Of a stretch of DNA of 51,629 nt, positions 1 to 51,629 are shown in pieces. The position numbers and the translations under genes were made by a program. Under the pieces are notes generated by a model, which was given only the letters and a program-made list of their open reading frames with translations, ran no database searches and was not told the origin of the DNA. Each line of letters opens with the position of its first letter. Positions within the stretch are counted from its first letter, which is position 1. The stretch lies in contig JALNLN010000011.1 in NCBI GenBank assembly GCA_023267855.1, positions 1-51,629 of the forward strand, read 5' to 3'. Source of the stretch: Candidatus Geocrenenecus dongiae (GTDB lineage: Archaea > Thermoproteota > Nitrososphaeria_A > Caldarchaeales > Wolframiiraptoraceae).

Positions 1-2
1 TA

Positions 3-125
3 TAGCCCGGGCCGGATTCGAACCGGCGTCCCCGGGGTTCTCCTCTATCCTAAGATCCAGAGCCCGGGATCCCTGACCCTATACAGTATCTGACCAGCAT
101 AGTTTGGCCGCTAGACGACCGGGCT
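3..125 (-). tRNA. tRNA-Gln (anticodon CTG) with two introns
   Basis: The minus strand folds as a tRNA. The acceptor AGCCCGG (125-119) pairs with CCGGGCT (10-4), the discriminator A is at 3, and the T arm is GCCGG/CCGGC around TTCGAAT. The 123-nt gene is about 49 nt too long. A 74-nt mature form is obtained by removing about 38-56 (canonical position 37/38, after anticodon C60-T59-G58 and G57) and about 73-102 in the D loop. After removal the D stem GTCT pairs with GGAT and the anticodon stem CCGGG with CCCGG. Exact intron edges can slide by a few bases. The body resembles archaeal tRNA-Gln. A TATA-like element lies 26 bp upstream. Confidence 0.85.
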
Positions 126-150
126 TCACTATTTACAATACTCCTACCTC

Positions 151-158
151 TATAAAAC
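151..158 (-). promoter_or_regulatory. TATA-like box of the tRNA-Gln gene
   Basis: The minus strand reads GTTTTATA here, about 26 bp before the tRNA 5' end at 125, which is the normal archaeal TBP spacing. Confidence 0.5.
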
Positions 159-278
159 TGTAAACTGATTGTCTTCTTTTCCTTATTTACTGTCTGGTAT
201 TTCTTTATATTTTCTTAGGTAGGTTGTTTGTGTTGATTTGGAGAGTGGTTTGTTGAAGTTGTAAGAGGTGGTTTTCTG

Positions 279-1244
279 TTAATGGATTTCATTTGTTTTT
301 GGTTCAACTACTTTATTTTTCTCCATTGATTCTATTATTGCTTCTGCTATTGCGATTGCTTTTGCTCCATCAATTTCATCTGGGTATGGTTTTCTCTTCT
401 CAAGTATAGATTCAACGAAGTATGATAACTCGTTTTTTAGAGGTTCTTCATACTTCATGATTGGTTCTACTATAATATCAGATTTCTCTAGAATTATCTG
501 TTGCGTCAAGAAATATATGCTCATGACACCGTCTGATCCAGTTATGTATAGTTCTCTCTTCTTTCTAGGCGTAAGCCAGTTTGCTTCTATGAATACTGTT
601 TTATCATTAAATGAGAGGATTGCTTGTACATGGTCTTCAGCTGCTTTATGTCTATATCTTCCACCTTTAGCATAGACTGTATCTGGGTCTGAGTTAAAGA
701 AATATCTTGCCAGGTCTATATCATGTATAGCTGTATCCTTCACTACACCTACGTCTCCAATCCTCTCAGGCCACCATCCAATCCTCCTACCGTGACCCAT
801 TATAGCCTCTCCTATCTCTCCACATTCCAACATGTTCTTTGCTTTTCGCGTAGCAGGGTTGAATCTTTCTATAAATCCTGTCATAACCCATTTACCCTGA
901 GATTTAGCTGTCTCGATTATGGTTAAACACTCATCTAGAGTTGATGCTAATGGTTTCTCTACAAAAACGTGTAGACCTGCTTCAAGACATTTCCTAGCTA
1001 TCTCTGCGTGGCTTATAGATGGTGTACATATTGATACAGCGTCTAGGTCATGTTTTCTAAGAACTTCTTCTACATCTCTGTAATAATTCTTTACACCATA
1101 TCTGGAAGCTGTTGAACGTGCTCTCTCTAAATCTAGATCACAGACAGCTACAATTTCTACGTTTAACATTTCTGAGAATACTCTAACGTGGTTTTTACCC
1201 CAAGCACCAGTACCGACAACAGCGATTTTAAGAGCATCCAACAC
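279..1244 (-). CDS. Gfo/Idh/MocA family NAD(P)-dependent oxidoreductase
   Basis: The 321-residue protein has an N-terminal Rossmann fold with GTGAWG at residues 11-16, the family motif EKP at 96-98 (lysine near the active site), and a C-terminal catalytic stretch around D170-H174-D175 (DTAIHDID). Such enzymes oxidise or reduce sugars, inositols or nucleotide sugars, and some archaeal members act on UDP-GlcNAc. No sugar-nucleotide neighbours help to choose the substrate. It stands alone between tRNA-Gln and a CGGC protein, all leftward. The family is clear; the substrate is unknown. Confidence 0.88.
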   Translation of the reverse strand: MLDALKIAVVGTGAWGKNHVRVFSEMLNVEIVAVCDLDLERARSTASRYGVKNYYRDVEEVLRKHDLDAVSICTPSISHAEIARKCLEAGLHVFVEKPLASTLDECLTIIETAKSQGKWVMTGFIERFNPATRKAKNMLECGEIGEAIMGHGRRIGWWPERIGDVGVVKDTAIHDIDLARYFFNSDPDTVYAKGGRYRHKAAEDHVQAILSFNDKTVFIEANWLTPRKKRELYITGSDGVMSIYFLTQQIILEKSDIIVEPIMKYEEPLKNELSYFVESILEKRKPYPDEIDGAKAIAIAEAIIESMEKNKVVEPKTNEIH

Positions 1245-1511
1245 AAAACACCTTAAACCATGAATACTTGAGACTATCTAGTGGATCAAGATGATGATCC
1301 TAGATATAACTATTCTCTCTTATTTCTAGATACTTCTAGGAAGGGTCAAACTATGGTGCATTATACTTTCAATAATACCTCAGCCCTCATAGTAGCGGTC
1401 ACATAGATTAACGAGTTCTTCCAGTATCCCAGATCTCTCTGCATGATTTCCTAAGAGTTCTTAAAAATTTATGGAAAGTGGAGAGAAATGTCTATAGTAG
1501 TTTTCAACTTA

Positions 1512-1880
1512 TCAGGGTGGATATGGGTGGGTTCCTATTACTACTTTCTTTCCAAATTTTTCTTCTAGCTTCTTCTTAACTTGTTCTAAATCTATCGGGC
1601 ATCTACCTATAGTTGCAACACTTTGAATACATGTTCCTATATGGATTACATCTACATCTCTTTCATAAAATTTCCCATAACCCCGCATCATACCAACTTT
1701 ATTTACTATAAAGCCTGGGCACCCTCCACAACTAGTTATGTAAGTTATATTGAGTTCAGCTGGATCGTATTCAGTGAACATGCCGGCTCCCTCCCACACA
1801 GCTTTAAAACATTTTAAGCATCCAGGACATATCTTATCCATCATCTTTTCACATGCAATAATACCTATCGAAACCATCAA
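1512..1880 (-). CDS. CGGC domain-containing protein (putative metal-binding)
   Basis: This 122-residue cytoplasmic protein matches the CGGC domain layout: an N-terminal IGIIACE strand, a CPGCLKCF cluster near residues 19-26, the name-giving SCGGCPG in the middle, and VIHIGTC about two thirds along. The clustered cysteines suggest metal or redox function, but no biochemical role is established for the family. A second ATG directly follows the first, so the start may be one codon later. Other cysteine-rich genes (radical SAM, DUF6485-like) lie within 3 kb. Confidence 0.75.
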   Translation of the reverse strand: MMVSIGIIACEKMMDKICPGCLKCFKAVWEGAGMFTEYDPAELNITYITSCGGCPGFIVNKVGMMRGYGKFYERDVDVIHIGTCIQSVATIGRCPIDLEQVKKKLEEKFGKKVVIGTHPYPP

Positions 1881-2020
1881 GATGAAGAACTTGTAGAAAG
1901 TTAATAAGAGTTATCTCTACATCATTATCTCTAGACTAGTATGCATCTAGAATATGCGTAGCACTAGTAGATGTTCTTGTAAGTTAAATCTAGGAACGTT
2001 TTTGGTTTTTGGTTAAAGAT

Positions 2021-2140
2021 ATGGAAAGGGTTGCACCTACGTATAGGAGACCCATTATCTTTCAGATCCTATATGCTCCTCAAATCAACAAAACATTAGA
2101 AACAATAATAGAAGATGATGATAGGATGGGGATAGCTTGA
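2021..2140 (+). CDS. Possible 39-residue small ORF or gene relic
   Basis: An ATG-started 39-codon frame fills part of the 305-bp gap between the CGGC gene and the aldo-keto reductase. Residues are mixed, ending with the acidic run EDDD then RMGIA. I recognise no family and see no clear Shine-Dalgarno site. It could be a small gene, a decayed fragment, or chance. The rest of 1881-2185 shows nothing I can name. Confidence 0.2.
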   Translation: MERVAPTYRRPIIFQILYAPQINKTLETIIEDDDRMGIA

Positions 2141-2185
2141 TTTAATAAAAAATATAGATTAATTGTTGAGTTTATCCTTTATTGT

Positions 2186-3157
2186 TTAAATTGGTTTGTA
2201 GCTTAGATAGTCTACTGAATACTGTATCCGTATGTTGTTGCTCATTTCTTCAAGCTCCAGCCAGCTTCTAGCATCCATCCTCCATCCAACTGCTTCAGCG
2301 AATTCTTCTACTTGTAGTGGGTCTTTAGCTCCAGGTATGGGTACAACTACTGGGCTAGACATTATAAGCCAGTTTAAAGCTATCTGTACAGGTTTCTTAC
2401 TATACTTTTCACTTATCTCTCTCAACTTAAGTATTAGGGGCCATATTCTAGAAAAGTTTTCTGGATGAAATATTGGTTCAACGGCTCTAACATCTCTAAA
2501 CTTGGGAAGATTCTCTAAAGTGTATTTTCCTGTTAACGCCCCCTTAGCTATAGGGCTCCACGCTTGTATAGTTATCTTAGATGCTTCAGCATATGGTAGC
2601 AACTCATCTTCAATCCATCTCTCAATTAAGTTGTACCTATACTGGAAGACTTCTACATCTACTGAAGCTAGGTTTCCTCTAAAACTCTCAACAAGCTCAA
2701 TTGGGAAATTGCTTAATCCCAGGTATTTTACGAGACCTATCTTTACAAGTTTCTCTAAAGCTCTAGCATAAACGTATGTTGGAACGTTATGCCAGCAGGG
2801 AGGCCAGTGTACAAGTAGAACGTCAATATAGTTGAGTCCAAGTATCTCCAAAGACTTCTCTACAGATTTCTGTATATCGTGGGGGCTTAGGAAATCTCCT
2901 GGAATCTTTGTAGAAACTATGATTTCATCTCTCTTAACTCCAAGTTCTCTAAGAGCTTTGCCAAGCATATTCTCACTTAAACCATCTCCATAAACCATGG
3001 CTGTATCGAAGAAGTTTAAACCAACTTCAATAGCTTTAGCGATAATATTCTTAGCTTTCTGGTAATCCGTTAACCCCCATTCTTCACTAAACTGCCAAAC
3101 TCCAAGACCTATCCTAGAAATCTTAACACCAGTCCTACCTAAACTAGTATACTCCAT
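2186..3157 (-). CDS. Aldo/keto reductase
   Basis: The 323-residue protein has the complete aldo-keto reductase catalytic set: D51 and Y56 (FFDTAMVYG), K84 (STK) and H117 (LLVHWPP). The family N-terminus (LGRTGVKISRIGLG) and a late NADPH-binding stretch (VPIPGAKDP) are also present. It is a cytoplasmic TIM-barrel enzyme reducing carbonyls with NAD(P)H. Substrate cannot be read from sequence. It is transcribed leftward and divergently from the radical SAM gene, about 100 bp apart. Confidence 0.92.
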   Translation of the reverse strand: MEYTSLGRTGVKISRIGLGVWQFSEEWGLTDYQKAKNIIAKAIEVGLNFFDTAMVYGDGLSENMLGKALRELGVKRDEIIVSTKIPGDFLSPHDIQKSVEKSLEILGLNYIDVLLVHWPPCWHNVPTYVYARALEKLVKIGLVKYLGLSNFPIELVESFRGNLASVDVEVFQYRYNLIERWIEDELLPYAEASKITIQAWSPIAKGALTGKYTLENLPKFRDVRAVEPIFHPENFSRIWPLILKLREISEKYSKKPVQIALNWLIMSSPVVVPIPGAKDPLQVEEFAEAVGWRMDARSWLELEEMSNNIRIQYSVDYLSYKPI

Positions 3158-3261
3158 ACAGATGACCTAGTCTTAGAAGGAATATAAATGTTCTATAAGT
3201 TTATGTTCAGTATTCTACATGATAACGTTGATTACTTTCCTACTTAATTTCTTAGAATTGG

Positions 3262-4326
3262 ATGGTTCGCAGGATTAAACCTCCTAAACCTGTATCTTGT
3301 GGTGTCTTCTTATCTTATAGATGTAATTCTAGGTGTAGGCACTGTATGTATGCTTGTTCTCCAGATTGGAGTGATGACTGGATATCTGTAGAAGACTTGA
3401 AGAAAATTTTTTCACAACTCTCAGACATGATTCTTCCATCTCCTAAAGGTGTATTCGACGTAAGCTTAAACTATGGTCTACATCTTAGCGGAGGTGAACC
3501 ATTCCTCAAGTACGATCTTTTACTCGAAGCTGTGAAACTTGCTAAACATTGCTCTATACCATCAATATTCGTTGAGACAAATTCTTTCTGGTGTATAGAT
3601 GACTTAGAGACAGAAGAGAAACTTGTTGAGTTGAAGCAAGCAGGACTAAACGGTATACTTGTAAGTGTTAATCCATTTATCGTGGAATACATTCCATTCG
3701 AGAGAATTGAGAGGTGTGTAGAAAAGAGTTTGAAAATCTATGGTCGCAATACATTAATCTACCAATACGAGTTCTATAAACAATTTAAGAAGATTAATCT
3801 CAAGGGGCGGCTCAAATTTGAAGAATACATGAATACTCTCGGATTTGAAGGTTTAAGATATGTTGAACTCATACCTATGGGTAGAGCATGCTACAAACTT
3901 AGAGAACTATTCTACAAGTATCCTGCAAAAATATTCTTTAAAGAAAACTGTGTAGACAGCTTACTTAGAGAATGGCATACACATATAGATAATTATGGAA
4001 ACTATATAACAGGATACTGTGGAGGAATATCTCTAGGAGATGCTAGAAAACTAGACAGCCTTCTTGAAGAAGGGATAGATCTAGATGAGAAACCCATACT
4101 AGACATACTGATAAACAGAAATCTAGAAGAACTCTACAATTACGCTGTAAGAGAATTCAATTATAAAGAAAGAGAAGATGGATACATATCTAAATGCGAT
4201 CTATGTCTAGACATAAGAAGATGTATTGCAACACAATCAAAAGAATACTTAGAACTCTCTCCAATAGAATACTATCAACACTTAAATTCGCATGAAGAAC
4301 ACAGCACACAGAATATACAAAAATAA
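3262..4326 (+). CDS. Radical SAM protein with extra C-terminal cysteine cluster
   Basis: The 354-residue protein carries the radical SAM cluster motif CNSRCRHC near residues 21-28 and the SAM-binding LSGGEP near 73-78. A late CDLCLDIRRC (about residues 312-321) looks like part of an auxiliary Fe-S site of the SPASM/twitch kind. It therefore probably carries a 4Fe-4S cluster that cleaves S-adenosylmethionine, plus a second cluster. Reaction and substrate are unknown; such enzymes often modify peptides or proteins. A tiny tryptophan-rich ORF (4484-4651) and a cysteine-rich protein (4610-4822) follow. Confidence 0.8.
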   Translation: MVRRIKPPKPVSCGVFLSYRCNSRCRHCMYACSPDWSDDWISVEDLKKIFSQLSDMILPSPKGVFDVSLNYGLHLSGGEPFLKYDLLLEAVKLAKHCSIPSIFVETNSFWCIDDLETEEKLVELKQAGLNGILVSVNPFIVEYIPFERIERCVEKSLKIYGRNTLIYQYEFYKQFKKINLKGRLKFEEYMNTLGFEGLRYVELIPMGRACYKLRELFYKYPAKIFFKENCVDSLLREWHTHIDNYGNYITGYCGGISLGDARKLDSLLEEGIDLDEKPILDILINRNLEELYNYAVREFNYKEREDGYISKCDLCLDIRRCIATQSKEYLELSPIEYYQHLNSHEEHSTQNIQK

Positions 4327-4483
4327 CTACTACAGATTTATCGTACAAACATTTCCATACATTAGCAATATACCTAAACGAAATCTTGAGCAAAAATATA
4401 CTCTCCGATACTTGCTGAATGATCTATAATGATAAACGGCATAAATCTATGAATCTGGAAAGATCTTAAAAAAGAAAGATTTA

Positions 4484-4651
4484 TTGAACGAGTTAAACGA
4501 TTGGTTAAGGAAATGGTTTCATAAAGATAGGTTGGTTAGATGGAGTAAACTAGAGTCTAACCCGGCTTGTCTAGAAGATTATAAGTCTTATAAGAAGAGC
4601 TGGCCAATACTACCTAATCTTCTTACTCCAATAGTTTATGAATGTTTTTAG
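4484..4651 (+). CDS. Possible small tryptophan-rich protein, TTG start
   Basis: A frame from TTG 4484 encodes 55 residues with five tryptophans and many charged residues (WLRKWFHKDRLVRWSK near the N-terminus). The frame is open for about 14 codons before the TTG as well, so the region is open for about 70 codons, unusual in DNA this AT-rich. Its last 42 bp overlap the end of the DUF6485-like gene on the other strand. It resembles no family I know, and could be a real small gene after the radical SAM gene or a relic. Confidence 0.35.
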   Translation: MNELNDWLRKWFHKDRLVRWSKLESNPACLEDYKSYKKSWPILPNLLTPIVYECF

Positions 4652-4822
4652 AGATCTATCATACGTCTTCTCTATCTCAGGTGGGAAGAAGCATGCTGGA
4701 AGCTCACGGTGACTCCAGTGATAACGTAGACACTCACAACATACACCTTTTCTAGGACACGGCTCATAAGTACAACTGCAATTATTAAGATTCATGTCAA
4801 TATTACATAACCTCTGAGGCAT
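4610..4822 (-). CDS. DUF6485-like cysteine-rich protein
   Basis: A 70-residue protein with seven cysteines, six of them in CSCTYEPCPRKGVCCEC (about residues 16-32) and one in LPACFFPPEIEKTYDRS. This pattern matches my memory of the archaeal/bacterial DUF6485 family. The cysteines probably bind zinc or a Fe-S cluster. It is short but complete, with an ATG start and no signal peptide. It converges with the radical SAM gene. Function is unknown. Confidence 0.7.
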   Translation of the reverse strand: MPQRLCNIDMNLNNCSCTYEPCPRKGVCCECLRYHWSHRELPACFFPPEIEKTYDRSLKTFINYWSKKIR

Positions 4823-5005
4823 CTACAAACACCTAAAATAATCAAAGAAATCCACTACAAAAATATAATCCTAAAACCATAATCAACCTACAACATTCTC
4901 CAACAACTTTAACGTTACATTTAGTCTCCAGCAGAACTCTGAAGAACAATAATTATCCGTCACTTATAATAGAAGAGCTAGAAGTACTGTTTGTGGTTTT
5001 TGGTG

Positions 5006-5080
5006 TGGGGCCGCTGGGATTTGAACCCAGGACCACGCGGGCCCAAGCCGCGTATCATAACCAAGCTAGACCACGGCCCC
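5006..5080 (-). tRNA. tRNA-Pro (anticodon TGG)
   Basis: The minus strand forms a full cloverleaf. The acceptor GGGGCCG pairs with CGGCCCC and ends in discriminator A. The anticodon arm is CGCGG-CTTGGGC-CCGCG with anticodon TGG, and the T arm is CTGGG/CCCAG around TTCAAAT. There is no intron. CCA is not encoded directly after the discriminator. An A/T-rich box (CTAAAATAAAG on the minus strand, 5108-5118) sits about 30 bp upstream. Confidence 0.97.
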
Positions 5081-5163
5081 TCACTATTCTTCCATTCTTC
5101 CTAGATTCTTTATTTTAGATTCGAGGTTAAATATGTTTCTAGGTTTATTTTTAGGTTGTGTAT

Positions 5164-5829
5164 TTATGCTTTAATTTCACGTTTCAGTTCTTCTAGTTTT
5201 CTTTTTTCAAGAGATCTCTTTATGTGTTTTAGTTTTACGAATTCTTCTCTTTCTCTTTCTTCTATAGTCATTGAGATGAATTTTATTGCTTGTTCGTATC
5301 TTGGTATTACGACGTATTCTAAAGCGTTGAGGAGTCTCTGGGTTTTCTTTAATTCTTCTGCAAGTCTGAATATGGTATTCTCTATTTCTGCTGCCTCACA
5401 TATCTTGGGTATGAGTTCTCTAAATTTTCTAGATGCTTCATCTACATAGATGTTTGTATCTTTAAATCCATATGTTAATGGTGGTTCAACGATGTTTGCT
5501 TTTATCGTCGGGACCTTTACACCTATAATTGTTTTTAGATGTATGTCTACAGTTATTGTTTCTGGTATTGTTGATGTTATTGAATCCATCGTAGATGTTC
5601 CTAGATTCATGTAGGCTTTAACGAGGTTTGAGTAAGATTCCATTAGAGGGGTGATAAGCTTCTCTCTAGTCTCTTCAGCTCTCTCTATTACTTCATTCAA
5701 CTTATTTATCAAGACATCTCTCTTATCTTCAAGTATTCTGTGAACATTCCTCGCTACTGCTAGAGATCTTCTAATCCTTATCAGTTCAAGTTTTGTCGGT
5801 AGGTAGCCCTTACCAAAACTTACAGACAT
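5164..5829 (-). CDS. atpD: A-type ATP synthase subunit D
   Basis: The 221-residue protein has the subunit D signature: N-terminal KLELIRIRRSLAVARN, long helices rich in charged residues at both ends, and a short central domain, matching the usual length of about 210. Subunit D forms the central rotor stalk turning inside the A3B3 head. It is unlinked from A and B here: a rightward methyltransferase and a tiny ORF lie between, although all three ATPase genes read leftward. The remaining subunits are not in the window. Confidence 0.93.
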   Translation of the reverse strand: MSVSFGKGYLPTKLELIRIRRSLAVARNVHRILEDKRDVLINKLNEVIERAEETREKLITPLMESYSNLVKAYMNLGTSTMDSITSTIPETITVDIHLKTIIGVKVPTIKANIVEPPLTYGFKDTNIYVDEASRKFRELIPKICEAAEIENTIFRLAEELKKTQRLLNALEYVVIPRYEQAIKFISMTIEEREREEFVKLKHIKRSLEKRKLEELKREIKA

Positions 5830-5929
5830 AAGCTCAGTAAATATAGGTAGAAAGCCATAAGATAAATCTATTCTAATCCATGAATAATTGTTGAAGATTT
5901 ATACACATGTATGTTTTACTATTTAATAG

Positions 5930-6556
5930 ATGGTTAAAAATACTGTTAAAGTAGATGAACTTGTAAGATCTGGAAAGCTTTCTCCATTCTCTCCAATATA
6001 CTTAACATGTTGTAGGCTTGGAGTTAAGTGGCTACCATATGTAAATGGATGTATTTATGGGCCTACACCTGGAATAACTGAAACCCTTGACGTATTCTTA
6101 ACATGCATGGAGTTCGACAGTATGCTTGATCTATTCTGTGGTAGTGGTGCTTTATCGAAACTAGCATATCTTAGAGGTGTTAGAGAAATAGTAGCTGTAG
6201 ATATGTATACTGAGTCGGCTGTCAAGAATATTGGGAAGATAAGTAATATACGTGTAGTTAGAGCTGATGCACTCACATTTAGAGATGGATGTTACGATCT
6301 ATTGGTAGCCGACCCTCCAGAGAAACTCATAAAAACATTCATAAAGAATCTGTCAAAGATCTCGAGAATGTATAAACATGTAGCGTTGGTATGGCTTGGC
6401 CCATACAGTAAAGTATCAAGATATAGAAGCTTTTTCACTTCAAAGAAGAATTACAAGATCATAGAAGTCTGGGGCGATGCAATAATGGTTACTTGGAAAA
6501 GGAATTCTAAACGAGAAGTAGAGAAAGCACTAGCATCCGTACAACAATATATTTAA
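5930..6556 (+). CDS. Class I SAM-dependent methyltransferase
   Basis: The 208-residue protein shows SAM-binding motif I (LDLFCGSGALS, about residues 65-75), a following acidic strand end (VAVDMY), and motif IV as VADPPE (about 126-131). DPP-type motif IV is common in enzymes that methylate exocyclic amines of nucleic acids or proteins, so an RNA or DNA base is plausible but not proven. It is transcribed divergently from atpD, 100 bp apart. The TATA-like stretch just upstream suggests a short or absent leader. Confidence 0.75.
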   Translation: MVKNTVKVDELVRSGKLSPFSPIYLTCCRLGVKWLPYVNGCIYGPTPGITETLDVFLTCMEFDSMLDLFCGSGALSKLAYLRGVREIVAVDMYTESAVKNIGKISNIRVVRADALTFRDGCYDLLVADPPEKLIKTFIKNLSKISRMYKHVALVWLGPYSKVSRYRSFFTSKKNYKIIEVWGDAIMVTWKRNSKREVEKALASVQQYI

Positions 6557-6631
6557 TCTAACATCAACCACATTAAACACAAATATACATAATATTTTTA
6601 ATATTCTTCATAATACTAGTTTTGACTAGAA

Positions 6632-6642
6632 GTTAAAATATA
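6632..6642 (+). promoter_or_regulatory. TATA-like box and GGGGGG Shine-Dalgarno before the tiny ORF
   Basis: GTTAAAATATA lies about 25-30 bp before a GGGGGG run at 6661-6666, which in turn is 6 nt before ATG 6673. This is a well-formed promoter and ribosome-binding arrangement for the small ORF. Confidence 0.45.
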
Positions 6643-6672
6643 CGTTTATTGATTTATTTAGGGGGGATGGAT

Positions 6673-6762
6673 ATGGGTGGGAGGCAGGTGAATCCATACC
6701 TACCTACAGGTAGTAGTGAGAGTAAAGAAGAGAGTGAGAGTAAGAAGAAAAAGAAGAAGTAG
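6673..6762 (+). CDS. 29-residue hypothetical protein with lysine tail
   Basis: ATG 6673 starts MGGRQVNPYLPTG, followed by an acidic serine-rich linker and six lysines before TAG. A second ATG at 6667 would add two residues but touches the Shine-Dalgarno run, so 6673 is preferred. Placement between a TATA-like box and the 3' end of atpB supports a real gene. The lysine tail suggests binding to nucleic acid, the ribosome or acidic lipid; this is inference. I recognise no family. Confidence 0.5.
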   Translation: MGGRQVNPYLPTGSSESKEESESKKKKKK

Positions 6763-6781
6763 TATGGACTGTCTCTCTGAT

Positions 6782-8185
6782 CTATGTAGTCTTCTTTCTA
6801 TAATGTTTTCTTAAAGTTTCTTCTTTGATCTTTGTTAGTTCTGTTTCTGGTAGTGTTGATAGTATGTCCCAAGCTATCTCAAGCGTTTCATCAAGAGTTC
6901 TATTTTCATCGTATCTTTGTTTAAGGAATCTTTGTTCAAAGAGGTCTCCGAATTCTAGGTATCTGAGGTCTACCTCGCTTAGACCAGATCTACCAACTAT
7001 TTCTGAAAGTGCTCTAAGCTGAACTGCTCTCGCATAACTTGCATATAGCTGATTGCTAATTTCACCATGATCAGGTCTAGTCTTCTTCTCAGCTATTATG
7101 CCGGGCCCCATAAGTCTCGATAAACTCATCAAAACATTTATCGGCGGGTACACACCCTTCCTATACAGATCTCTACCTAAAACTATCTGTCCTTCAGTTA
7201 TGTATCCTGTTAGGTCTGGTACAGGGTGTGTTATATCATCACTAGGCATGGTTAGTATAGGCATCTGTGTAAGTGAACCTTTACGTCCCTTAATTCTTCC
7301 AGCTCTTTCATATATTGAGGCCAGATCTGTATACATGTAGCCAGGGTAACCTTTTCTTCCAGGAACTTCTTCTCTTGCAGCACTAATTTCTCTTAGAGAT
7401 TCACAGTAATTCGTCATGTCTGTGAGGATGACTAGAACGTGGTAGTCTTTCTCGAATGCAAGATATTCTGCGAATGTTAATGCTACTCTAGGTGTTATCA
7501 CTCTTTCTACGGCTGGGTCGTCTGCTAGGTTTAGGAATAATGCGCTACGTGATATCGCTCCACTTTCCTCCAAGCTCCTCCTAAAGAATCTCGCTTCATC
7601 ATTTTGTACACCTATGGCTGCGAAGATTACTGCAAATTCTTCTTCCTTCCCTGGAACTGTAGCTTGCCTAGCTATCTGTGCTGCAAGCATGTTGTGTGGT
7701 AGACCTGCGCCACTAAATATCGGTAACTTCTGTCCTCTAACTAGACTATTCATTCCATCTATAGCTGAGATTCCTGTCTGGATGAAGTCGCTTGGATAAT
7801 CTCTCTCATTCGGGTTTATTGGATCACCATTAATATCTCTATATTCTTCTGCAACAGGTTCGGGTAAACCATCTATAGGTCTACCAAGACCATCGAATAC
7901 TCTTCCCAACATATCTTCTGAAACACCTAACATCATGGTCTTCCCGAGAAATCTTGCTCGTGTTTCTGTTATCGAGAGTCCCTGAGTCCCCTCAAACACT
8001 TGTACTACCGCTCTCCCTCCACCTACTTCTATTACTCTTCCAAGTCTTCTCTCACCTGTTCCAGTCTCTATCTCTACAAGCTCATCGTATGCTACACCAC
8101 TAACATTATCTACTATCATTAGAGGCCCTCTTATCTCTCTTATAGTAGCGTATTCTACTCCAGAAGCTCTAGACATTTTCTTCAC
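6782..8185 (-). CDS. atpB: A-type ATP synthase subunit B
   Basis: The 467-residue regulatory, non-catalytic head subunit alternates with subunit A in the A3B3 hexamer. Hallmarks include [12 protein letters not shown] (about residues 154-165), which replaces the canonical P-loop, [11 protein letters not shown], and a C-terminal bundle ending in basic residues. Length is normal. Its ATG overlaps the end of atpA by 4 nt, so the two are translationally coupled. Alternative starts (second Met at residue 4) cannot be excluded. Confidence 0.98.
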
Positions 8186-9969
8186 CTCGATACAATCTGG
8201 GTACTTACAGCTAGAATCATTTCTCTAAACTCTTCCTCAATCCTCTTCTCTAATTCATCGAACTTCTCTATCTGATCGTTAGGTATCATGGATTTAGCTC
8301 TAATAATGTCTGCGATTATCTTCATTGCACGAATATTCTTTAGCGGTACACCTCTCTCAAGTGCTTGAGATGCAAGTCTATAGAATTTTACGTAGAGTCT
8401 AAGCATCTTTACTTGTTTCTCAGGTTTACAGAAAGAGTCTACTTCATCGTATGCTGATTGTTGTAGAAATCCTTCTCTAATCATTCTACCAACATCGAGT
8501 ATGAGTTTCTCGTAGTCTGGAAGTGCCTCTGGTCCGAGTAGTCTTACAAGTTCTAGAAGTTCATCTTCTCGTCTAAGTATCTGGTAGAATTCGTGTCTAA
8601 GCTTACTCCACTCTCTATCTACGTTCTCCTCCCACCATCTCGCAACGGTCTCGGTGTATGCACTGTATGACTGTATCCAGTTTATGGCCGGGTAGTGTCT
8701 AGAGTATGCTAGAGCTGGATCAAGAGCCCAGAAAACTCTAACGAATCTAAGTGTATGTGTGGTGACTGGTTCTGTGAAATCTCCTCCAGGTGGGGAGACA
8801 GCTCCAACTATCGTAACAGACCCAGTTCTCTCAGGAGAGCCTAAAGTCTTCACTCTACCAGCTCGTTCATAGAACTCAGCCAGCCTAGAACTAAGATAAC
8901 TTGGATAACCTTCTTCAGCAGGTAGTTCTTCGAGTCTACCACTTATCTCTCTCAAAGCCTCAGCCCACCTACTAGTAGAATCTGCAACCAGTAAAACATC
9001 GTAACCCATATCCCTATAATACTCCGCCATAGTTACGCCAGTATAGATACTGGCTTCTCTAGCAGCTACAGGCATGTTGCTGGTATTGGCTATTAGTATA
9101 GTTCTCTCCATTAAGGGTCTACCAGTGTATGGATCAGTCATCTCAGGAAACTTTGTGAGAACTTCAGATTCCTCGTTACCTCTCTCACCACAACCTATAT
9201 GAAGTATTACTCTCGCATCACTCCATTTAGCAAGTTGGTGAAGTGTCACGGTCTTCCCTGTTCCAAACGCTCCCGGTATACATCCAGTCCCTCCTTTGGC
9301 CATTGGGAATAATGTGTCTAGAACCCTCTGCCCTGTTATTAATGGGATTACTGGGTCTAGTCTTTCTCGGAATGGTCTAGGCTGGCGTACAGGCCACTTA
9401 TGATACATCTTTAATACTTCTTCACCTGAGTTCGTCCTAATTATCGCGATTTCTTCTTCGATCGTATATTCTCCTTCATCAACGATCTCAACTATTTCCC
9501 CACCTCTAATATTTGGTGGAACCATTATCTTATGTTGGATTAGAGGTGTTTCTTCAACAACTCCGACAATATCTCCAGGCTCGACTCTATCACCTTTCTT
9601 TACAGTTGGCGTAAACTTCCACTTCTTATCTAAGGGTATAGATGGTACGTGTACACCTCTCTTTATGAAAGAGCCTACCACACTAGCTATACTTGTAAGA
9701 GGTCTCTGAACACCATCATAAATACTTCCAATGAGCCCTGGACCTAGAGTAACTGTTAAAGGTTGCCCAGTACCGTATACTGGCTCTCCTGGTCTCAAAC
9801 CACTTGTATTCTCATATACTTGGATGAACGCTATATCTCCAGTAAGTTTTATTATCTCTCCTATAAGCCTCTCTTCTCCAACATAAACTGTTTCATACAT
9901 TTTTGCTCCAAGCATTCCTTCTGCTCGGACAGCTGGACCTGCAACCCAGATTATACGACCACGTACCAT
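8182..9969 (-). CDS. atpA: A-type ATP synthase catalytic subunit A
   Basis: The 595-residue catalytic subunit has the P-loop GAFGTGKT at residues 233-240, the bulge domain characteristic of A/V-type enzymes (about 110-200), and the catalytic-region motifs GERGNE and [16 protein letters not shown]. It hydrolyses or makes ATP on the cytoplasmic head of the membrane rotary enzyme. Length is normal and no intein is present, although this subunit is a known intein site in some archaea. It is the first gene of the A-B pair. Confidence 0.98.
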
Positions 9970-10192
9970 AACTGTAAATATCTTGAATTAGTTATGATAT
10001 AAAGATAGAGGTGCATGAAAAGAGAAAAATCTTTTAGCAACTCCAATCCTAGAAATGATTTTACTTAAAATTCCACGAGTATTAGTGAAATTCCATACAA
10101 TCTTAAACCTAATTGGTGTTATGGATGTGTTTGTTCCTTTAGTAAATATTTTAACATAAAGTTATATGTAGGTTTCGAATATGTTGAGATGT

Positions 10193-11299
10193 TTAGTTAG
10201 AGCTGAATTTTCTAGCCCATTCTTCTAGCTTCTTGAGAGATTCTGGACTTATACTTGGTTTCACTCTTCTTAAGATTTCTCTAAAATCTTCCATGGTTAT
10301 CTTACGTGGTTTCTCCCCCTGGTATTTCTCGAAGAATTCACTTACTACCTTCAACTGTGCTTCCATGCATATCTGGTATATGTCTGCACCACTATATCCT
10401 TCAGTTATCTTGGCAAGTTCTTCGAAATCTACATCATTATCTAGCTCCAACCTCCTGGTATAATGTTTAAACATCTTTAATCTATTCTCATAAGATGGGA
10501 GTGGGATATAGATTCTCTTCTGGAATCTACGGATAAATGGTTCATCTAGAAGCCATGGTTTATTGGTAGCAGCTATAACGTATATTCTCGGAGTTCTACC
10601 TTTATCTTGTAGCCCATCCATCTCTTTGAGGAGCTGGTTTCTAGCACGTGCTTCTCCACCTACTTCATTCTCTCTATAAGTTGTGAGAGAATCTACTTCA
10701 TCTATCAATATTATCACAGGTCTACCTTCCCTCTCATATCTCCTCGCTTCATCAAATAACGCTGCAATATTCTTCTCAGATTCTCCAAGCCACTTAGACA
10801 TAACAGTAGAAGCATCAACCTGCATGAATACAGCGTCTATCTCATTTGCAGCAGCCGCAGCTAGCATGGTCTTCCCACATCCAGGTGGGCCGAAGAAGAG
10901 TATTCCACGTGGCCATCCAAGAGGGAAGAATTCAGGTCTAAGAGATGGATAAACAATACATTCTCTAATTGCTTTTTTAGCTTCATCTAATCCAACTATA
11001 TCCTCCCACTTGACTGGGGGTGGATCTGTTATCAAGTAGCTCTCCTTCCCCTGAGTCTTAGATTGTGGTTGAAATGTTTCTACTTCACCACCAAGCAAAG
11101 CATCCATCCTCTCCTTATATTCTATGATCTTCTCTTCGTAGACTCTTCTTAAAATAGGGTCTTCTGTAAATTTTATCAATTTCAATAGAAGTTTAATTGC
11201 TTCTCTATAGTTTGCTACTGCCTCAGCTTTCATACCTAGTTTATCATATTTCACAGCTTCTTTCGCTCTTTCAGCTGCAAGCCTCTCGAGCTCTCTCAT
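10193..11299 (-). CDS. Vps4/CdvC-like AAA ATPase with N-terminal MIT domain
   Basis: The 368-residue protein begins with a three-helix MIT-like domain (about residues 1-70), followed by a linker and one AAA module. Walker A is GPPGCGKT at 137-144, Walker B ends IILIDEVDS at about 196-204, and the second region of homology contains an arginine finger (FIRRFQKRI). Vps4/CdvC disassembles ESCRT-III/CdvB polymers in archaeal cell division and membrane remodelling. No CdvA or CdvB gene adjoins it, unlike the Sulfolobus cdvABC operon; it stands alone after the ATP synthase pair. Confidence 0.88.
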   Translation of the reverse strand: MRELERLAAERAKEAVKYDKLGMKAEAVANYREAIKLLLKLIKFTEDPILRRVYEEKIIEYKERMDALLGGEVETFQPQSKTQGKESYLITDPPPVKWEDIVGLDEAKKAIRECIVYPSLRPEFFPLGWPRGILFFGPPGCGKTMLAAAAANEIDAVFMQVDASTVMSKWLGESEKNIAALFDEARRYEREGRPVIILIDEVDSLTTYRENEVGGEARARNQLLKEMDGLQDKGRTPRIYVIAATNKPWLLDEPFIRRFQKRIYIPLPSYENRLKMFKHYTRRLELDNDVDFEELAKITEGYSGADIYQICMEAQLKVVSEFFEKYQGEKPRKITMEDFREILRRVKPSISPESLKKLEEWARKFSSN

Positions 11300-12124
11300 C
11301 TCTTAGATCGTTAGAAATCTTTAGAAATCTTAGTTAAAAATCTCAAGTTTATCCTCCATTAACCCTAATACCTAGATATTGCCTACATTTATAATGAGAG
11401 ACTCGTGTGGCTGGCTAGATAGTTACCCAGCTTCCTAAAGTATGTTGTCTATAAGCTTAAGAACTTAAGTTTGTTTGGGTTTAAGTCAAGTCTTCTAGAA
11501 AATCTAAACATGTAATAATTCTAGCACTCCACAGTAAGCTTACTACAACCCTAGACTAAGTTCAGTGTAGAATCAACCCAAGATACATTTACATCCCTCC
11601 CCATACTTCTCCATTCTAAAAGAAAAGATACATAGCTTATGAAAATAAAAGGATTTAGAATTCATCATCTACCTATATACCTAAATACTTTTTATCGAGT
11701 ATCTTATAGTTTCTATAAATTATTCTCTAGAACATTTCTCTATCTAGTAATATATCTTTAGTGGTCTCGCTCACCCCTATATTTTGAGGAATTTGAAGAA
11801 TGGGAAGAATACTAGGGTAAATTCGAAGAACTTCATACTATCAATGATAGTTATCGGAGAAATGATGGCATTAGATAGAATAGAAGAATTAGAGATATTG
11901 AAAGAAGAGGGGATGAAATACATTGATTGAAGATGCTAAGAAGTGAGTTTAGAAGTAAGACACTCAACCTCAACAACATAGTTATATTGTTAGAAAACAT
12001 CTTTATAGGAAGTTTCCTACATTATTAAGGGTTAAGGGTAAGATCTTACTCAAAAAATGAGATGTATCGTTAAAACTACAAGCCTAATGTAGATGTCCCC
12101 TTAGTAATCTTCTGGTAGGTTTGA
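11300..12124. other. 825-bp region without a convincing gene
   Basis: The stretch between the Vps4-like gene and the Lrp regulator is AT-rich. It contains one 48-codon TTG-started frame (11784-11930) and a short inverted repeat (ACTATCA, 1 nt, TGATAGT) near 11838-11852. No tRNA, CRISPR repeat or recognisable RNA was seen. It may hold an unrecognised ncRNA or decayed genes. Confidence 0.5.
11784..11930 (+). CDS. Possible 48-residue ORF or gene relic
   Basis: From TTG 11784 a frame runs 48 codons to TGA, with plausible composition: a basic N-terminal part, a hydrophobic centre (FILSMIVIGEMMALD) and an acidic helix. It stays open about 12 codons further upstream (ending HPYILRN), so it may be the 3' piece of a decayed longer gene. 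No homologue is recognised. Confidence 0.22.
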   Translation: MRNLKNGKNTRVNSKNFILSMIVIGEMMALDRIEELEILKEEGMKYID

Positions 12125-12562
12125 TTATTCTTTAGCTGTGTAGAGGGTTGCGCAAGTTACTGTTCTCGCAACACCTTCCATCATCCTAATCTTCTCTACA
12201 ACTAGATCTCCAATCTCCTGTATAGATGAACCTCTAACTTTTACTATTATATCCCATTCACCTGTAATCACATGTACTTCTTCAACATCTGGGAGATTGG
12301 AAATATTTCTAGCAAGCTCTTTCTGAGAGAGATGGCAACCAGGCATAAAAGATACTAGTATGAATGCTGTCGTAGGTTTACCAAGCTTGGAATGATCTAC
12401 TTCTACAGTAAACCTCTTTATCACGCCCTCCTTCTTCATCTTATTAATCCTCTCCTGAACAGTAGTCCTAGGAAGACCGAGCTTACTAGCAATCTCCCTA
12501 ACACTCCTACTAGCATCTTCACGAAGCTCACTCAAAATAATAAGATCCTTCTCATCCAACAT
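12125..12562 (-). CDS. Lrp/AsnC family transcription regulator
   Basis: A winged HTH (about residues 1-55, with IASKLGLPRTTVQERINKM) is followed by a RAM/AsnC ligand-binding domain (VHVITGEWDIIVKV) and a C-terminal CATL stretch. The whole is about 145 residues, typical for the family. I chose ATG 12562 over ATG 12583 because the TATA-like box at 12581-12593 places the transcription start at about 12562, giving a leaderless mRNA and excluding the longer form. Such proteins sense amino acids and often regulate themselves. No target operon is adjacent. Confidence 0.9.
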   Translation of the reverse strand: MLDEKDLIILSELREDASRSVREIASKLGLPRTTVQERINKMKKEGVIKRFTVEVDHSKLGKPTTAFILVSFMPGCHLSQKELARNISNLPDVEEVHVITGEWDIIVKVRGSSIQEIGDLVVEKIRMMEGVARTVTCATLYTAKE

Positions 12563-12580
12563 CAAAGAAAAAACTGCAAA

Positions 12581-12593
12581 CAAAAATAATAAT
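12581..12593 (-). promoter_or_regulatory. TATA-like box of the Lrp-family gene
   Basis: The minus strand reads ATTATTATTTTTG, centred about 25 bp before the preferred ATG at 12562. It supports a leaderless start there. Confidence 0.4.
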
Positions 12594-12744
12594 CATTCTC
12601 TCTACCAGAAACACGGAAAACAAATCTACAAGAAAAATGAGGGAATTGTTCTAAGAGCTTTATAAATAACTTTTAAAGAAGAAGTGCAATTTAATTAAAG
12701 AAACATATGAAAACTTATTGAGTTATTAAAATGTTTGAACTTTT

Positions 12745-12818
12745 TGGGCCCGGTGGGATTCGAACCCACGACCAACGGGTTATGAGCCCGCTGCTCTACC
12801 AGGCTGAGCTACGGGCCC
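12745..12818 (-). tRNA. tRNA with CAT anticodon (elongator Met or Ile2)
   Basis: A full cloverleaf on the minus strand has acceptor GGGCCCG/CGGGCCC, discriminator A, an anticodon loop with CAT, and T arm GTGGG/CCCAC around TTCGAAT. No intron is seen. The G1-C72 body differs from archaeal initiator tRNAs, which usually start A/G-GCGGG. The GGGCCCG body closely resembles archaeal tRNA-Ile, so it could be the AUA-reading tRNA-Ile2 with agmatidine at C34, or elongator tRNA-Met. Sequence alone does not settle this. Confidence 0.95.
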
Positions 12819-13014
12819 CTCATATCAATTATTATTGGTGGCTCCTCTTATCTCTTCACTCTAACATATAATTGTGGGAGTATTTTTATTTTATGTTGTT
12901 CTTCTATATTTCAAATCCATGTTTTCAGTTCTTTCTTATAGATGAAGGTGAAGATTGTTTCTAGGTAATGTTATAGATTTTATCTATGAATTTATTGTTT
13001 TGAATGTTTAAATT

Positions 13015-14055
13015 ATGATTTTTTGTGAAGATTTTTTAGACTTGAAGATAGCTATTATTGGAGTCGGTGTTGCCGGCTCATATCTACTCGCTAGGCTGTC
13101 TGGAGAACATCAAGTGGTGGGATTCGAGAGATTTGATAAATCAAAGTATTTTCCAGTTTGTGCGTGGGCTACGAGTAGGAATGAAATGAGTAAACTCTGT
13201 AAGAATGTTGGCTTAAACTTTGAAGACTATGTACTACATGTTGGAAGAGAGCTGATAGTTGATTTAGGTAAAGAACTTTATCCTATGAAGTTGAGAGGGC
13301 TTTGCACATTTGATAAGTTGAGGTTTGTGAACGATCTCATAGGAAGTTCTCCTGTAAAATTCGGTGTTAATGTTCTCTCACCTCCAGACGGATACGATCT
13401 CATAATAGATGCAACAGGTTTCAACAGATCCTTACTACCTAAAACAGATAACCAATACTATATACACACGATACAGTATAGAGTAAAGTTTAGAGAGCCC
13501 CCGTTCGACGACTTCTATATTAAACCATTTAGAGATCTCTGTGGATATCTTTGGTATTTTCCTCTAGGAGATAATGTTTACCATGTAGGTGCAGGAGATT
13601 ACTTTAGGAGACATGTTGATGTAGTTAAAAAATTCGTAGAAAAAAATCGTGGAGAAATTTTAATGAAGGCTGGTAAACCTGTTAGAATAACCCCTCCAGA
13701 ATACTGCAAACCTATCCGTAGTGGAAGAATTGTAGGTGTAGGTGAGTCTATAGGTACTGTTTACCCAGCACTAGGAGAAGGAATAATACCAAGCATACAA
13801 TCAGCTGAAATCCTTTTCCAGAATATAGAAAATCTAGATAGGTATGAAGAGAAAGTTGTGGAGAAGTTTAAACCATACACAACAGTCTTCAAATTCATTA
13901 AGAAAAGACTGGAGAAGAAGAACCTCAGTATAATTGACTGGCTTCTCCTAATCAAAATATATCTACACATGAGATTTAGAGAAGAACGTTATGGAGTTGA
14001 AGCTAGAGTTAAAAACTTCCTAAAAGTTATTAGTCTCATGAAGAAGTTAAGTTGA
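13015..14055 (+). CDS. FAD-dependent oxidoreductase, geranylgeranyl reductase-like
   Basis: The 346-residue flavoprotein has an N-terminal dinucleotide-binding motif (GVGVAGSYLLARL, residues 17-29), a middle LIIDATGFNRS strand, and a late FAD-contact region (RIVGVGESIGTVYPALGEGI). This layout matches the geranylgeranyl reductase family that saturates archaeal lipid tails, though the sequence is divergent and other substrates are possible. Start ATG 13015 gives a short extension before the first strand; TTG 13039 is an alternative. It converges on the M20 peptidase with a 9-bp overlap. Confidence 0.75.
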   Translation: MIFCEDFLDLKIAIIGVGVAGSYLLARLSGEHQVVGFERFDKSKYFPVCAWATSRNEMSKLCKNVGLNFEDYVLHVGRELIVDLGKELYPMKLRGLCTFDKLRFVNDLIGSSPVKFGVNVLSPPDGYDLIIDATGFNRSLLPKTDNQYYIHTIQYRVKFREPPFDDFYIKPFRDLCGYLWYFPLGDNVYHVGAGDYFRRHVDVVKKFVEKNRGEILMKAGKPVRITPPEYCKPIRSGRIVGVGESIGTVYPALGEGIIPSIQSAEILFQNIENLDRYEEKVVEKFKPYTTVFKFIKKRLEKKNLSIIDWLLLIKIYLHMRFREERYGVEARVKNFLKVISLMKKLS

Positions 14056-15189
14056 TTTGACTTTCTCCTTTCCTAGGATCTTCTTAACCACATCTACATA
14101 AACATATGAAGCTTTAATCATTTCTTCCACTTCTATGAACTCGTTTACTGTGTGGGCTCTCTCCAAATCTCCCGGCCCAAAGATTACTGTTGGAATATTT
14201 GCTTGATTTACGAAAAAACTCATATCACATGTTGCTGGAAAAATTCCTAGTCTAGTTTTCTTGCCTACTACCTCTCTTATAGAGTTGGCGACCACCTTTA
14301 CTATAAAACTATCTCTACTTACTTCAGCTGGAGGAATATATCTAACCACCCTTATACTACATTTTTTACTAACAGTACTTTTCTTCACAATTTCCTTCAA
14401 TAACTTAATTACATGGTCAATATCTATTGGTGGAATAGTTCTAACGTCAAGTGTTACGGTACATTTATCTGGTACTATATTGTCTTTCACACCACCATGT
14501 ATGATTGTAGGTGTAATACTGATTTTCTCTCTGACAGAAATCTTATGTAGAGTATTTAGGAAATTTGATGCATATATAATTGCATTCCTACCTTTCTTAG
14601 ACATGCTTGCATGTGTAGATCTTCCTATGAAGTCTAGTTCTAAAACCAGTCTACCTTTATGTGCTATGTATAGATTAAGTGAGGTAGGTTCACCTACGAT
14701 TGTAAAATCTGCTCTTAACCCACTTTTTAGAAGTTTTTTCGTACCCTTACCTTCAACTTCTTCATCTGCTACAGCCGTAAAGAATAATGAACCATGTATA
14801 GGCCAATCTTCTTCTGAGAGTATCTTTAACGCACCCATCATGGAAGCTATTACACCTTTAGCATCTACAGCTCCTCTTCCATACAGTTTACCGTTTACAA
14901 TTTCTCCTGAGAATGGGGGGTGAAGCCATCTTTCTCTTTCTCCAGCAGGAACAGTATCGAGATGACTATTAAAAATTAGAGAGGGTCTAGAATCTCCGAC
15001 AACACTTACCACGTTAGCTCTATTATCTTCAAATCTATCAATCCTTGTTTTTAACCCAAGCTTCACTAATTCATCGGCTAGATAGCTAGCAGCTTCAAAT
15101 TCTCTACCGGGGGGATTCTCAGTATTAATCCTGATAAGAGATTTCGCAATCTCTAAAACATATTTTCCAATATCTATCAAGAATCTCAA
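14047..15189 (-). CDS. M20 family metallopeptidase (ArgE/DapE-like)
   Basis: The 380-residue enzyme has the M20 motifs: NSHLDTVP (metal His and Asp, about residues 74-81), GRGAVDAKG (bridging Asp), VADEEVEGKG (catalytic and metal Glu), GEPTS, and a late metal-binding His in RAHTVNEF. A dimerisation domain lies in the middle. The family deacylates or hydrolyses N-acyl amino acids and dipeptides, including acetylornithine, acetyl-lysine and succinyl-diaminopimelate. No arginine or lysine pathway genes adjoin, so the substrate is open. Confidence 0.9.
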   Translation of the reverse strand: MRFLIDIGKYVLEIAKSLIRINTENPPGREFEAASYLADELVKLGLKTRIDRFEDNRANVVSVVGDSRPSLIFNSHLDTVPAGERERWLHPPFSGEIVNGKLYGRGAVDAKGVIASMMGALKILSEEDWPIHGSLFFTAVADEEVEGKGTKKLLKSGLRADFTIVGEPTSLNLYIAHKGRLVLELDFIGRSTHASMSKKGRNAIIYASNFLNTLHKISVREKISITPTIIHGGVKDNIVPDKCTVTLDVRTIPPIDIDHVIKLLKEIVKKSTVSKKCSIRVVRYIPPAEVSRDSFIVKVVANSIREVVGKKTRLGIFPATCDMSFFVNQANIPTVIFGPGDLERAHTVNEFIEVEEMIKASYVYVDVVKKILGKEKVKST

Positions 15190-15236
15190 ATAAAATTATT
15201 TAAGAAAAATTGTTTATAAGTATTTCAATTATTGGT

Positions 15237-15482
15237 TTATTTGTTTGCATTGGTAGAAAGTTCTATCTTAACTAGTTCTTTCTCTAATTCTTCTGGAACC
15301 TTTATGGCTTTAGTATTCCTCATAGTCTTCTTTTTTCTTGGTGAATTTCTTAAGAGTATTCCACAGTATGGGCATCTTACGCTTTCTGTTAAATAGTAGA
15401 CTCTACATCTAGAACAGTATTTATATCCGTTGGCGTAGCTTCTTCTCAAAGACATTTTAGGTTGTTCAAGTAGCACGTTCAT
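15237..15482 (-). CDS. Small zinc-ribbon protein
   Basis: An 81-residue protein has paired cysteines CSRC and CPYC about 15 residues apart, typical of a zinc ribbon. A basic segment (RKKKTMRNTK) and an acidic helix follow. An internal ATG would give MSLRRSYANGYKYC; the longer ATG start cannot be ruled out. It lies 47 bp before the M20 gene on the same strand. Nucleic-acid binding is plausible; I recognise no defined family. Confidence 0.65.
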   Translation of the reverse strand: MNVLLEQPKMSLRRSYANGYKYCSRCRVYYLTESVRCPYCGILLRNSPRKKKTMRNTKAIKVPEELEKELVKIELSTNANK

Positions 15483-15652
15483 AACTCAACCCCGCAGATA
15501 ACTCGTCTCTTGAATATCTTAAGGTTTATCTGTAGAAACTATATAGACATATATAGAAGTTTTCTCAGCATAGAAACACTATTTACAAGTTTCTGTAGAC
15601 AGCTTTATTTAAGTTTTTCGTTTTTCAGATTTTAAGCCTTGTTACTAGAAAG

Positions 15653-15700
15653 CTTTTAATAATATGTGTGTAGAGGTGTAAATAGGTGTATATAGGGGTA
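15653..15700 (+). promoter_or_regulatory. TATA-like box plus four phased decamer repeats
   Basis: CTTTTAATAATATG (15653-15666) is a TATA-like element about 45 bp before ATG 15706. Immediately downstream come the decamers AATATGTGTG, TAGAGGTGTA, AATAGGTGTA and TATAGGGGTA at exact 10-bp spacing (15661-15700). This is one helical turn per repeat, a likely operator across the transcription start. Confidence 0.5.
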
Positions 15701-15705
15701 CGGAA

Positions 15706-16761
15706 ATGGAGTTGTCTGAACAATATAGGAAGATTCAGCAAGTAGGTGAGGGGACTTTCAGTATAACCTTACCTAAAAATTGGGTTATAGAGAAGGGATT
15801 GAAGAGAGGGGATTTACTACTCATTACAGAAGAAGATGATGGTTCATTAAGAATAATGCCTCCAATAAAATCTCCTAGAGAATTTAGTGTAACAATTAAT
15901 GCAGAACTAGCTGTATCTATATCTCAGCTTACACGTTTGATAAGAGGATGCTATATACATGGTTACGATACCATAAAGATTGTTTCTATGAAGGGGTTTA
16001 CTGAAGAACAGATAACAGAGATTATGAAAACCATAGATGAACTACCTGGACTCGAAATCGTAGAACAAACATCCCAGAAAATTGTTATACATAGCTTTAT
16101 AGATCCTAGAAGATTTACTATAGAAGTATTGATGAAACGGTTGCAAGTTATAGTTTCTTCAATTCTTAATCAACTTGAAGATCTGGTAACTGTGGGTGAT
16201 GAAAGTATCGCCAAGAACATAGAGAGACAGGAAGATAGAGTTGATGAACTATACTTTCTCATGGTAAGATTACTCTTTACATATCTTAGAAGAAAAGAAT
16301 TAGGGAAAGTCCTGGGAATAGATAGTCCAGCATATGTAGTAGGTGCTAGACTGGTTGCAAAATCTCTTGAAGAAATCTCAGATTATGCTTCTGAAATATC
16401 TTTAGAAATTCTTAGAATGAAGAGAAGAGGGTTATGGTTTGATAAACATACAGTTACAGAACTACAAAACATCATTAGAACTATACAAGAATTATTTGAG
16501 AAATGCATGAAAGCTTTTTTCAGTTTAGATATACAGCTTGCGGAAGAAGTTATACAGATAGTTAACGAACAAATCAGAGAGAAGGTTCCAGAGATGCTAT
16601 TGAGGGGGGATCCGAGAGTTATGGCACATGCAAGATTTGTTTCCTGGGCACTGTCATACATAGCTGTTGAATGTAAAATTATAGCAGAAGTAATATTTAA
16701 CAAGTTTGTTAGAGAGAGCACCCCTATATGTGAGGTAGAAGTTGACTCCAGGTACGATTAA
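15706..16761 (+). CDS. AbrB-PhoU domain regulator
   Basis: The 351-residue protein starts with an AbrB/SpoVT swapped-hairpin DNA-binding domain (GEGTFSITLPKNWVIEKGL, GDLLLI; residues 1-50). It continues with two PhoU-like helical domains containing the typical E/D-R-D pattern (IERQEDRVDELYFL). Archaeal proteins of this fusion type are thought to control phosphate uptake. No pst transporter is adjacent; the next gene is a convergent MFS transporter overlapping by 4 bp. The phased repeats upstream suggest autoregulation. Confidence 0.88.
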   Translation: MELSEQYRKIQQVGEGTFSITLPKNWVIEKGLKRGDLLLITEEDDGSLRIMPPIKSPREFSVTINAELAVSISQLTRLIRGCYIHGYDTIKIVSMKGFTEEQITEIMKTIDELPGLEIVEQTSQKIVIHSFIDPRRFTIEVLMKRLQVIVSSILNQLEDLVTVGDESIAKNIERQEDRVDELYFLMVRLLFTYLRRKELGKVLGIDSPAYVVGARLVAKSLEEISDYASEISLEILRMKRRGLWFDKHTVTELQNIIRTIQELFEKCMKAFFSLDIQLAEEVIQIVNEQIREKVPEMLLRGDPRVMAHARFVSWALSYIAVECKIIAEVIFNKFVRESTPICEVEVDSRYD

Positions 16762-17900
16762 CGTAGCTTGAGAAGTAGGAGGAAGGGTAGAGCGAGGATT
16801 ACAATTAGTGAAGTTATTAAGAAGCCATTTCCAGCTCCGAGAATATCTATCAAAAATCCTATCAATCCAGGAGATATTATGAACCCTAATCCAAGAACCC
16901 CCTCCATCAACCCTATCGATGTACTTCTATAGCCTGCATCTATCTTAATATTAATTAATATGAAAGATGAAATGAAGAATATACCGTTTACGAAGCCAGC
17001 GATCAGTAGAGATATAATGATTAACGTGAAATCTATTCTAGCTAGAAAAATTATTGAAAGCGACATAAAGATTGTTGAAAAGATCATCATCAAAGCTGGA
17101 TTGAAGATGTTTAATTTATTGGTAAGCATATATGCGATAGTTCTTGCAAGTCCAAATAATGTGAATATTAATCCTATTTCTACATTACTCCAACCAATCT
17201 CATAAAAGTATGAAGGAGCTAATGCAATAATGCACGACATGCCAAAAGTGAATAAGAAAACACTAACATACATAGACCATATACTCTTAGAACTCTTCAC
17301 AATATCAATTCTCTGCTTATCTTTTACGTTAATTTTACGAATCTGTAATTTACCCATACTGTAGATGATAGGTAAACCAGTAATTGATAGTAGAGTACAA
17401 AGAAGGAATAAACCCTCCACACCTATTAACTGAGAGATAAATCCTCCAAAGATAGGTCCTATGAAGTATGCCGTAGACCATGAAGTAGAAAAACCTGAGA
17501 ATATTTTCCATTTAGATTCTTCACTTACGAATTCCGCTATTATGGATTCAGCTACCGGCCAATAGAAAACCATCGAGATTCCCACCAATATATTTCCCAC
17601 GATCACGTCAAGATAGTTTCTTGAAAAGTATAGAGAAGCTAAACCTATGGATAGAGAGATTGGAGATAACATGTATAGAGTTCTTAGATCATATCTAGTT
17701 GTTAGAAATCCTACGAAGAAAGGTAGTATCGAGTATGGGATACCTCTCAAGCTACCGGTCAATCCTATGAAAGTGTAGCTGGCTCCCATCTCCATCAAGA
17801 ATATAGGTATAAAGTAGGTTGAAGAAGATAAGGTTGCACCGATTATGAAGCTAGATAAATACAACCTAAGTTTTAGTAATCTTTCATCAAACATCATCAC
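16758..17900 (-). CDS. MFS transporter
   Basis: The 380-residue protein has about 11-12 hydrophobic segments and a family-like loop after the second helix (FLTTRYDLRTLYML). A central cytoplasmic loop with basic residues (KLQIRKINVKDKQR) divides the two six-helix halves. It is a secondary membrane transporter; the substrate is unknown. The stop of a small two-helix protein lies 4 bp upstream, so both probably share an mRNA with the MBL hydrolase further upstream. Start may be any of three consecutive Met codons. Confidence 0.87.
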   Translation of the reverse strand: MMMFDERLLKLRLYLSSFIIGATLSSSTYFIPIFLMEMGASYTFIGLTGSLRGIPYSILPFFVGFLTTRYDLRTLYMLSPISLSIGLASLYFSRNYLDVIVGNILVGISMVFYWPVAESIIAEFVSEESKWKIFSGFSTSWSTAYFIGPIFGGFISQLIGVEGLFLLCTLLSITGLPIIYSMGKLQIRKINVKDKQRIDIVKSSKSIWSMYVSVFLFTFGMSCIIALAPSYFYEIGWSNVEIGLIFTLFGLARTIAYMLTNKLNIFNPALMMIFSTIFMSLSIIFLARIDFTLIIISLLIAGFVNGIFFISSFILINIKIDAGYRSTSIGLMEGVLGLGFIISPGLIGFLIDILGAGNGFLITSLIVILALPFLLLLKLR

Positions 17901-17904
17901 ACCT

Positions 17905-18096
17905 TCACGAACTTTCTTTTAAAGATATCAATAGTATAAGTAGTAACGTTATTATACACGCTACTAAGATAGTTATAAAATCTAAGACTACCTGTAAATT
18001 TGAAGCCAGTCCAAAACCTAGAAATATGGATACTATGAACACTATCATAATAGTAGCAAATCTATACCGTTCAACAAATCTCTGCATACTCAACAA
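17905..18096 (-). CDS. Small two-helix membrane protein
   Basis: This 63-residue protein has two hydrophobic segments (about residues 13-33 and 37-58) separated by NLQVV, with a basic N-terminus and a short charged tail. It belongs to the leftward group MBL hydrolase - this gene - MFS transporter, with gaps of 48 and 4 bp. It may be a partner of the transporter. No family recognised. Confidence 0.6.
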   Translation of the reverse strand: MLSMQRFVERYRFATIMIVFIVSIFLGFGLASNLQVVLDFITILVACIITLLLILLISLKESS

Positions 18097-18144
18097 TTAT
18101 AGAAATGGCTTAATCTTATATTTGTGGATTAACTTTCTCATAGA

Positions 18145-18801
18145 TCATAAATGTTTCTCTCTATACAATCCTCCGATACCGATAAACGGGTTGTATAGTT
18201 TCTCTATACCGATGGTTGTAGAAGGACCGTGCCCTGGAAATACACTATAATCTTCTGGTAATGATAAGAGTTTTCTAGTTAGAGAATCTATGAGCATCTG
18301 TAGATTCCCCCCCGGTAGATCTGTTCTTCCAATAGAACCTGCAAACAACGTATCTCCTGTAAAAACAGCGCCTTCAATAACATAGCATACACTTCCAGAT
18401 GTATGTCCAGGTGTATGAATTACTTTCATTTCATAATCTCCTATCTTTATTATATCTCCTTCAGATACATATCCATCTGGAGCTGGAGGGCCTAAACGTT
18501 CTTCACCAAACAATTTCATATAGCTTTCAGAAGCTCTCTCAAGTAATGGGAGATCTTCTCTATGAATGTAGAATTTGCATCCAAGCTGCTCTTTTACTTC
18601 TCTTACAGCTAATACGTGGTCAAAGTGGCCATGTGTAGCATATATTGCTTTAACTTTCACATCGTTCTTTTCAATCATTCTCAAAATCTTATCTGCTTCA
18701 TCTCCAGCGTCTATAATTATGGCCTCTCTAAGATCTGGATCAAATACAACATAAGAGTTACTCATAAGTAATCCTACTTCTACGACATCCATCATCAGCA
18801 T
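18145..18801 (-). CDS. MBL-fold metallohydrolase, glyoxalase II-like
   Basis: The 218-residue protein has the metallo-beta-lactamase motif THGHFDH (residues 56-62), followed by VIHTPGHTSGSV (third metal His), FTGDTLF (bridging Asp) and a late VFPGHGPST His. This is the hydroxyacylglutathione hydrolase-like branch, which hydrolyses thioesters in the cytoplasm. Archaea generally lack glutathione, so the real substrate is unknown. The start may be at Met1 or Met4. It probably heads the operon with the small membrane protein and the MFS transporter. Confidence 0.88.
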   Translation of the reverse strand: MLMMDVVEVGLLMSNSYVVFDPDLREAIIIDAGDEADKILRMIEKNDVKVKAIYATHGHFDHVLAVREVKEQLGCKFYIHREDLPLLERASESYMKLFGEERLGPPAPDGYVSEGDIIKIGDYEMKVIHTPGHTSGSVCYVIEGAVFTGDTLFAGSIGRTDLPGGNLQMLIDSLTRKLLSLPEDYSVFPGHGPSTTIGIEKLYNPFIGIGGLYREKHL

Positions 18802-18872
18802 CTCATCATCACCTTATAGGAATACCCACGCCTTAATTTTAAGATGACTAACTTACTCTGAAATACATTTTG

Positions 18873-21368
18873 CTAGAAGAATTTCTCTAAACTCGTGACG
18901 CCAATTATCTGATCAAAATCTATATCTAAAGCATCAAAGACTTGTTCAAAAGCTGACATCAAGTATTCTACATACTTATCTACATCTATCTGGTCTTTTC
19001 TCGCAAACTCTAAAGGTGCTACACCATCCTTATCTTTCGTCTTAACATATTCTATAATATCTCCAGAAACTACCTGAATACCTCTCTGTATAAGTTTTCT
19101 AGCAGCCTTAACATGTGGAGGCGTCGTCTTGACATACTTATCAACACTCTTAGACAACATGACCTTGAAGGACAAGTCTTGTAATTCGTATTCTCCATTC
19201 TTCAATTTCTCATACCAAGTTCTAACTATCTCCTTTATCTTTTCTTTTGCCTGCTCTAAGGTTTCTTCATCTCTAACTTCTTTAAGAGTTTTAATCATAT
19301 CTTCAAAAGCGTCTTTGATGAATCTTGGGATATGTTTCTTCTTAGCTGTTAGTCCTTTGATATCTACTACTCCTTTATCTGTTAATCCAAGATAATTCTT
19401 CTTCCGCATCGATAATACTACGTATTCGTATCTTTTATCAACTTCTAAATCTAGTCTAAGAGTTTTCTTTGCCCAATTGATTAACTCATTAATTAATTCT
19501 TCTTTTTCAGCTTTCAAGAATAGTGAATCTGTATCCCCGTAAATCACTTTTATGCCTAATGATCTCGCTTTCTCAATAGTCTTTAGGAAGGCATCACGTG
19601 CAATTGCTGTTGTACTTTCAGCAACTGGGGGACAGTAAAGTGGAAATTCTTCGAAACCGAAAACACCGTAAGCAGCATTTAGGAAGACCTTTAGAGCTTT
19701 CTGGACCACTCCATACCATCTTCTCTGAACTTCTGGGAGAGACTTATCACTACTGAGAGGTTTGTACACTCTAACTCTTATATCTCTTAGAAAACCTATT
19801 AACTCGCTTTGTATACCTCTTCTTTTTCTGCATATCCAGTGAGATGTTTCTGGAACAAGATTTACACGGCATTCTTCATGAACGCATCTAACTGTTTCGT
19901 AGCTCAGATTCCATTCTTTAAGCACAGATGGATAGAGAGATGCAAAGTCAACTACTATTACATTAAAGTGCACTCCTGGAATAGGTTCAACCACTATGGC
20001 CCCTCTATACTTCTTCCCCTCAATTACAGGTTTTGTTGAGATGACACCTTTCTCTATAATCAACTCATCTGGTCTAGGTATTAGGTATCCTCTCTTCCTA
20101 TGCTCATAATATAGGAGGCTTTTAATCCATCCCGATACACCATGTCTACAAACATCTTCTATAGGCATCCTACTAATCCTAGATATGACTATGAGTAGTT
20201 TTAGAAGAAGTTCATCATCGAAGGAAAGCAATTCGTATACGAGTAGAGCATCATAGAAACTATATCTCGCAAGCTCACTACTAGTAAGCTGGCTAATAGG
20301 TTTATCTATAACTATCTTTCCTTTTCCGATCAATGCTTGTGCAATAGCTTCTAGAGTATGCTCTCTATACTTATTATCGAATGCGTAAACTTGTATGCTC
20401 TTATTATTGAACAATCTGTACAAATCTATATGGATACCTCTTCTAAGAGATGCTCCTTCTTTACCCAAAACTATAGGTATCTTTTCTTTAGGAATTCTTA
20501 ACTGTTCTCCTCTTCTTCTAAGGTAAGGTAAATCGAAATCATCTCCGTTGAATGTAGCGATTATTGGGTAGGAGTCAAGAACTTCGTAAACTTTTTTTAA
20601 CATCTCTACTTCATCTTCAAAAATAATTACATTGAATTCTTCTGTCCCCTCAACTTCTGTAAAATTCTGTGTTTTGAGTAGATATACTTCTCTCCTTCCA
20701 TCACTTCCAACAAATGAAACTGCTACAACTTTATCTCTAGCTTTATCTGGAGTTGGGACTCTCGTAGCTATTGGTGAGAGAACTTCTATATCTACTGAGA
20801 GATACTTGAGTTTAGGTCTATCAGCCTCCATTAGAGCTAGCCATTCCGCTATAGCTTTCTTTTCTTCACTAGAAAAATCTGGAAAGTAGAGTGAGATCAT
20901 CTTCTTAATCTTCTCTAAGTCTATCTCTACTGCGTAGACTCTACCCTTATCTACATAGTAAGATATGCTAGGGACAAGACCCATATCATACATATAGCAT
21001 AAGTGATATGGTATGTCTGCTTCCCAAGCTTTAATCTTCTCTCTAATAGAATTTGTTGTTCCACCTATTGCTAATGGGTCGTTTGCAACTATCTTCGTAA
21101 CATTAATCCTGGTATCACGTAGTAGATCATACTTCTCTTCACTTTCAAGTTTGAGGACGCCTGGTAGCTTAAGTTTTTCTACCTCTTCTATAGTCTCCTT
21201 CACGTAGCAGTATGGTTTATGGTTTGTTTGATCGTAAAAAACTTCTACATGGTTATCTTCTGGATCAAGCATTTTAAGATAAGCTTTCCCTTCTTTCCCA
21301 TCATAAGCACATCCAAGAAGAAAATATGTTTTAACATTAAGATGCTGGTCGAGAACCGTCTGCCCCAT
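18873..21368 (-). CDS. Family B DNA polymerase (PolB1-like)
   Basis: The 831-residue replicative-type polymerase has all family motifs. Exonuclease motifs are DIE (193-195), FNGDDFD (273-279) and YSFYDALL (369-376). Polymerase motifs are DFASLYPS (474-481), KVFLNAAYGVFG (560-571) and YGDTDS (610-615). Proofreading and catalytic acids are intact. The spacing and the DIEVLSPIATRVPTPDKA stretch resemble crenarchaeal PolB1. No intein is seen. It is divergent from the NSUN-like methyltransferase, 88 bp apart. Confidence 0.95.
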   Translation of the reverse strand: MGQTVLDQHLNVKTYFLLGCAYDGKEGKAYLKMLDPEDNHVEVFYDQTNHKPYCYVKETIEEVEKLKLPGVLKLESEEKYDLLRDTRINVTKIVANDPLAIGGTTNSIREKIKAWEADIPYHLCYMYDMGLVPSISYYVDKGRVYAVEIDLEKIKKMISLYFPDFSSEEKKAIAEWLALMEADRPKLKYLSVDIEVLSPIATRVPTPDKARDKVVAVSFVGSDGRREVYLLKTQNFTEVEGTEEFNVIIFEDEVEMLKKVYEVLDSYPIIATFNGDDFDLPYLRRRGEQLRIPKEKIPIVLGKEGASLRRGIHIDLYRLFNNKSIQVYAFDNKYREHTLEAIAQALIGKGKIVIDKPISQLTSSELARYSFYDALLVYELLSFDDELLLKLLIVISRISRMPIEDVCRHGVSGWIKSLLYYEHRKRGYLIPRPDELIIEKGVISTKPVIEGKKYRGAIVVEPIPGVHFNVIVVDFASLYPSVLKEWNLSYETVRCVHEECRVNLVPETSHWICRKRRGIQSELIGFLRDIRVRVYKPLSSDKSLPEVQRRWYGVVQKALKVFLNAAYGVFGFEEFPLYCPPVAESTTAIARDAFLKTIEKARSLGIKVIYGDTDSLFLKAEKEELINELINWAKKTLRLDLEVDKRYEYVVLSMRKKNYLGLTDKGVVDIKGLTAKKKHIPRFIKDAFEDMIKTLKEVRDEETLEQAKEKIKEIVRTWYEKLKNGEYELQDLSFKVMLSKSVDKYVKTTPPHVKAARKLIQRGIQVVSGDIIEYVKTKDKDGVAPLEFARKDQIDVDKYVEYLMSAFEQVFDALDIDFDQIIGVTSLEKFF

Positions 21369-21456
21369 CTCTGAACAAGAAGAGTGAAACGTTACTTATT
21401 TTCTTTACGGGCTCTCTGTAAAATACATATTATCTAGATGTAAGACAGATCTTAGG

Positions 21457-22773
21457 GTGCTTGTGGAAGCTAAAGCATTAATACTCTGCTTAGAAGCTCT
21501 TAAAATAACACGTAGGGAAAAAATTTCTCCAAGCTCTAGCTTATACATAGCGTATAGGAAAGGCAAGTATGGTACTAGTGAGCTGAGAATGGCCCGTAAA
21601 ATACTCCATCTATACTCTATATACAGAAAAACCATAAATAACATACTAACAAATATCATGGACACCTTAGATCTAAGCTGGGAAGCAAAAAAGATACTAG
21701 AACTCTTATCTACATCTATCTTATACGGTTTAAGATTTAGAGATATTGAAAAACTTGTATTGGATTTAAGAAGAACTCTAGGGAAGGATTGGCCAAAAGA
21801 ATTAGAGAAACATATAGGTCTTATTAGATTTCTCGATAAAATAGATAGATCAATTCTCTTCAAAGAACATGTTGTAGAAAACTATCAAGAGTGGTTCGTG
21901 AAGTATGTTGAAGAACTTTTAGGTAGAGTGGAGGCAAGACGTTACCTCGGTTTCCAAGATAATGTTAATCCACCCATCTACGCTGTACTGAATAAGCTGA
22001 AGAAAAATGAAGAAGAAATCATAAAGATCGCTGAAGAGAATAATGTACATCTCAGAATAGATAAAAGACTTCCAGGAATATACATTCTAGAAGCAGAAGA
22101 TACTAGAAGATTAAAGAAACTACTAGATGCTGGTTTGATAACGATACAGGACTTCTCGAGTTATTATGCTGTTAGAATCTTGGATCCGAAACCACAAGAA
22201 AAGATTCTAGACGTGTGTTCAGCTCCAGGTACAAAAACTTTCCTAATGACTTTGAATATGAAGAATAGAGGTCTTATAGTTTCTATAGATTCTTCATGGA
22301 CTAGAATAAAAGGACAGAAGAAGAGGATGAAGTTTCTCGGTGTGGAGATAGCATATGAGATTCAAGCAGACGCTAGATATCCTCTACCTATTCAAGAGAA
22401 GTTTGATAAGGTTATTGTAGATCCTCCATGTAGTTCTACTGGACTAATCTGGAGAGAGCCATTCTATAGATGGTTTATAAAACCTAGACATATTAGAGCA
22501 TTTGCAAAACTCCAATCAGAAATCTTGAACACATCATCTAAGTATGTTAAGGATGGAGGATTACTACTCTACTCTACATGTAGCATAACAATCGAGGAGA
22601 ATGAATATGTTGTAGAAGATTTCTTAAAGATGAATCCAGAATTTAGCTTAGTAGATATAGAGATAGAGGTCGGGTCTAGAGGTTTAAGAGGACTTGAAGA
22701 ATCTAGAAGACTCTATCCTCATAGAGATCTATGCAACGGTTTCTTTGTAACACTATTCAGAAAGAAGGATTGA
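21457..22773 (+). CDS. NOL1/NOP2/NSUN family RNA m5C methyltransferase
   Basis: The 438-residue protein has an N-terminal helical NusB-like region (about 1-150), then a PUA-like stretch and a Rossmann methyltransferase domain. Motif I is VCSAPGTKT, the DPPCSS motif provides the releasing cysteine, and YSTCSI provides the catalytic cysteine. It makes 5-methylcytosine in rRNA or tRNA. The start is GTG 21457, with GTG 21463 as an alternative. It begins a run of RNA-modification genes on the plus strand. Confidence 0.9.
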   Translation: MLVEAKALILCLEALKITRREKISPSSSLYIAYRKGKYGTSELRMARKILHLYSIYRKTINNILTNIMDTLDLSWEAKKILELLSTSILYGLRFRDIEKLVLDLRRTLGKDWPKELEKHIGLIRFLDKIDRSILFKEHVVENYQEWFVKYVEELLGRVEARRYLGFQDNVNPPIYAVLNKLKKNEEEIIKIAEENNVHLRIDKRLPGIYILEAEDTRRLKKLLDAGLITIQDFSSYYAVRILDPKPQEKILDVCSAPGTKTFLMTLNMKNRGLIVSIDSSWTRIKGQKKRMKFLGVEIAYEIQADARYPLPIQEKFDKVIVDPPCSSTGLIWREPFYRWFIKPRHIRAFAKLQSEILNTSSKYVKDGGLLLYSTCSITIEENEYVVEDFLKMNPEFSLVDIEIEVGSRGLRGLEESRRLYPHRDLCNGFFVTLFRKKD

Positions 22774-22859
22774 GATATATAAACGGGAAAGAATGTGTAA
22801 GATCTCTAAAAAGATGATATATCTTTATTTCCCGTCTTCTATGTTTAGGTTAGGATAGA

Positions 22860-24050
22860 TTGTTGGAAGATTATAGTAAAGTGCTTGGGTTTGGAGTAGA
22901 GTATAGAGAAGAAGGATTAGCTAGGTTTTTAGCCCCCAAGCTTCCTTCCTCGAAAAATTATGCACCAACTTCCCTACCGGCATTCTACAATCCTAAATCA
23001 AAGTCTAACAGAGATATGACTATACTCTTCTTAAAAGCATTCTTCCAAGATAGGAAGATTTCTGTATGCGAGCCACTTGCAGGTATAGGTATTAGAACTA
23101 TAAGGATGTTCTTAGAAACAGGAATAATTGAAAATTCTGTAGTGAATGATATTTCTAGAAATGCTTACGAGTTAATGAAGATAAATTTCAAGTTAAACAA
23201 TATAGAAAGTAATGTAGAGATAAAGAATAGAGATGCAAATGAACTACTTACGAGTCTACGTAGGAGATTTACATACGTAGATATAGATCCAGCTGGCTCT
23301 CCAGCAACCTTCTTAGAAAATGGGTTTAGATCATGTTTCAAGAAGGATTCTGTACTTGCAGCTACTTCAACAGATCTATCCGCACTCACAGGTTCTAAAC
23401 CTACATCTTGTTTCAGGAAGTACGGGGTTTACAGTATTAAAACACCTTTCTCTAAAGAAATAGCGTTAAGAATTTTGGCAGGTTTCATGGTGAAGACTGC
23501 TGCACGTTTAGGTTTATCCGCTGAGCCTGTACTCTCATTCATTAAAGACCATTACGCACGTGTATTTGTTAAGATACGTTATGGAATAGAAAGAGCAAAG
23601 AAAGTTTTAAAGAATCTCGGCTGGATTTCTTACTGTAAAGTGTGTGGAAATATACAGACTTCTAGTATTCCTGACCCACCTCAACTAAAATGTGTTTTCT
23701 GTAATGCTGATATGCTTACAGTAGGTCTAGTATGGATCGGGGAGCTCACTAACCGTGAACTAGTAAGTAAGATGCTACAAGAAGCATTAGAGAATAAGCA
23801 ACTCTATGGAGATATATCTAAACTTCTCCAATACCTAGTAGATGAAGATTCATCAATGATCGGCTACTATCCAGTAAATTATCTAGCATCTAAACTCTCT
23901 GTAAATCCTGTTAAACCTACACATCTTATAGAAGAACTTAGAAAGATGGGATATAGAGCTACACACGTACATATGGATTCTTCAGCCGTGAAGACAGAAG
24001 CCCCGATCAATATAATCAAAGACATCTTTAAATTATTATCAAAAAGATAG
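22860..24050 (+). CDS. trm1: tRNA (guanine-26-N2) dimethyltransferase Trm1
   Basis: The 396-residue protein shows the Trm1 pattern: an early YAPTSLPAFYNP segment, motif I (CEPLAGIGIRT, about 69-79), motif IV as VDIDPAGSP, and a C-terminal zinc finger (CKVC and CVFC). It dimethylates G26 in tRNAs, preventing misfolding in thermophiles. The first in-frame start is TTG 22860; a second TTG codon follows directly. Confidence 0.93.
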   Translation: MLEDYSKVLGFGVEYREEGLARFLAPKLPSSKNYAPTSLPAFYNPKSKSNRDMTILFLKAFFQDRKISVCEPLAGIGIRTIRMFLETGIIENSVVNDISRNAYELMKINFKLNNIESNVEIKNRDANELLTSLRRRFTYVDIDPAGSPATFLENGFRSCFKKDSVLAATSTDLSALTGSKPTSCFRKYGVYSIKTPFSKEIALRILAGFMVKTAARLGLSAEPVLSFIKDHYARVFVKIRYGIERAKKVLKNLGWISYCKVCGNIQTSSIPDPPQLKCVFCNADMLTVGLVWIGELTNRELVSKMLQEALENKQLYGDISKLLQYLVDEDSSMIGYYPVNYLASKLSVNPVKPTHLIEELRKMGYRATHVHMDSSAVKTEAPINIIKDIFKLLSKR

Positions 24051-24158
24051 AAGAGAACTGTTCTTTAAAACACTTATGATAGAGTTTTCGATAATAATGT
24101 GAGAAGAATTTCTCCGTTATGCTTAAATTATAGCTACGGAATTTCTATATTGGGTCTC

Positions 24159-24566
24159 ATGTCTGAACGTGAAGAGCATGGGAACAAAGTTTGTGAAATT
24201 CTAGATTCTATATGGCGTGAATTATCTGAGATGTTGAGAGAATTGATTAATAGGAATGTCGAAATCCCGAATGCTTTAAGAGTTGCCTTAGATGGTGCAA
24301 AAATATTGATAAATCTATGTAAACATCATTCAAGACTTGCGTTTGATATAACTCCCTCCATGCTAGATAGTATACAAGGGTTTTGCGTAGGATGTTGTGG
24401 AGCGGATATAGTAGCAAGAATAACTTGTGAATTAAAGACAGCACAGGATCTCATAACAGTTAGAGCAGCATCAGTACTAGGTAAAGAAAAATTAGAAGAT
24501 TGGCAGAAGAAACTTGATAGTATCTGGAGGCAGTTAGGTAGAGAGTATACATGCTCACCTGTATGA
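24159..24566 (+). CDS. Uncharacterised protein with CxxCC motif
   Basis: A mostly helical protein of 135 residues with the cysteine motif CVGCC in its second half and a late LDSIWRQLGREYTC tail. ATG 24159 is preferred because GCTTAAATTATAGC (24121-24134) looks like a TATA box about 30 bp upstream; a GTG at 24099 would add 20 residues unlike the rest. It sits between Trm1 and FtsJ on the same strand, so a role in RNA modification is possible by context only. I do not recognise the family. Confidence 0.7.
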   Translation: MSEREEHGNKVCEILDSIWRELSEMLRELINRNVEIPNALRVALDGAKILINLCKHHSRLAFDITPSMLDSIQGFCVGCCGADIVARITCELKTAQDLITVRAASVLGKEKLEDWQKKLDSIWRQLGREYTCSPV

Positions 24567-24648
24567 ATATCGAGGGATAACTAAGATAAGATTCATTAAC
24601 GAAATCTTTATGGTTCCTGGTACATATTTTTAGTTAAGGGTATATTGT

Positions 24649-25257
24649 ATGGTTAGAAATTGGGGTCTTGAAGCTCAGAGAGATCCTTACCGTAGAAGAG
24701 CTAAACTTGAAGGATATAGATCTAGAGCTGCATACAAGTTAATAGAAGCAGATAAGAAATTCCGTTTAATAAAGAGGGGAGATATTGTTGTTGAGCTTGG
24801 TGCTTGGCCGGGTGGTATGGCTCAAGTAGCTGCGCAGCTCGTCGGTCCTGAAGGTCTTGTAATAGCTGTTGATGTTAGAGAGTTTAAGAAGTTTCAAGAA
24901 CCAAACATAATCACTTTAAAAGCAGACATTCTTAGAGACGATATAGTTGAAGATATCTTTAAGATTACCAAAGGTAAAGGCGTAGAGTTACTGATTTCAG
25001 ATGCTTCTCCAACATTTACTGGGATAAGAGAATTAGATATACAGAGACAACTAGAACTTACGGAGAGGGCTCTCGAAATCTCTCTAAGCCTAGTCAAAAC
25101 TGGGGGCTCAGTAATGTTGAAAAGTTTTGAATCAAATGAATTAAGAATTCTTGAAAGAGAGTTAAAGAAAAACTTTAACATCGTTACTAGGTTCATCCCC
25201 TCTGCTACCAGGAAAACAAGTTCTGAACTATACCTCATAGGGCGTGGGAAAATCTAG
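24649..25257 (+). CDS. rrmJ: FtsJ/RrmJ-like ribosomal RNA 2'-O-methyltransferase
   Basis: The 202-residue protein matches FtsJ in length and motifs. The N-terminal RSRAAYKL contains the catalytic lysine, motif I is VELGAWPGGMAQVA, the catalytic Asp lies in LISDASP, the catalytic Lys in MLKSFE, and a final catalytic Glu in SSELYLIG. It methylates the ribose of a conserved uridine in the 23S rRNA A-loop. It has an ATG start after a TATA-like stretch and follows the unknown 135-residue gene. Confidence 0.95.
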   Translation: MVRNWGLEAQRDPYRRRAKLEGYRSRAAYKLIEADKKFRLIKRGDIVVELGAWPGGMAQVAAQLVGPEGLVIAVDVREFKKFQEPNIITLKADILRDDIVEDIFKITKGKGVELLISDASPTFTGIRELDIQRQLELTERALEISLSLVKTGGSVMLKSFESNELRILERELKKNFNIVTRFIPSATRKTSSELYLIGRGKI

Positions 25258-25349
25258 CATGCCACTGACATTCTCCCAATATCCTAGAATATTTTAGATT
25301 TAGATAACACTTAAATCATTATTCGAGAAAACTTTTGGTAGGATCTAGT

Positions 25350-25979
25350 ATGGAAGAAAGAATTGCCTTGATACTTTTGGCTGCTGGAAAATCTACCAGG
25401 TTTCCAGGGAATAAGCTTCTAGCTAATGTATGTGGCATGAGTTTGATTGAGAGAATTCTAAGAACGACTTTAAGATCTAGCGTAGACGTGATTGTAGTTG
25501 TTCTTGGACATGAAGCAGAAAAGTTAAGAGAGATAATCGAGAAGATTAAAGATAACCGTGTTAAGATAGTTTACAACTTAGATTATGAGTTAGGTCAAAG
25601 TTCTTCTGTAAAGAAAGGCTTAAAAGAAGTTGCTGAATTTGTTGATGCAGTTATGATTCTCCCCGCCGACGTATCGTTTATTAAACCTGAGGATATTGAC
25701 AGTCTAATAGAAACATTCAAGATAACTAAGAAGGATATAGTGGTTGCATCACATAAGGGTAAACACGGTCATCCAATACTATTCTCTAAGAAACTCTTTA
25801 AAGATATAATGATGATAACAGAAGAAAAGAGAGGTTTGAAGGAAGTTGTTGAGAAAAACCTAGAAGAGATAGTTGAAGTAGAGTTAAGTCCTTACACAGT
25901 GATAGACATAGACACCCCTGAAGATTTAGAGAAAGTAATTGGAATTGTTAAGAGAGATGCATTAACATATTGTGATTAG
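25350..25979 (+). CDS. MobA-like nucleotidyltransferase
   Basis: The 209-residue protein starts with the nucleotide-binding signature LLAAGKSTRFPGNKLL and continues with a metal-binding ILPADVSFI, GHPILFSKKL, and a final DIDTPEDLE. This matches the MobA/MocA group: CTP:molybdopterin cytidylyltransferase and relatives. ATG 25350 was chosen over the in-frame TTG at 25335 because the fold begins directly after it. No molybdenum-enzyme genes are near, so the precise nucleotide product is unknown. It converges on the TFE-beta-like gene with a 4-bp overlap. Confidence 0.82.
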   Translation: MEERIALILLAAGKSTRFPGNKLLANVCGMSLIERILRTTLRSSVDVIVVVLGHEAEKLREIIEKIKDNRVKIVYNLDYELGQSSSVKKGLKEVAEFVDAVMILPADVSFIKPEDIDSLIETFKITKKDIVVASHKGKHGHPILFSKKLFKDIMMITEEKRGLKEVVEKNLEEIVEVELSPYTVIDIDTPEDLEKVIGIVKRDALTYCD

Positions 25980-26389
25980 TTTTCTTGAAGACCCTCTTCT
26001 TGTACTTTTATTTTCTGAGTTTCAGATGGACTCTTATATGCTGATAGAACCCACTCTTCTAACCATATGCATTTTGTTGGTGAGACTGTGCCTCTCCTAC
26101 CACAAACACTATTATACATACATGATGGACACGGAGCACCTTTTATAGGATCTAACGTTACCTGTCTTATTAGAGGAACAAGCCTCCTAGTCCACCTATC
26201 TTTTGCAAATTCTTTAACTCTCTTAACTATACCTTTTTTCTCAAGTTTTATAGCTATTCTAGACCCTTCTCTACTCGTTACACCAAGTTTATGCCAAAGT
26301 TCAGATTGAAGTAAACCCTTATCCTCATATTTAAGGAGAAGTTTTATCGCTCTCTTCTCAAGCTTACTCATCTTCATACTTTCCTTCAA
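25976..26389 (-). CDS. TFE-beta-like (RPC39/RPC34 homologue) transcription factor
   Basis: The 137-residue protein has a winged helix (about residues 8-58, QSELWHKLGVTSREGSRIAI) followed by four spaced cysteines in CPSCMYNSVCG and KCIWLEEW. This resembles the 4Fe-4S domain of archaeal TFE-beta and eukaryotic RPC39. In Sulfolobus, TFE-beta with TFE-alpha helps RNA polymerase open the promoter. It lies 146 bp downstream of TFB on the same strand, which fits a role in initiation. A generic Fe-S winged-helix regulator is the alternative. Confidence 0.65.
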   Translation of the reverse strand: MKESMKMSKLEKRAIKLLLKYEDKGLLQSELWHKLGVTSREGSRIAIKLEKKGIVKRVKEFAKDRWTRRLVPLIRQVTLDPIKGAPCPSCMYNSVCGRRGTVSPTKCIWLEEWVLSAYKSPSETQKIKVQEEGLQEN

Positions 26390-26535
26390 CCAATCATCTT
26401 AAAGTCTATATTATAAGCATTTCCAATAATCCTATTCTATGTGTAATATTATAGATTCTAAGAGAACTATTCTCTTGAAAGATTAGGTATAAATTATTCG
26501 TTAGAATGGGTTGCAGCGAAACGTGTAAGATGCTC

Positions 26536-27402
26536 CTAGATTCCTACAACATCATCTTTTTTGTTTTCAGATATTTCTTTCAATATTTTTATGAGTGTCG
26601 ATCTAGAGATTGATAATGTTTGAGCTATTCTACGTTGACTTATCTTCTGATTGAGTTTCCTACAGGCTAAGTATACTGCTACGGCTGCTACTACTTCAGG
26701 CTTCCTTCCATACATCTTTAATTCTTTCCTGAAATCTTCAATTATTTTTAGAGCTTGTTCTTCTACTTCTCCTTTTAACCTTAAGTTGTTTACAAGCTTT
26801 GATACTATGAGTTGTGTTTTACTCATGGTCTCCGTTTTTCTATGCTTGATCTTCTCGATTATTCTCCTATAGCAGTTCCAGATTGTTTTCTTTGAGATGC
26901 CACTTTGATATGATAAATCTTTAATTGTTTTCGGTATTGAAAATATCTGGCATGAGAGATATATTGATGCAGCAGCTATGCCTTTCCACGATCTACCTAT
27001 TTTCAATCCATTCTTCCAAGCACGTCTAACTATTAAAGCAGCATTCTCTTTTACTACATCCGGTAGAGCAAGTTTAGTAGATAAATTGAAAACAATAGAT
27101 AAGGTTTTTATCAACACTTTGTCTCCACTTTCTACTATTTCTCTTTTGATAAGTTTAGAGAGCTCTTCATCTTCTTCCCCAGTTATTGTTGAGAGACCTA
27201 GATCATGTATCAGGTATGTCAATGGTGCTCCAACTCTTTCCTCCCCTTCTTTTAATGGATTGTAGTATCTACGCTCTGTTTTCCTATCGACCAGTCTCGA
27301 TGCGAATACATATCCACATCCATAGCAGGTTATTTCCCCTATCTCTTTATCTTCGATCTTTAACTCACAACCACATAGTGGACATCGTTCAGATTCTATC
27401 AT
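26536..27402 (-). CDS. tfb: Transcription initiation factor TFB
   Basis: The 288-residue TFIIB homologue has an N-terminal zinc ribbon (C7, C10, C26, C29) and a B-reader/linker with YNPLKEGEERVGAPLT. Two cyclin-like repeats follow (from about 100 to 285), ending with a recognition helix region ISQRRIAQTLSISRSTLI. It recruits RNA polymerase to TBP-bound promoters and contacts the BRE. Its start overlaps the end of gar1 by 4 nt, suggesting coupled translation. Length is slightly below the usual 300. Confidence 0.96.
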   Translation of the reverse strand: MIESERCPLCGCELKIEDKEIGEITCYGCGYVFASRLVDRKTERRYYNPLKEGEERVGAPLTYLIHDLGLSTITGEEDEELSKLIKREIVESGDKVLIKTLSIVFNLSTKLALPDVVKENAALIVRRAWKNGLKIGRSWKGIAAASIYLSCQIFSIPKTIKDLSYQSGISKKTIWNCYRRIIEKIKHRKTETMSKTQLIVSKLVNNLRLKGEVEEQALKIIEDFRKELKMYGRKPEVVAAVAVYLACRKLNQKISQRRIAQTLSISRSTLIKILKEISENKKDDVVGI

Positions 27403-27647
27403 CTGCCAGCCCTCTCAACAATGTAGAAAACTTCTCCTAAACTATACTGTACATTAGTATTTGGCTTAACTTCTATGAAGGGTTGTGAAACAGGTCCAAA
27501 AACATTCCTCACTATGCCTACTTCTTTCAACTTCATATCATAAACTATTTCTCCAAGCTTAGGAACCTTCTCGCACTTTATTACAAGATTATTATTTACG
27601 ATCCTCCATAGAATTCCTATTCTAGATACTGTTATCTTTGGGGCCAC
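27399..27647 (-). CDS. gar1: H/ACA RNP component Gar1
   Basis: The 82-residue protein has the Gar1 beta-barrel: a KLGEIVYDMKLKEVGIV segment and the highly conserved VRNVFGPVSQPFIEV. Gar1 binds Cbf5 in H/ACA guide-RNA particles that convert uridine to pseudouridine in rRNA. It is placed between SRP19 and TFB, a frequent archaeal arrangement, with a 97-bp gap upstream and a 4-bp overlap downstream. Confidence 0.92.
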   Translation of the reverse strand: MAPKITVSRIGILWRIVNNNLVIKCEKVPKLGEIVYDMKLKEVGIVRNVFGPVSQPFIEVKPNTNVQYSLGEVFYIVERAGR

Positions 27648-27744
27648 GTAGAAAAGTATGGTTTTAGTATTCTTAAAGATTGTCCAGGAGATCGTCTTCA
27701 GTACTCTTGTTAGATGGATCTATGTCTTACGCTGACTACTCAAA

Positions 27745-28044
27745 CTATCTTAGAAGAGATTTGTCGTACGTTGAGAGAGCTTTACCGAGAATTTTAATTA
27801 GAGTGTTCTTATTCATAGGTTTATCTGGTTTAATTATTAGTTTGCCTGATTTAATCCACCATGTAGATGGGTGGCTTGCGGATTCTATCTCTACTCTCCA
27901 CCCTAATCTTCTAGCTACTTCAGCTATCTTCTCAACTGTAGGATTTTTTACTGCTAGAGAGAGTGGGACTTTTCTACATCTAGATCTAGGTACGTTTTTA
28001 TCAAAGTATATGGGCCAGACTATGTATCCATCTTTCTTTATCAT
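27745..28044 (-). CDS. srp19: Signal recognition particle 19 kDa protein
   Basis: The 99-residue protein has the SRP19 hallmarks: YIVWPIYFDKNVPRSRCRKV near the N-terminus (WP, RS.GR-like region), NPTVEKIAEVARRLG, and a basic C-terminus. It binds SRP RNA helices 6 and 8, allowing SRP54 to assemble. Its ATG lies 2 bp after the eS8 stop codon, so it is certainly in the same transcript. Confidence 0.95.
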   Translation of the reverse strand: MIKKDGYIVWPIYFDKNVPRSRCRKVPLSLAVKNPTVEKIAEVARRLGWRVEIESASHPSTWWIKSGKLIIKPDKPMNKNTLIKILGKALSTYDKSLLR

Positions 28045-28046
28045 TT

Positions 28047-28442
28047 CTAGCTTTTTTCTTCTTCTAATAGTACAGCGTTTATTACACCATTCTGTCCAGG
28101 TCTAGATGTTACTACAGCTTTCCCAATCTCCGTCTCTATTACTGCGCCTTTCGTTATTACACCTCTTCTCTCATAATCTCTATTAGCTTTATTCGAGATT
28201 AATCTAAGTACCTTTACTTTTTGAGATTTAGCAGATTTTGGATCATAAACATTCGCATACATGTCTGAAGCAAGACTAAGCTTTATTCCTCCACCCCTAC
28301 ACCTCTTAACTCTAAGCTTCCTCTCCCCTATAATTGTTAAAGCTGGTTCTCCACCTCTCTCATATCTCCTCTTCTTCCTATAGGGTCTTTTCTTCCCACC
28401 TGTAGGCTTCCTTTTATGGAGATCCCAATGCCATTGAACCAT
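28047..28442 (-). CDS. rps8e: Ribosomal protein eS8
   Basis: The 131-residue protein matches archaeal S8e: N-terminal WHWDLHKRKPTGGKKRPYRK, then RCRGGGIKLSLA, and a C-terminal GVITKGAVIETEIGKAVVTS. It belongs to the 30S subunit. An AGGAGAG Shine-Dalgarno site precedes the ATG, and a TATA-like CTTAAATAC lies about 30 bp upstream. It heads the operon eS8-SRP19-Gar1-TFB. Confidence 0.97.
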   Translation of the reverse strand: MVQWHWDLHKRKPTGGKKRPYRKKRRYERGGEPALTIIGERKLRVKRCRGGGIKLSLASDMYANVYDPKSAKSQKVKVLRLISNKANRDYERRGVITKGAVIETEIGKAVVTSRPGQNGVINAVLLEEEKS

Positions 28443-28537
28443 ATCTCTCCTAAATCTTCTCTGTAACTCGTATTTAAGATCACCTTTAAGGAAAAAAGAG
28501 TAAGCTAAATAGTATTCCCCTGCTAGGTGTTTTTAGT

Positions 28538-29125
28538 CTATAGGTTTTGTTTTGTTTCAGTTGCATCTTCTCTTTTAGTTGTTTTTGCGTGTTCTCTAGC
28601 TTGTTGTTGAAGTAACCTTGATTCGAGTGCTCTTCTTATCATTACTGGGTTGTTTGGAACTCCGAGAAAATCTGCGAGTAATTCTGTTGTTCTAAGAATT
28701 TTTGTCTTACCTTTTTTCTCTGCTTCTACAAATCCTTTTTCAATAAGCAGCTTGATATGTCTGTACGCAGATCCACCCCTAGCAATAGCCACCTTACTCT
28801 GCTCTACTGGTTGGTAGTAAGCTATAAATGAAAGAGTCTTCATAACCCCCCTGCTAAACAAAGGCTTCCTCACATACCTCTTCACTAATTCATGGTATTC
28901 TTTCTTTAATCTTAAGAATACTCTATCCCCCTGAAGTTCAACAAGCTCAATAGCACTATCTTCTACGTTATACTTCTTCTTCAATTCTGAGATCGCTGAT
29001 ATTATCTTATCTCTTTTCCTTAAACGGCATATACTCATTAATTCTTTTAGTTGCACCGGTCTGGAAGCTGCGAAGAGTAGTGCCTCAATTCTACGAACTA
29101 TCTCCGCTAAGCTCTTTCCCGCCAA
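28538..29125 (-). CDS. scpB: Segregation and condensation protein ScpB
   Basis: The 195-residue protein has tandem winged helices of the ScpB kind, opening with EIVRRIEALLFAASRPVQLKEL and containing LSFIAYYQPVEQSKVAIARG in the second domain. It is the KITE subunit of the SMC-kleisin complex, binding ScpA as a dimer. It overlaps scpA by 35 bp and is the third gene of the leftward smc-scpA-scpB operon. The C-terminus is a basic, coiled extension. Confidence 0.9.
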   Translation of the reverse strand: MAGKSLAEIVRRIEALLFAASRPVQLKELMSICRLRKRDKIISAISELKKKYNVEDSAIELVELQGDRVFLRLKKEYHELVKRYVRKPLFSRGVMKTLSFIAYYQPVEQSKVAIARGGSAYRHIKLLIEKGFVEAEKKGKTKILRTTELLADFLGVPNNPVMIRRALESRLLQQQAREHAKTTKREDATETKQNL

Positions 29126-29768
29126 TCCACTTCACCTTGATCTCTCCAGTTTCCTCGTCTTGCAGAATCTCTACATAACCTCTAGCAGCTGCAAGAAGCA
29201 GTAGTATGAATCTACGTACAGCTTCAAGTCTATCCACACATGATACCAATTCTCTAAAATCTATCTCATCATTCTTCTTCTGGTGGAATAAGTCTTGAAG
29301 AGTTTTAACAAATTCTTCAACTTTTTCCTCAAGCTTAACTAAATATTCTTCAATATTTAACATGAAGTTTTCTTGCGGATGTTCTACGAAAGATGTTTTC
29401 ACATTTTCTTCATACAGAATTCTGCTTAGAGATTTTAGAACATCCTGTAGTGTGAATAATACTACTTCAGGCTGTATAGGTATATCTATTGGGGGTAGGG
29501 GGGGCATAGTGATCTTTTCTCTAGGCTGGCTTGGTAGATCTGCTTTAAGCAATCTTTCAGATTTCATTCTATGTATTATTGAGGCAGAGTATAATGCAAC
29601 TCCACATGGGTTCAGATCTATTACTCCAAGTTTCTCCAATTCTTTAATGAGTGTTCTCAAGATTTCTACTAACCTGATCTCCCAAACTTTAAGTCTATCT
29701 AGTCTCGCTACGTCGAATAATACTCTCCATCTATGATCACTCCATATAGCTACGGTTTTCTCAGCCAT
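29091..29768 (-). CDS. scpA: Segregation and condensation protein ScpA (kleisin)
   Basis: The protein has an N-terminal helical domain (FDVARLDRLKVWEIRLVEIL) expected to bind the SMC neck and a C-terminal winged helix (about residues 165-215). ATG 29768 is preferred over ATG 29786: it gives MAEKTVAIW and overlaps the smc stop as ATGGCTGA, an ideal coupling site. As the kleisin, it closes the SMC ring and recruits ScpB. Confidence 0.9.
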   Translation of the reverse strand: MAEKTVAIWSDHRWRVLFDVARLDRLKVWEIRLVEILRTLIKELEKLGVIDLNPCGVALYSASIIHRMKSERLLKADLPSQPREKITMPPLPPIDIPIQPEVVLFTLQDVLKSLSRILYEENVKTSFVEHPQENFMLNIEEYLVKLEEKVEEFVKTLQDLFHQKKNDEIDFRELVSCVDRLEAVRRFILLLLAAARGYVEILQDEETGEIKVKWIGGKELSGDSS

Positions 29769-32700
29769 TAGACAGCACCTCTTCAATCTTCGTCTTCACG
29801 ATCCTAGAAGCCCCGTCTCTCATATAGACACCTATAAGTTGATCAGCTTTCTCAGCAATAACATCTTTCAAAGTTATAACGATTATCTGAGTTTTCTTCG
29901 ACATTTCTTCAAATAGTTCTGCAAGCCTAGCACTGTACTGGATATCCATGTGTGCGTCAACTTCATCGAAGATGTAGAAGTCTGCTGGCGTGAGTCCTTG
30001 AAGTGCGAGTAGGAGGGCTACAGCTGTAACAGACTTCTCTCCACCACTCGCTCCACGTGCAGATCTAGGAGATTTGCCTGGAAATCTAACTATAATCTCA
30101 ACACCTTTCTCAAATATGTTTTCTTCATCTTCAAGCTTGAGCCATGCTTGTCCACCCGTAAGTATTGAGAAATAATGTTCAAACTTCTCAGAAACTTTAT
30201 TAAATGTTTGTAGGAAGACTCTCTTCTTCTCTCCTTCTAACCATTTCATGAATCTGATAATCTCGGCTCTTTCTTCTTCAAGTTCTCTAATTCTAGCAGA
30301 TCTAACTTTATAGTTCTCTACTAGTTCTTCATACTGTTGAGGGGCTAGCTGATTCACCTTATCCAGTTCTTTAAGCTCATTCAATAATTCTTCTTCAAGT
30401 TTTTGGAGTAGTTGGTGAGGTATTTCTGGAAGATCTTGTAACTGTTTTCCATCAATCTCTTCTAAAATCTTTTTCAACTCTACTTCGAGCTGACTTCTCT
30501 TAACCACAAGGTTTATTCTCTTGCTAGATAGATCATAGTATTCTTGCTCGATCTTTCTCAGCTCGTTCTCGAATTCATACTTCATCTTTGATATTTCTTC
30601 AAGTTTACGTTTCTTATTTTCTAGCTCTACATTTGTAGCCTCAATCTCTCGTCTACATTCCTCAAACCTGCTTTTCAATTCTTCACTAGTCTCAGATAAT
30701 TCTGATAGTTTTTTCTCTATGTACTCTGCTTCAGCTTTCTTATTAGATAATTGTTTAGAAAGAGTTTCATGGCGAGTATTGTTTTCTACAAGTTTCTGAG
30801 TAAGTTGGTTAAGCGTGGAATTAATTCTCTTCTTTTCCATCTCTAATCTAGCGATCTCCGTAGAACTTTTTATGTACTCTTCTTCAAGCAATCCTATCTC
30901 CTCTCTAATCTCCTGAATTTCATTCATGTCACTAAGATTAATGTTTCTAGATTGTTCTAAAAGTTCTTCCAAAATCTTCTCCTGCTTCGATATATGCTTC
31001 AACGTGATAAGTTTCTCAATTTCTAAACCTACGAGTTTCACAAAGTTTTTTGAAACATTATTCAGCAATTCTTCTGAAAGTTTTTCTTCAGACTCAATCT
31101 CATATCTAACTTTTAAGATTTCGTTGCTGATCCTCTGAATCTCTGATTTAAGATATTCTGATAGATTGCTGAGTTCGTCTACCTTCTTCTTCAATTTATC
31201 TAAAATCCTCAAAGATTCTTCATACTCGTGTTTTATGAGAATGTACTTGGATCTGGAGGATATGGGGTATATCTCGATCCTCCCATCTTTGAGTATAGTT
31301 ACTCCTTTACCATACACTATTTTTGAAATATTGTTTTTCGGGAGATGTGGTTTTTTACTGAAATACGTTTTTCCGAGTAGGAATGAAAGAACATCTCCAA
31401 CCCACTCAGCTTTAAACTTTACACCATTAATCTCCAACCTCTCTTTTCTTTTTTCAACTATTTCTAATGGTAATATCTTTAATTCAATTCCTACGTTTGA
31501 GAAGATTTCTGCAAGATGTATGGCCGTCTTCCAGCTATCAACTACAAGTGAATGTATCCATCCACATGTTCCAGCTTCCAACTTTCCCCAAACCTCAATA
31601 TCATCCACTTCCAGCCATGAATCTAGAAAACCATATACACCTTTCACATCTTTTAGAATCTCTTCTATCCTTTCTTCTCTTCTAACTTTTCCAAAAAAGT
31701 TTGTTGAGTTGATTTTTGAAATTATATTACCAAAAGCTTCCTGAAGCTCAATAAGCTTAGAAAACCTTTCAGATATCTTTGTATATTCTTCTTGTTTTCT
31801 AGATAGTTCTTCTGAAAGTTTTTGTAGAATCTCTGCATTATCTTTAATTATCTTTCTTTTCATCAACGTTCTTTTCAAGTTTCTTGAGATTTCATTCACA
31901 CTAACATTTATCTCGTTTTCTATCTTCGATAGATTTGATTGAAGTTCCTCAAGCCTCATCTTTATTAGTTCTATTTCTTTCTTCAATGAAGTTTCTCTTC
32001 TCACAGTTTCCTCAACATTCGATTCCTTTACTTTAAGAATATTCTTCAATTTTTCTAAACGTTTCCTAACTTCTTCTCTTTTCTCATAAACATCTCTCAA
32101 TAATTCTTCTAGAGAAGATAGACGTGATCTTTCTTCATCTAGTTTCCTAGAGATTTCTTTTGAATCTTCATCCAGTTTTCTTAGATTTTCTTCAATACTC
32201 TGGATCTCCATATGTATATACCTTAACCTCTCACTTAGGCTTGATTTCTCAGAAGTTAATGTTAATTCTTTTCTCCTTAATTCTTCAAGTACTCTTTCCA
32301 GATTCTTTAATTTCTCTTCAAGACTAGCTGCAATTATTGACGTCTCATTCCATTCTTCACTACAACTGTTCTGTAACCTCAAGTATTCTTCTCTATTGTT
32401 CTGTATCTTGGAGAGTTCTAACTCGATCTTAGATAGTTCTTCTTCTACTTCTCTAAGTTCGGAGGTTATTGTATTGAATGTTTTCTGGAGTTTGAGTTGT
32501 TTTATTGATGAGAGCAGTGTCTCGATGTTTCTTCTCCTGTATGCTTGGTTTCTTTCAAGTTGCAGTTGGTATACTCTCAGCTTCACTTCAGATGTCCCTG
32601 CTTTAGCTATAGCGATATTCTTCTCAGCTATCTGGAGTTGTTCTTCCGCTTCCTCTTTCTTCCTTTCATATTCTCCTATTCCTGCTATCTCCTCAAGCAT

Positions 32701-33171
32701 CTTCCTCAACTCTACTGGACTCATCTCAGCGATAGATGTAACAGAGCCTTGAGCAACTATATTGAAACCTGAAGGTCGAATATTCGCCATAGAAAGTATT
32801 GTTAACAGTTCTGTTCTGGAAACTTCTCTCCCATTTAGTAAATACTGGCTTTCACCTGTCTTATCAAGCCTCCTAGTTATCGTTACTTCATCAGAGTCTA
32901 CTGGCAGAACCCTGTCCGAGTTATCTAGTGTTAGAGACACTCTAGCGCCTGACGTAGAATTTTTATCATTTATGAGTTCAGACATTCTACCAACCCTTAG
33001 ATTATGTGAGCTAAGCTCTCCTAACGCAAATCTTATAGCATCTAGAATATTTGATTTCCCACCACCATTAGGTCCGGTTATAACCACAAGACCCCTCTCT
33101 AACTCTATAGTGGTCTTCTTCGATTCGAAGGACTTGAAACCCTGTATCGTCAACTTCTTAATATAAACCAT
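29761..33171 (-). CDS. smc: Chromosome segregation SMC ATPase
   Basis: The 1136-residue protein has a Walker A GPNGGGKS at 33-40, a Q-loop region (FNIVAQGSV), and a long coiled coil. A hinge lies around residues 500-640 (YGFLDSWLEV onwards), followed by a second coiled coil, the ABC signature ASGGEKS and Walker B FYIFDEVDAH. Length and layout are normal. It loops and condenses DNA with ScpA and ScpB, whose genes follow directly. Crenarchaea such as Sulfolobus lack this complex. Confidence 0.97.
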   Translation of the reverse strand: MVYIKKLTIQGFKSFESKKTTIELERGLVVITGPNGGGKSNILDAIRFALGELSSHNLRVGRMSELINDKNSTSGARVSLTLDNSDRVLPVDSDEVTITRRLDKTGESQYLLNGREVSRTELLTILSMANIRPSGFNIVAQGSVTSIAEMSPVELRKMLEEIAGIGEYERKKEEAEEQLQIAEKNIAIAKAGTSEVKLRVYQLQLERNQAYRRRNIETLLSSIKQLKLQKTFNTITSELREVEEELSKIELELSKIQNNREEYLRLQNSCSEEWNETSIIAASLEEKLKNLERVLEELRRKELTLTSEKSSLSERLRYIHMEIQSIEENLRKLDEDSKEISRKLDEERSRLSSLEELLRDVYEKREEVRKRLEKLKNILKVKESNVEETVRRETSLKKEIELIKMRLEELQSNLSKIENEINVSVNEISRNLKRTLMKRKIIKDNAEILQKLSEELSRKQEEYTKISERFSKLIELQEAFGNIISKINSTNFFGKVRREERIEEILKDVKGVYGFLDSWLEVDDIEVWGKLEAGTCGWIHSLVVDSWKTAIHLAEIFSNVGIELKILPLEIVEKRKERLEINGVKFKAEWVGDVLSFLLGKTYFSKKPHLPKNNISKIVYGKGVTILKDGRIEIYPISSRSKYILIKHEYEESLRILDKLKKKVDELSNLSEYLKSEIQRISNEILKVRYEIESEEKLSEELLNNVSKNFVKLVGLEIEKLITLKHISKQEKILEELLEQSRNINLSDMNEIQEIREEIGLLEEEYIKSSTEIARLEMEKKRINSTLNQLTQKLVENNTRHETLSKQLSNKKAEAEYIEKKLSELSETSEELKSRFEECRREIEATNVELENKKRKLEEISKMKYEFENELRKIEQEYYDLSSKRINLVVKRSQLEVELKKILEEIDGKQLQDLPEIPHQLLQKLEEELLNELKELDKVNQLAPQQYEELVENYKVRSARIRELEEERAEIIRFMKWLEGEKKRVFLQTFNKVSEKFEHYFSILTGGQAWLKLEDEENIFEKGVEIIVRFPGKSPRSARGASGGEKSVTAVALLLALQGLTPADFYIFDEVDAHMDIQYSARLAELFEEMSKKTQIIVITLKDVIAEKADQLIGVYMRDGASRIVKTKIEEVLSNG

Positions 33172-33379
33172 CCCAGATGCTGGAAGATATCTACTTCATG
33201 AAAGTTAATTAACATATCTTAAACAACAGGTTCTTCATAATACTAGAGGAAACTTTAAGAAAATACTCTTCTAGAATCATGTCGATCTCGTAGAGAACAT
33301 AATCTAGAACTGTTAAGGAGTGTAGGTTCTCTTTAGATCATAGCTTAAATAAATCGAAGACTTCTCTAATTTTCAGGAG

Positions 33380-34444
33380 ATGAGTCGGATAAATAAGCTA
33401 ATAGAACTGATAGATGAAGTCAACCTTTCTTCTATGATAATTACATCTCCAGCAAACATATTTTATTTTACTGGATACATGGGTCCAGGTTTTCTATACA
33501 TTCCAGTAGATGGGAAAATCCAACTGTACGTCTACCCTCTAGATTATAATGTTGCAGAAACCTATTGTAATGTTAAAGATATAGAGATTGTAAAATTGAG
33601 GCTTACATCTGGGATAGTGGATGTACTAAGAAGTATTGCAGAAAACTATAGAAGAAGAGTTGGCTTCGATAAACTTGAAGTAGAACAGTATCTGAGAGCA
33701 AAAGAGTATGTAGAAGAACTTAAACCATCTTCAGAACTCACATGGAAGTTAAGAATGATTAAAGAAGGCGAAGAAATAGAACGCATAAAGAAGGCGGCTG
33801 AGATAACATCAAGATGTATGGAGCTGGCTTCAGAGATTATAGATGAAGGAGTTAAAGAATCAGAAGTAAAGGCTGAGATTCTGGAAGAGATGATGGAGCT
33901 GGGTTCATGGGGTCCTGCTGCACCACCTATAATTGCTTCTGGACCTAAATCTGCTTTACCACATGGTGGTCCAGGTGATAGACAATTTCAGAAGGGTGAT
34001 GTAGTTGTTGTAGATATTTCTGCAGTGTATGAAGGATACTGCGCAGATATGACTAGAACATACTATGTAGGCTCTAACCCTCCTGAAGAAATTCAGAAAG
34101 TTTACCAGTTAGTTTATGAAGCTAAGAGCTTGGTGGAAGAAGGTGCTAAATCATGGCTTCTAGCATCTTCCATAGATGAAGTTGCTAGATCTAAAATTGC
34201 TTCTCAAGGTTATGGCGATTATTTTACTCATGGTCTAGGTCACGGTATCGGTATAGAGATACATGAACCTCCAAGAATAAACCCTGTAAGTCAAGAAATG
34301 CTTCAAGAAAACTACGTAATAACGATAGAGCCTGGAATATACTTGCCCAGAAGATTTGGCGTAAGAATAGAAGATACATTTATGGTTGAGAGAGATAGCT
34401 TAATAAAACTCACATCTTCTCCATACGATTTTACATTATACTAA
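33380..34444 (+). CDS. pepQ: Xaa-Pro aminopeptidase-like M24 metallopeptidase
   Basis: The 354-residue protein has a creatinase-like N-terminal domain (1-125) and a pita-bread catalytic domain. The five metal ligands are present: Asp in VVVDISAVYEG, Asp in YCADMTRTY, His in HGLGHGIG, Glu in ITIEPGIYL and Glu in VRIEDTFMV. It removes residues preceding proline or splits X-Pro dipeptides in the cytoplasm. It converges on the cis-prenyltransferase gene with a 4-bp overlap. Dipeptidase and aminopeptidase activity cannot be told apart. Confidence 0.9.
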   Translation: MSRINKLIELIDEVNLSSMIITSPANIFYFTGYMGPGFLYIPVDGKIQLYVYPLDYNVAETYCNVKDIEIVKLRLTSGIVDVLRSIAENYRRRVGFDKLEVEQYLRAKEYVEELKPSSELTWKLRMIKEGEEIERIKKAAEITSRCMELASEIIDEGVKESEVKAEILEEMMELGSWGPAAPPIIASGPKSALPHGGPGDRQFQKGDVVVVDISAVYEGYCADMTRTYYVGSNPPEEIQKVYQLVYEAKSLVEEGAKSWLLASSIDEVARSKIASQGYGDYFTHGLGHGIGIEIHEPPRINPVSQEMLQENYVITIEPGIYLPRRFGVRIEDTFMVERDSLIKLTSSPYDFTLY

Positions 34445-35229
34445 GCTCCCATTCTTCTCTGTCTCCTCTGATACGTCCTGATAGCCCTCATGAGATCTAT
34501 CTTCCTAAATTCAGGCCAATAGACATCAAGAAAGACAAGTTCGCTATACGCAGATTGCCATAAAAGGAAATTGCTTATCCTTTCTTCTCCAGAAGTCCTG
34601 ATTATCAAGTCTGGATCATTCTTCGGTAGATCTGCAGTATAGAGATGTTGCTCTATAACTGATTCATCTATCTCATCTATACTTAACTTTCCTTCTAAGA
34701 CCTTCTTAGCTATAGACTTTGTTGCATCAACTATCTCAGCTCTTCCACCATAAGCTACAGCAATATTTATGAAAAGATTATCATAGGTTTTTGTTGCATC
34801 TTCAAGTTTACGTAAAACTTCTTCTACATCTATTGGAATAAGCTCTCTTCTTCCAATAACCTTAATCCTGACTTTATGCTTATGAATTCTTTCATCATTC
34901 AAGAAGTTTTGAGCTCTCTCTTTAAGCAGTTCGAAAATCTTCTCTACTTCCTCCCTCGGACGTTTAAAGTTCTCAGTGGAGAATACGTAGAGTGTAACTA
35001 TCTTAACTCCAAGTTCTAGACACCAATTTAGTAGATCGTTAACTCTGTCAGCTCCTAAACGATGTCCATCCCAAGGATTCAATCCACGTTCCTTCGCCCA
35101 TCTACGATTACCATCAAGTATCAAAGCTATGTGTGTAGGTATCTTACCATCTCTTATAACTCTGCTTAACCATTTTTCATATAGTTTGTATACTCCGAAG
35201 ATCTTTAAAATTCTCTCAAATAAACTCAT
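34441..35229 (-). CDS. uppS: cis-Prenyltransferase (UppS/DHDDS family)
   Basis: The 262-residue enzyme has the catalytic Asp in LILDGNRRWAKERG, GHRLGADRV, and the substrate loop LYVFSTENFKRP. It ends with LIIRTSGEERISNFLLWQSAYSE-type motifs. It condenses isopentenyl units in cis to make the long polyprenyl carrier used for N-glycosylation in archaea. It works at the membrane face. It is the last gene of the leftward GPN - coiled-coil - DUF373 - uppS group, 53 bp after its neighbour. Confidence 0.93.
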   Translation of the reverse strand: MSLFERILKIFGVYKLYEKWLSRVIRDGKIPTHIALILDGNRRWAKERGLNPWDGHRLGADRVNDLLNWCLELGVKIVTLYVFSTENFKRPREEVEKIFELLKERAQNFLNDERIHKHKVRIKVIGRRELIPIDVEEVLRKLEDATKTYDNLFINIAVAYGGRAEIVDATKSIAKKVLEGKLSIDEIDESVIEQHLYTADLPKNDPDLIIRTSGEERISNFLLWQSAYSELVFLDVYWPEFRKIDLMRAIRTYQRRQRRMGA

Positions 35230-35282
35230 ATACAGATAAGCATTATCCTTACCAAAATATATCTATAACTTCTTCTAAAATC

Positions 35283-36479
35283 TTAGAATTTTTCTTTAAG
35301 TTTTTCTTTCCTAGGTTTAAAGTAGTCTGAATACATTCTACTCAGTATTCTCGTTATTATCAAGGTTATCGTCATCGTTACTACTCCCAGTACGGAGATT
35401 AATATAAGGGTCGGGATTTGCGTTTCTTCAAATGGTCCGATCGTAGTTGAGAGGATTAGGATACCTGTCCTCTTTAGAAGAGCCCATATCCATATTATCA
35501 ATACTGTAGACCTAACTGCACTCCAGAATCTTGAATCTCTTACAAGTACACGGTAGACTATGATAGATGCTATAGAAATTATCATTGCTGTAGCTATAAT
35601 ATCTATACCGGCAGTTAAAAATGCACCTAAAATTAATGGTATTTTATCTATCCACCACCATGTATAGGTAGATGGATCAGGAGGGTTAGGGTAAATAGAT
35701 ATCAAAGTACTTATGGAAGAAGTATACCCTATGTAAAATCCTAAGAATATCAGTATCACTGCTACAAGATTTGCGAAAGCTGTAAGTTGACGGTAAGCCG
35801 GCATTTTGAAGAAGTTCATGAACCAGTTATAGAGAGCCATTATTTTTTGATCTATGTTGAAACCTCTAAAAATTAGAACTATGCCGACAACTGTTAAGAT
35901 TAATGGCGGTGATATTAGGTTTAGTAGGTAGAGTAGACCTGTAAGTGTTAAGAGTACTCCAGGTATCCCTAGAAACATTCTACTATACTTAGGTTCTGTA
36001 AAAGCTAGTTTAAGATATCTTCCAAGAAGTAGCCATGTCCTTTCTACAGATTCGCTCTGCCTAACCACAAGCCTCTTAACAGAGATTACAGGTACACGTG
36101 AACTTACAATCGGTAATACGAACTCATCTGTTACACCATCACTCACAAAAACTACACCGTCTGCTGGAAACTTCTTTAAAACACTTTCTAGCTCATGCAT
36201 TATCTTTACATCTGCTTCAATACTTTCCTTTTCTTCTCCCGCAAGCGTCGCTATTTCTACATTCTCCTCCCCGAATCTCTCAACTAGTTCTTTGTAAATT
36301 TTAAGTGCTCCAAACATGGCATTTACATCTGCTTCTTCTGGATCGTTTAAAGCAAAAGATTGGGCAGCCTTAAGGTTCTCTTCAAATCCTACTATGGGGG
36401 TAGAAATACCTGTCTTTCTCTTAATATCGTTATCTCTATCTACGACTAATACCAACAGCTTCTTCGGCTCTAAAGACAT
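35283..36479 (-). CDS. DUF373 family membrane protein
   Basis: The 398-residue protein has a soluble N-terminal half (VLVVDRDNDIKRKTGI, then DPEEADVNAMFGALKIY and FVSDGVTDEFVLP). The C-terminal half has about six transmembrane segments (from about residue 185). Both halves match the archaeal DUF373 family, whose function is unknown. A short charged tail ends the protein. Its neighbours (GPN GTPase, coiled coil, UppS) are recurrently conserved archaeal genes. Confidence 0.88.
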   Translation of the reverse strand: MSLEPKKLLVLVVDRDNDIKRKTGISTPIVGFEENLKAAQSFALNDPEEADVNAMFGALKIYKELVERFGEENVEIATLAGEEKESIEADVKIMHELESVLKKFPADGVVFVSDGVTDEFVLPIVSSRVPVISVKRLVVRQSESVERTWLLLGRYLKLAFTEPKYSRMFLGIPGVLLTLTGLLYLLNLISPPLILTVVGIVLIFRGFNIDQKIMALYNWFMNFFKMPAYRQLTAFANLVAVILIFLGFYIGYTSSISTLISIYPNPPDPSTYTWWWIDKIPLILGAFLTAGIDIIATAMIISIASIIVYRVLVRDSRFWSAVRSTVLIIWIWALLKRTGILILSTTIGPFEETQIPTLILISVLGVVTMTITLIITRILSRMYSDYFKPRKEKLKEKF

Positions 36480-36539
36480 CCGTCTTTATCCAAGAACATC
36501 TAACGTTATCTAAAAGATAAGTATATCGTCTTAATGTTC

Positions 36540-37421
36540 TTAGGAGGAGCCTGCCAGTTCTCCGTCTTCTAGTAGAATTTTGAATTCTTCGAAAGTCAGC
36601 TTCTTCCCTGAAATGAGTTTGGCCTTAGCTTCATTTTTAAGCTTTTCCCTAATCTCCATAAACTTCTTTGCTTCTTCAACTTCTCTATGTTTCTTCAAAA
36701 TATTCTGCAATTCTATTATCTGTGAAGATACTAGTATCTTCTTTGCTTCTAGCTGCTGTAGAATATTCTTTACTTCAATATATTTTTGATGCCACTGATC
36801 TGCTTTACTTTTAAGTTCTTGAATTTTCTCTCTAAGCTTTGTCTGCTTCTCTAGTAAAGGTTCTATCTTTTCTCTAATGTTCTTTACTTCTTCTTTGATT
36901 TTTCCTATTTCTTCTTTAACGGTTTTTATCTGTTCAATTAGTTGACAGGCCCTATCTCTATACTCAATCTTCTTCTTAACTAAGGATAATTCTGTCTGAA
37001 GTCGTTCGAGAAGCATGCTTATCTTCTTCTCTTCCTCCTTAGGGAGAGGATTAACTTGAAGCATCCAATCTAGTTGCTGTAGCTTATTCTCTATCTCTTC
37101 ACCATTATCTTTAACGTTTCTAAGTTTTCTCAACTCTTCTTTAACTTCTCTATGCTCTTCTCTCAACTTCTCTAGTTCTTCCCTCTTCTCATTCAGCTTC
37201 ACTCTTAATTCTTTGAGGGTCTCTTTGTAAGTCTTGCTTTCTTCTTTTAATCTTTTTAATTCTTCTGAGAACTTCTTCATCTCTAAATGTATCTTATCTC
37301 TATTTGAAGCATATTCGTTTGCTTCTGAAGTTTTATTTTCTATGTCTATGTTTATTCTTCTAAGTTCTTCTCTTAGTTCTTCAAGTTTTTCTCCAATCTC
37401 CTGTATGCTCATTTTCTTCAC
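36540..37421 (-). CDS. Long coiled-coil protein (COG1340-like)
   Basis: The 293-residue protein consists almost entirely of heptad-rich charged helices from about residue 5 to 270, with a short LTFEEFKILLEDGELA tail. This fits the archaeal COG1340 coiled-coil group. Its start overlaps the end of the GPN GTPase gene by 4 bp. The function is unknown; a scaffold is plausible. Such sequence gives spurious matches to SMC-like proteins, but no ATPase motif is present. Confidence 0.78.
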   Translation of the reverse strand: MKKMSIQEIGEKLEELREELRRINIDIENKTSEANEYASNRDKIHLEMKKFSEELKRLKEESKTYKETLKELRVKLNEKREELEKLREEHREVKEELRKLRNVKDNGEEIENKLQQLDWMLQVNPLPKEEEKKISMLLERLQTELSLVKKKIEYRDRACQLIEQIKTVKEEIGKIKEEVKNIREKIEPLLEKQTKLREKIQELKSKADQWHQKYIEVKNILQQLEAKKILVSSQIIELQNILKKHREVEEAKKFMEIREKLKNEAKAKLISGKKLTFEEFKILLEDGELAGSS

Positions 37422-38182
37422 CTCAACTCTATCTCTCCTTCTCCTACTACACGTGTAATCATTGCATGAAGTTCTGGGAACCCCTCCATAGTTACCGAGG
37501 AGACTAAAGCCATTGGTATTGATGATACTATATCATGTACTGCTTGAGCCATCTCTTTTGAAAAATGCATCAACATACCTTTAGATCTATTCTCTATCTC
37601 TACTATTAGTGAATCTATAGATTCACTCCAACTTTCCAAGTTCTCTATACGTTTTCTTGGAACTGCATCTATTTTATTGACGACCTGTATCATTGGAAGC
37701 TGGAATGTAAGGTATATGGAGCTGGCTAGAAACATGCTTGCAACAAAGTTCCTAGTAACTGTACAGAACATTGGATCCAGTAAGAAGAACATTAACTTCT
37801 TACCATATTTTCCAATAGACTTTGCTAGTATTCTACCTTCTTTCCTAAAAGCAAATAATTCAAGTTGTCCCGGAGTATCTACGAGAACGTAATCAACTTC
37901 ATGGGAATCTATTTCTTCTACAAGTTCTTCTACATGTCTAACAACTTCTCTAATGGAAGCTATTAAAGCAGCATTAGGACCAAGCTTCCTCGTAGTCATT
38001 ATTCTTTCATAATCTACCATTTCTCTGATATCTATATCTGCTTCGTAAGGTGTGGAGATGGCTGCTGGATCAAGATTTACAATTAAAGTGGACTGCTCTT
38101 GACTTCTTAACCAATCACTGAAAGCACCTGTGAGCGTTGACTTCCCCGACCCTGCAGTCCCAGTTATGAAGATCGTATACAT
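37418..38182 (-). CDS. GPN-loop GTPase
   Basis: The 254-residue protein has the P-loop GTAGSGKST (8-16), the name-giving GPN at 68-70 (KLGPNAALI), VDTPGQLELF (G3) and NKID (G4). GPN GTPases act in assembly of RNA polymerase II in eukaryotes; the archaeal form is a homodimer of unsettled role. It starts the four-gene leftward operon with the coiled-coil, DUF373 and UppS genes. An 8-bp inverted repeat lies in its promoter. Confidence 0.92.
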   Translation of the reverse strand: MYTIFITGTAGSGKSTLTGAFSDWLRSQEQSTLIVNLDPAAISTPYEADIDIREMVDYERIMTTRKLGPNAALIASIREVVRHVEELVEEIDSHEVDYVLVDTPGQLELFAFRKEGRILAKSIGKYGKKLMFFLLDPMFCTVTRNFVASMFLASSIYLTFQLPMIQVVNKIDAVPRKRIENLESWSESIDSLIVEIENRSKGMLMHFSKEMAQAVHDIVSSIPMALVSSVTMEGFPELHAMITRVVGEGEIELR

Positions 38183-38214
38183 TTTTGTTTATCCACCTAT
38201 CCAGACTTCTTTCA

Positions 38215-38245
38215 ATAGTATCTATACGATACTATTTATTTATTT
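38215..38245 (-). promoter_or_regulatory. Inverted repeat adjoining the GPN operon TATA box
   Basis: ATAGTATC (38215-38222) and GATACTAT (38228-38235) form a perfect 8-bp inverted repeat with a 5-nt centre. It directly abuts an A/T-rich TATA-like run (38234-38245), 33-53 bp before the GPN start. It could be an operator near the transcription start. Confidence 0.35.
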
Positions 38246-38326
38246 CATTAAAAATTTCAAATATAGATTATTCTCTTAAAAGTAGTATATCTTTGATGTG
38301 ATGACTCTTCCATATTCTTAACTTCT

Positions 38327-38617
38327 TTACTGGAAGATTCCAGAAAATCCTGAAAGCATTCTTTCATCTTCTTCCTTAATGGTTTTTAGTATTTTCTCTT
38401 TTTCTTCACCTACAATTTCTTCAGCTATTTCTTTAGCAAGTTCTCTTGCTTTTTCACATTGTTCTTCTGATCCCAGTATTCTTACATAGAAGCCTTCTTC
38501 TCTAAATGGTTTTGAATCTCTAAAAAGAACATTCGCTCTAGATACAAGGTCATCCTTCAATAGCTTCTCTTCTAGTTCTCTTGATTTAGCTTTCTCTACG
38601 AATAGTATTATCTCCAT
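38327..38617 (-). CDS. Uncharacterised small alpha/beta protein
   Basis: This 96-residue protein has a beta strand IILFV, an amphipathic middle with YVRILGSEEQCEKARELAKEIAEEIV (a beta-alpha unit) and a C-terminal acidic helix ending in GFSGIFQ. It lies 4 bp after a zinc-ribbon gene on the same strand. No known family is recognised. The coding case is good because of its composition, ATG start and tight spacing. Confidence 0.65.
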   Translation of the reverse strand: MEIILFVEKAKSRELEEKLLKDDLVSRANVLFRDSKPFREEGFYVRILGSEEQCEKARELAKEIAEEIVGEEKEKILKTIKEEDERMLSGFSGIFQ

Positions 38618-38621
38618 GTTT

Positions 38622-38834
38622 TCACCCCTTCTTTGACAACCACCACTGTAAATATTCTTCTCTTAACTTCTTTTTCTCATCTTTCTTAAATCTTTCTTCT
38701 AAATCTTTCTCAGAATATACTACTAGTTCTTGGATTGTATATGTCAAACCACACACTCTACAAACATACTCTCTAGATTCTCTATCATATATTAACTTCG
38801 ATCCACATTCTCTACAAAACCGCAACCTACCCAC
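38622..38834 (-). CDS. Zinc-ribbon protein, RpoM/TFS N-domain-like
   Basis: The 70-residue protein starts with FCRECG and after 15 residues has YVCRVCG, a zinc ribbon like the N-terminal domain of archaeal TFS/RpoM. The C-terminal TFS ribbon with its catalytic acidic pair is missing, replaced by a charged helix ending in LQWWLSKKG. It is therefore not a complete transcript cleavage factor. It forms a tight pair with the 96-residue gene downstream. Confidence 0.65.
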   Translation of the reverse strand: MGRLRFCRECGSKLIYDRESREYVCRVCGLTYTIQELVVYSEKDLEERFKKDEKKKLREEYLQWWLSKKG

Positions 38835-38932
38835 TCACAGAAATACCGACACCCTTAATATTTAAGAATATTCTTGAAGATACTTGATTAAGAAAACTTT
38901 ATGGAATGATTTTGAAAAGCTGAATAGTTTTC

Positions 38933-39235
38933 TTAATCGGTTCTACGAACATCTATGTACTTTCTTCCTGTAAATAGGAGTATGAACGTTACGAAGACAA
39001 TTATTATGAAGATTATGGGGAGGAATAATAGTAGAGGTGTTGGGAGTTCGTTTGTATAGAAGAAGAAGGGTATTGGTCCTATTATTATTAATCCTCCTCC
39101 TTCAACATTCTGATGTGATGCTAAACCCATAAAAATGAAGGTTAATCCAAAGAATATCAAAGTAATTGCGATTATCAAGATTATGGGGGATTGTAGATCT
39201 CTGAGAATATTGTTCTCAGACATTTTATATCTCAC
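38933..39235 (-). CDS. DUF131-like membrane protein (copy 2)
   Basis: The 100-residue protein has two or three hydrophobic segments and the family-like core GGLIIIGPIPFFF, placing it in or near the archaeal DUF131 group. Its start overlaps the previous gene, which is a paralogue, by 11 bp. Function unknown; membrane location inferred from hydrophobicity. Confidence 0.65.
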   Translation of the reverse strand: MRYKMSENNILRDLQSPIILIIAITLIFFGLTFIFMGLASHQNVEGGGLIIIGPIPFFFYTNELPTPLLLFLPIIFIIIVFVTFILLFTGRKYIDVRRTD

Positions 39236-39461
39236 CCATGAACACTATAATTAAGAATATCATGAAGATTAGAGTTACCATCAATACTATTGTTAACAGT
39301 CTTCTACCACTGAAGAATATTGGGAAGGGGCCAAGTAGTATAAAACCAAAGCTGTAGCTCTTTACCTTATTTCTAGACTTAGCTTGTAGAGAGAGCATTA
39401 GTAAAAGTATGCCGAGGAGTATGAATATTAAGCCTATGGTTATGAAGAAGATGTTGGCCAT
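39225..39461 (-). CDS. DUF131-like membrane protein (copy 1)
   Basis: The 78-residue protein has two hydrophobic segments (about 5-27 and 55-75) flanking the core SFGFILLGPFPIFFSGRR, the DUF131 pattern. It is the first of a tandem pair on the minus strand, divergent from psmA. Function unknown. Confidence 0.65.
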   Translation of the reverse strand: MANIFFITIGLIFILLGILLLMLSLQAKSRNKVKSYSFGFILLGPFPIFFSGRRLLTIVLMVTLIFMIFLIIVFMGEI

Positions 39462-39589
39462 CTAACCAGATATTCGCATCCGTATATTTAGATCTTATCT
39501 TTTCTTAAGATTTCTCTTACTCTATCTTTACTAACTACCTAAATTTTATTAAGGAAGAAGTAAGGATATGGATTAGGTGAATTAGTGAA

Positions 39590-40339
39590 TTGGCTGCGCT
39601 TGGAATAGCTGGAGCATATGATAGAGCAATTACGGTATTCTCTCCACAGGGGAGGCTGTATCAAGTAGAGTACGCTCTTGAGACTGTTAGATCTGGATCA
39701 ACAGCTATAGCGATAACATGTAAAGGAGGGGTCGTTTTAACTGTAGAAGAAAGATTACATACGAGATTACAGAACCCTAACTTTTCATGGAAACTCTTCC
39801 AGATAGATGATCATATAGGTGCTGCAGCTGCTGGATTAAATTCAGATGCACGTGTACTAGTAGATAATGCGAGAGTATATGCTCAGGTAATCAGATTATC
39901 TTATGATGAAGAACCAACAGTAGAAGCTATAGCTAAGAGAATCGGTGATATAATGCAACTGTATACGCAACATGCTGGTGTGAGACCTTTCGGTACAGCT
40001 ATACTCTTTGGAGGAGTAGATAAAACAGGACCAAGATTATTCTACACAGAACCAAGTGGTCTAGTCTTAGAGTATGATGCATGGGCAATTGGAAGAGGAT
40101 CTGAGAAAGTAAAAGAATACTTAGAAAACAATTATAAGAAGGAAGTAACTCTAGAAGAAGCTGTAAATATGGCTTTAAACGCACTCGTCTACTCTGTAGA
40201 TAAGATTGAGGAAGGATGGACGGCTAGACTTGCAATAATACCTGTTGAGACTAGAAAGTACGTTCTTATGCCTTTCAATGAATTGATGAAGAAACTGGAA
40301 CCCCTACTCCAAGAAAAGAAATCTAAAAGAGAACCTTAA
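39590..40339 (+). CDS. psmA: 20S proteasome subunit alpha
   Basis: The 249-residue protein has the alpha-ring signature YDRAITVFSPQGRLYQVEYA near the N-terminus and the conserved region GVRPFGTAILFGG. It forms the outer gated rings that bind unfoldase ATPases. The start is TTG 39590; no ATG fits the frame. A TATA-like AATTTTATT lies near 39542-39550. It is the first gene of the proteasome-exosome superoperon. Beta is far away at 49 kb. Confidence 0.97.
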   Translation: MAALGIAGAYDRAITVFSPQGRLYQVEYALETVRSGSTAIAITCKGGVVLTVEERLHTRLQNPNFSWKLFQIDDHIGAAAAGLNSDARVLVDNARVYAQVIRLSYDEEPTVEAIAKRIGDIMQLYTQHAGVRPFGTAILFGGVDKTGPRLFYTEPSGLVLEYDAWAIGRGSEKVKEYLENNYKKEVTLEEAVNMALNALVYSVDKIEEGWTARLAIIPVETRKYVLMPFNELMKKLEPLLQEKKSKREP

Positions 40340-40404
40340 TTAACTACTAAAACAAATTTTTAAGAGAGTCTTATCGGATAATGTGTCTGGAGGATAGTTG
40401 AAGT

Positions 40405-41097
40405 TTGTCTAAAAGTTACACCATAGCAAGAATCGAGAAACGGGGAGCTAATTTCGAGATACTAGTAGATCCAGATAAAGCTTTAAAATATAAGCTAGGT
40501 GAAAATATACCAATCTCAAAGATAGTTATTTACGAAGAAGTCTATAAGGATTCGAAGAAAGGGAGTAGAGCAAGTGAAGAAGAACTTAAGAAAGCGTTCG
40601 GGACAACGGAATTCTTAAAGATAGCTGAAATAATATTAAGAGAAGGAACTGTACAGATAACTGCTGAACAAAGGAGGAAGCTGATAGAAGATAAGAAGAA
40701 GCAGATAATAGACTATATCTCGAAGAACGCTATAGATCCTAGAACCAATCTTCCACACCCACCTCAGAGAATTGAATTAGCTCTAGAAGAAGTAGGTGCA
40801 ACAATAGACCCATTCCAAGACGCTAAAGAACAAGCAATAAAAATTATAGAGAAGCTTAGAACTATTCTACCTTTAAAGATAGGGATTATAAAATTACAGA
40901 TCAGACTTCCGGGAGATGTTATTGGTAAGTCTTATGGTTTAATAAGAAATATGGGGAAGATTGTTAAAGAAGAGTGGAGGAAGGATGGGAGCTGGGTTGG
41001 GGTAATAGAAATTCCAACTGGACTACATTATGATTTAGTAGATAAGCTTTCCAAGATTTCAAGTGGTAGAATAGAAACAGTAATCTTAGAAGGGTGA
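40405..41097 (+). CDS. Ribosome maturation protein Sdo1/SBDS
   Basis: The 230-residue protein has the three SBDS domains: N-terminal FYSH (1-85, with IARIEKRGANFEILVDPDKA and EVYKDSKKGS), a central helical domain, and a C-terminal ferredoxin-like fold. It helps release anti-association factor aIF6 from the 50S subunit. The start is TTG 40405, 65 bp after psmA. The linkage to exosome genes is the standard archaeal order. Confidence 0.96.
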   Translation: MSKSYTIARIEKRGANFEILVDPDKALKYKLGENIPISKIVIYEEVYKDSKKGSRASEEELKKAFGTTEFLKIAEIILREGTVQITAEQRRKLIEDKKKQIIDYISKNAIDPRTNLPHPPQRIELALEEVGATIDPFQDAKEQAIKIIEKLRTILPLKIGIIKLQIRLPGDVIGKSYGLIRNMGKIVKEEWRKDGSWVGVIEIPTGLHYDLVDKLSKISSGRIETVILEG

Positions 41098-41101
41098 GAA
41101 C

Positions 41102-41770
41102 ATGCCTCTATACTTTTCTGAGAAAGAAATTGTTCTTCCTGGACAGCTACTTTCAGATAATGGGAGGAGGAGTGGTGAAGGAACATATGTTCTCGATGGT
41201 AAAGTATATGCAGCCGTGATAGGCTTAGCTACGATAAAGAATGAGAAAGTTTGCGTAATTCCTCTTAAAGGCGTATATAATCCACAGGTTGGAGATAAGG
41301 TGATAGGGATAATAGCTGAAGTTAAACCGAATGGTTATGAAGTAAGTCTAGGGAAACATCTCTTCGCTACCGTAAAGATACCTGATAAGAGAGAGGTTCA
41401 AGCAATGAATTTCAAGATAGGTGATGTAATTTACGGAGTTGTTAAGGAGAGTGGTTTGAGAGGAGTCTTTCTTGAAACTGGGGATAAGTTGAAGAAGATT
41501 ACTTCAGGCTTACTGATCATGATACATCCTTCTAAGATCCCTAGATTAATTGGTAGACGTGGATCTATGATAAACATGTTGAAGAAGGAAACTGGATGCG
41601 AATTGATAATAGGAAAGAATGGGTACATCGTCATTAGAGGAGATAATCCACTTGGAGAATTCGCTGCACTCTCAGCAATAAAGTTGATTGAAAGAGAAGC
41701 TCACTCTCAAGGATTAACAGAAAGAGTTGGGAAACTTATTAAGAAGATAATGCAGGGTGCTGTGTCTTGA
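41102..41770 (+). CDS. rrp4: Exosome RNA-binding subunit Rrp4
   Basis: The 222-residue protein contains an N-terminal domain (VLPGQLL, GEGTYV), an S1 domain (about 65-140) and a KH domain with the [10 protein letters not shown] loop. With Csl4 it forms the cap that feeds RNA into the Rrp41/Rrp42 ring. The start is ATG 41102, 4 bp after the Sdo1 stop. It overlaps rrp41 by 4 bp. Confidence 0.97.
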
Positions 41771-42501
41771 AATCGAATGAAGTCAAATTGATTAGAGAAG
41801 ATGGTAGGAGGCTTGATGGAAGAGCATTCGACGAACTACGACCTCTAAAAATAGAAGTAGGGGTTTTAGAAAAATGTGACGGCTCAGCTTATGTAGAGCT
41901 AGGTAAGACGAAAGTCTATGCAGCGGTCTTCGGTCCGAGAGAAGTTCATCCTAAACACTTAGCATTAGCTGATAGAGCTATACTAAATTGTAGATACCAT
42001 ATGGCTTCATTCAGTGTTGATGAAAGGAAACCTCTAGGAATGACTAGAAGAGAGATAGAATTATCGAAAGTTATAAGAGAAGCTTTAGAAAGTGTTGTAT
42101 TTCTAGAAGAATTTCCAAGAACATGTATAGATGTATACATAGAGGTTATACAGGCAGATGGTGGTACGAGAACTGCTGGAATAACGGCAGGTTCTCTAGC
42201 TTTAGCTGAAGCAGGAATACCGATGATAGATTTGGTAGCAGGAGTTGCTGTAGGTAAGATAAATGGTCACCTCGTATTAGATATTTCTGATATCGAAGAT
42301 AAGTATGGTGAAGCAGATATGCCTGTAGCTATGGCGCCTAGATTAAACTCCATAGTTCTCCTACAATTAAATGGTAGGCTGACTGGAGAAGAATTTAAGA
42401 ATGCTCTAGAATTAGCTAAGAAGGGAATCATGGAAATATATCAACAACAAAGAGAAGCGTTGAGGAGAAAGTATAGTGGGATCTCTGCAGAAGAGGTTTG
42501 A
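41767..42501 (+). CDS. rrp41: Exosome catalytic RNase PH subunit Rrp41
   Basis: The 244-residue protein has the RNase PH opening [23 protein letters not shown]-like basic residues, and the catalytic acidic residues in [18 protein letters not shown]. It carries out phosphorolytic 3'-5' RNA decay within the exosome hexamer. The start is TTG 41767, overlapping rrp4. Confidence 0.97.
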
Positions 42502-43340
42502 GAAGCATGTCTACAGCAATTCAGCCTAAGAAGAATATAACTGCAAGAATAGTTCAAGACAAGATATATAGTCTACTACAGCAATCTAAGAGGCTCGATG
42601 GTAGAGGATTATACGATATGAGATCTATAACTATTACAACCAATCTTATAGAGAAAGCAGATGGATCAGCACTCGTTACACTTGGAGGAACGAAAATACT
42701 TGCAGGAATAAAAACAGAAATCGGGGCACCATACCTAGATAGACCAGATGAAGGATCTTTCACTATTAACGCTGAACTACTACCGCTGGCATCCATATCT
42801 TTTGAGCCAGGCCCACCTGACGAGAGAGGAGTAGAATTAGCGAGAGTAGTTGATAGAAGTATTAGAGAGAGCAAGGTTCTTGATTTAAAGAAACTATGCT
42901 TAATTGAAGGTGAAAAAGCATACATATTGTTTATAGACATATATGTTCTCGATTACGATGGAAACTACTACGATCCATCTCTAATAGCAGCATTAGCTGC
43001 CATAGCTACTGCGAGGATCCCTGAATACAAAGTAGTTGATGGAAAGATTCAGAAAACTGGAGCATACTTTACACCTAAACTTCAATCTCTACCTTTTACA
43101 GTAACATTCGGTTTGATAAAAGATAAGCTTATAGTTGATCCACATTTAGAAGAAGAATCCGTGCTTGACGTCTCTATAATAATAGGCGTAGATGAGAAAG
43201 ATAACATAGTCTCAATCCAGAAAAATTCACCTGGTCTAATACCAGAACACCTACTAACAAAAATGATAGAAATAGCTATAGAAAAAGCAAGAGAGATTAG
43301 AAAGATATTCTGTGAAAAACTAAACATATCTCTCGACTAA
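42498..43340 (+). CDS. rrp42: Exosome non-catalytic RNase PH subunit Rrp42
   Basis: The 280-residue protein has [15 protein letters not shown] near the N-terminus and [19 protein letters not shown]. It lacks the acidic catalytic set of Rrp41 and acts as its structural partner in the ring. TTG 42498 overlaps rrp41 by 4 bp; ATG 42507 is an alternative start. A 187-bp gap then separates it from eL43. Confidence 0.96.
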
Positions 43341-43527
43341 CCAATCTAGCAGAAAGCTACGTTAATTTTCTTCTAGCATAATCTTAACCATAACAAGAAC
43401 ACTAAGATTCGCGAGCTAGTTCAGGATAACGAATAAAAAAGAAGAAAAAAGTAAAGAATTATTGTTAATTAGATCTGTGTAGAGGTTTCAAACTAAAAAT
43501 TAATATTTTTGTAGTAGTTTTTAGATC

Positions 43528-43767
43528 ATGATTTTAGAAATGAGGGTCGAAAGAGTTCAGGGAAATCCTGCAAAAAGGTTTATGGCTAAATATGGATCTA
43601 CGTTAAGAAAGAAAGTTGCAGAAATAGAACGTGTACAGAGAGCTTTACATTATTGTCCAAGCTGTGGTAAACCAAAAGTAAGAAGATATGCTATAGGTAT
43701 ATGGATATGTAGAGGGTGCGGGTTTAAGTTTGCTGGAGGAGCATGGGTTCCATCACCAAAAGAATAA
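43528..43767 (+). CDS. rpl37ae: Ribosomal protein eL43 (L37Ae)
   Basis: The 79-residue protein has the zinc ribbon CPSCG and CRGCG, with the L37Ae stretch FMAKYGSTLRKKVAEIERVQ before it and FAGGAWVP after. It belongs to the 50S subunit. ATG 43528 follows a TATA-like AATTAATATTTTTG at about 43497-43510. The start might instead be ATG 43540. Its end overlaps pcc1 by 38 bp. Confidence 0.96.
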   Translation: MILEMRVERVQGNPAKRFMAKYGSTLRKKVAEIERVQRALHYCPSCGKPKVRRYAIGIWICRGCGFKFAGGAWVPSPKE

Positions 43768-44014
43768 ATTTAGAGTTGAGGTATCTATTAGAATACCTAT
43801 CCCTGAGAGAGAACTTATCTTAAAATCCATCATACTTGAAACTAGAGATATTCCATCTAAAAGAACGCACGTTTCCTTACAGAGTAGAGGAGAAGAACTA
43901 GTATTGAGTATTGAAGCTCAGGATTTAGTAGCGTTAAGAGCTGCATTGAACTCTTTCTTAAGATTCATAGACTCAGTATATAGATCTATTAAGGTGGTTT
44001 CTAGCTTAGAGTAA
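43730..44014 (+). CDS. pcc1: KEOPS complex subunit Pcc1
   Basis: A protein of up to 94 residues has the Pcc1 ferredoxin-like pattern: VEVSIRIPIPERELILKSII, then SLQSRGEELVLSIEAQDLVALRAALNSFLRFI. Pcc1 dimerises KEOPS, which makes t6A on tRNA. The only canonical start is TTG 43730, which overlaps eL43 by 38 bp and adds about 14 residues before the fold. No rpoP gene lies between, unlike many archaea. Confidence 0.8.
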   Translation: MLEEHGFHHQKNKFRVEVSIRIPIPERELILKSIILETRDIPSKRTHVSLQSRGEELVLSIEAQDLVALRAALNSFLRFIDSVYRSIKVVSSLE

Positions 44015-44025
44015 TAGAGCAGGAT

Positions 44026-45609
44026 TTATATCGTTTGTATTTCGTGGATTAGTATCTTGTATGTGTAGCCTTCTATAAGTGCTGTTAAGCTTGCTTCAAG
44101 TATGTTTCTAGAGTATGCTGTACATGCCCACCTACTCTTACCATCCGTAAATTCTATGAAGACTCTTACAGCTGCTCCTGTTCCTTCACCAGCATCTACC
44201 ACCGAGACCTTATAATTTATCAATCTAACACTTTCTAGATATGGTATTCTTCTTAGTACTGCATCTCTTAGAGCTAGATCAAGTGCATGTACCGGGCCAA
44301 CACCATGTCCTATACCGTGAACAATATCCCCATCAACTTGAAGCGTTATTACAGCTTCAACTCTATCTGTTGGTCCCTTCTCTACAAATGTTCTCCAAGA
44401 TATTACCTTCAACCTATCAATATTATATCCTAACGCTTTAAGTATAGTTAAACGTATACTTCCAGTGGCGTTATCAAATCGGTATCCTTTTGCTTCTCTT
44501 TCTTTTATTTCTTGTAAAGCTTTCTCTACTGCTGGGTGATCCTTAGATAATTTCAATCCTATGTAGGATGCTTCTTGTATTATGGCAGACCTACCAGCCT
44601 GATCTGACACGACGAGTCTTGTATAGTTTCCAACTAAAGCTGGATCTATATGTTCATATGCTTTCTTCTCTTTTAAAACAGCATCTATGTGAACACCACC
44701 TTTATGACTAAAAGCATATTCTCCAACGTATGGATGGTATGGAGATAAGGGTATAGAAGAAGCTTCTGAAACATATGTAGAGATTTCTCTAAGTTTCTTT
44801 AATTTCTCTTCTCTAGGTAGATTTGTTCTAAGAACATTATACCCCATCTTAAAGATTAGTGGTGGAAGTATCTGAACCAGGTCTGCGTTTCCACATCTTT
44901 CACCTAAACCATTAATAGTTCCCTGGATATGACGTACACCAGCTTCTACAGATACTAAGCTATTGGCCACTGCTAGACCAGAATCATTATGCGTATGTAT
45001 TCCAATCTTCTTTTTAATTACAGTCTTAACATTACTTACTATTCTAGCTATCGTTGAAGGTAGATTACCACCATTAGTATCTGCAAGTACGATTACTTCT
45101 GCTCCAGCCTGCTCAGCTGTTTTAAGTACCTCGATAGCATAGCTAGGATCATCTAGATATCCATCGAAAAAGTGTTCAGCATCAAAGATAACCTTCAATC
45201 CATGCTTCTTCAAATAATCTATACTATTATAAATTGTTTCTAAGTTTTCTTCTAAACTACATTTCAAAACCCTCTTAACATGTAAAGTCCAAGATTTACC
45301 GAAGAGTACAGCTACAGATACGTCTGCATCAAGTATGGAATTTAAAGAAATATCATGCTTAACGGGTGTACCTATTTTTGCAGTACTTCCAAAAGCCGCT
45401 ATCTCTGAATGGGTGAGAGCAAGATCTTTAATTTTTCTAAAGAACTCGTAGTCTTTAGGGTTTGAGGCTGGCCAACCACCCTCAATATAATCTACACCGA
45501 GTTCATCAAGTTTCTCAGCAATCTTTAACTTCTCCTCTAAGGTGAAAGATAAACCAGTAGTTTGGGCACCGTCTCTAAGAGTTGTATCAAGAATCTCAAT
45601 GTAATCGAT
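44026..45609 (-). CDS. cimA: Citramalate synthase / isopropylmalate synthase family, non-canonical start
   Basis: An ATG/GTG/TTG-started frame begins only at 45267, but the reading frame runs unbroken to an in-frame TGA at 45612-45610. It encodes the catalytic N-terminus ILDTTLRDGAQTTG, VDYIEGGWPASNP and TAKIGTPV. Full length is therefore about 527 residues, the normal size, with ATC 45609 (or ATT 45600) as start, or a one-base indel linking TTG 45613. HTHNDSGLAVANS and the C-terminal LeuA-type domain are present. It condenses acetyl-CoA with pyruvate (citramalate) or a related keto acid, in isoleucine/leucine synthesis. Confidence 0.88.
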   Translation of the reverse strand: MDYIEILDTTLRDGAQTTGLSFTLEEKLKIAEKLDELGVDYIEGGWPASNPKDYEFFRKIKDLALTHSEIAAFGSTAKIGTPVKHDISLNSILDADVSVAVLFGKSWTLHVKRVLKCSLEENLETIYNSIDYLKKHGLKVIFDAEHFFDGYLDDPSYAIEVLKTAEQAGAEVIVLADTNGGNLPSTIARIVSNVKTVIKKKIGIHTHNDSGLAVANSLVSVEAGVRHIQGTINGLGERCGNADLVQILPPLIFKMGYNVLRTNLPREEKLKKLREISTYVSEASSIPLSPYHPYVGEYAFSHKGGVHIDAVLKEKKAYEHIDPALVGNYTRLVVSDQAGRSAIIQEASYIGLKLSKDHPAVEKALQEIKEREAKGYRFDNATGSIRLTILKALGYNIDRLKVISWRTFVEKGPTDRVEAVITLQVDGDIVHGIGHGVGPVHALDLALRDAVLRRIPYLESVRLINYKVSVVDAGEGTGAAVRVFIEFTDGKSRWACTAYSRNILEASLTALIEGYTYKILIHEIQTI

Positions 45610-45925
45610 TCAACTCCCCCCGATCTATCTTACATAAGAATTCTAAAGTTGATTATAAATCTTAATCTATTCGACACTAGACACAATATATAAAACTATC
45701 ATGGAAAATGGTAGTCTTCCCACTTATATATTAAATATTAATATGTTCTCCTAGAAAATGAAGATATCATTAATCATGAAAACTATCATCTAGGCTGATG
45801 ATGGATCTGCTAATATTATTAGACTTCTTCATAAACTTCTCCTTTCTGTGAATGTTTCTACTATGGATAAACTAGTTCTCGGAAAATCCACACTATTGGA
45901 GAACTGTTTACATAAGATTAGTTAT
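45610..45925. other. 316-bp intergenic region upstream of cimA
   Basis: It holds the cimA promoter at its left end and two exact 11-bp direct repeats AAAACTATCAT (45692-45702 and 45779-45789). A short inverted repeat (ATCATC/GATGAT) lies next to the second. No gene of credible length was seen. Confidence 0.5.
45614..45661 (-). promoter_or_regulatory. cimA promoter and GGGGGGAG Shine-Dalgarno
   Basis: GATTTATAATC on the minus strand (45661-45651) is a good TATA-like box, predicting a start near 45630. GGGGGGAG (45621-45614) lies 4 nt before ATC 45609 and directly abuts TTG 45613. It supports translation beginning here rather than at the internal TTG at 45267. Confidence 0.5.
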
Positions 45926-46099
45926 TTATTTTAGTAATTTCTTTGGTTTTAGCCAATTGTATTTTCTCCATTTAGGGTCTGGGTATCCGCAGTGGCTACA
46001 TCTACGTTTTGATAAATGATATGAATGGTGACCGCATCTTCTACATCTCACGTGTACTATTTTATTTCTCTTACCGAATGAAGGTGTACCTTTAGTCAT
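45926..46099 (-). CDS. rpl37e: Ribosomal protein eL37
   Basis: A 57-residue protein on the minus strand starts [19 protein letters not shown]. It has the zinc finger CRRCG and CSHCG (C19, C22, C34, C37), followed by [16 protein letters not shown]. This is a clear eL37 of the 50S subunit. It follows the LSm gene on the same strand, the classic archaeal LSm-L37e pairing, here with a 116-bp gap. Confidence 0.97.
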
Positions 46100-46215
46100 C
46101 TAAACACCACCACAATTATCTAAGATATTTTAAACATAATCTTCATTTAAGTTTACCTAATCCTGCCAAAGACTCTCCTACTCTTTCTTTATCTAGGTAG
46201 TTCTAAGTGATTACT

Positions 46216-46455
46216 TCACTTCTTTTCTTTAACAGTTGGTGAAACCATTATGATGTTATCGCCTCTAACCACTATTACACCTAGTTGTCTCGATGTACTA
46301 TCATCATGCATTTCTTCTGCCTGATCTAGTATAAGATTCATGTGTTGATCGTATCCTTGCAGTACACCTCTAAGCATCTTTCCATTCCTCAATTTTACAA
46401 GAACTTTTTCTCCAAGACTCTCCGAAAGTATTCTCAAGGAGATATCTGTGGACAT
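46216..46455 (-). CDS. Archaeal LSm (Sm-like) RNA-binding protein
   Basis: The 79-residue protein has Sm1 (KVLVKLRNGKMLRGVLQGYDQHMNLIL) condensed around the conserved GYDQHMNL, and Sm2 as VVRGDNIIMVSP. It forms heptameric rings binding U-rich RNA. It sits upstream of eL37 and is divergent from the SepF-like gene. Confidence 0.96.
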   Translation of the reverse strand: MSTDISLRILSESLGEKVLVKLRNGKMLRGVLQGYDQHMNLILDQAEEMHDDSTSRQLGVIVVRGDNIIMVSPTVKEKK

Positions 46456-46666
46456 ATCTTCCTCACCGTATCTCTCTTATCAACAATCCTCTACCTGATA
46501 TTAAAGCTTCTTTCTGAAGAATTTAGATTCAATATAGATTTATGTTTTCTCAATTTTACAAGTTCTATGTTCGTAGAATGGTGTTTTCTCAGATATTACA
46601 TGAGTGTTATGTGGATATTTAGTCCTGATTTTCTAATAGGTATATCTTTTTCTTGAGGGGGAACTC

Positions 46667-47023
46667 ATGGTTATCGAGATGATCGGGGAGAGAGAAAGTA
46701 GAATACTTGAAGATATTGAGGAAGAGATATCTAGGCTTGTCAGGTCTAGTGAAGAAGTAGAAGAAAAAGTTTCTAGAATGCTTACAGGAACAATTAAAGT
46801 TAGGTACTGTAGTTTAATGAGAGATTATTCCGAGATCATTGAAGCTATTAGGAAAGGTGAAGTAGTGATAACATCTCTTTCCAGTTTAGAAGATAGTATC
46901 ATTAAAGTGGCCATATCTGAAGTTAAAGAAGAAGTAGAAAAGAATCTTGGGAAAATGTACTTCATCAATAGACCCGTGCTTCTGATATTGCCTTCAAATG
47001 CAGTACTAGTTACGCAAGTCTAA
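46667..47023 (+). CDS. SepF-like (DUF552) protein
   Basis: The 118-residue protein has an N-terminal acidic helix (1-40) followed by an alpha/beta domain reading IKVRYCSLMRDYSEIIEAI, GEVVITSL and a final LLILPSNAVLV. This agrees with the SepF/DUF552 fold, which anchors FtsZ in bacteria and some archaea. No membrane-targeting helix is obvious. GAGGGGGAA is a strong Shine-Dalgarno site before ATG 46667. It converges with the aCPSF1 gene, overlapping by 4 bp. No ftsZ is in the window. Confidence 0.55.
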   Translation: MVIEMIGERESRILEDIEEEISRLVRSSEEVEEKVSRMLTGTIKVRYCSLMRDYSEIIEAIRKGEVVITSLSSLEDSIIKVAISEVKEEVEKNLGKMYFINRPVLLILPSNAVLVTQV

Positions 47024-48945
47024 GACTTAGACTCAAGAGTTATGGAATCCAGATTTCTCGGTACATATATCTTAGCTGTTGGGAGAATCTTTGAAATACT
47101 CTTCGAAAGGTTTGAGAGAGCTTCAGGTTCTCCATGAACTAACACTATATTCTTAGGCTTAGGTTTAATATTTTTAACATAGTTTAATAGTTCTTGTCTA
47201 TTTGAATGTCCTGAAAAACCATCTATCTTAGTAATCTCCATCTTCACATTTATTACTTCTGGTTTACCCTCCTCATTTATCAACTGTATATCTCTAATAT
47301 TCTTTAGTAATCTTCTTCCAAGTGTTCCCTCAACCTGGTAGCTGACAAAGATCAATATATTCTTCTCATCTCCAGCATTCTCTCTTAAGTATGTTAAGAT
47401 CGGCCCTCCTTCAAGCATACCAGATGTAGCGATTATTATCATTGGTCCAGGCATTTCTAATACTTCTTCTCTCTGTTGATGGCTTTTTACAGGTGTGAAG
47501 TACTCTGTTAAGAATACGTTTCTACCTTTTTCTAATTCTTCTGCTATTTCTTTATTCATGTATTGTGGGTAGGCGACATGTATCCCCGTAGCTTCTATTA
47601 CAAGTCCATCTAGAAATACGGGGATCTCAGGTATAAGCTTCTGCTCAAATAAGTGATTCAATACTAGCATTATTTCCTGTGCTCTCCCAACCGCTGGAAC
47701 AGGTATTAGTATCTTTCCTCCACGTTGAACGGTTTTGTTTATGTATTCTGCGAGTATTTGTTCACTCTCTTCCCGTGTGAACATTGTTTGAGTTGCACCA
47801 TAAGTTCCCTCCATTATTAATGTTTCAACCCTCGGGAATTTCGATATGCATGCTTCAAGAGTTCTACTATCCTCAAATTTAAAATCGCTTGTGTAAACGA
47901 TGTTGTGAAATCCTTCCCCAATATGTACGTGTACTACTGCCGATCCAAGTATGTGCCCAGCATTGTAAAACGTTATCCTAATGTCTGGTGTTATATTTGT
48001 TACCACACCATAATTTAAAGTAACAGTATGTTGCACGGCGAGTCTAACATCAACTTCACTGTAAGGTGGAAAAACTCCTTCTTTCTCAGCAACACTTATG
48101 AAATCCAGTTGCTGCATTAACATTAATGGTAGCGTTGGTTCAGTGCAATATACTGGCCCCCTATATCCATATTTGAATAAGTATGGTACTAGCCCCATGT
48201 GGTCTAAGTGTGCGTGAGTAACTACTACTGCATCTAACTCTTCCACCAAATTATCTACAACATCAAATCTTGGGAATATCTCTAGATTTCTTATACCGCT
48301 TGGTGAGTATCCACAATCTAACAGTATCTTACTTTCAGTTGTCTGTAGAAGTATTGCTGATCTACCGACTTGTTGACCTGATCCTAGTATGGTTACTACT
48401 ACTTCTCCTATCTCGAATATCTGATCTCTGAAAACCTTCTCTCCTATATTCCTCAGTACCTGGACTCTAGTCTGTAGATCTCCATACATTAGTTTCTTAA
48501 CTTTCTCTATGGTCTTGGTCTGCATAGCCGGTTCTCTCTCCGATCTTATAATCCACATAGTTTCCCAGCTAAGCTTCTTCAATTCTTCTTCTAACGGTAT
48601 AGGGCTACTTGCATCGACTTCTACTATAACTTCTCCGAAAAAGTCGTTGAAGATCATGTTCTTTATATTGTTTTTTATTGTTTTCTTGATCTTTTCTTCT
48701 ACTTCTTCTTTCGGCATTCTTATAGATTCATCGGATCTTATAACGACACGTTTCTTTATTAAGCTAACTAGATCTCTAGCTACTTGATCTTGGTTTACGA
48801 ATAATTCACGATTCCTTGTGTATATTGCTATTCTAGGTCCTTCAAATTCGATCTTCGTTATCCCTGACTCCATCGGGTTGACTATGGAGAAGTATCTAAC
48901 TATGTCTTGTCTAAGCTTATTTAAGGTGAAGAGTTGCTGAGCCAT
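47020..48945 (-). CDS. aCPSF1/FttA beta-CASP ribonuclease with KH domains
   Basis: The 641-residue protein has an N-terminal KH region (about 1-145), then a metallo-beta-lactamase domain (HAHLDH at 244-249, GHILGSAVVHVH, YTSDFKF) and an inserted beta-CASP domain. It ends with the C-terminal histidine motif GFSGHSNR. It terminates transcription and cleaves RNA in archaea. It lies 20 bp after psmB on the same strand, a frequent archaeal pairing. Confidence 0.96.
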   Translation of the reverse strand: MAQQLFTLNKLRQDIVRYFSIVNPMESGITKIEFEGPRIAIYTRNRELFVNQDQVARDLVSLIKKRVVIRSDESIRMPKEEVEEKIKKTIKNNIKNMIFNDFFGEVIVEVDASSPIPLEEELKKLSWETMWIIRSEREPAMQTKTIEKVKKLMYGDLQTRVQVLRNIGEKVFRDQIFEIGEVVVTILGSGQQVGRSAILLQTTESKILLDCGYSPSGIRNLEIFPRFDVVDNLVEELDAVVVTHAHLDHMGLVPYLFKYGYRGPVYCTEPTLPLMLMQQLDFISVAEKEGVFPPYSEVDVRLAVQHTVTLNYGVVTNITPDIRITFYNAGHILGSAVVHVHIGEGFHNIVYTSDFKFEDSRTLEACISKFPRVETLIMEGTYGATQTMFTREESEQILAEYINKTVQRGGKILIPVPAVGRAQEIMLVLNHLFEQKLIPEIPVFLDGLVIEATGIHVAYPQYMNKEIAEELEKGRNVFLTEYFTPVKSHQQREEVLEMPGPMIIIATSGMLEGGPILTYLRENAGDEKNILIFVSYQVEGTLGRRLLKNIRDIQLINEEGKPEVINVKMEITKIDGFSGHSNRQELLNYVKNIKPKPKNIVLVHGEPEALSNLSKSISKILPTAKIYVPRNLDSITLESKS

Positions 48946-48965
48946 AATCGTGAACTACCAGTTAC

Positions 48966-49625
48966 CTAATATGGTTGTTTAATGAATTGGGAGTATAGAG
49001 GTTTCTTTTCATCTTGAGTGAGTTCTACGTATCTTCCCCCAACTTTAATGTAGGCTACATCTATGCTATCTCCAGATCCTATGTCTCTCTGGATAGCTGC
49101 TGCAACAGCTTTGAAAGCTAGTTTAACCGCTTCTTCTACATTCATGTATTGATTATATTCACTTTCAAGTATTCCATAGGCTACTGGAGATCCAGATCCA
49201 GTCGCTATAACGAGTTCCTCGGTCATTGTTCCAGTTAAATCTACGTTGAACATGTGTGGTCCACTTTTATCTACTCCAGCTATTATTAATTGAGCTACAT
49301 ATGGGAACCATCTATAGTTGAACATGAAGTTTGATGCTAGTCTAGCTATTGAGATTATATCCATCGGCATTCCACGTGACATGTGGTAGTATCTTATGTT
49401 CGCCTTCAGTAAATCTATGATTGTTTGGGCGTCTGCAACTCTTCCAGCTATCGTTATGGCAGAGTATTCTGAGAGGGGAAAGAGCTTCTTACCTTTTCTA
49501 TGAGCTACGAAGAATCCTGAAGTTACTCTTGTATCTGTAGCCAGGACTACGCCGTCTTTAACAACTAGTCCTACTGTTGTTGTACCAGTACTCATATACC
49601 TATGGTTAAGACTTCTAGAATACAT
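48966..49625 (-). CDS. psmB: 20S proteasome subunit beta
   Basis: The protease subunit has a short propeptide ending STG before the catalytic N-terminal threonine of TTTVGLVVKDG, with TDTRV and the lysine region SGFFVAHRKGKKL. ATG 49625 is preferred to ATG 49649: the TATA-like box at 49653-49663 puts the transcript start near 49632, after the first ATG, and GGGAG precedes 49625. Mature catalytic residues Thr1, Asp and Lys are present. Only one beta gene is in the window. Confidence 0.96.
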   Translation of the reverse strand: MYSRSLNHRYMSTGTTTVGLVVKDGVVLATDTRVTSGFFVAHRKGKKLFPLSEYSAITIAGRVADAQTIIDLLKANIRYYHMSRGMPMDIISIARLASNFMFNYRWFPYVAQLIIAGVDKSGPHMFNVDLTGTMTEELVIATGSGSPVAYGILESEYNQYMNVEEAVKLAFKAVAAAIQRDIGSGDSIDVAYIKVGGRYVELTQDEKKPLYSQFIKQPY

Positions 49626-49652
49626 GTCTCCCAACAACACCTTCCACATACT

Positions 49653-49663
49653 TAATTTTAAAG
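49653..49663 (-). promoter_or_regulatory. TATA-like box of psmB
   Basis: CTTTAAAATTA on the minus strand is centred about 33 bp before ATG 49625. It fixes the probable transcript start at about 49632. Confidence 0.45.
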
Positions 49664-49834
49664 AGAGAGTCTAGGTCTCTTAAACCCCAAAAATATTATC
49701 TGATGGTATGATAAAAATCTTTAGTTTTAGAGTACTATTGAGTAAATGTTAGAGAATAATAGTATGGGTTTTTCCAAAACCTAGTTAAAAGAGGCTAGAA
49801 TTCCAGTCTCTAATCTTATCGTAGGTTCTACAAA

Positions 49835-49844
49835 ATCTTTAATA
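49835..49844 (+). promoter_or_regulatory. TATA-like box of the FKBP gene
   Basis: ATCTTTAATA lies about 26 bp before a predicted transcript start near 49865, which favours ATG 49877 over 49853. Confidence 0.4.
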
Positions 49845-49876
49845 GGGGATTTATGTATGCGTGTCTTGAAAAAGAT

Positions 49877-50725
49877 ATGTCTGCTGAAGATGTTGGTAAG
49901 AGTAGGACTACGAGAGCTAAGAGGAAGAAGGCTGAGACGGTTGAAGAGATGAAAACTACTGAAGAGAAAGTAGAGTCTAGAGAAGCTAGTGGAGAAGTTG
50001 TTAAAGAAGCAGTTTTAGAAGAAGTGAAGACTCCAGTTAAAGTAGAAGCTGGATCATTCGTTCTAGTAGATTATATTATAAAGATAAAGGAGACTGGAGA
50101 GATAGTGGATACAACGATAGAAGAAGTTGGGAAAGGAGTTTTTGAAGCTGGGAAGACGTATGAACCTAAACTTGTAATTCCAGGGAAAGGTTTTCTTCTG
50201 AAAGCTATTGAAGAAGAATTGATTGGGATGGAGACTGGTCAAGAGAAGTTATTCGAGATACCTCCTGAGAAAGCTTTTGGACAGAGAGATCCAGGTAAAG
50301 TGAAGATAATACCTCTCAGAAGACTTAAAGATGTAGAAGGACCTATAACGGTTGGTTCAAGAATAGTTGTAGATGGTAGAGAAGGTATAGTTAGAAGTAT
50401 AGAGTCTGGTAGAGTTCAGGTAGATTTTAATCCATATCTTGCTGGAAAAACTCTTGAATGTTCTGTTAAGATAGTCAAGATAATAGGAGATAAGCTTGAG
50501 AAGATAAAAGCCTTGATACATACTAGGATACCTGATGTAGATGTTGAGAAGTTTTCTCTACAGTTTGATGGAGGCGAGGTTAAGATAACGGTACCTAGAG
50601 AAGCATACCTCTTGCCGGCTATACAAGCTTCTAAGAGAGTTTTGGCCAGAGATATCATAGAGAATATTTCGGATGTGGAACGTGTAGTGTATCTAGAGAT
50701 GTATGATAGAACGATGTTCCAGTAG
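49877..50725 (+). CDS. FKBP-type peptidyl-prolyl isomerase (SlyD-like)
   Basis: The 282-residue protein has a highly charged disordered N-terminal extension (about 1-55). An FKBP domain interrupted by an IF domain follows (FVLVDYIIKIKETGEIVDTT, IPGKGFLLKAIEEELIGM, FEIPPEKAFGQRDPGKV), and then a C-terminal domain of about 75 residues. Archaeal long FKBPs combine prolyl isomerisation with chaperone activity. The N-terminal extension is unusual. Transcription is divergent from psmB. Confidence 0.92.
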   Translation: MSAEDVGKSRTTRAKRKKAETVEEMKTTEEKVESREASGEVVKEAVLEEVKTPVKVEAGSFVLVDYIIKIKETGEIVDTTIEEVGKGVFEAGKTYEPKLVIPGKGFLLKAIEEELIGMETGQEKLFEIPPEKAFGQRDPGKVKIIPLRRLKDVEGPITVGSRIVVDGREGIVRSIESGRVQVDFNPYLAGKTLECSVKIVKIIGDKLEKIKALIHTRIPDVDVEKFSLQFDGGEVKITVPREAYLLPAIQASKRVLARDIIENISDVERVVYLEMYDRTMFQ

Positions 50726-50726
50726 A

Positions 50727-51374
50727 TTAGAGGTTGGAGAGTTCTGCTCTAACTTCTTCTCCAAAATCTATTACTGCACAGTAGCCGTCTCTAGCTGGGC
50801 CAGAATTTACTATTAATGTTGTTCCGAGTTTTGTTATACCTCTACCTTCATGTGCATGTCCACACATGAGGAGTCTCGGTTTGTGGAGTTCTACGAATTC
50901 TTTGATAATCTTGCTACCGATATGTTTTACACCTGTGTAGTCTAGGTCTAATCCGTAGGGTGGTGAATGGCTAACCATTATAAAATTTTCTGGAGGCTTG
51001 ATTTTACTGAGCATTTTTCTCATTTCTTCTTCTGTAAATTCTGTAAGTGTTCCATATCTTCCTACGGCTCCTCCAACTCCCATGAATATGCTTCCACCAA
51101 ACTCTACGAGAGATAGATGTAGATTTTTTATCTTGGGGTTGCTTGGAGACCATTTCAATAATGCTCTAGGATCACAGTTTCCAGGTACGAAGAATACCTG
51201 TCTACCAGATTCTACAAGTCTATCGAGAATCATCTCAGCATCTTCTACTTCACCGAAGTGGGTTAGATCCCCAGTAACAACTATAAGATCGAAATCTTCT
51301 AAAGAAGCTTTCTCAACAATCTTCTCTACAACATCAATCCTACCGTGAATATCACTAACATGAAGAATTTTCAT
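50727..51374 (-). CDS. YfcE/MJ0936-like metallophosphoesterase
   Basis: The 215-residue protein carries the calcineurin-like set: VSDIHG (metal Asp and His, about 7-12), VTGDLTH, PGNCD, VSHSPPYG and CGHAHEGRG. It binds two metals and hydrolyses phosphodiesters or monoesters in the cytoplasm; the substrate is unknown. It converges on the FKBP gene, one base apart. The CRISPR array begins 35 bp beyond its start. Confidence 0.9.
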   Translation of the reverse strand: MKILHVSDIHGRIDVVEKIVEKASLEDFDLIVVTGDLTHFGEVEDAEMILDRLVESGRQVFFVPGNCDPRALLKWSPSNPKIKNLHLSLVEFGGSIFMGVGGAVGRYGTLTEFTEEEMRKMLSKIKPPENFIMVSHSPPYGLDLDYTGVKHIGSKIIKEFVELHKPRLLMCGHAHEGRGITKLGTTLIVNSGPARDGYCAVIDFGEEVRAELSNL

Positions 51375-51409
51375 ACAAACTCAGAAGTTAGAACAAACTA
51401 AAAAACCTA

Positions 51410-51629
51410 ACGATACATCCCTTTTTGAGATTCAATATATCCTGAAACCGAAAGCCTAGAAGTCCACGTGGACGATGACTTTCAATTCTCTTTTTGAGAT
51501 TCATTATTATGTAGAAGTGAAAGCAGAAAGGATTCAAGTGCTTTCACTTCTCTTTTTGAGATTCGAAAAAAGAGGCTGAGCTCTATACTGCTGAGGACAA
51601 TTACACTTTCAATTCTCTTTTTGAGATTC
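51410..51629 (-). CRISPR. Leader-distal end of a CRISPR array, continuing off the right edge
   Basis: Four 24-nt repeat units lie at 51410-51433 (degenerate, only its right 13 nt fully conserved), 51479-51502, 51541-51564 (one substitution) and 51606-51629 (ends with the window). Spacers are 45, 38 and 41 nt. Read on the minus strand the repeat ends AATTGAAAG, the usual archaeal 5' crRNA handle, so transcription is probably leftward and the decayed left unit is the trailer end. No cas genes are in the window. Confidence 0.95.
51513..51551. repeat. 13-bp perfect inverted repeat joining spacer 2 and repeat 3
   Basis: AGAAGTGAAAGCA (51513-51525) in spacer 2 is the exact reverse complement of TGCTTTCACTTCT (51539-51551), which spans the spacer edge and the variant third repeat, leaving a 13-nt loop. 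In the crRNA the 5' handle would pair with its own spacer. Confidence 0.9.

Follow-up and report, generated by a model that had tools for sequence, protein, structure and literature searches.

The window, that is, the whole analysed stretch of 51,629 nt, very probably contains a working tRNA-Gln(CUG) gene whose transcript carries two protein-spliced archaeal introns, judging from its letters and their predicted folding. The parts of the gene are arranged, from 5′ to 3′, as exon AGCCCGGTCGTCTAGCGGCCAA, intron actatgctggtcagatactgtatagggtcag, exon GGATCCCGGGCTCTGG, intron atcttaggatagaggagaa, and exon CCCCGGGGACGCCGGTTCGAATCCGGCCCGGGCTA (Table 1). The preliminary description had placed one intron after the anticodon at about 38-56, and this interval turned out to be exact, with a length of 19 nt. 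It had placed the other in the D loop at about 73-102. An intron does lie there, while its boundary is 73-103 and its length is 31 nt. Likewise, the excision of two pieces stands, while the removed and mature sizes are 50 nt (31 + 19) and 73 nt rather than 49 and 74 nt. The predicted anticodon CUG follows U33 within a complete cloverleaf, as expected for tRNA-Gln(CUG). In archaea, tRNA-Gln is charged with glutamine via the amidation of Glu-tRNA-Gln.

Table 1. Predicted features of the tRNA-Gln(CTG) gene and its surroundings (positions in the window).
Feature	Position	Strand	Remarks
tRNA-Gln(CTG) gene	3-125, read 125 to 3	minus	123 nt; two introns; mature 73 nt without CCA
Exon 1, AGCCCGGTCGTCTAGCGGCCAA	104..125	minus	acceptor 5′ strand, D-stem 5′ strand, and D loop
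D-arm intron, 31 nt	73..103	minus	between A21 and G22
Exon strand GGCC of the D-arm 4-bp helix	106..109	minus	then bulge AA|A; covariation
Intron strand GGTC of the D-arm 4-bp helix	75..78	minus	then AG|G; covariation
Conserved motif CTGGTCAGA	89..97	minus	within the D-arm intron hairpin
Exon 2	57..72	minus	D-stem 3′ strand, anticodon-stem 5′ strand, and anticodon loop up to G37
Anticodon CTG (Gln)	58..60	minus	T33 directly before
Canonical 37/38 intron, 19 nt	38..56	minus	helix CTCT/GGAG; bulges GG|A and AA|C; outer helix CCGGG/CCCGG
Exon 3	3..37	minus	C38, anticodon-stem 3′ strand, variable loop, T arm, acceptor 3′ strand, and discriminator A73
TATA-box-like TTTATA	151..156	minus	start 31 nt upstream of the mature 5′ end
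Contig-end overlap with contig C14	1..127 / G000:C14:3088-3214		exact, 127 bp; assembly join at the tRNA gene

Two introns and their junctions

The window gene was scored by a search over bulge-helix-bulge (BHB) introns and intron pairs, and a home-made tRNA enumerator was used. The two-intron solution came top with 39.5, followed by another pair at 35.2. The best one-intron solution (88 nt, implausible) scored 31.1, and no intronless solution was found by the BHB search of this gene. When the interior was shuffled with the acceptor and T arm kept, none of the 300 shuffles matched the two-intron score, and their maximum was 34.2. Thus, the tRNA-Gln(CTG) with two introns of the preliminary description was borne out, and the better single-intron fold that might have spoken against it was sought and did not appear. 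Both junction helices, GGCC/GGUC and CUCU/GGAG, are present in the unconstrained minimum-energy fold. The folding energy of the whole precursor is ordinary compared with shuffles (z -1.24).

The 37/38 intron lies at the canonical position, one nucleotide 3′ of the anticodon (G37|intron|C38). Its junction is a strict BHB motif: two 3-nt bulges (GGA and AAC) and a 4-bp helix CTCT/GGAG, flanked by an outer helix of six pairs, which is the anticodon stem, and an inner helix of three pairs (TCT/AGA). In the minimum-energy fold, ATC/GAT is preferred over TCT/AGA as the inner helix. The D-arm intron lies at a non-canonical position, and its junction has the 4-bp GGCC/GGTC helix, the bulge AA|A, and an inner helix of six pairs (CTATGC/GTATAG). 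The outer helix of the strict motif is absent from this junction, where a single adjoining pair is followed by a 3x2 internal loop and then by the D stem. The D-arm junction is thus relaxed rather than strict. Both junctions carry the BHB signature that the preliminary description had asked to be checked, and the possibility that none exists in the D arm did not materialise, since a 4-bp helix that covaries among relatives is present together with bulge cut sites.

Splicing of this tRNA can be inferred from the sequence, the predicted fold, covariation, conservation, and the enzyme genes. In the folded transcript, the D-loop exon bases GGCC would pair with a GGUC shortly before the 3′ end of the D-arm intron; the anticodon-loop exon bases CUCU would pair with GGAG of the second intron. 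A heteromeric splicing endonuclease (alpha + beta) would then cut in the bulges at 21/22 and 37/38, the precise 5′ cut in the D arm presumably following from the general BHB cutting rule. The exons would be joined into the 73-nt tRNA-Gln(CUG), whose anticodon loop would read CUCUGGC, by a ligase, presumably RtcB. The expression, exact cuts, and ligation of the window tRNA-Gln are all predictions of this model.

The window gene was missed by ARAGORN and by Rfam at its gathering score; the match to the Rfam tRNA model is 24.4 bits, below the cut-off. A Caldarchaeales genome can thus falsely seem to have no tRNA-Gln, as the gene is invisible at these default cut-offs. The tRNA genes of the genome were surveyed by a family search plus local stretches. 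Since the enumerator misplaced introns in several relatives (e.g., L085, L086, L106, L130, and L143), the D-arm introns were re-read with the exon pattern.

Conservation of the D-arm intron and its loop motif

The host is a heat-loving Geocrenenecus of the order Caldarchaeales and not a member of Thermoproteales. The relatives collected with an exon-only pattern are Caldarchaeales and include Candidatus Geocrenenecus huangii and arthurdayi, Terraquivivens, Wolframiiraptor, Calditenuis, Pelearchaeum, and Caldarchaeum. The preliminary description had named Thermoproteales, which does not apply to this genome, and a few other archaea, which does cover Caldarchaeales. This order is synonymous with Aigarchaeota, and one of its members, Wolframiiraptor gerlachensis, is in cultivation (PMC9246946).

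The same genome (G000) has a sister gene for tRNA-Gln(TTG) at G000:C7:28688-28813. Its D-arm intron is at the same site and near-identical over 31 nt, while its 37/38 intron is 22 nt in length, differs from that of Gln(CTG), and has a matching helix CTTT/GAAG. The D-arm intron was found at one site in both Gln isoacceptors in the families f1, f2, and f4 as well as f3 (G023 and G026), that is, in all four. G024 and G037 lack it in Gln(TTG), where another, intronless gene is present (L116 and L134). Excision at 21/22 restores GTCT-AGCGG(C/T)CAA-GGAT, the D arm of intronless homologues; GTCT-AGCGGCCAA-GGAT occurs intron-free in L116, L134, and L140. The 4-bp helix of the D arm is fully paired in 64 of 68 Caldarchaeales rows, which include both Gln genes of G000, versus 2% of shuffled introns. 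Among 64 distinct introns, its third pair is C-G in 51, T-A in nine, and T-G in four, and the two-sided change is a covariation of exon and intron. An intron at the same exon site was also found in Pyrobaculum, a Thermoproteus MAG, Bathyarchaeota MAGs, and an Aenigmatarchaeota MAG. An intron kept at one site in two isoacceptors across a whole order is a good test case for the passivity of archaeal tRNA introns.

In the shortest Gln D-arm introns (L168 and L220; Calditenuaceae SKYB46 and SKYB91), the D loop looks as if repeated in tandem (AGCGGCCAA / ACTGGCCAG / AGGGCCAA). Because GGCC can pair with itself, such a repeat would be enough to make the splice helix. Tandem duplication of the D loop is therefore a possible route of intron origin.

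The hairpin loop of the D-arm intron carries the motif CTGGYCAGA. Its core GGYCRGA was found in 60 of the 64 distinct Caldarchaeales introns, which are otherwise unalignable and were gathered by the exon pattern and not by the motif, versus 1.15% of shuffled introns. Within the motif, each position carries 1.1-2.0 bits of information, compared with about 0.1-0.6 bits for most positions on either side; anchoring on GGYYRG slightly favours the core. The motif is also present in five of seven Bathyarchaeota rows, and four of five Geocrenenecus genomes have it in the Leu(TAA) intron of the D arm. In 12 genomes of the family to which the window belongs, Ser(CGA) has the motif in its 37/38 intron; they were found by a search that used the motif itself and so is uninformative on its frequency there. 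The motif resembles the D loop, and mature tRNA-Met genes match it too. In G000, the tRNA-Leu(TAA) gene at G000:C3:188-321 (L053, L242) has two introns, one of which shares the D-arm site of Gln and contains the motif TGGTCAGA. Among relatives, G001 and G004 have only the D-arm intron in Leu(TAA), and G002 has both.

The limits of the D-arm intron might be drawn otherwise, with GTCT of the D-stem exon pairing with AGAY of the intron motif and a cut after G15 (AG|C). The enumerator chose this cut in L093, L098, L102, L108, L110, L111, L115, L117, L118, L125, and L127, and the motif is complementary to the D-arm TCT and GGYC. However, the cut after G15 would leave an irregular mature D loop, different in each species, whereas the product of the 21/22 cut is identical to the intronless homologues. 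In the window gene, the cut after G15 ranks only sixth and yields an odd 79-nt tRNA. Furthermore, the motif does not track the exon C/T change, and Leu(TAA) keeps the motif although the TCT partner is absent. The cut after G15 is thus very improbable, and pairing with the D arm (TCT + GGYC) was ruled out as the reason for the motif on the same two grounds, the missing covariation and the Leu genes. Two other roles of the motif were considered. Pairing with the Gln anticodon loop (YCAGA with UNUGG) was rejected as a general reason: the anticodon of Leu(TAA) does not match, and yet its D-arm introns have kept the motif. Replacement of G18-G19 in T-loop docking is unsupported, as Ser(CGA) has the motif in its anticodon intron with the D loop intact, and many same-site introns in other archaea lack it.

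It is extremely improbable that the gene, read with cuts at 21/22 and 37/38, is no more than a broken tRNA copy at the edge of a contig, whether a pseudogene or an assembly artefact. The window corresponds to contig C24 of G000 (1.44 Mb, 39 contigs, 98% estimated completeness); the gene lies at its start, and exactly 127 bp overlap with the end of contig C14, as such a reading might expect. Yet this overlap links C14 to C24 through the entire gene, and by its exactness it rules out the C14 copy as a second gene. The consensus positions of the tRNA are intact, both intron sites are conserved throughout the order, and the TATA box is in place. No further Gln(CTG) gene was found in G000 by the family search and local stretches, leaving this as the sole one found.

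Other contigs in G000 (C23, C25, and C30) likewise stop within or next to tRNA genes. Perhaps co-occurring relatives share only tRNA-length words with this genome and the contigs end there. At the other end of the window, two CRISPR repeats (Rfam CRISPR-DR45) lie at 51479-51502 and 51606-51629, and the contig breaks at the second.

Antisense of the D loop in the 37/38 intron

In Geocrenenecus, Wolframiiraptor, and Pelearchaeum, I found that 6-9 nt of the Gln(TTG) 37/38 intron are perfectly complementary to the D loop AGCGGCCAA. In the sister gene of G000, this is TTGGCCGCT, a perfect 9-nt complement that forms the loop of the intron hairpin. The longest complementary run averages 5.4 nt in the 34 Gln(TTG) introns and 3.4 nt in shuffles. 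As a group, the Gln(CTG) introns show no excess of complement (2.9 versus 3.0 nt in shuffles). The exceptions are those of a few Wolframiiraptor-like genomes, among which G005 has a 12-nt complement of GTCTAGCGGCCA. The antisense element is absent from Calditenuaceae. Wherever it exists, the exon is invariant. In the centroid fold of the G000 Gln(TTG) precursor, the D loop pairs with the antisense element and the D-arm junction is not formed.

Short conserved sequences in tRNA-Gln introns seem to have had no earlier explanation. I tentatively suggest, with considerable doubt, that tRNA introns may carry functional elements beyond the splice motif, judging from sequence patterns and modelled folds. 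These would be the CTGGYCAGA loop, in the D-arm introns of Gln and Leu(TAA) and the 37/38 intron of Ser(CGA), and the D-loop antisense TTGGCCGC, matching as many as 12 D-arm nucleotides, in the 37/38 intron of Gln(TTG). The antisense element could block the D-arm junction and so enforce an order in which the two introns are removed, or the loop could be read by some factor. Ordered splicing of the Gln introns is thus a possibility raised by the predicted fold. If confirmed, a 9-nt loop motif in unalignable introns together with an antisense of the D loop would directly show that the introns have a function.

Splicing enzymes and known systems

A pair of splicing endonuclease subunit genes had been predicted from the introns, and both were found: G000 has two PF01974 genes, for separate catalytic and non-catalytic subunits. 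The alpha subunit (G000:C29) can be aligned from end to end with the endonucleases of Aeropyrum pernix (3p1z) and Sulfolobus tokodaii (2cv8). The catalytic Tyr, His, and Lys are all retained, and K36, in an ungapped part of the 3p1z alignment, falls opposite K44 of the Crenarchaea-specific loop of A. pernix. The lysine of this loop is reportedly needed for the broad substrate specificity of the enzyme (PMC6379350). Aligned to 1a79, the beta subunit (G000:C38) shows Phe instead of the catalytic Tyr and Pro instead of the catalytic His. A PF01974 match was found in all 44 genomes of the order, with exactly two in most. G000 also has an RtcB gene. The predicted combination of a catalytic subunit with the loop lysine and a separate non-catalytic subunit is that of the (alpha-beta)2 endonuclease of A. 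pernix (3p1z, 3ajv).

In its predicted fold, tRNA-Glu(CTC) of G000 (G000:C22:34800-35250, L051) needs two introns at unusual sites, near the start of the D stem and inside the anticodon loop. A probable tRNA-Trp with a long intron lies at G000:C32:72603-72680 (L050).

Two-intron tRNA genes of this sort are already known. For Candidatus Caldiarchaeum subterraneum, three multi-intron tRNAs were listed by 2012, Glu[CUG], Leu[UAA], and Thr[GGU], the first two having two introns each (PMC3293823). Since CUG is a Gln anticodon, the "Glu[CUG]" entry is most likely a tRNA-Gln(CUG), and it is probably the orthologue of the window gene. In G024, taken as a C. subterraneum genome, Gln(CTG) has introns at 21/22 and 37/38 (L115) like the window gene, while the intron bodies differ in length and sequence and Gln(TTG) has no introns (L116). 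Non-canonical and multiple introns in Thermoproteales, their coupling to the (alpha-beta)2 endonuclease, and intron transposition have been reviewed (PMC4033280), and that review cites Sugahara 2008 and Fujishima 2010 for the multi-intron tRNA genes of this order. In Pyrobaculum sp. WP30, site 21/22 of Gln likewise carries an intron (L166, L216), although this organism belongs to another lineage and its introns (AGGAAAACCCGGCTTG) are without the CTGGYCAGA motif. What the window gene and the Thermoproteales genes have in common is several BHB introns per gene, non-canonical sites, and a heteromeric endonuclease.
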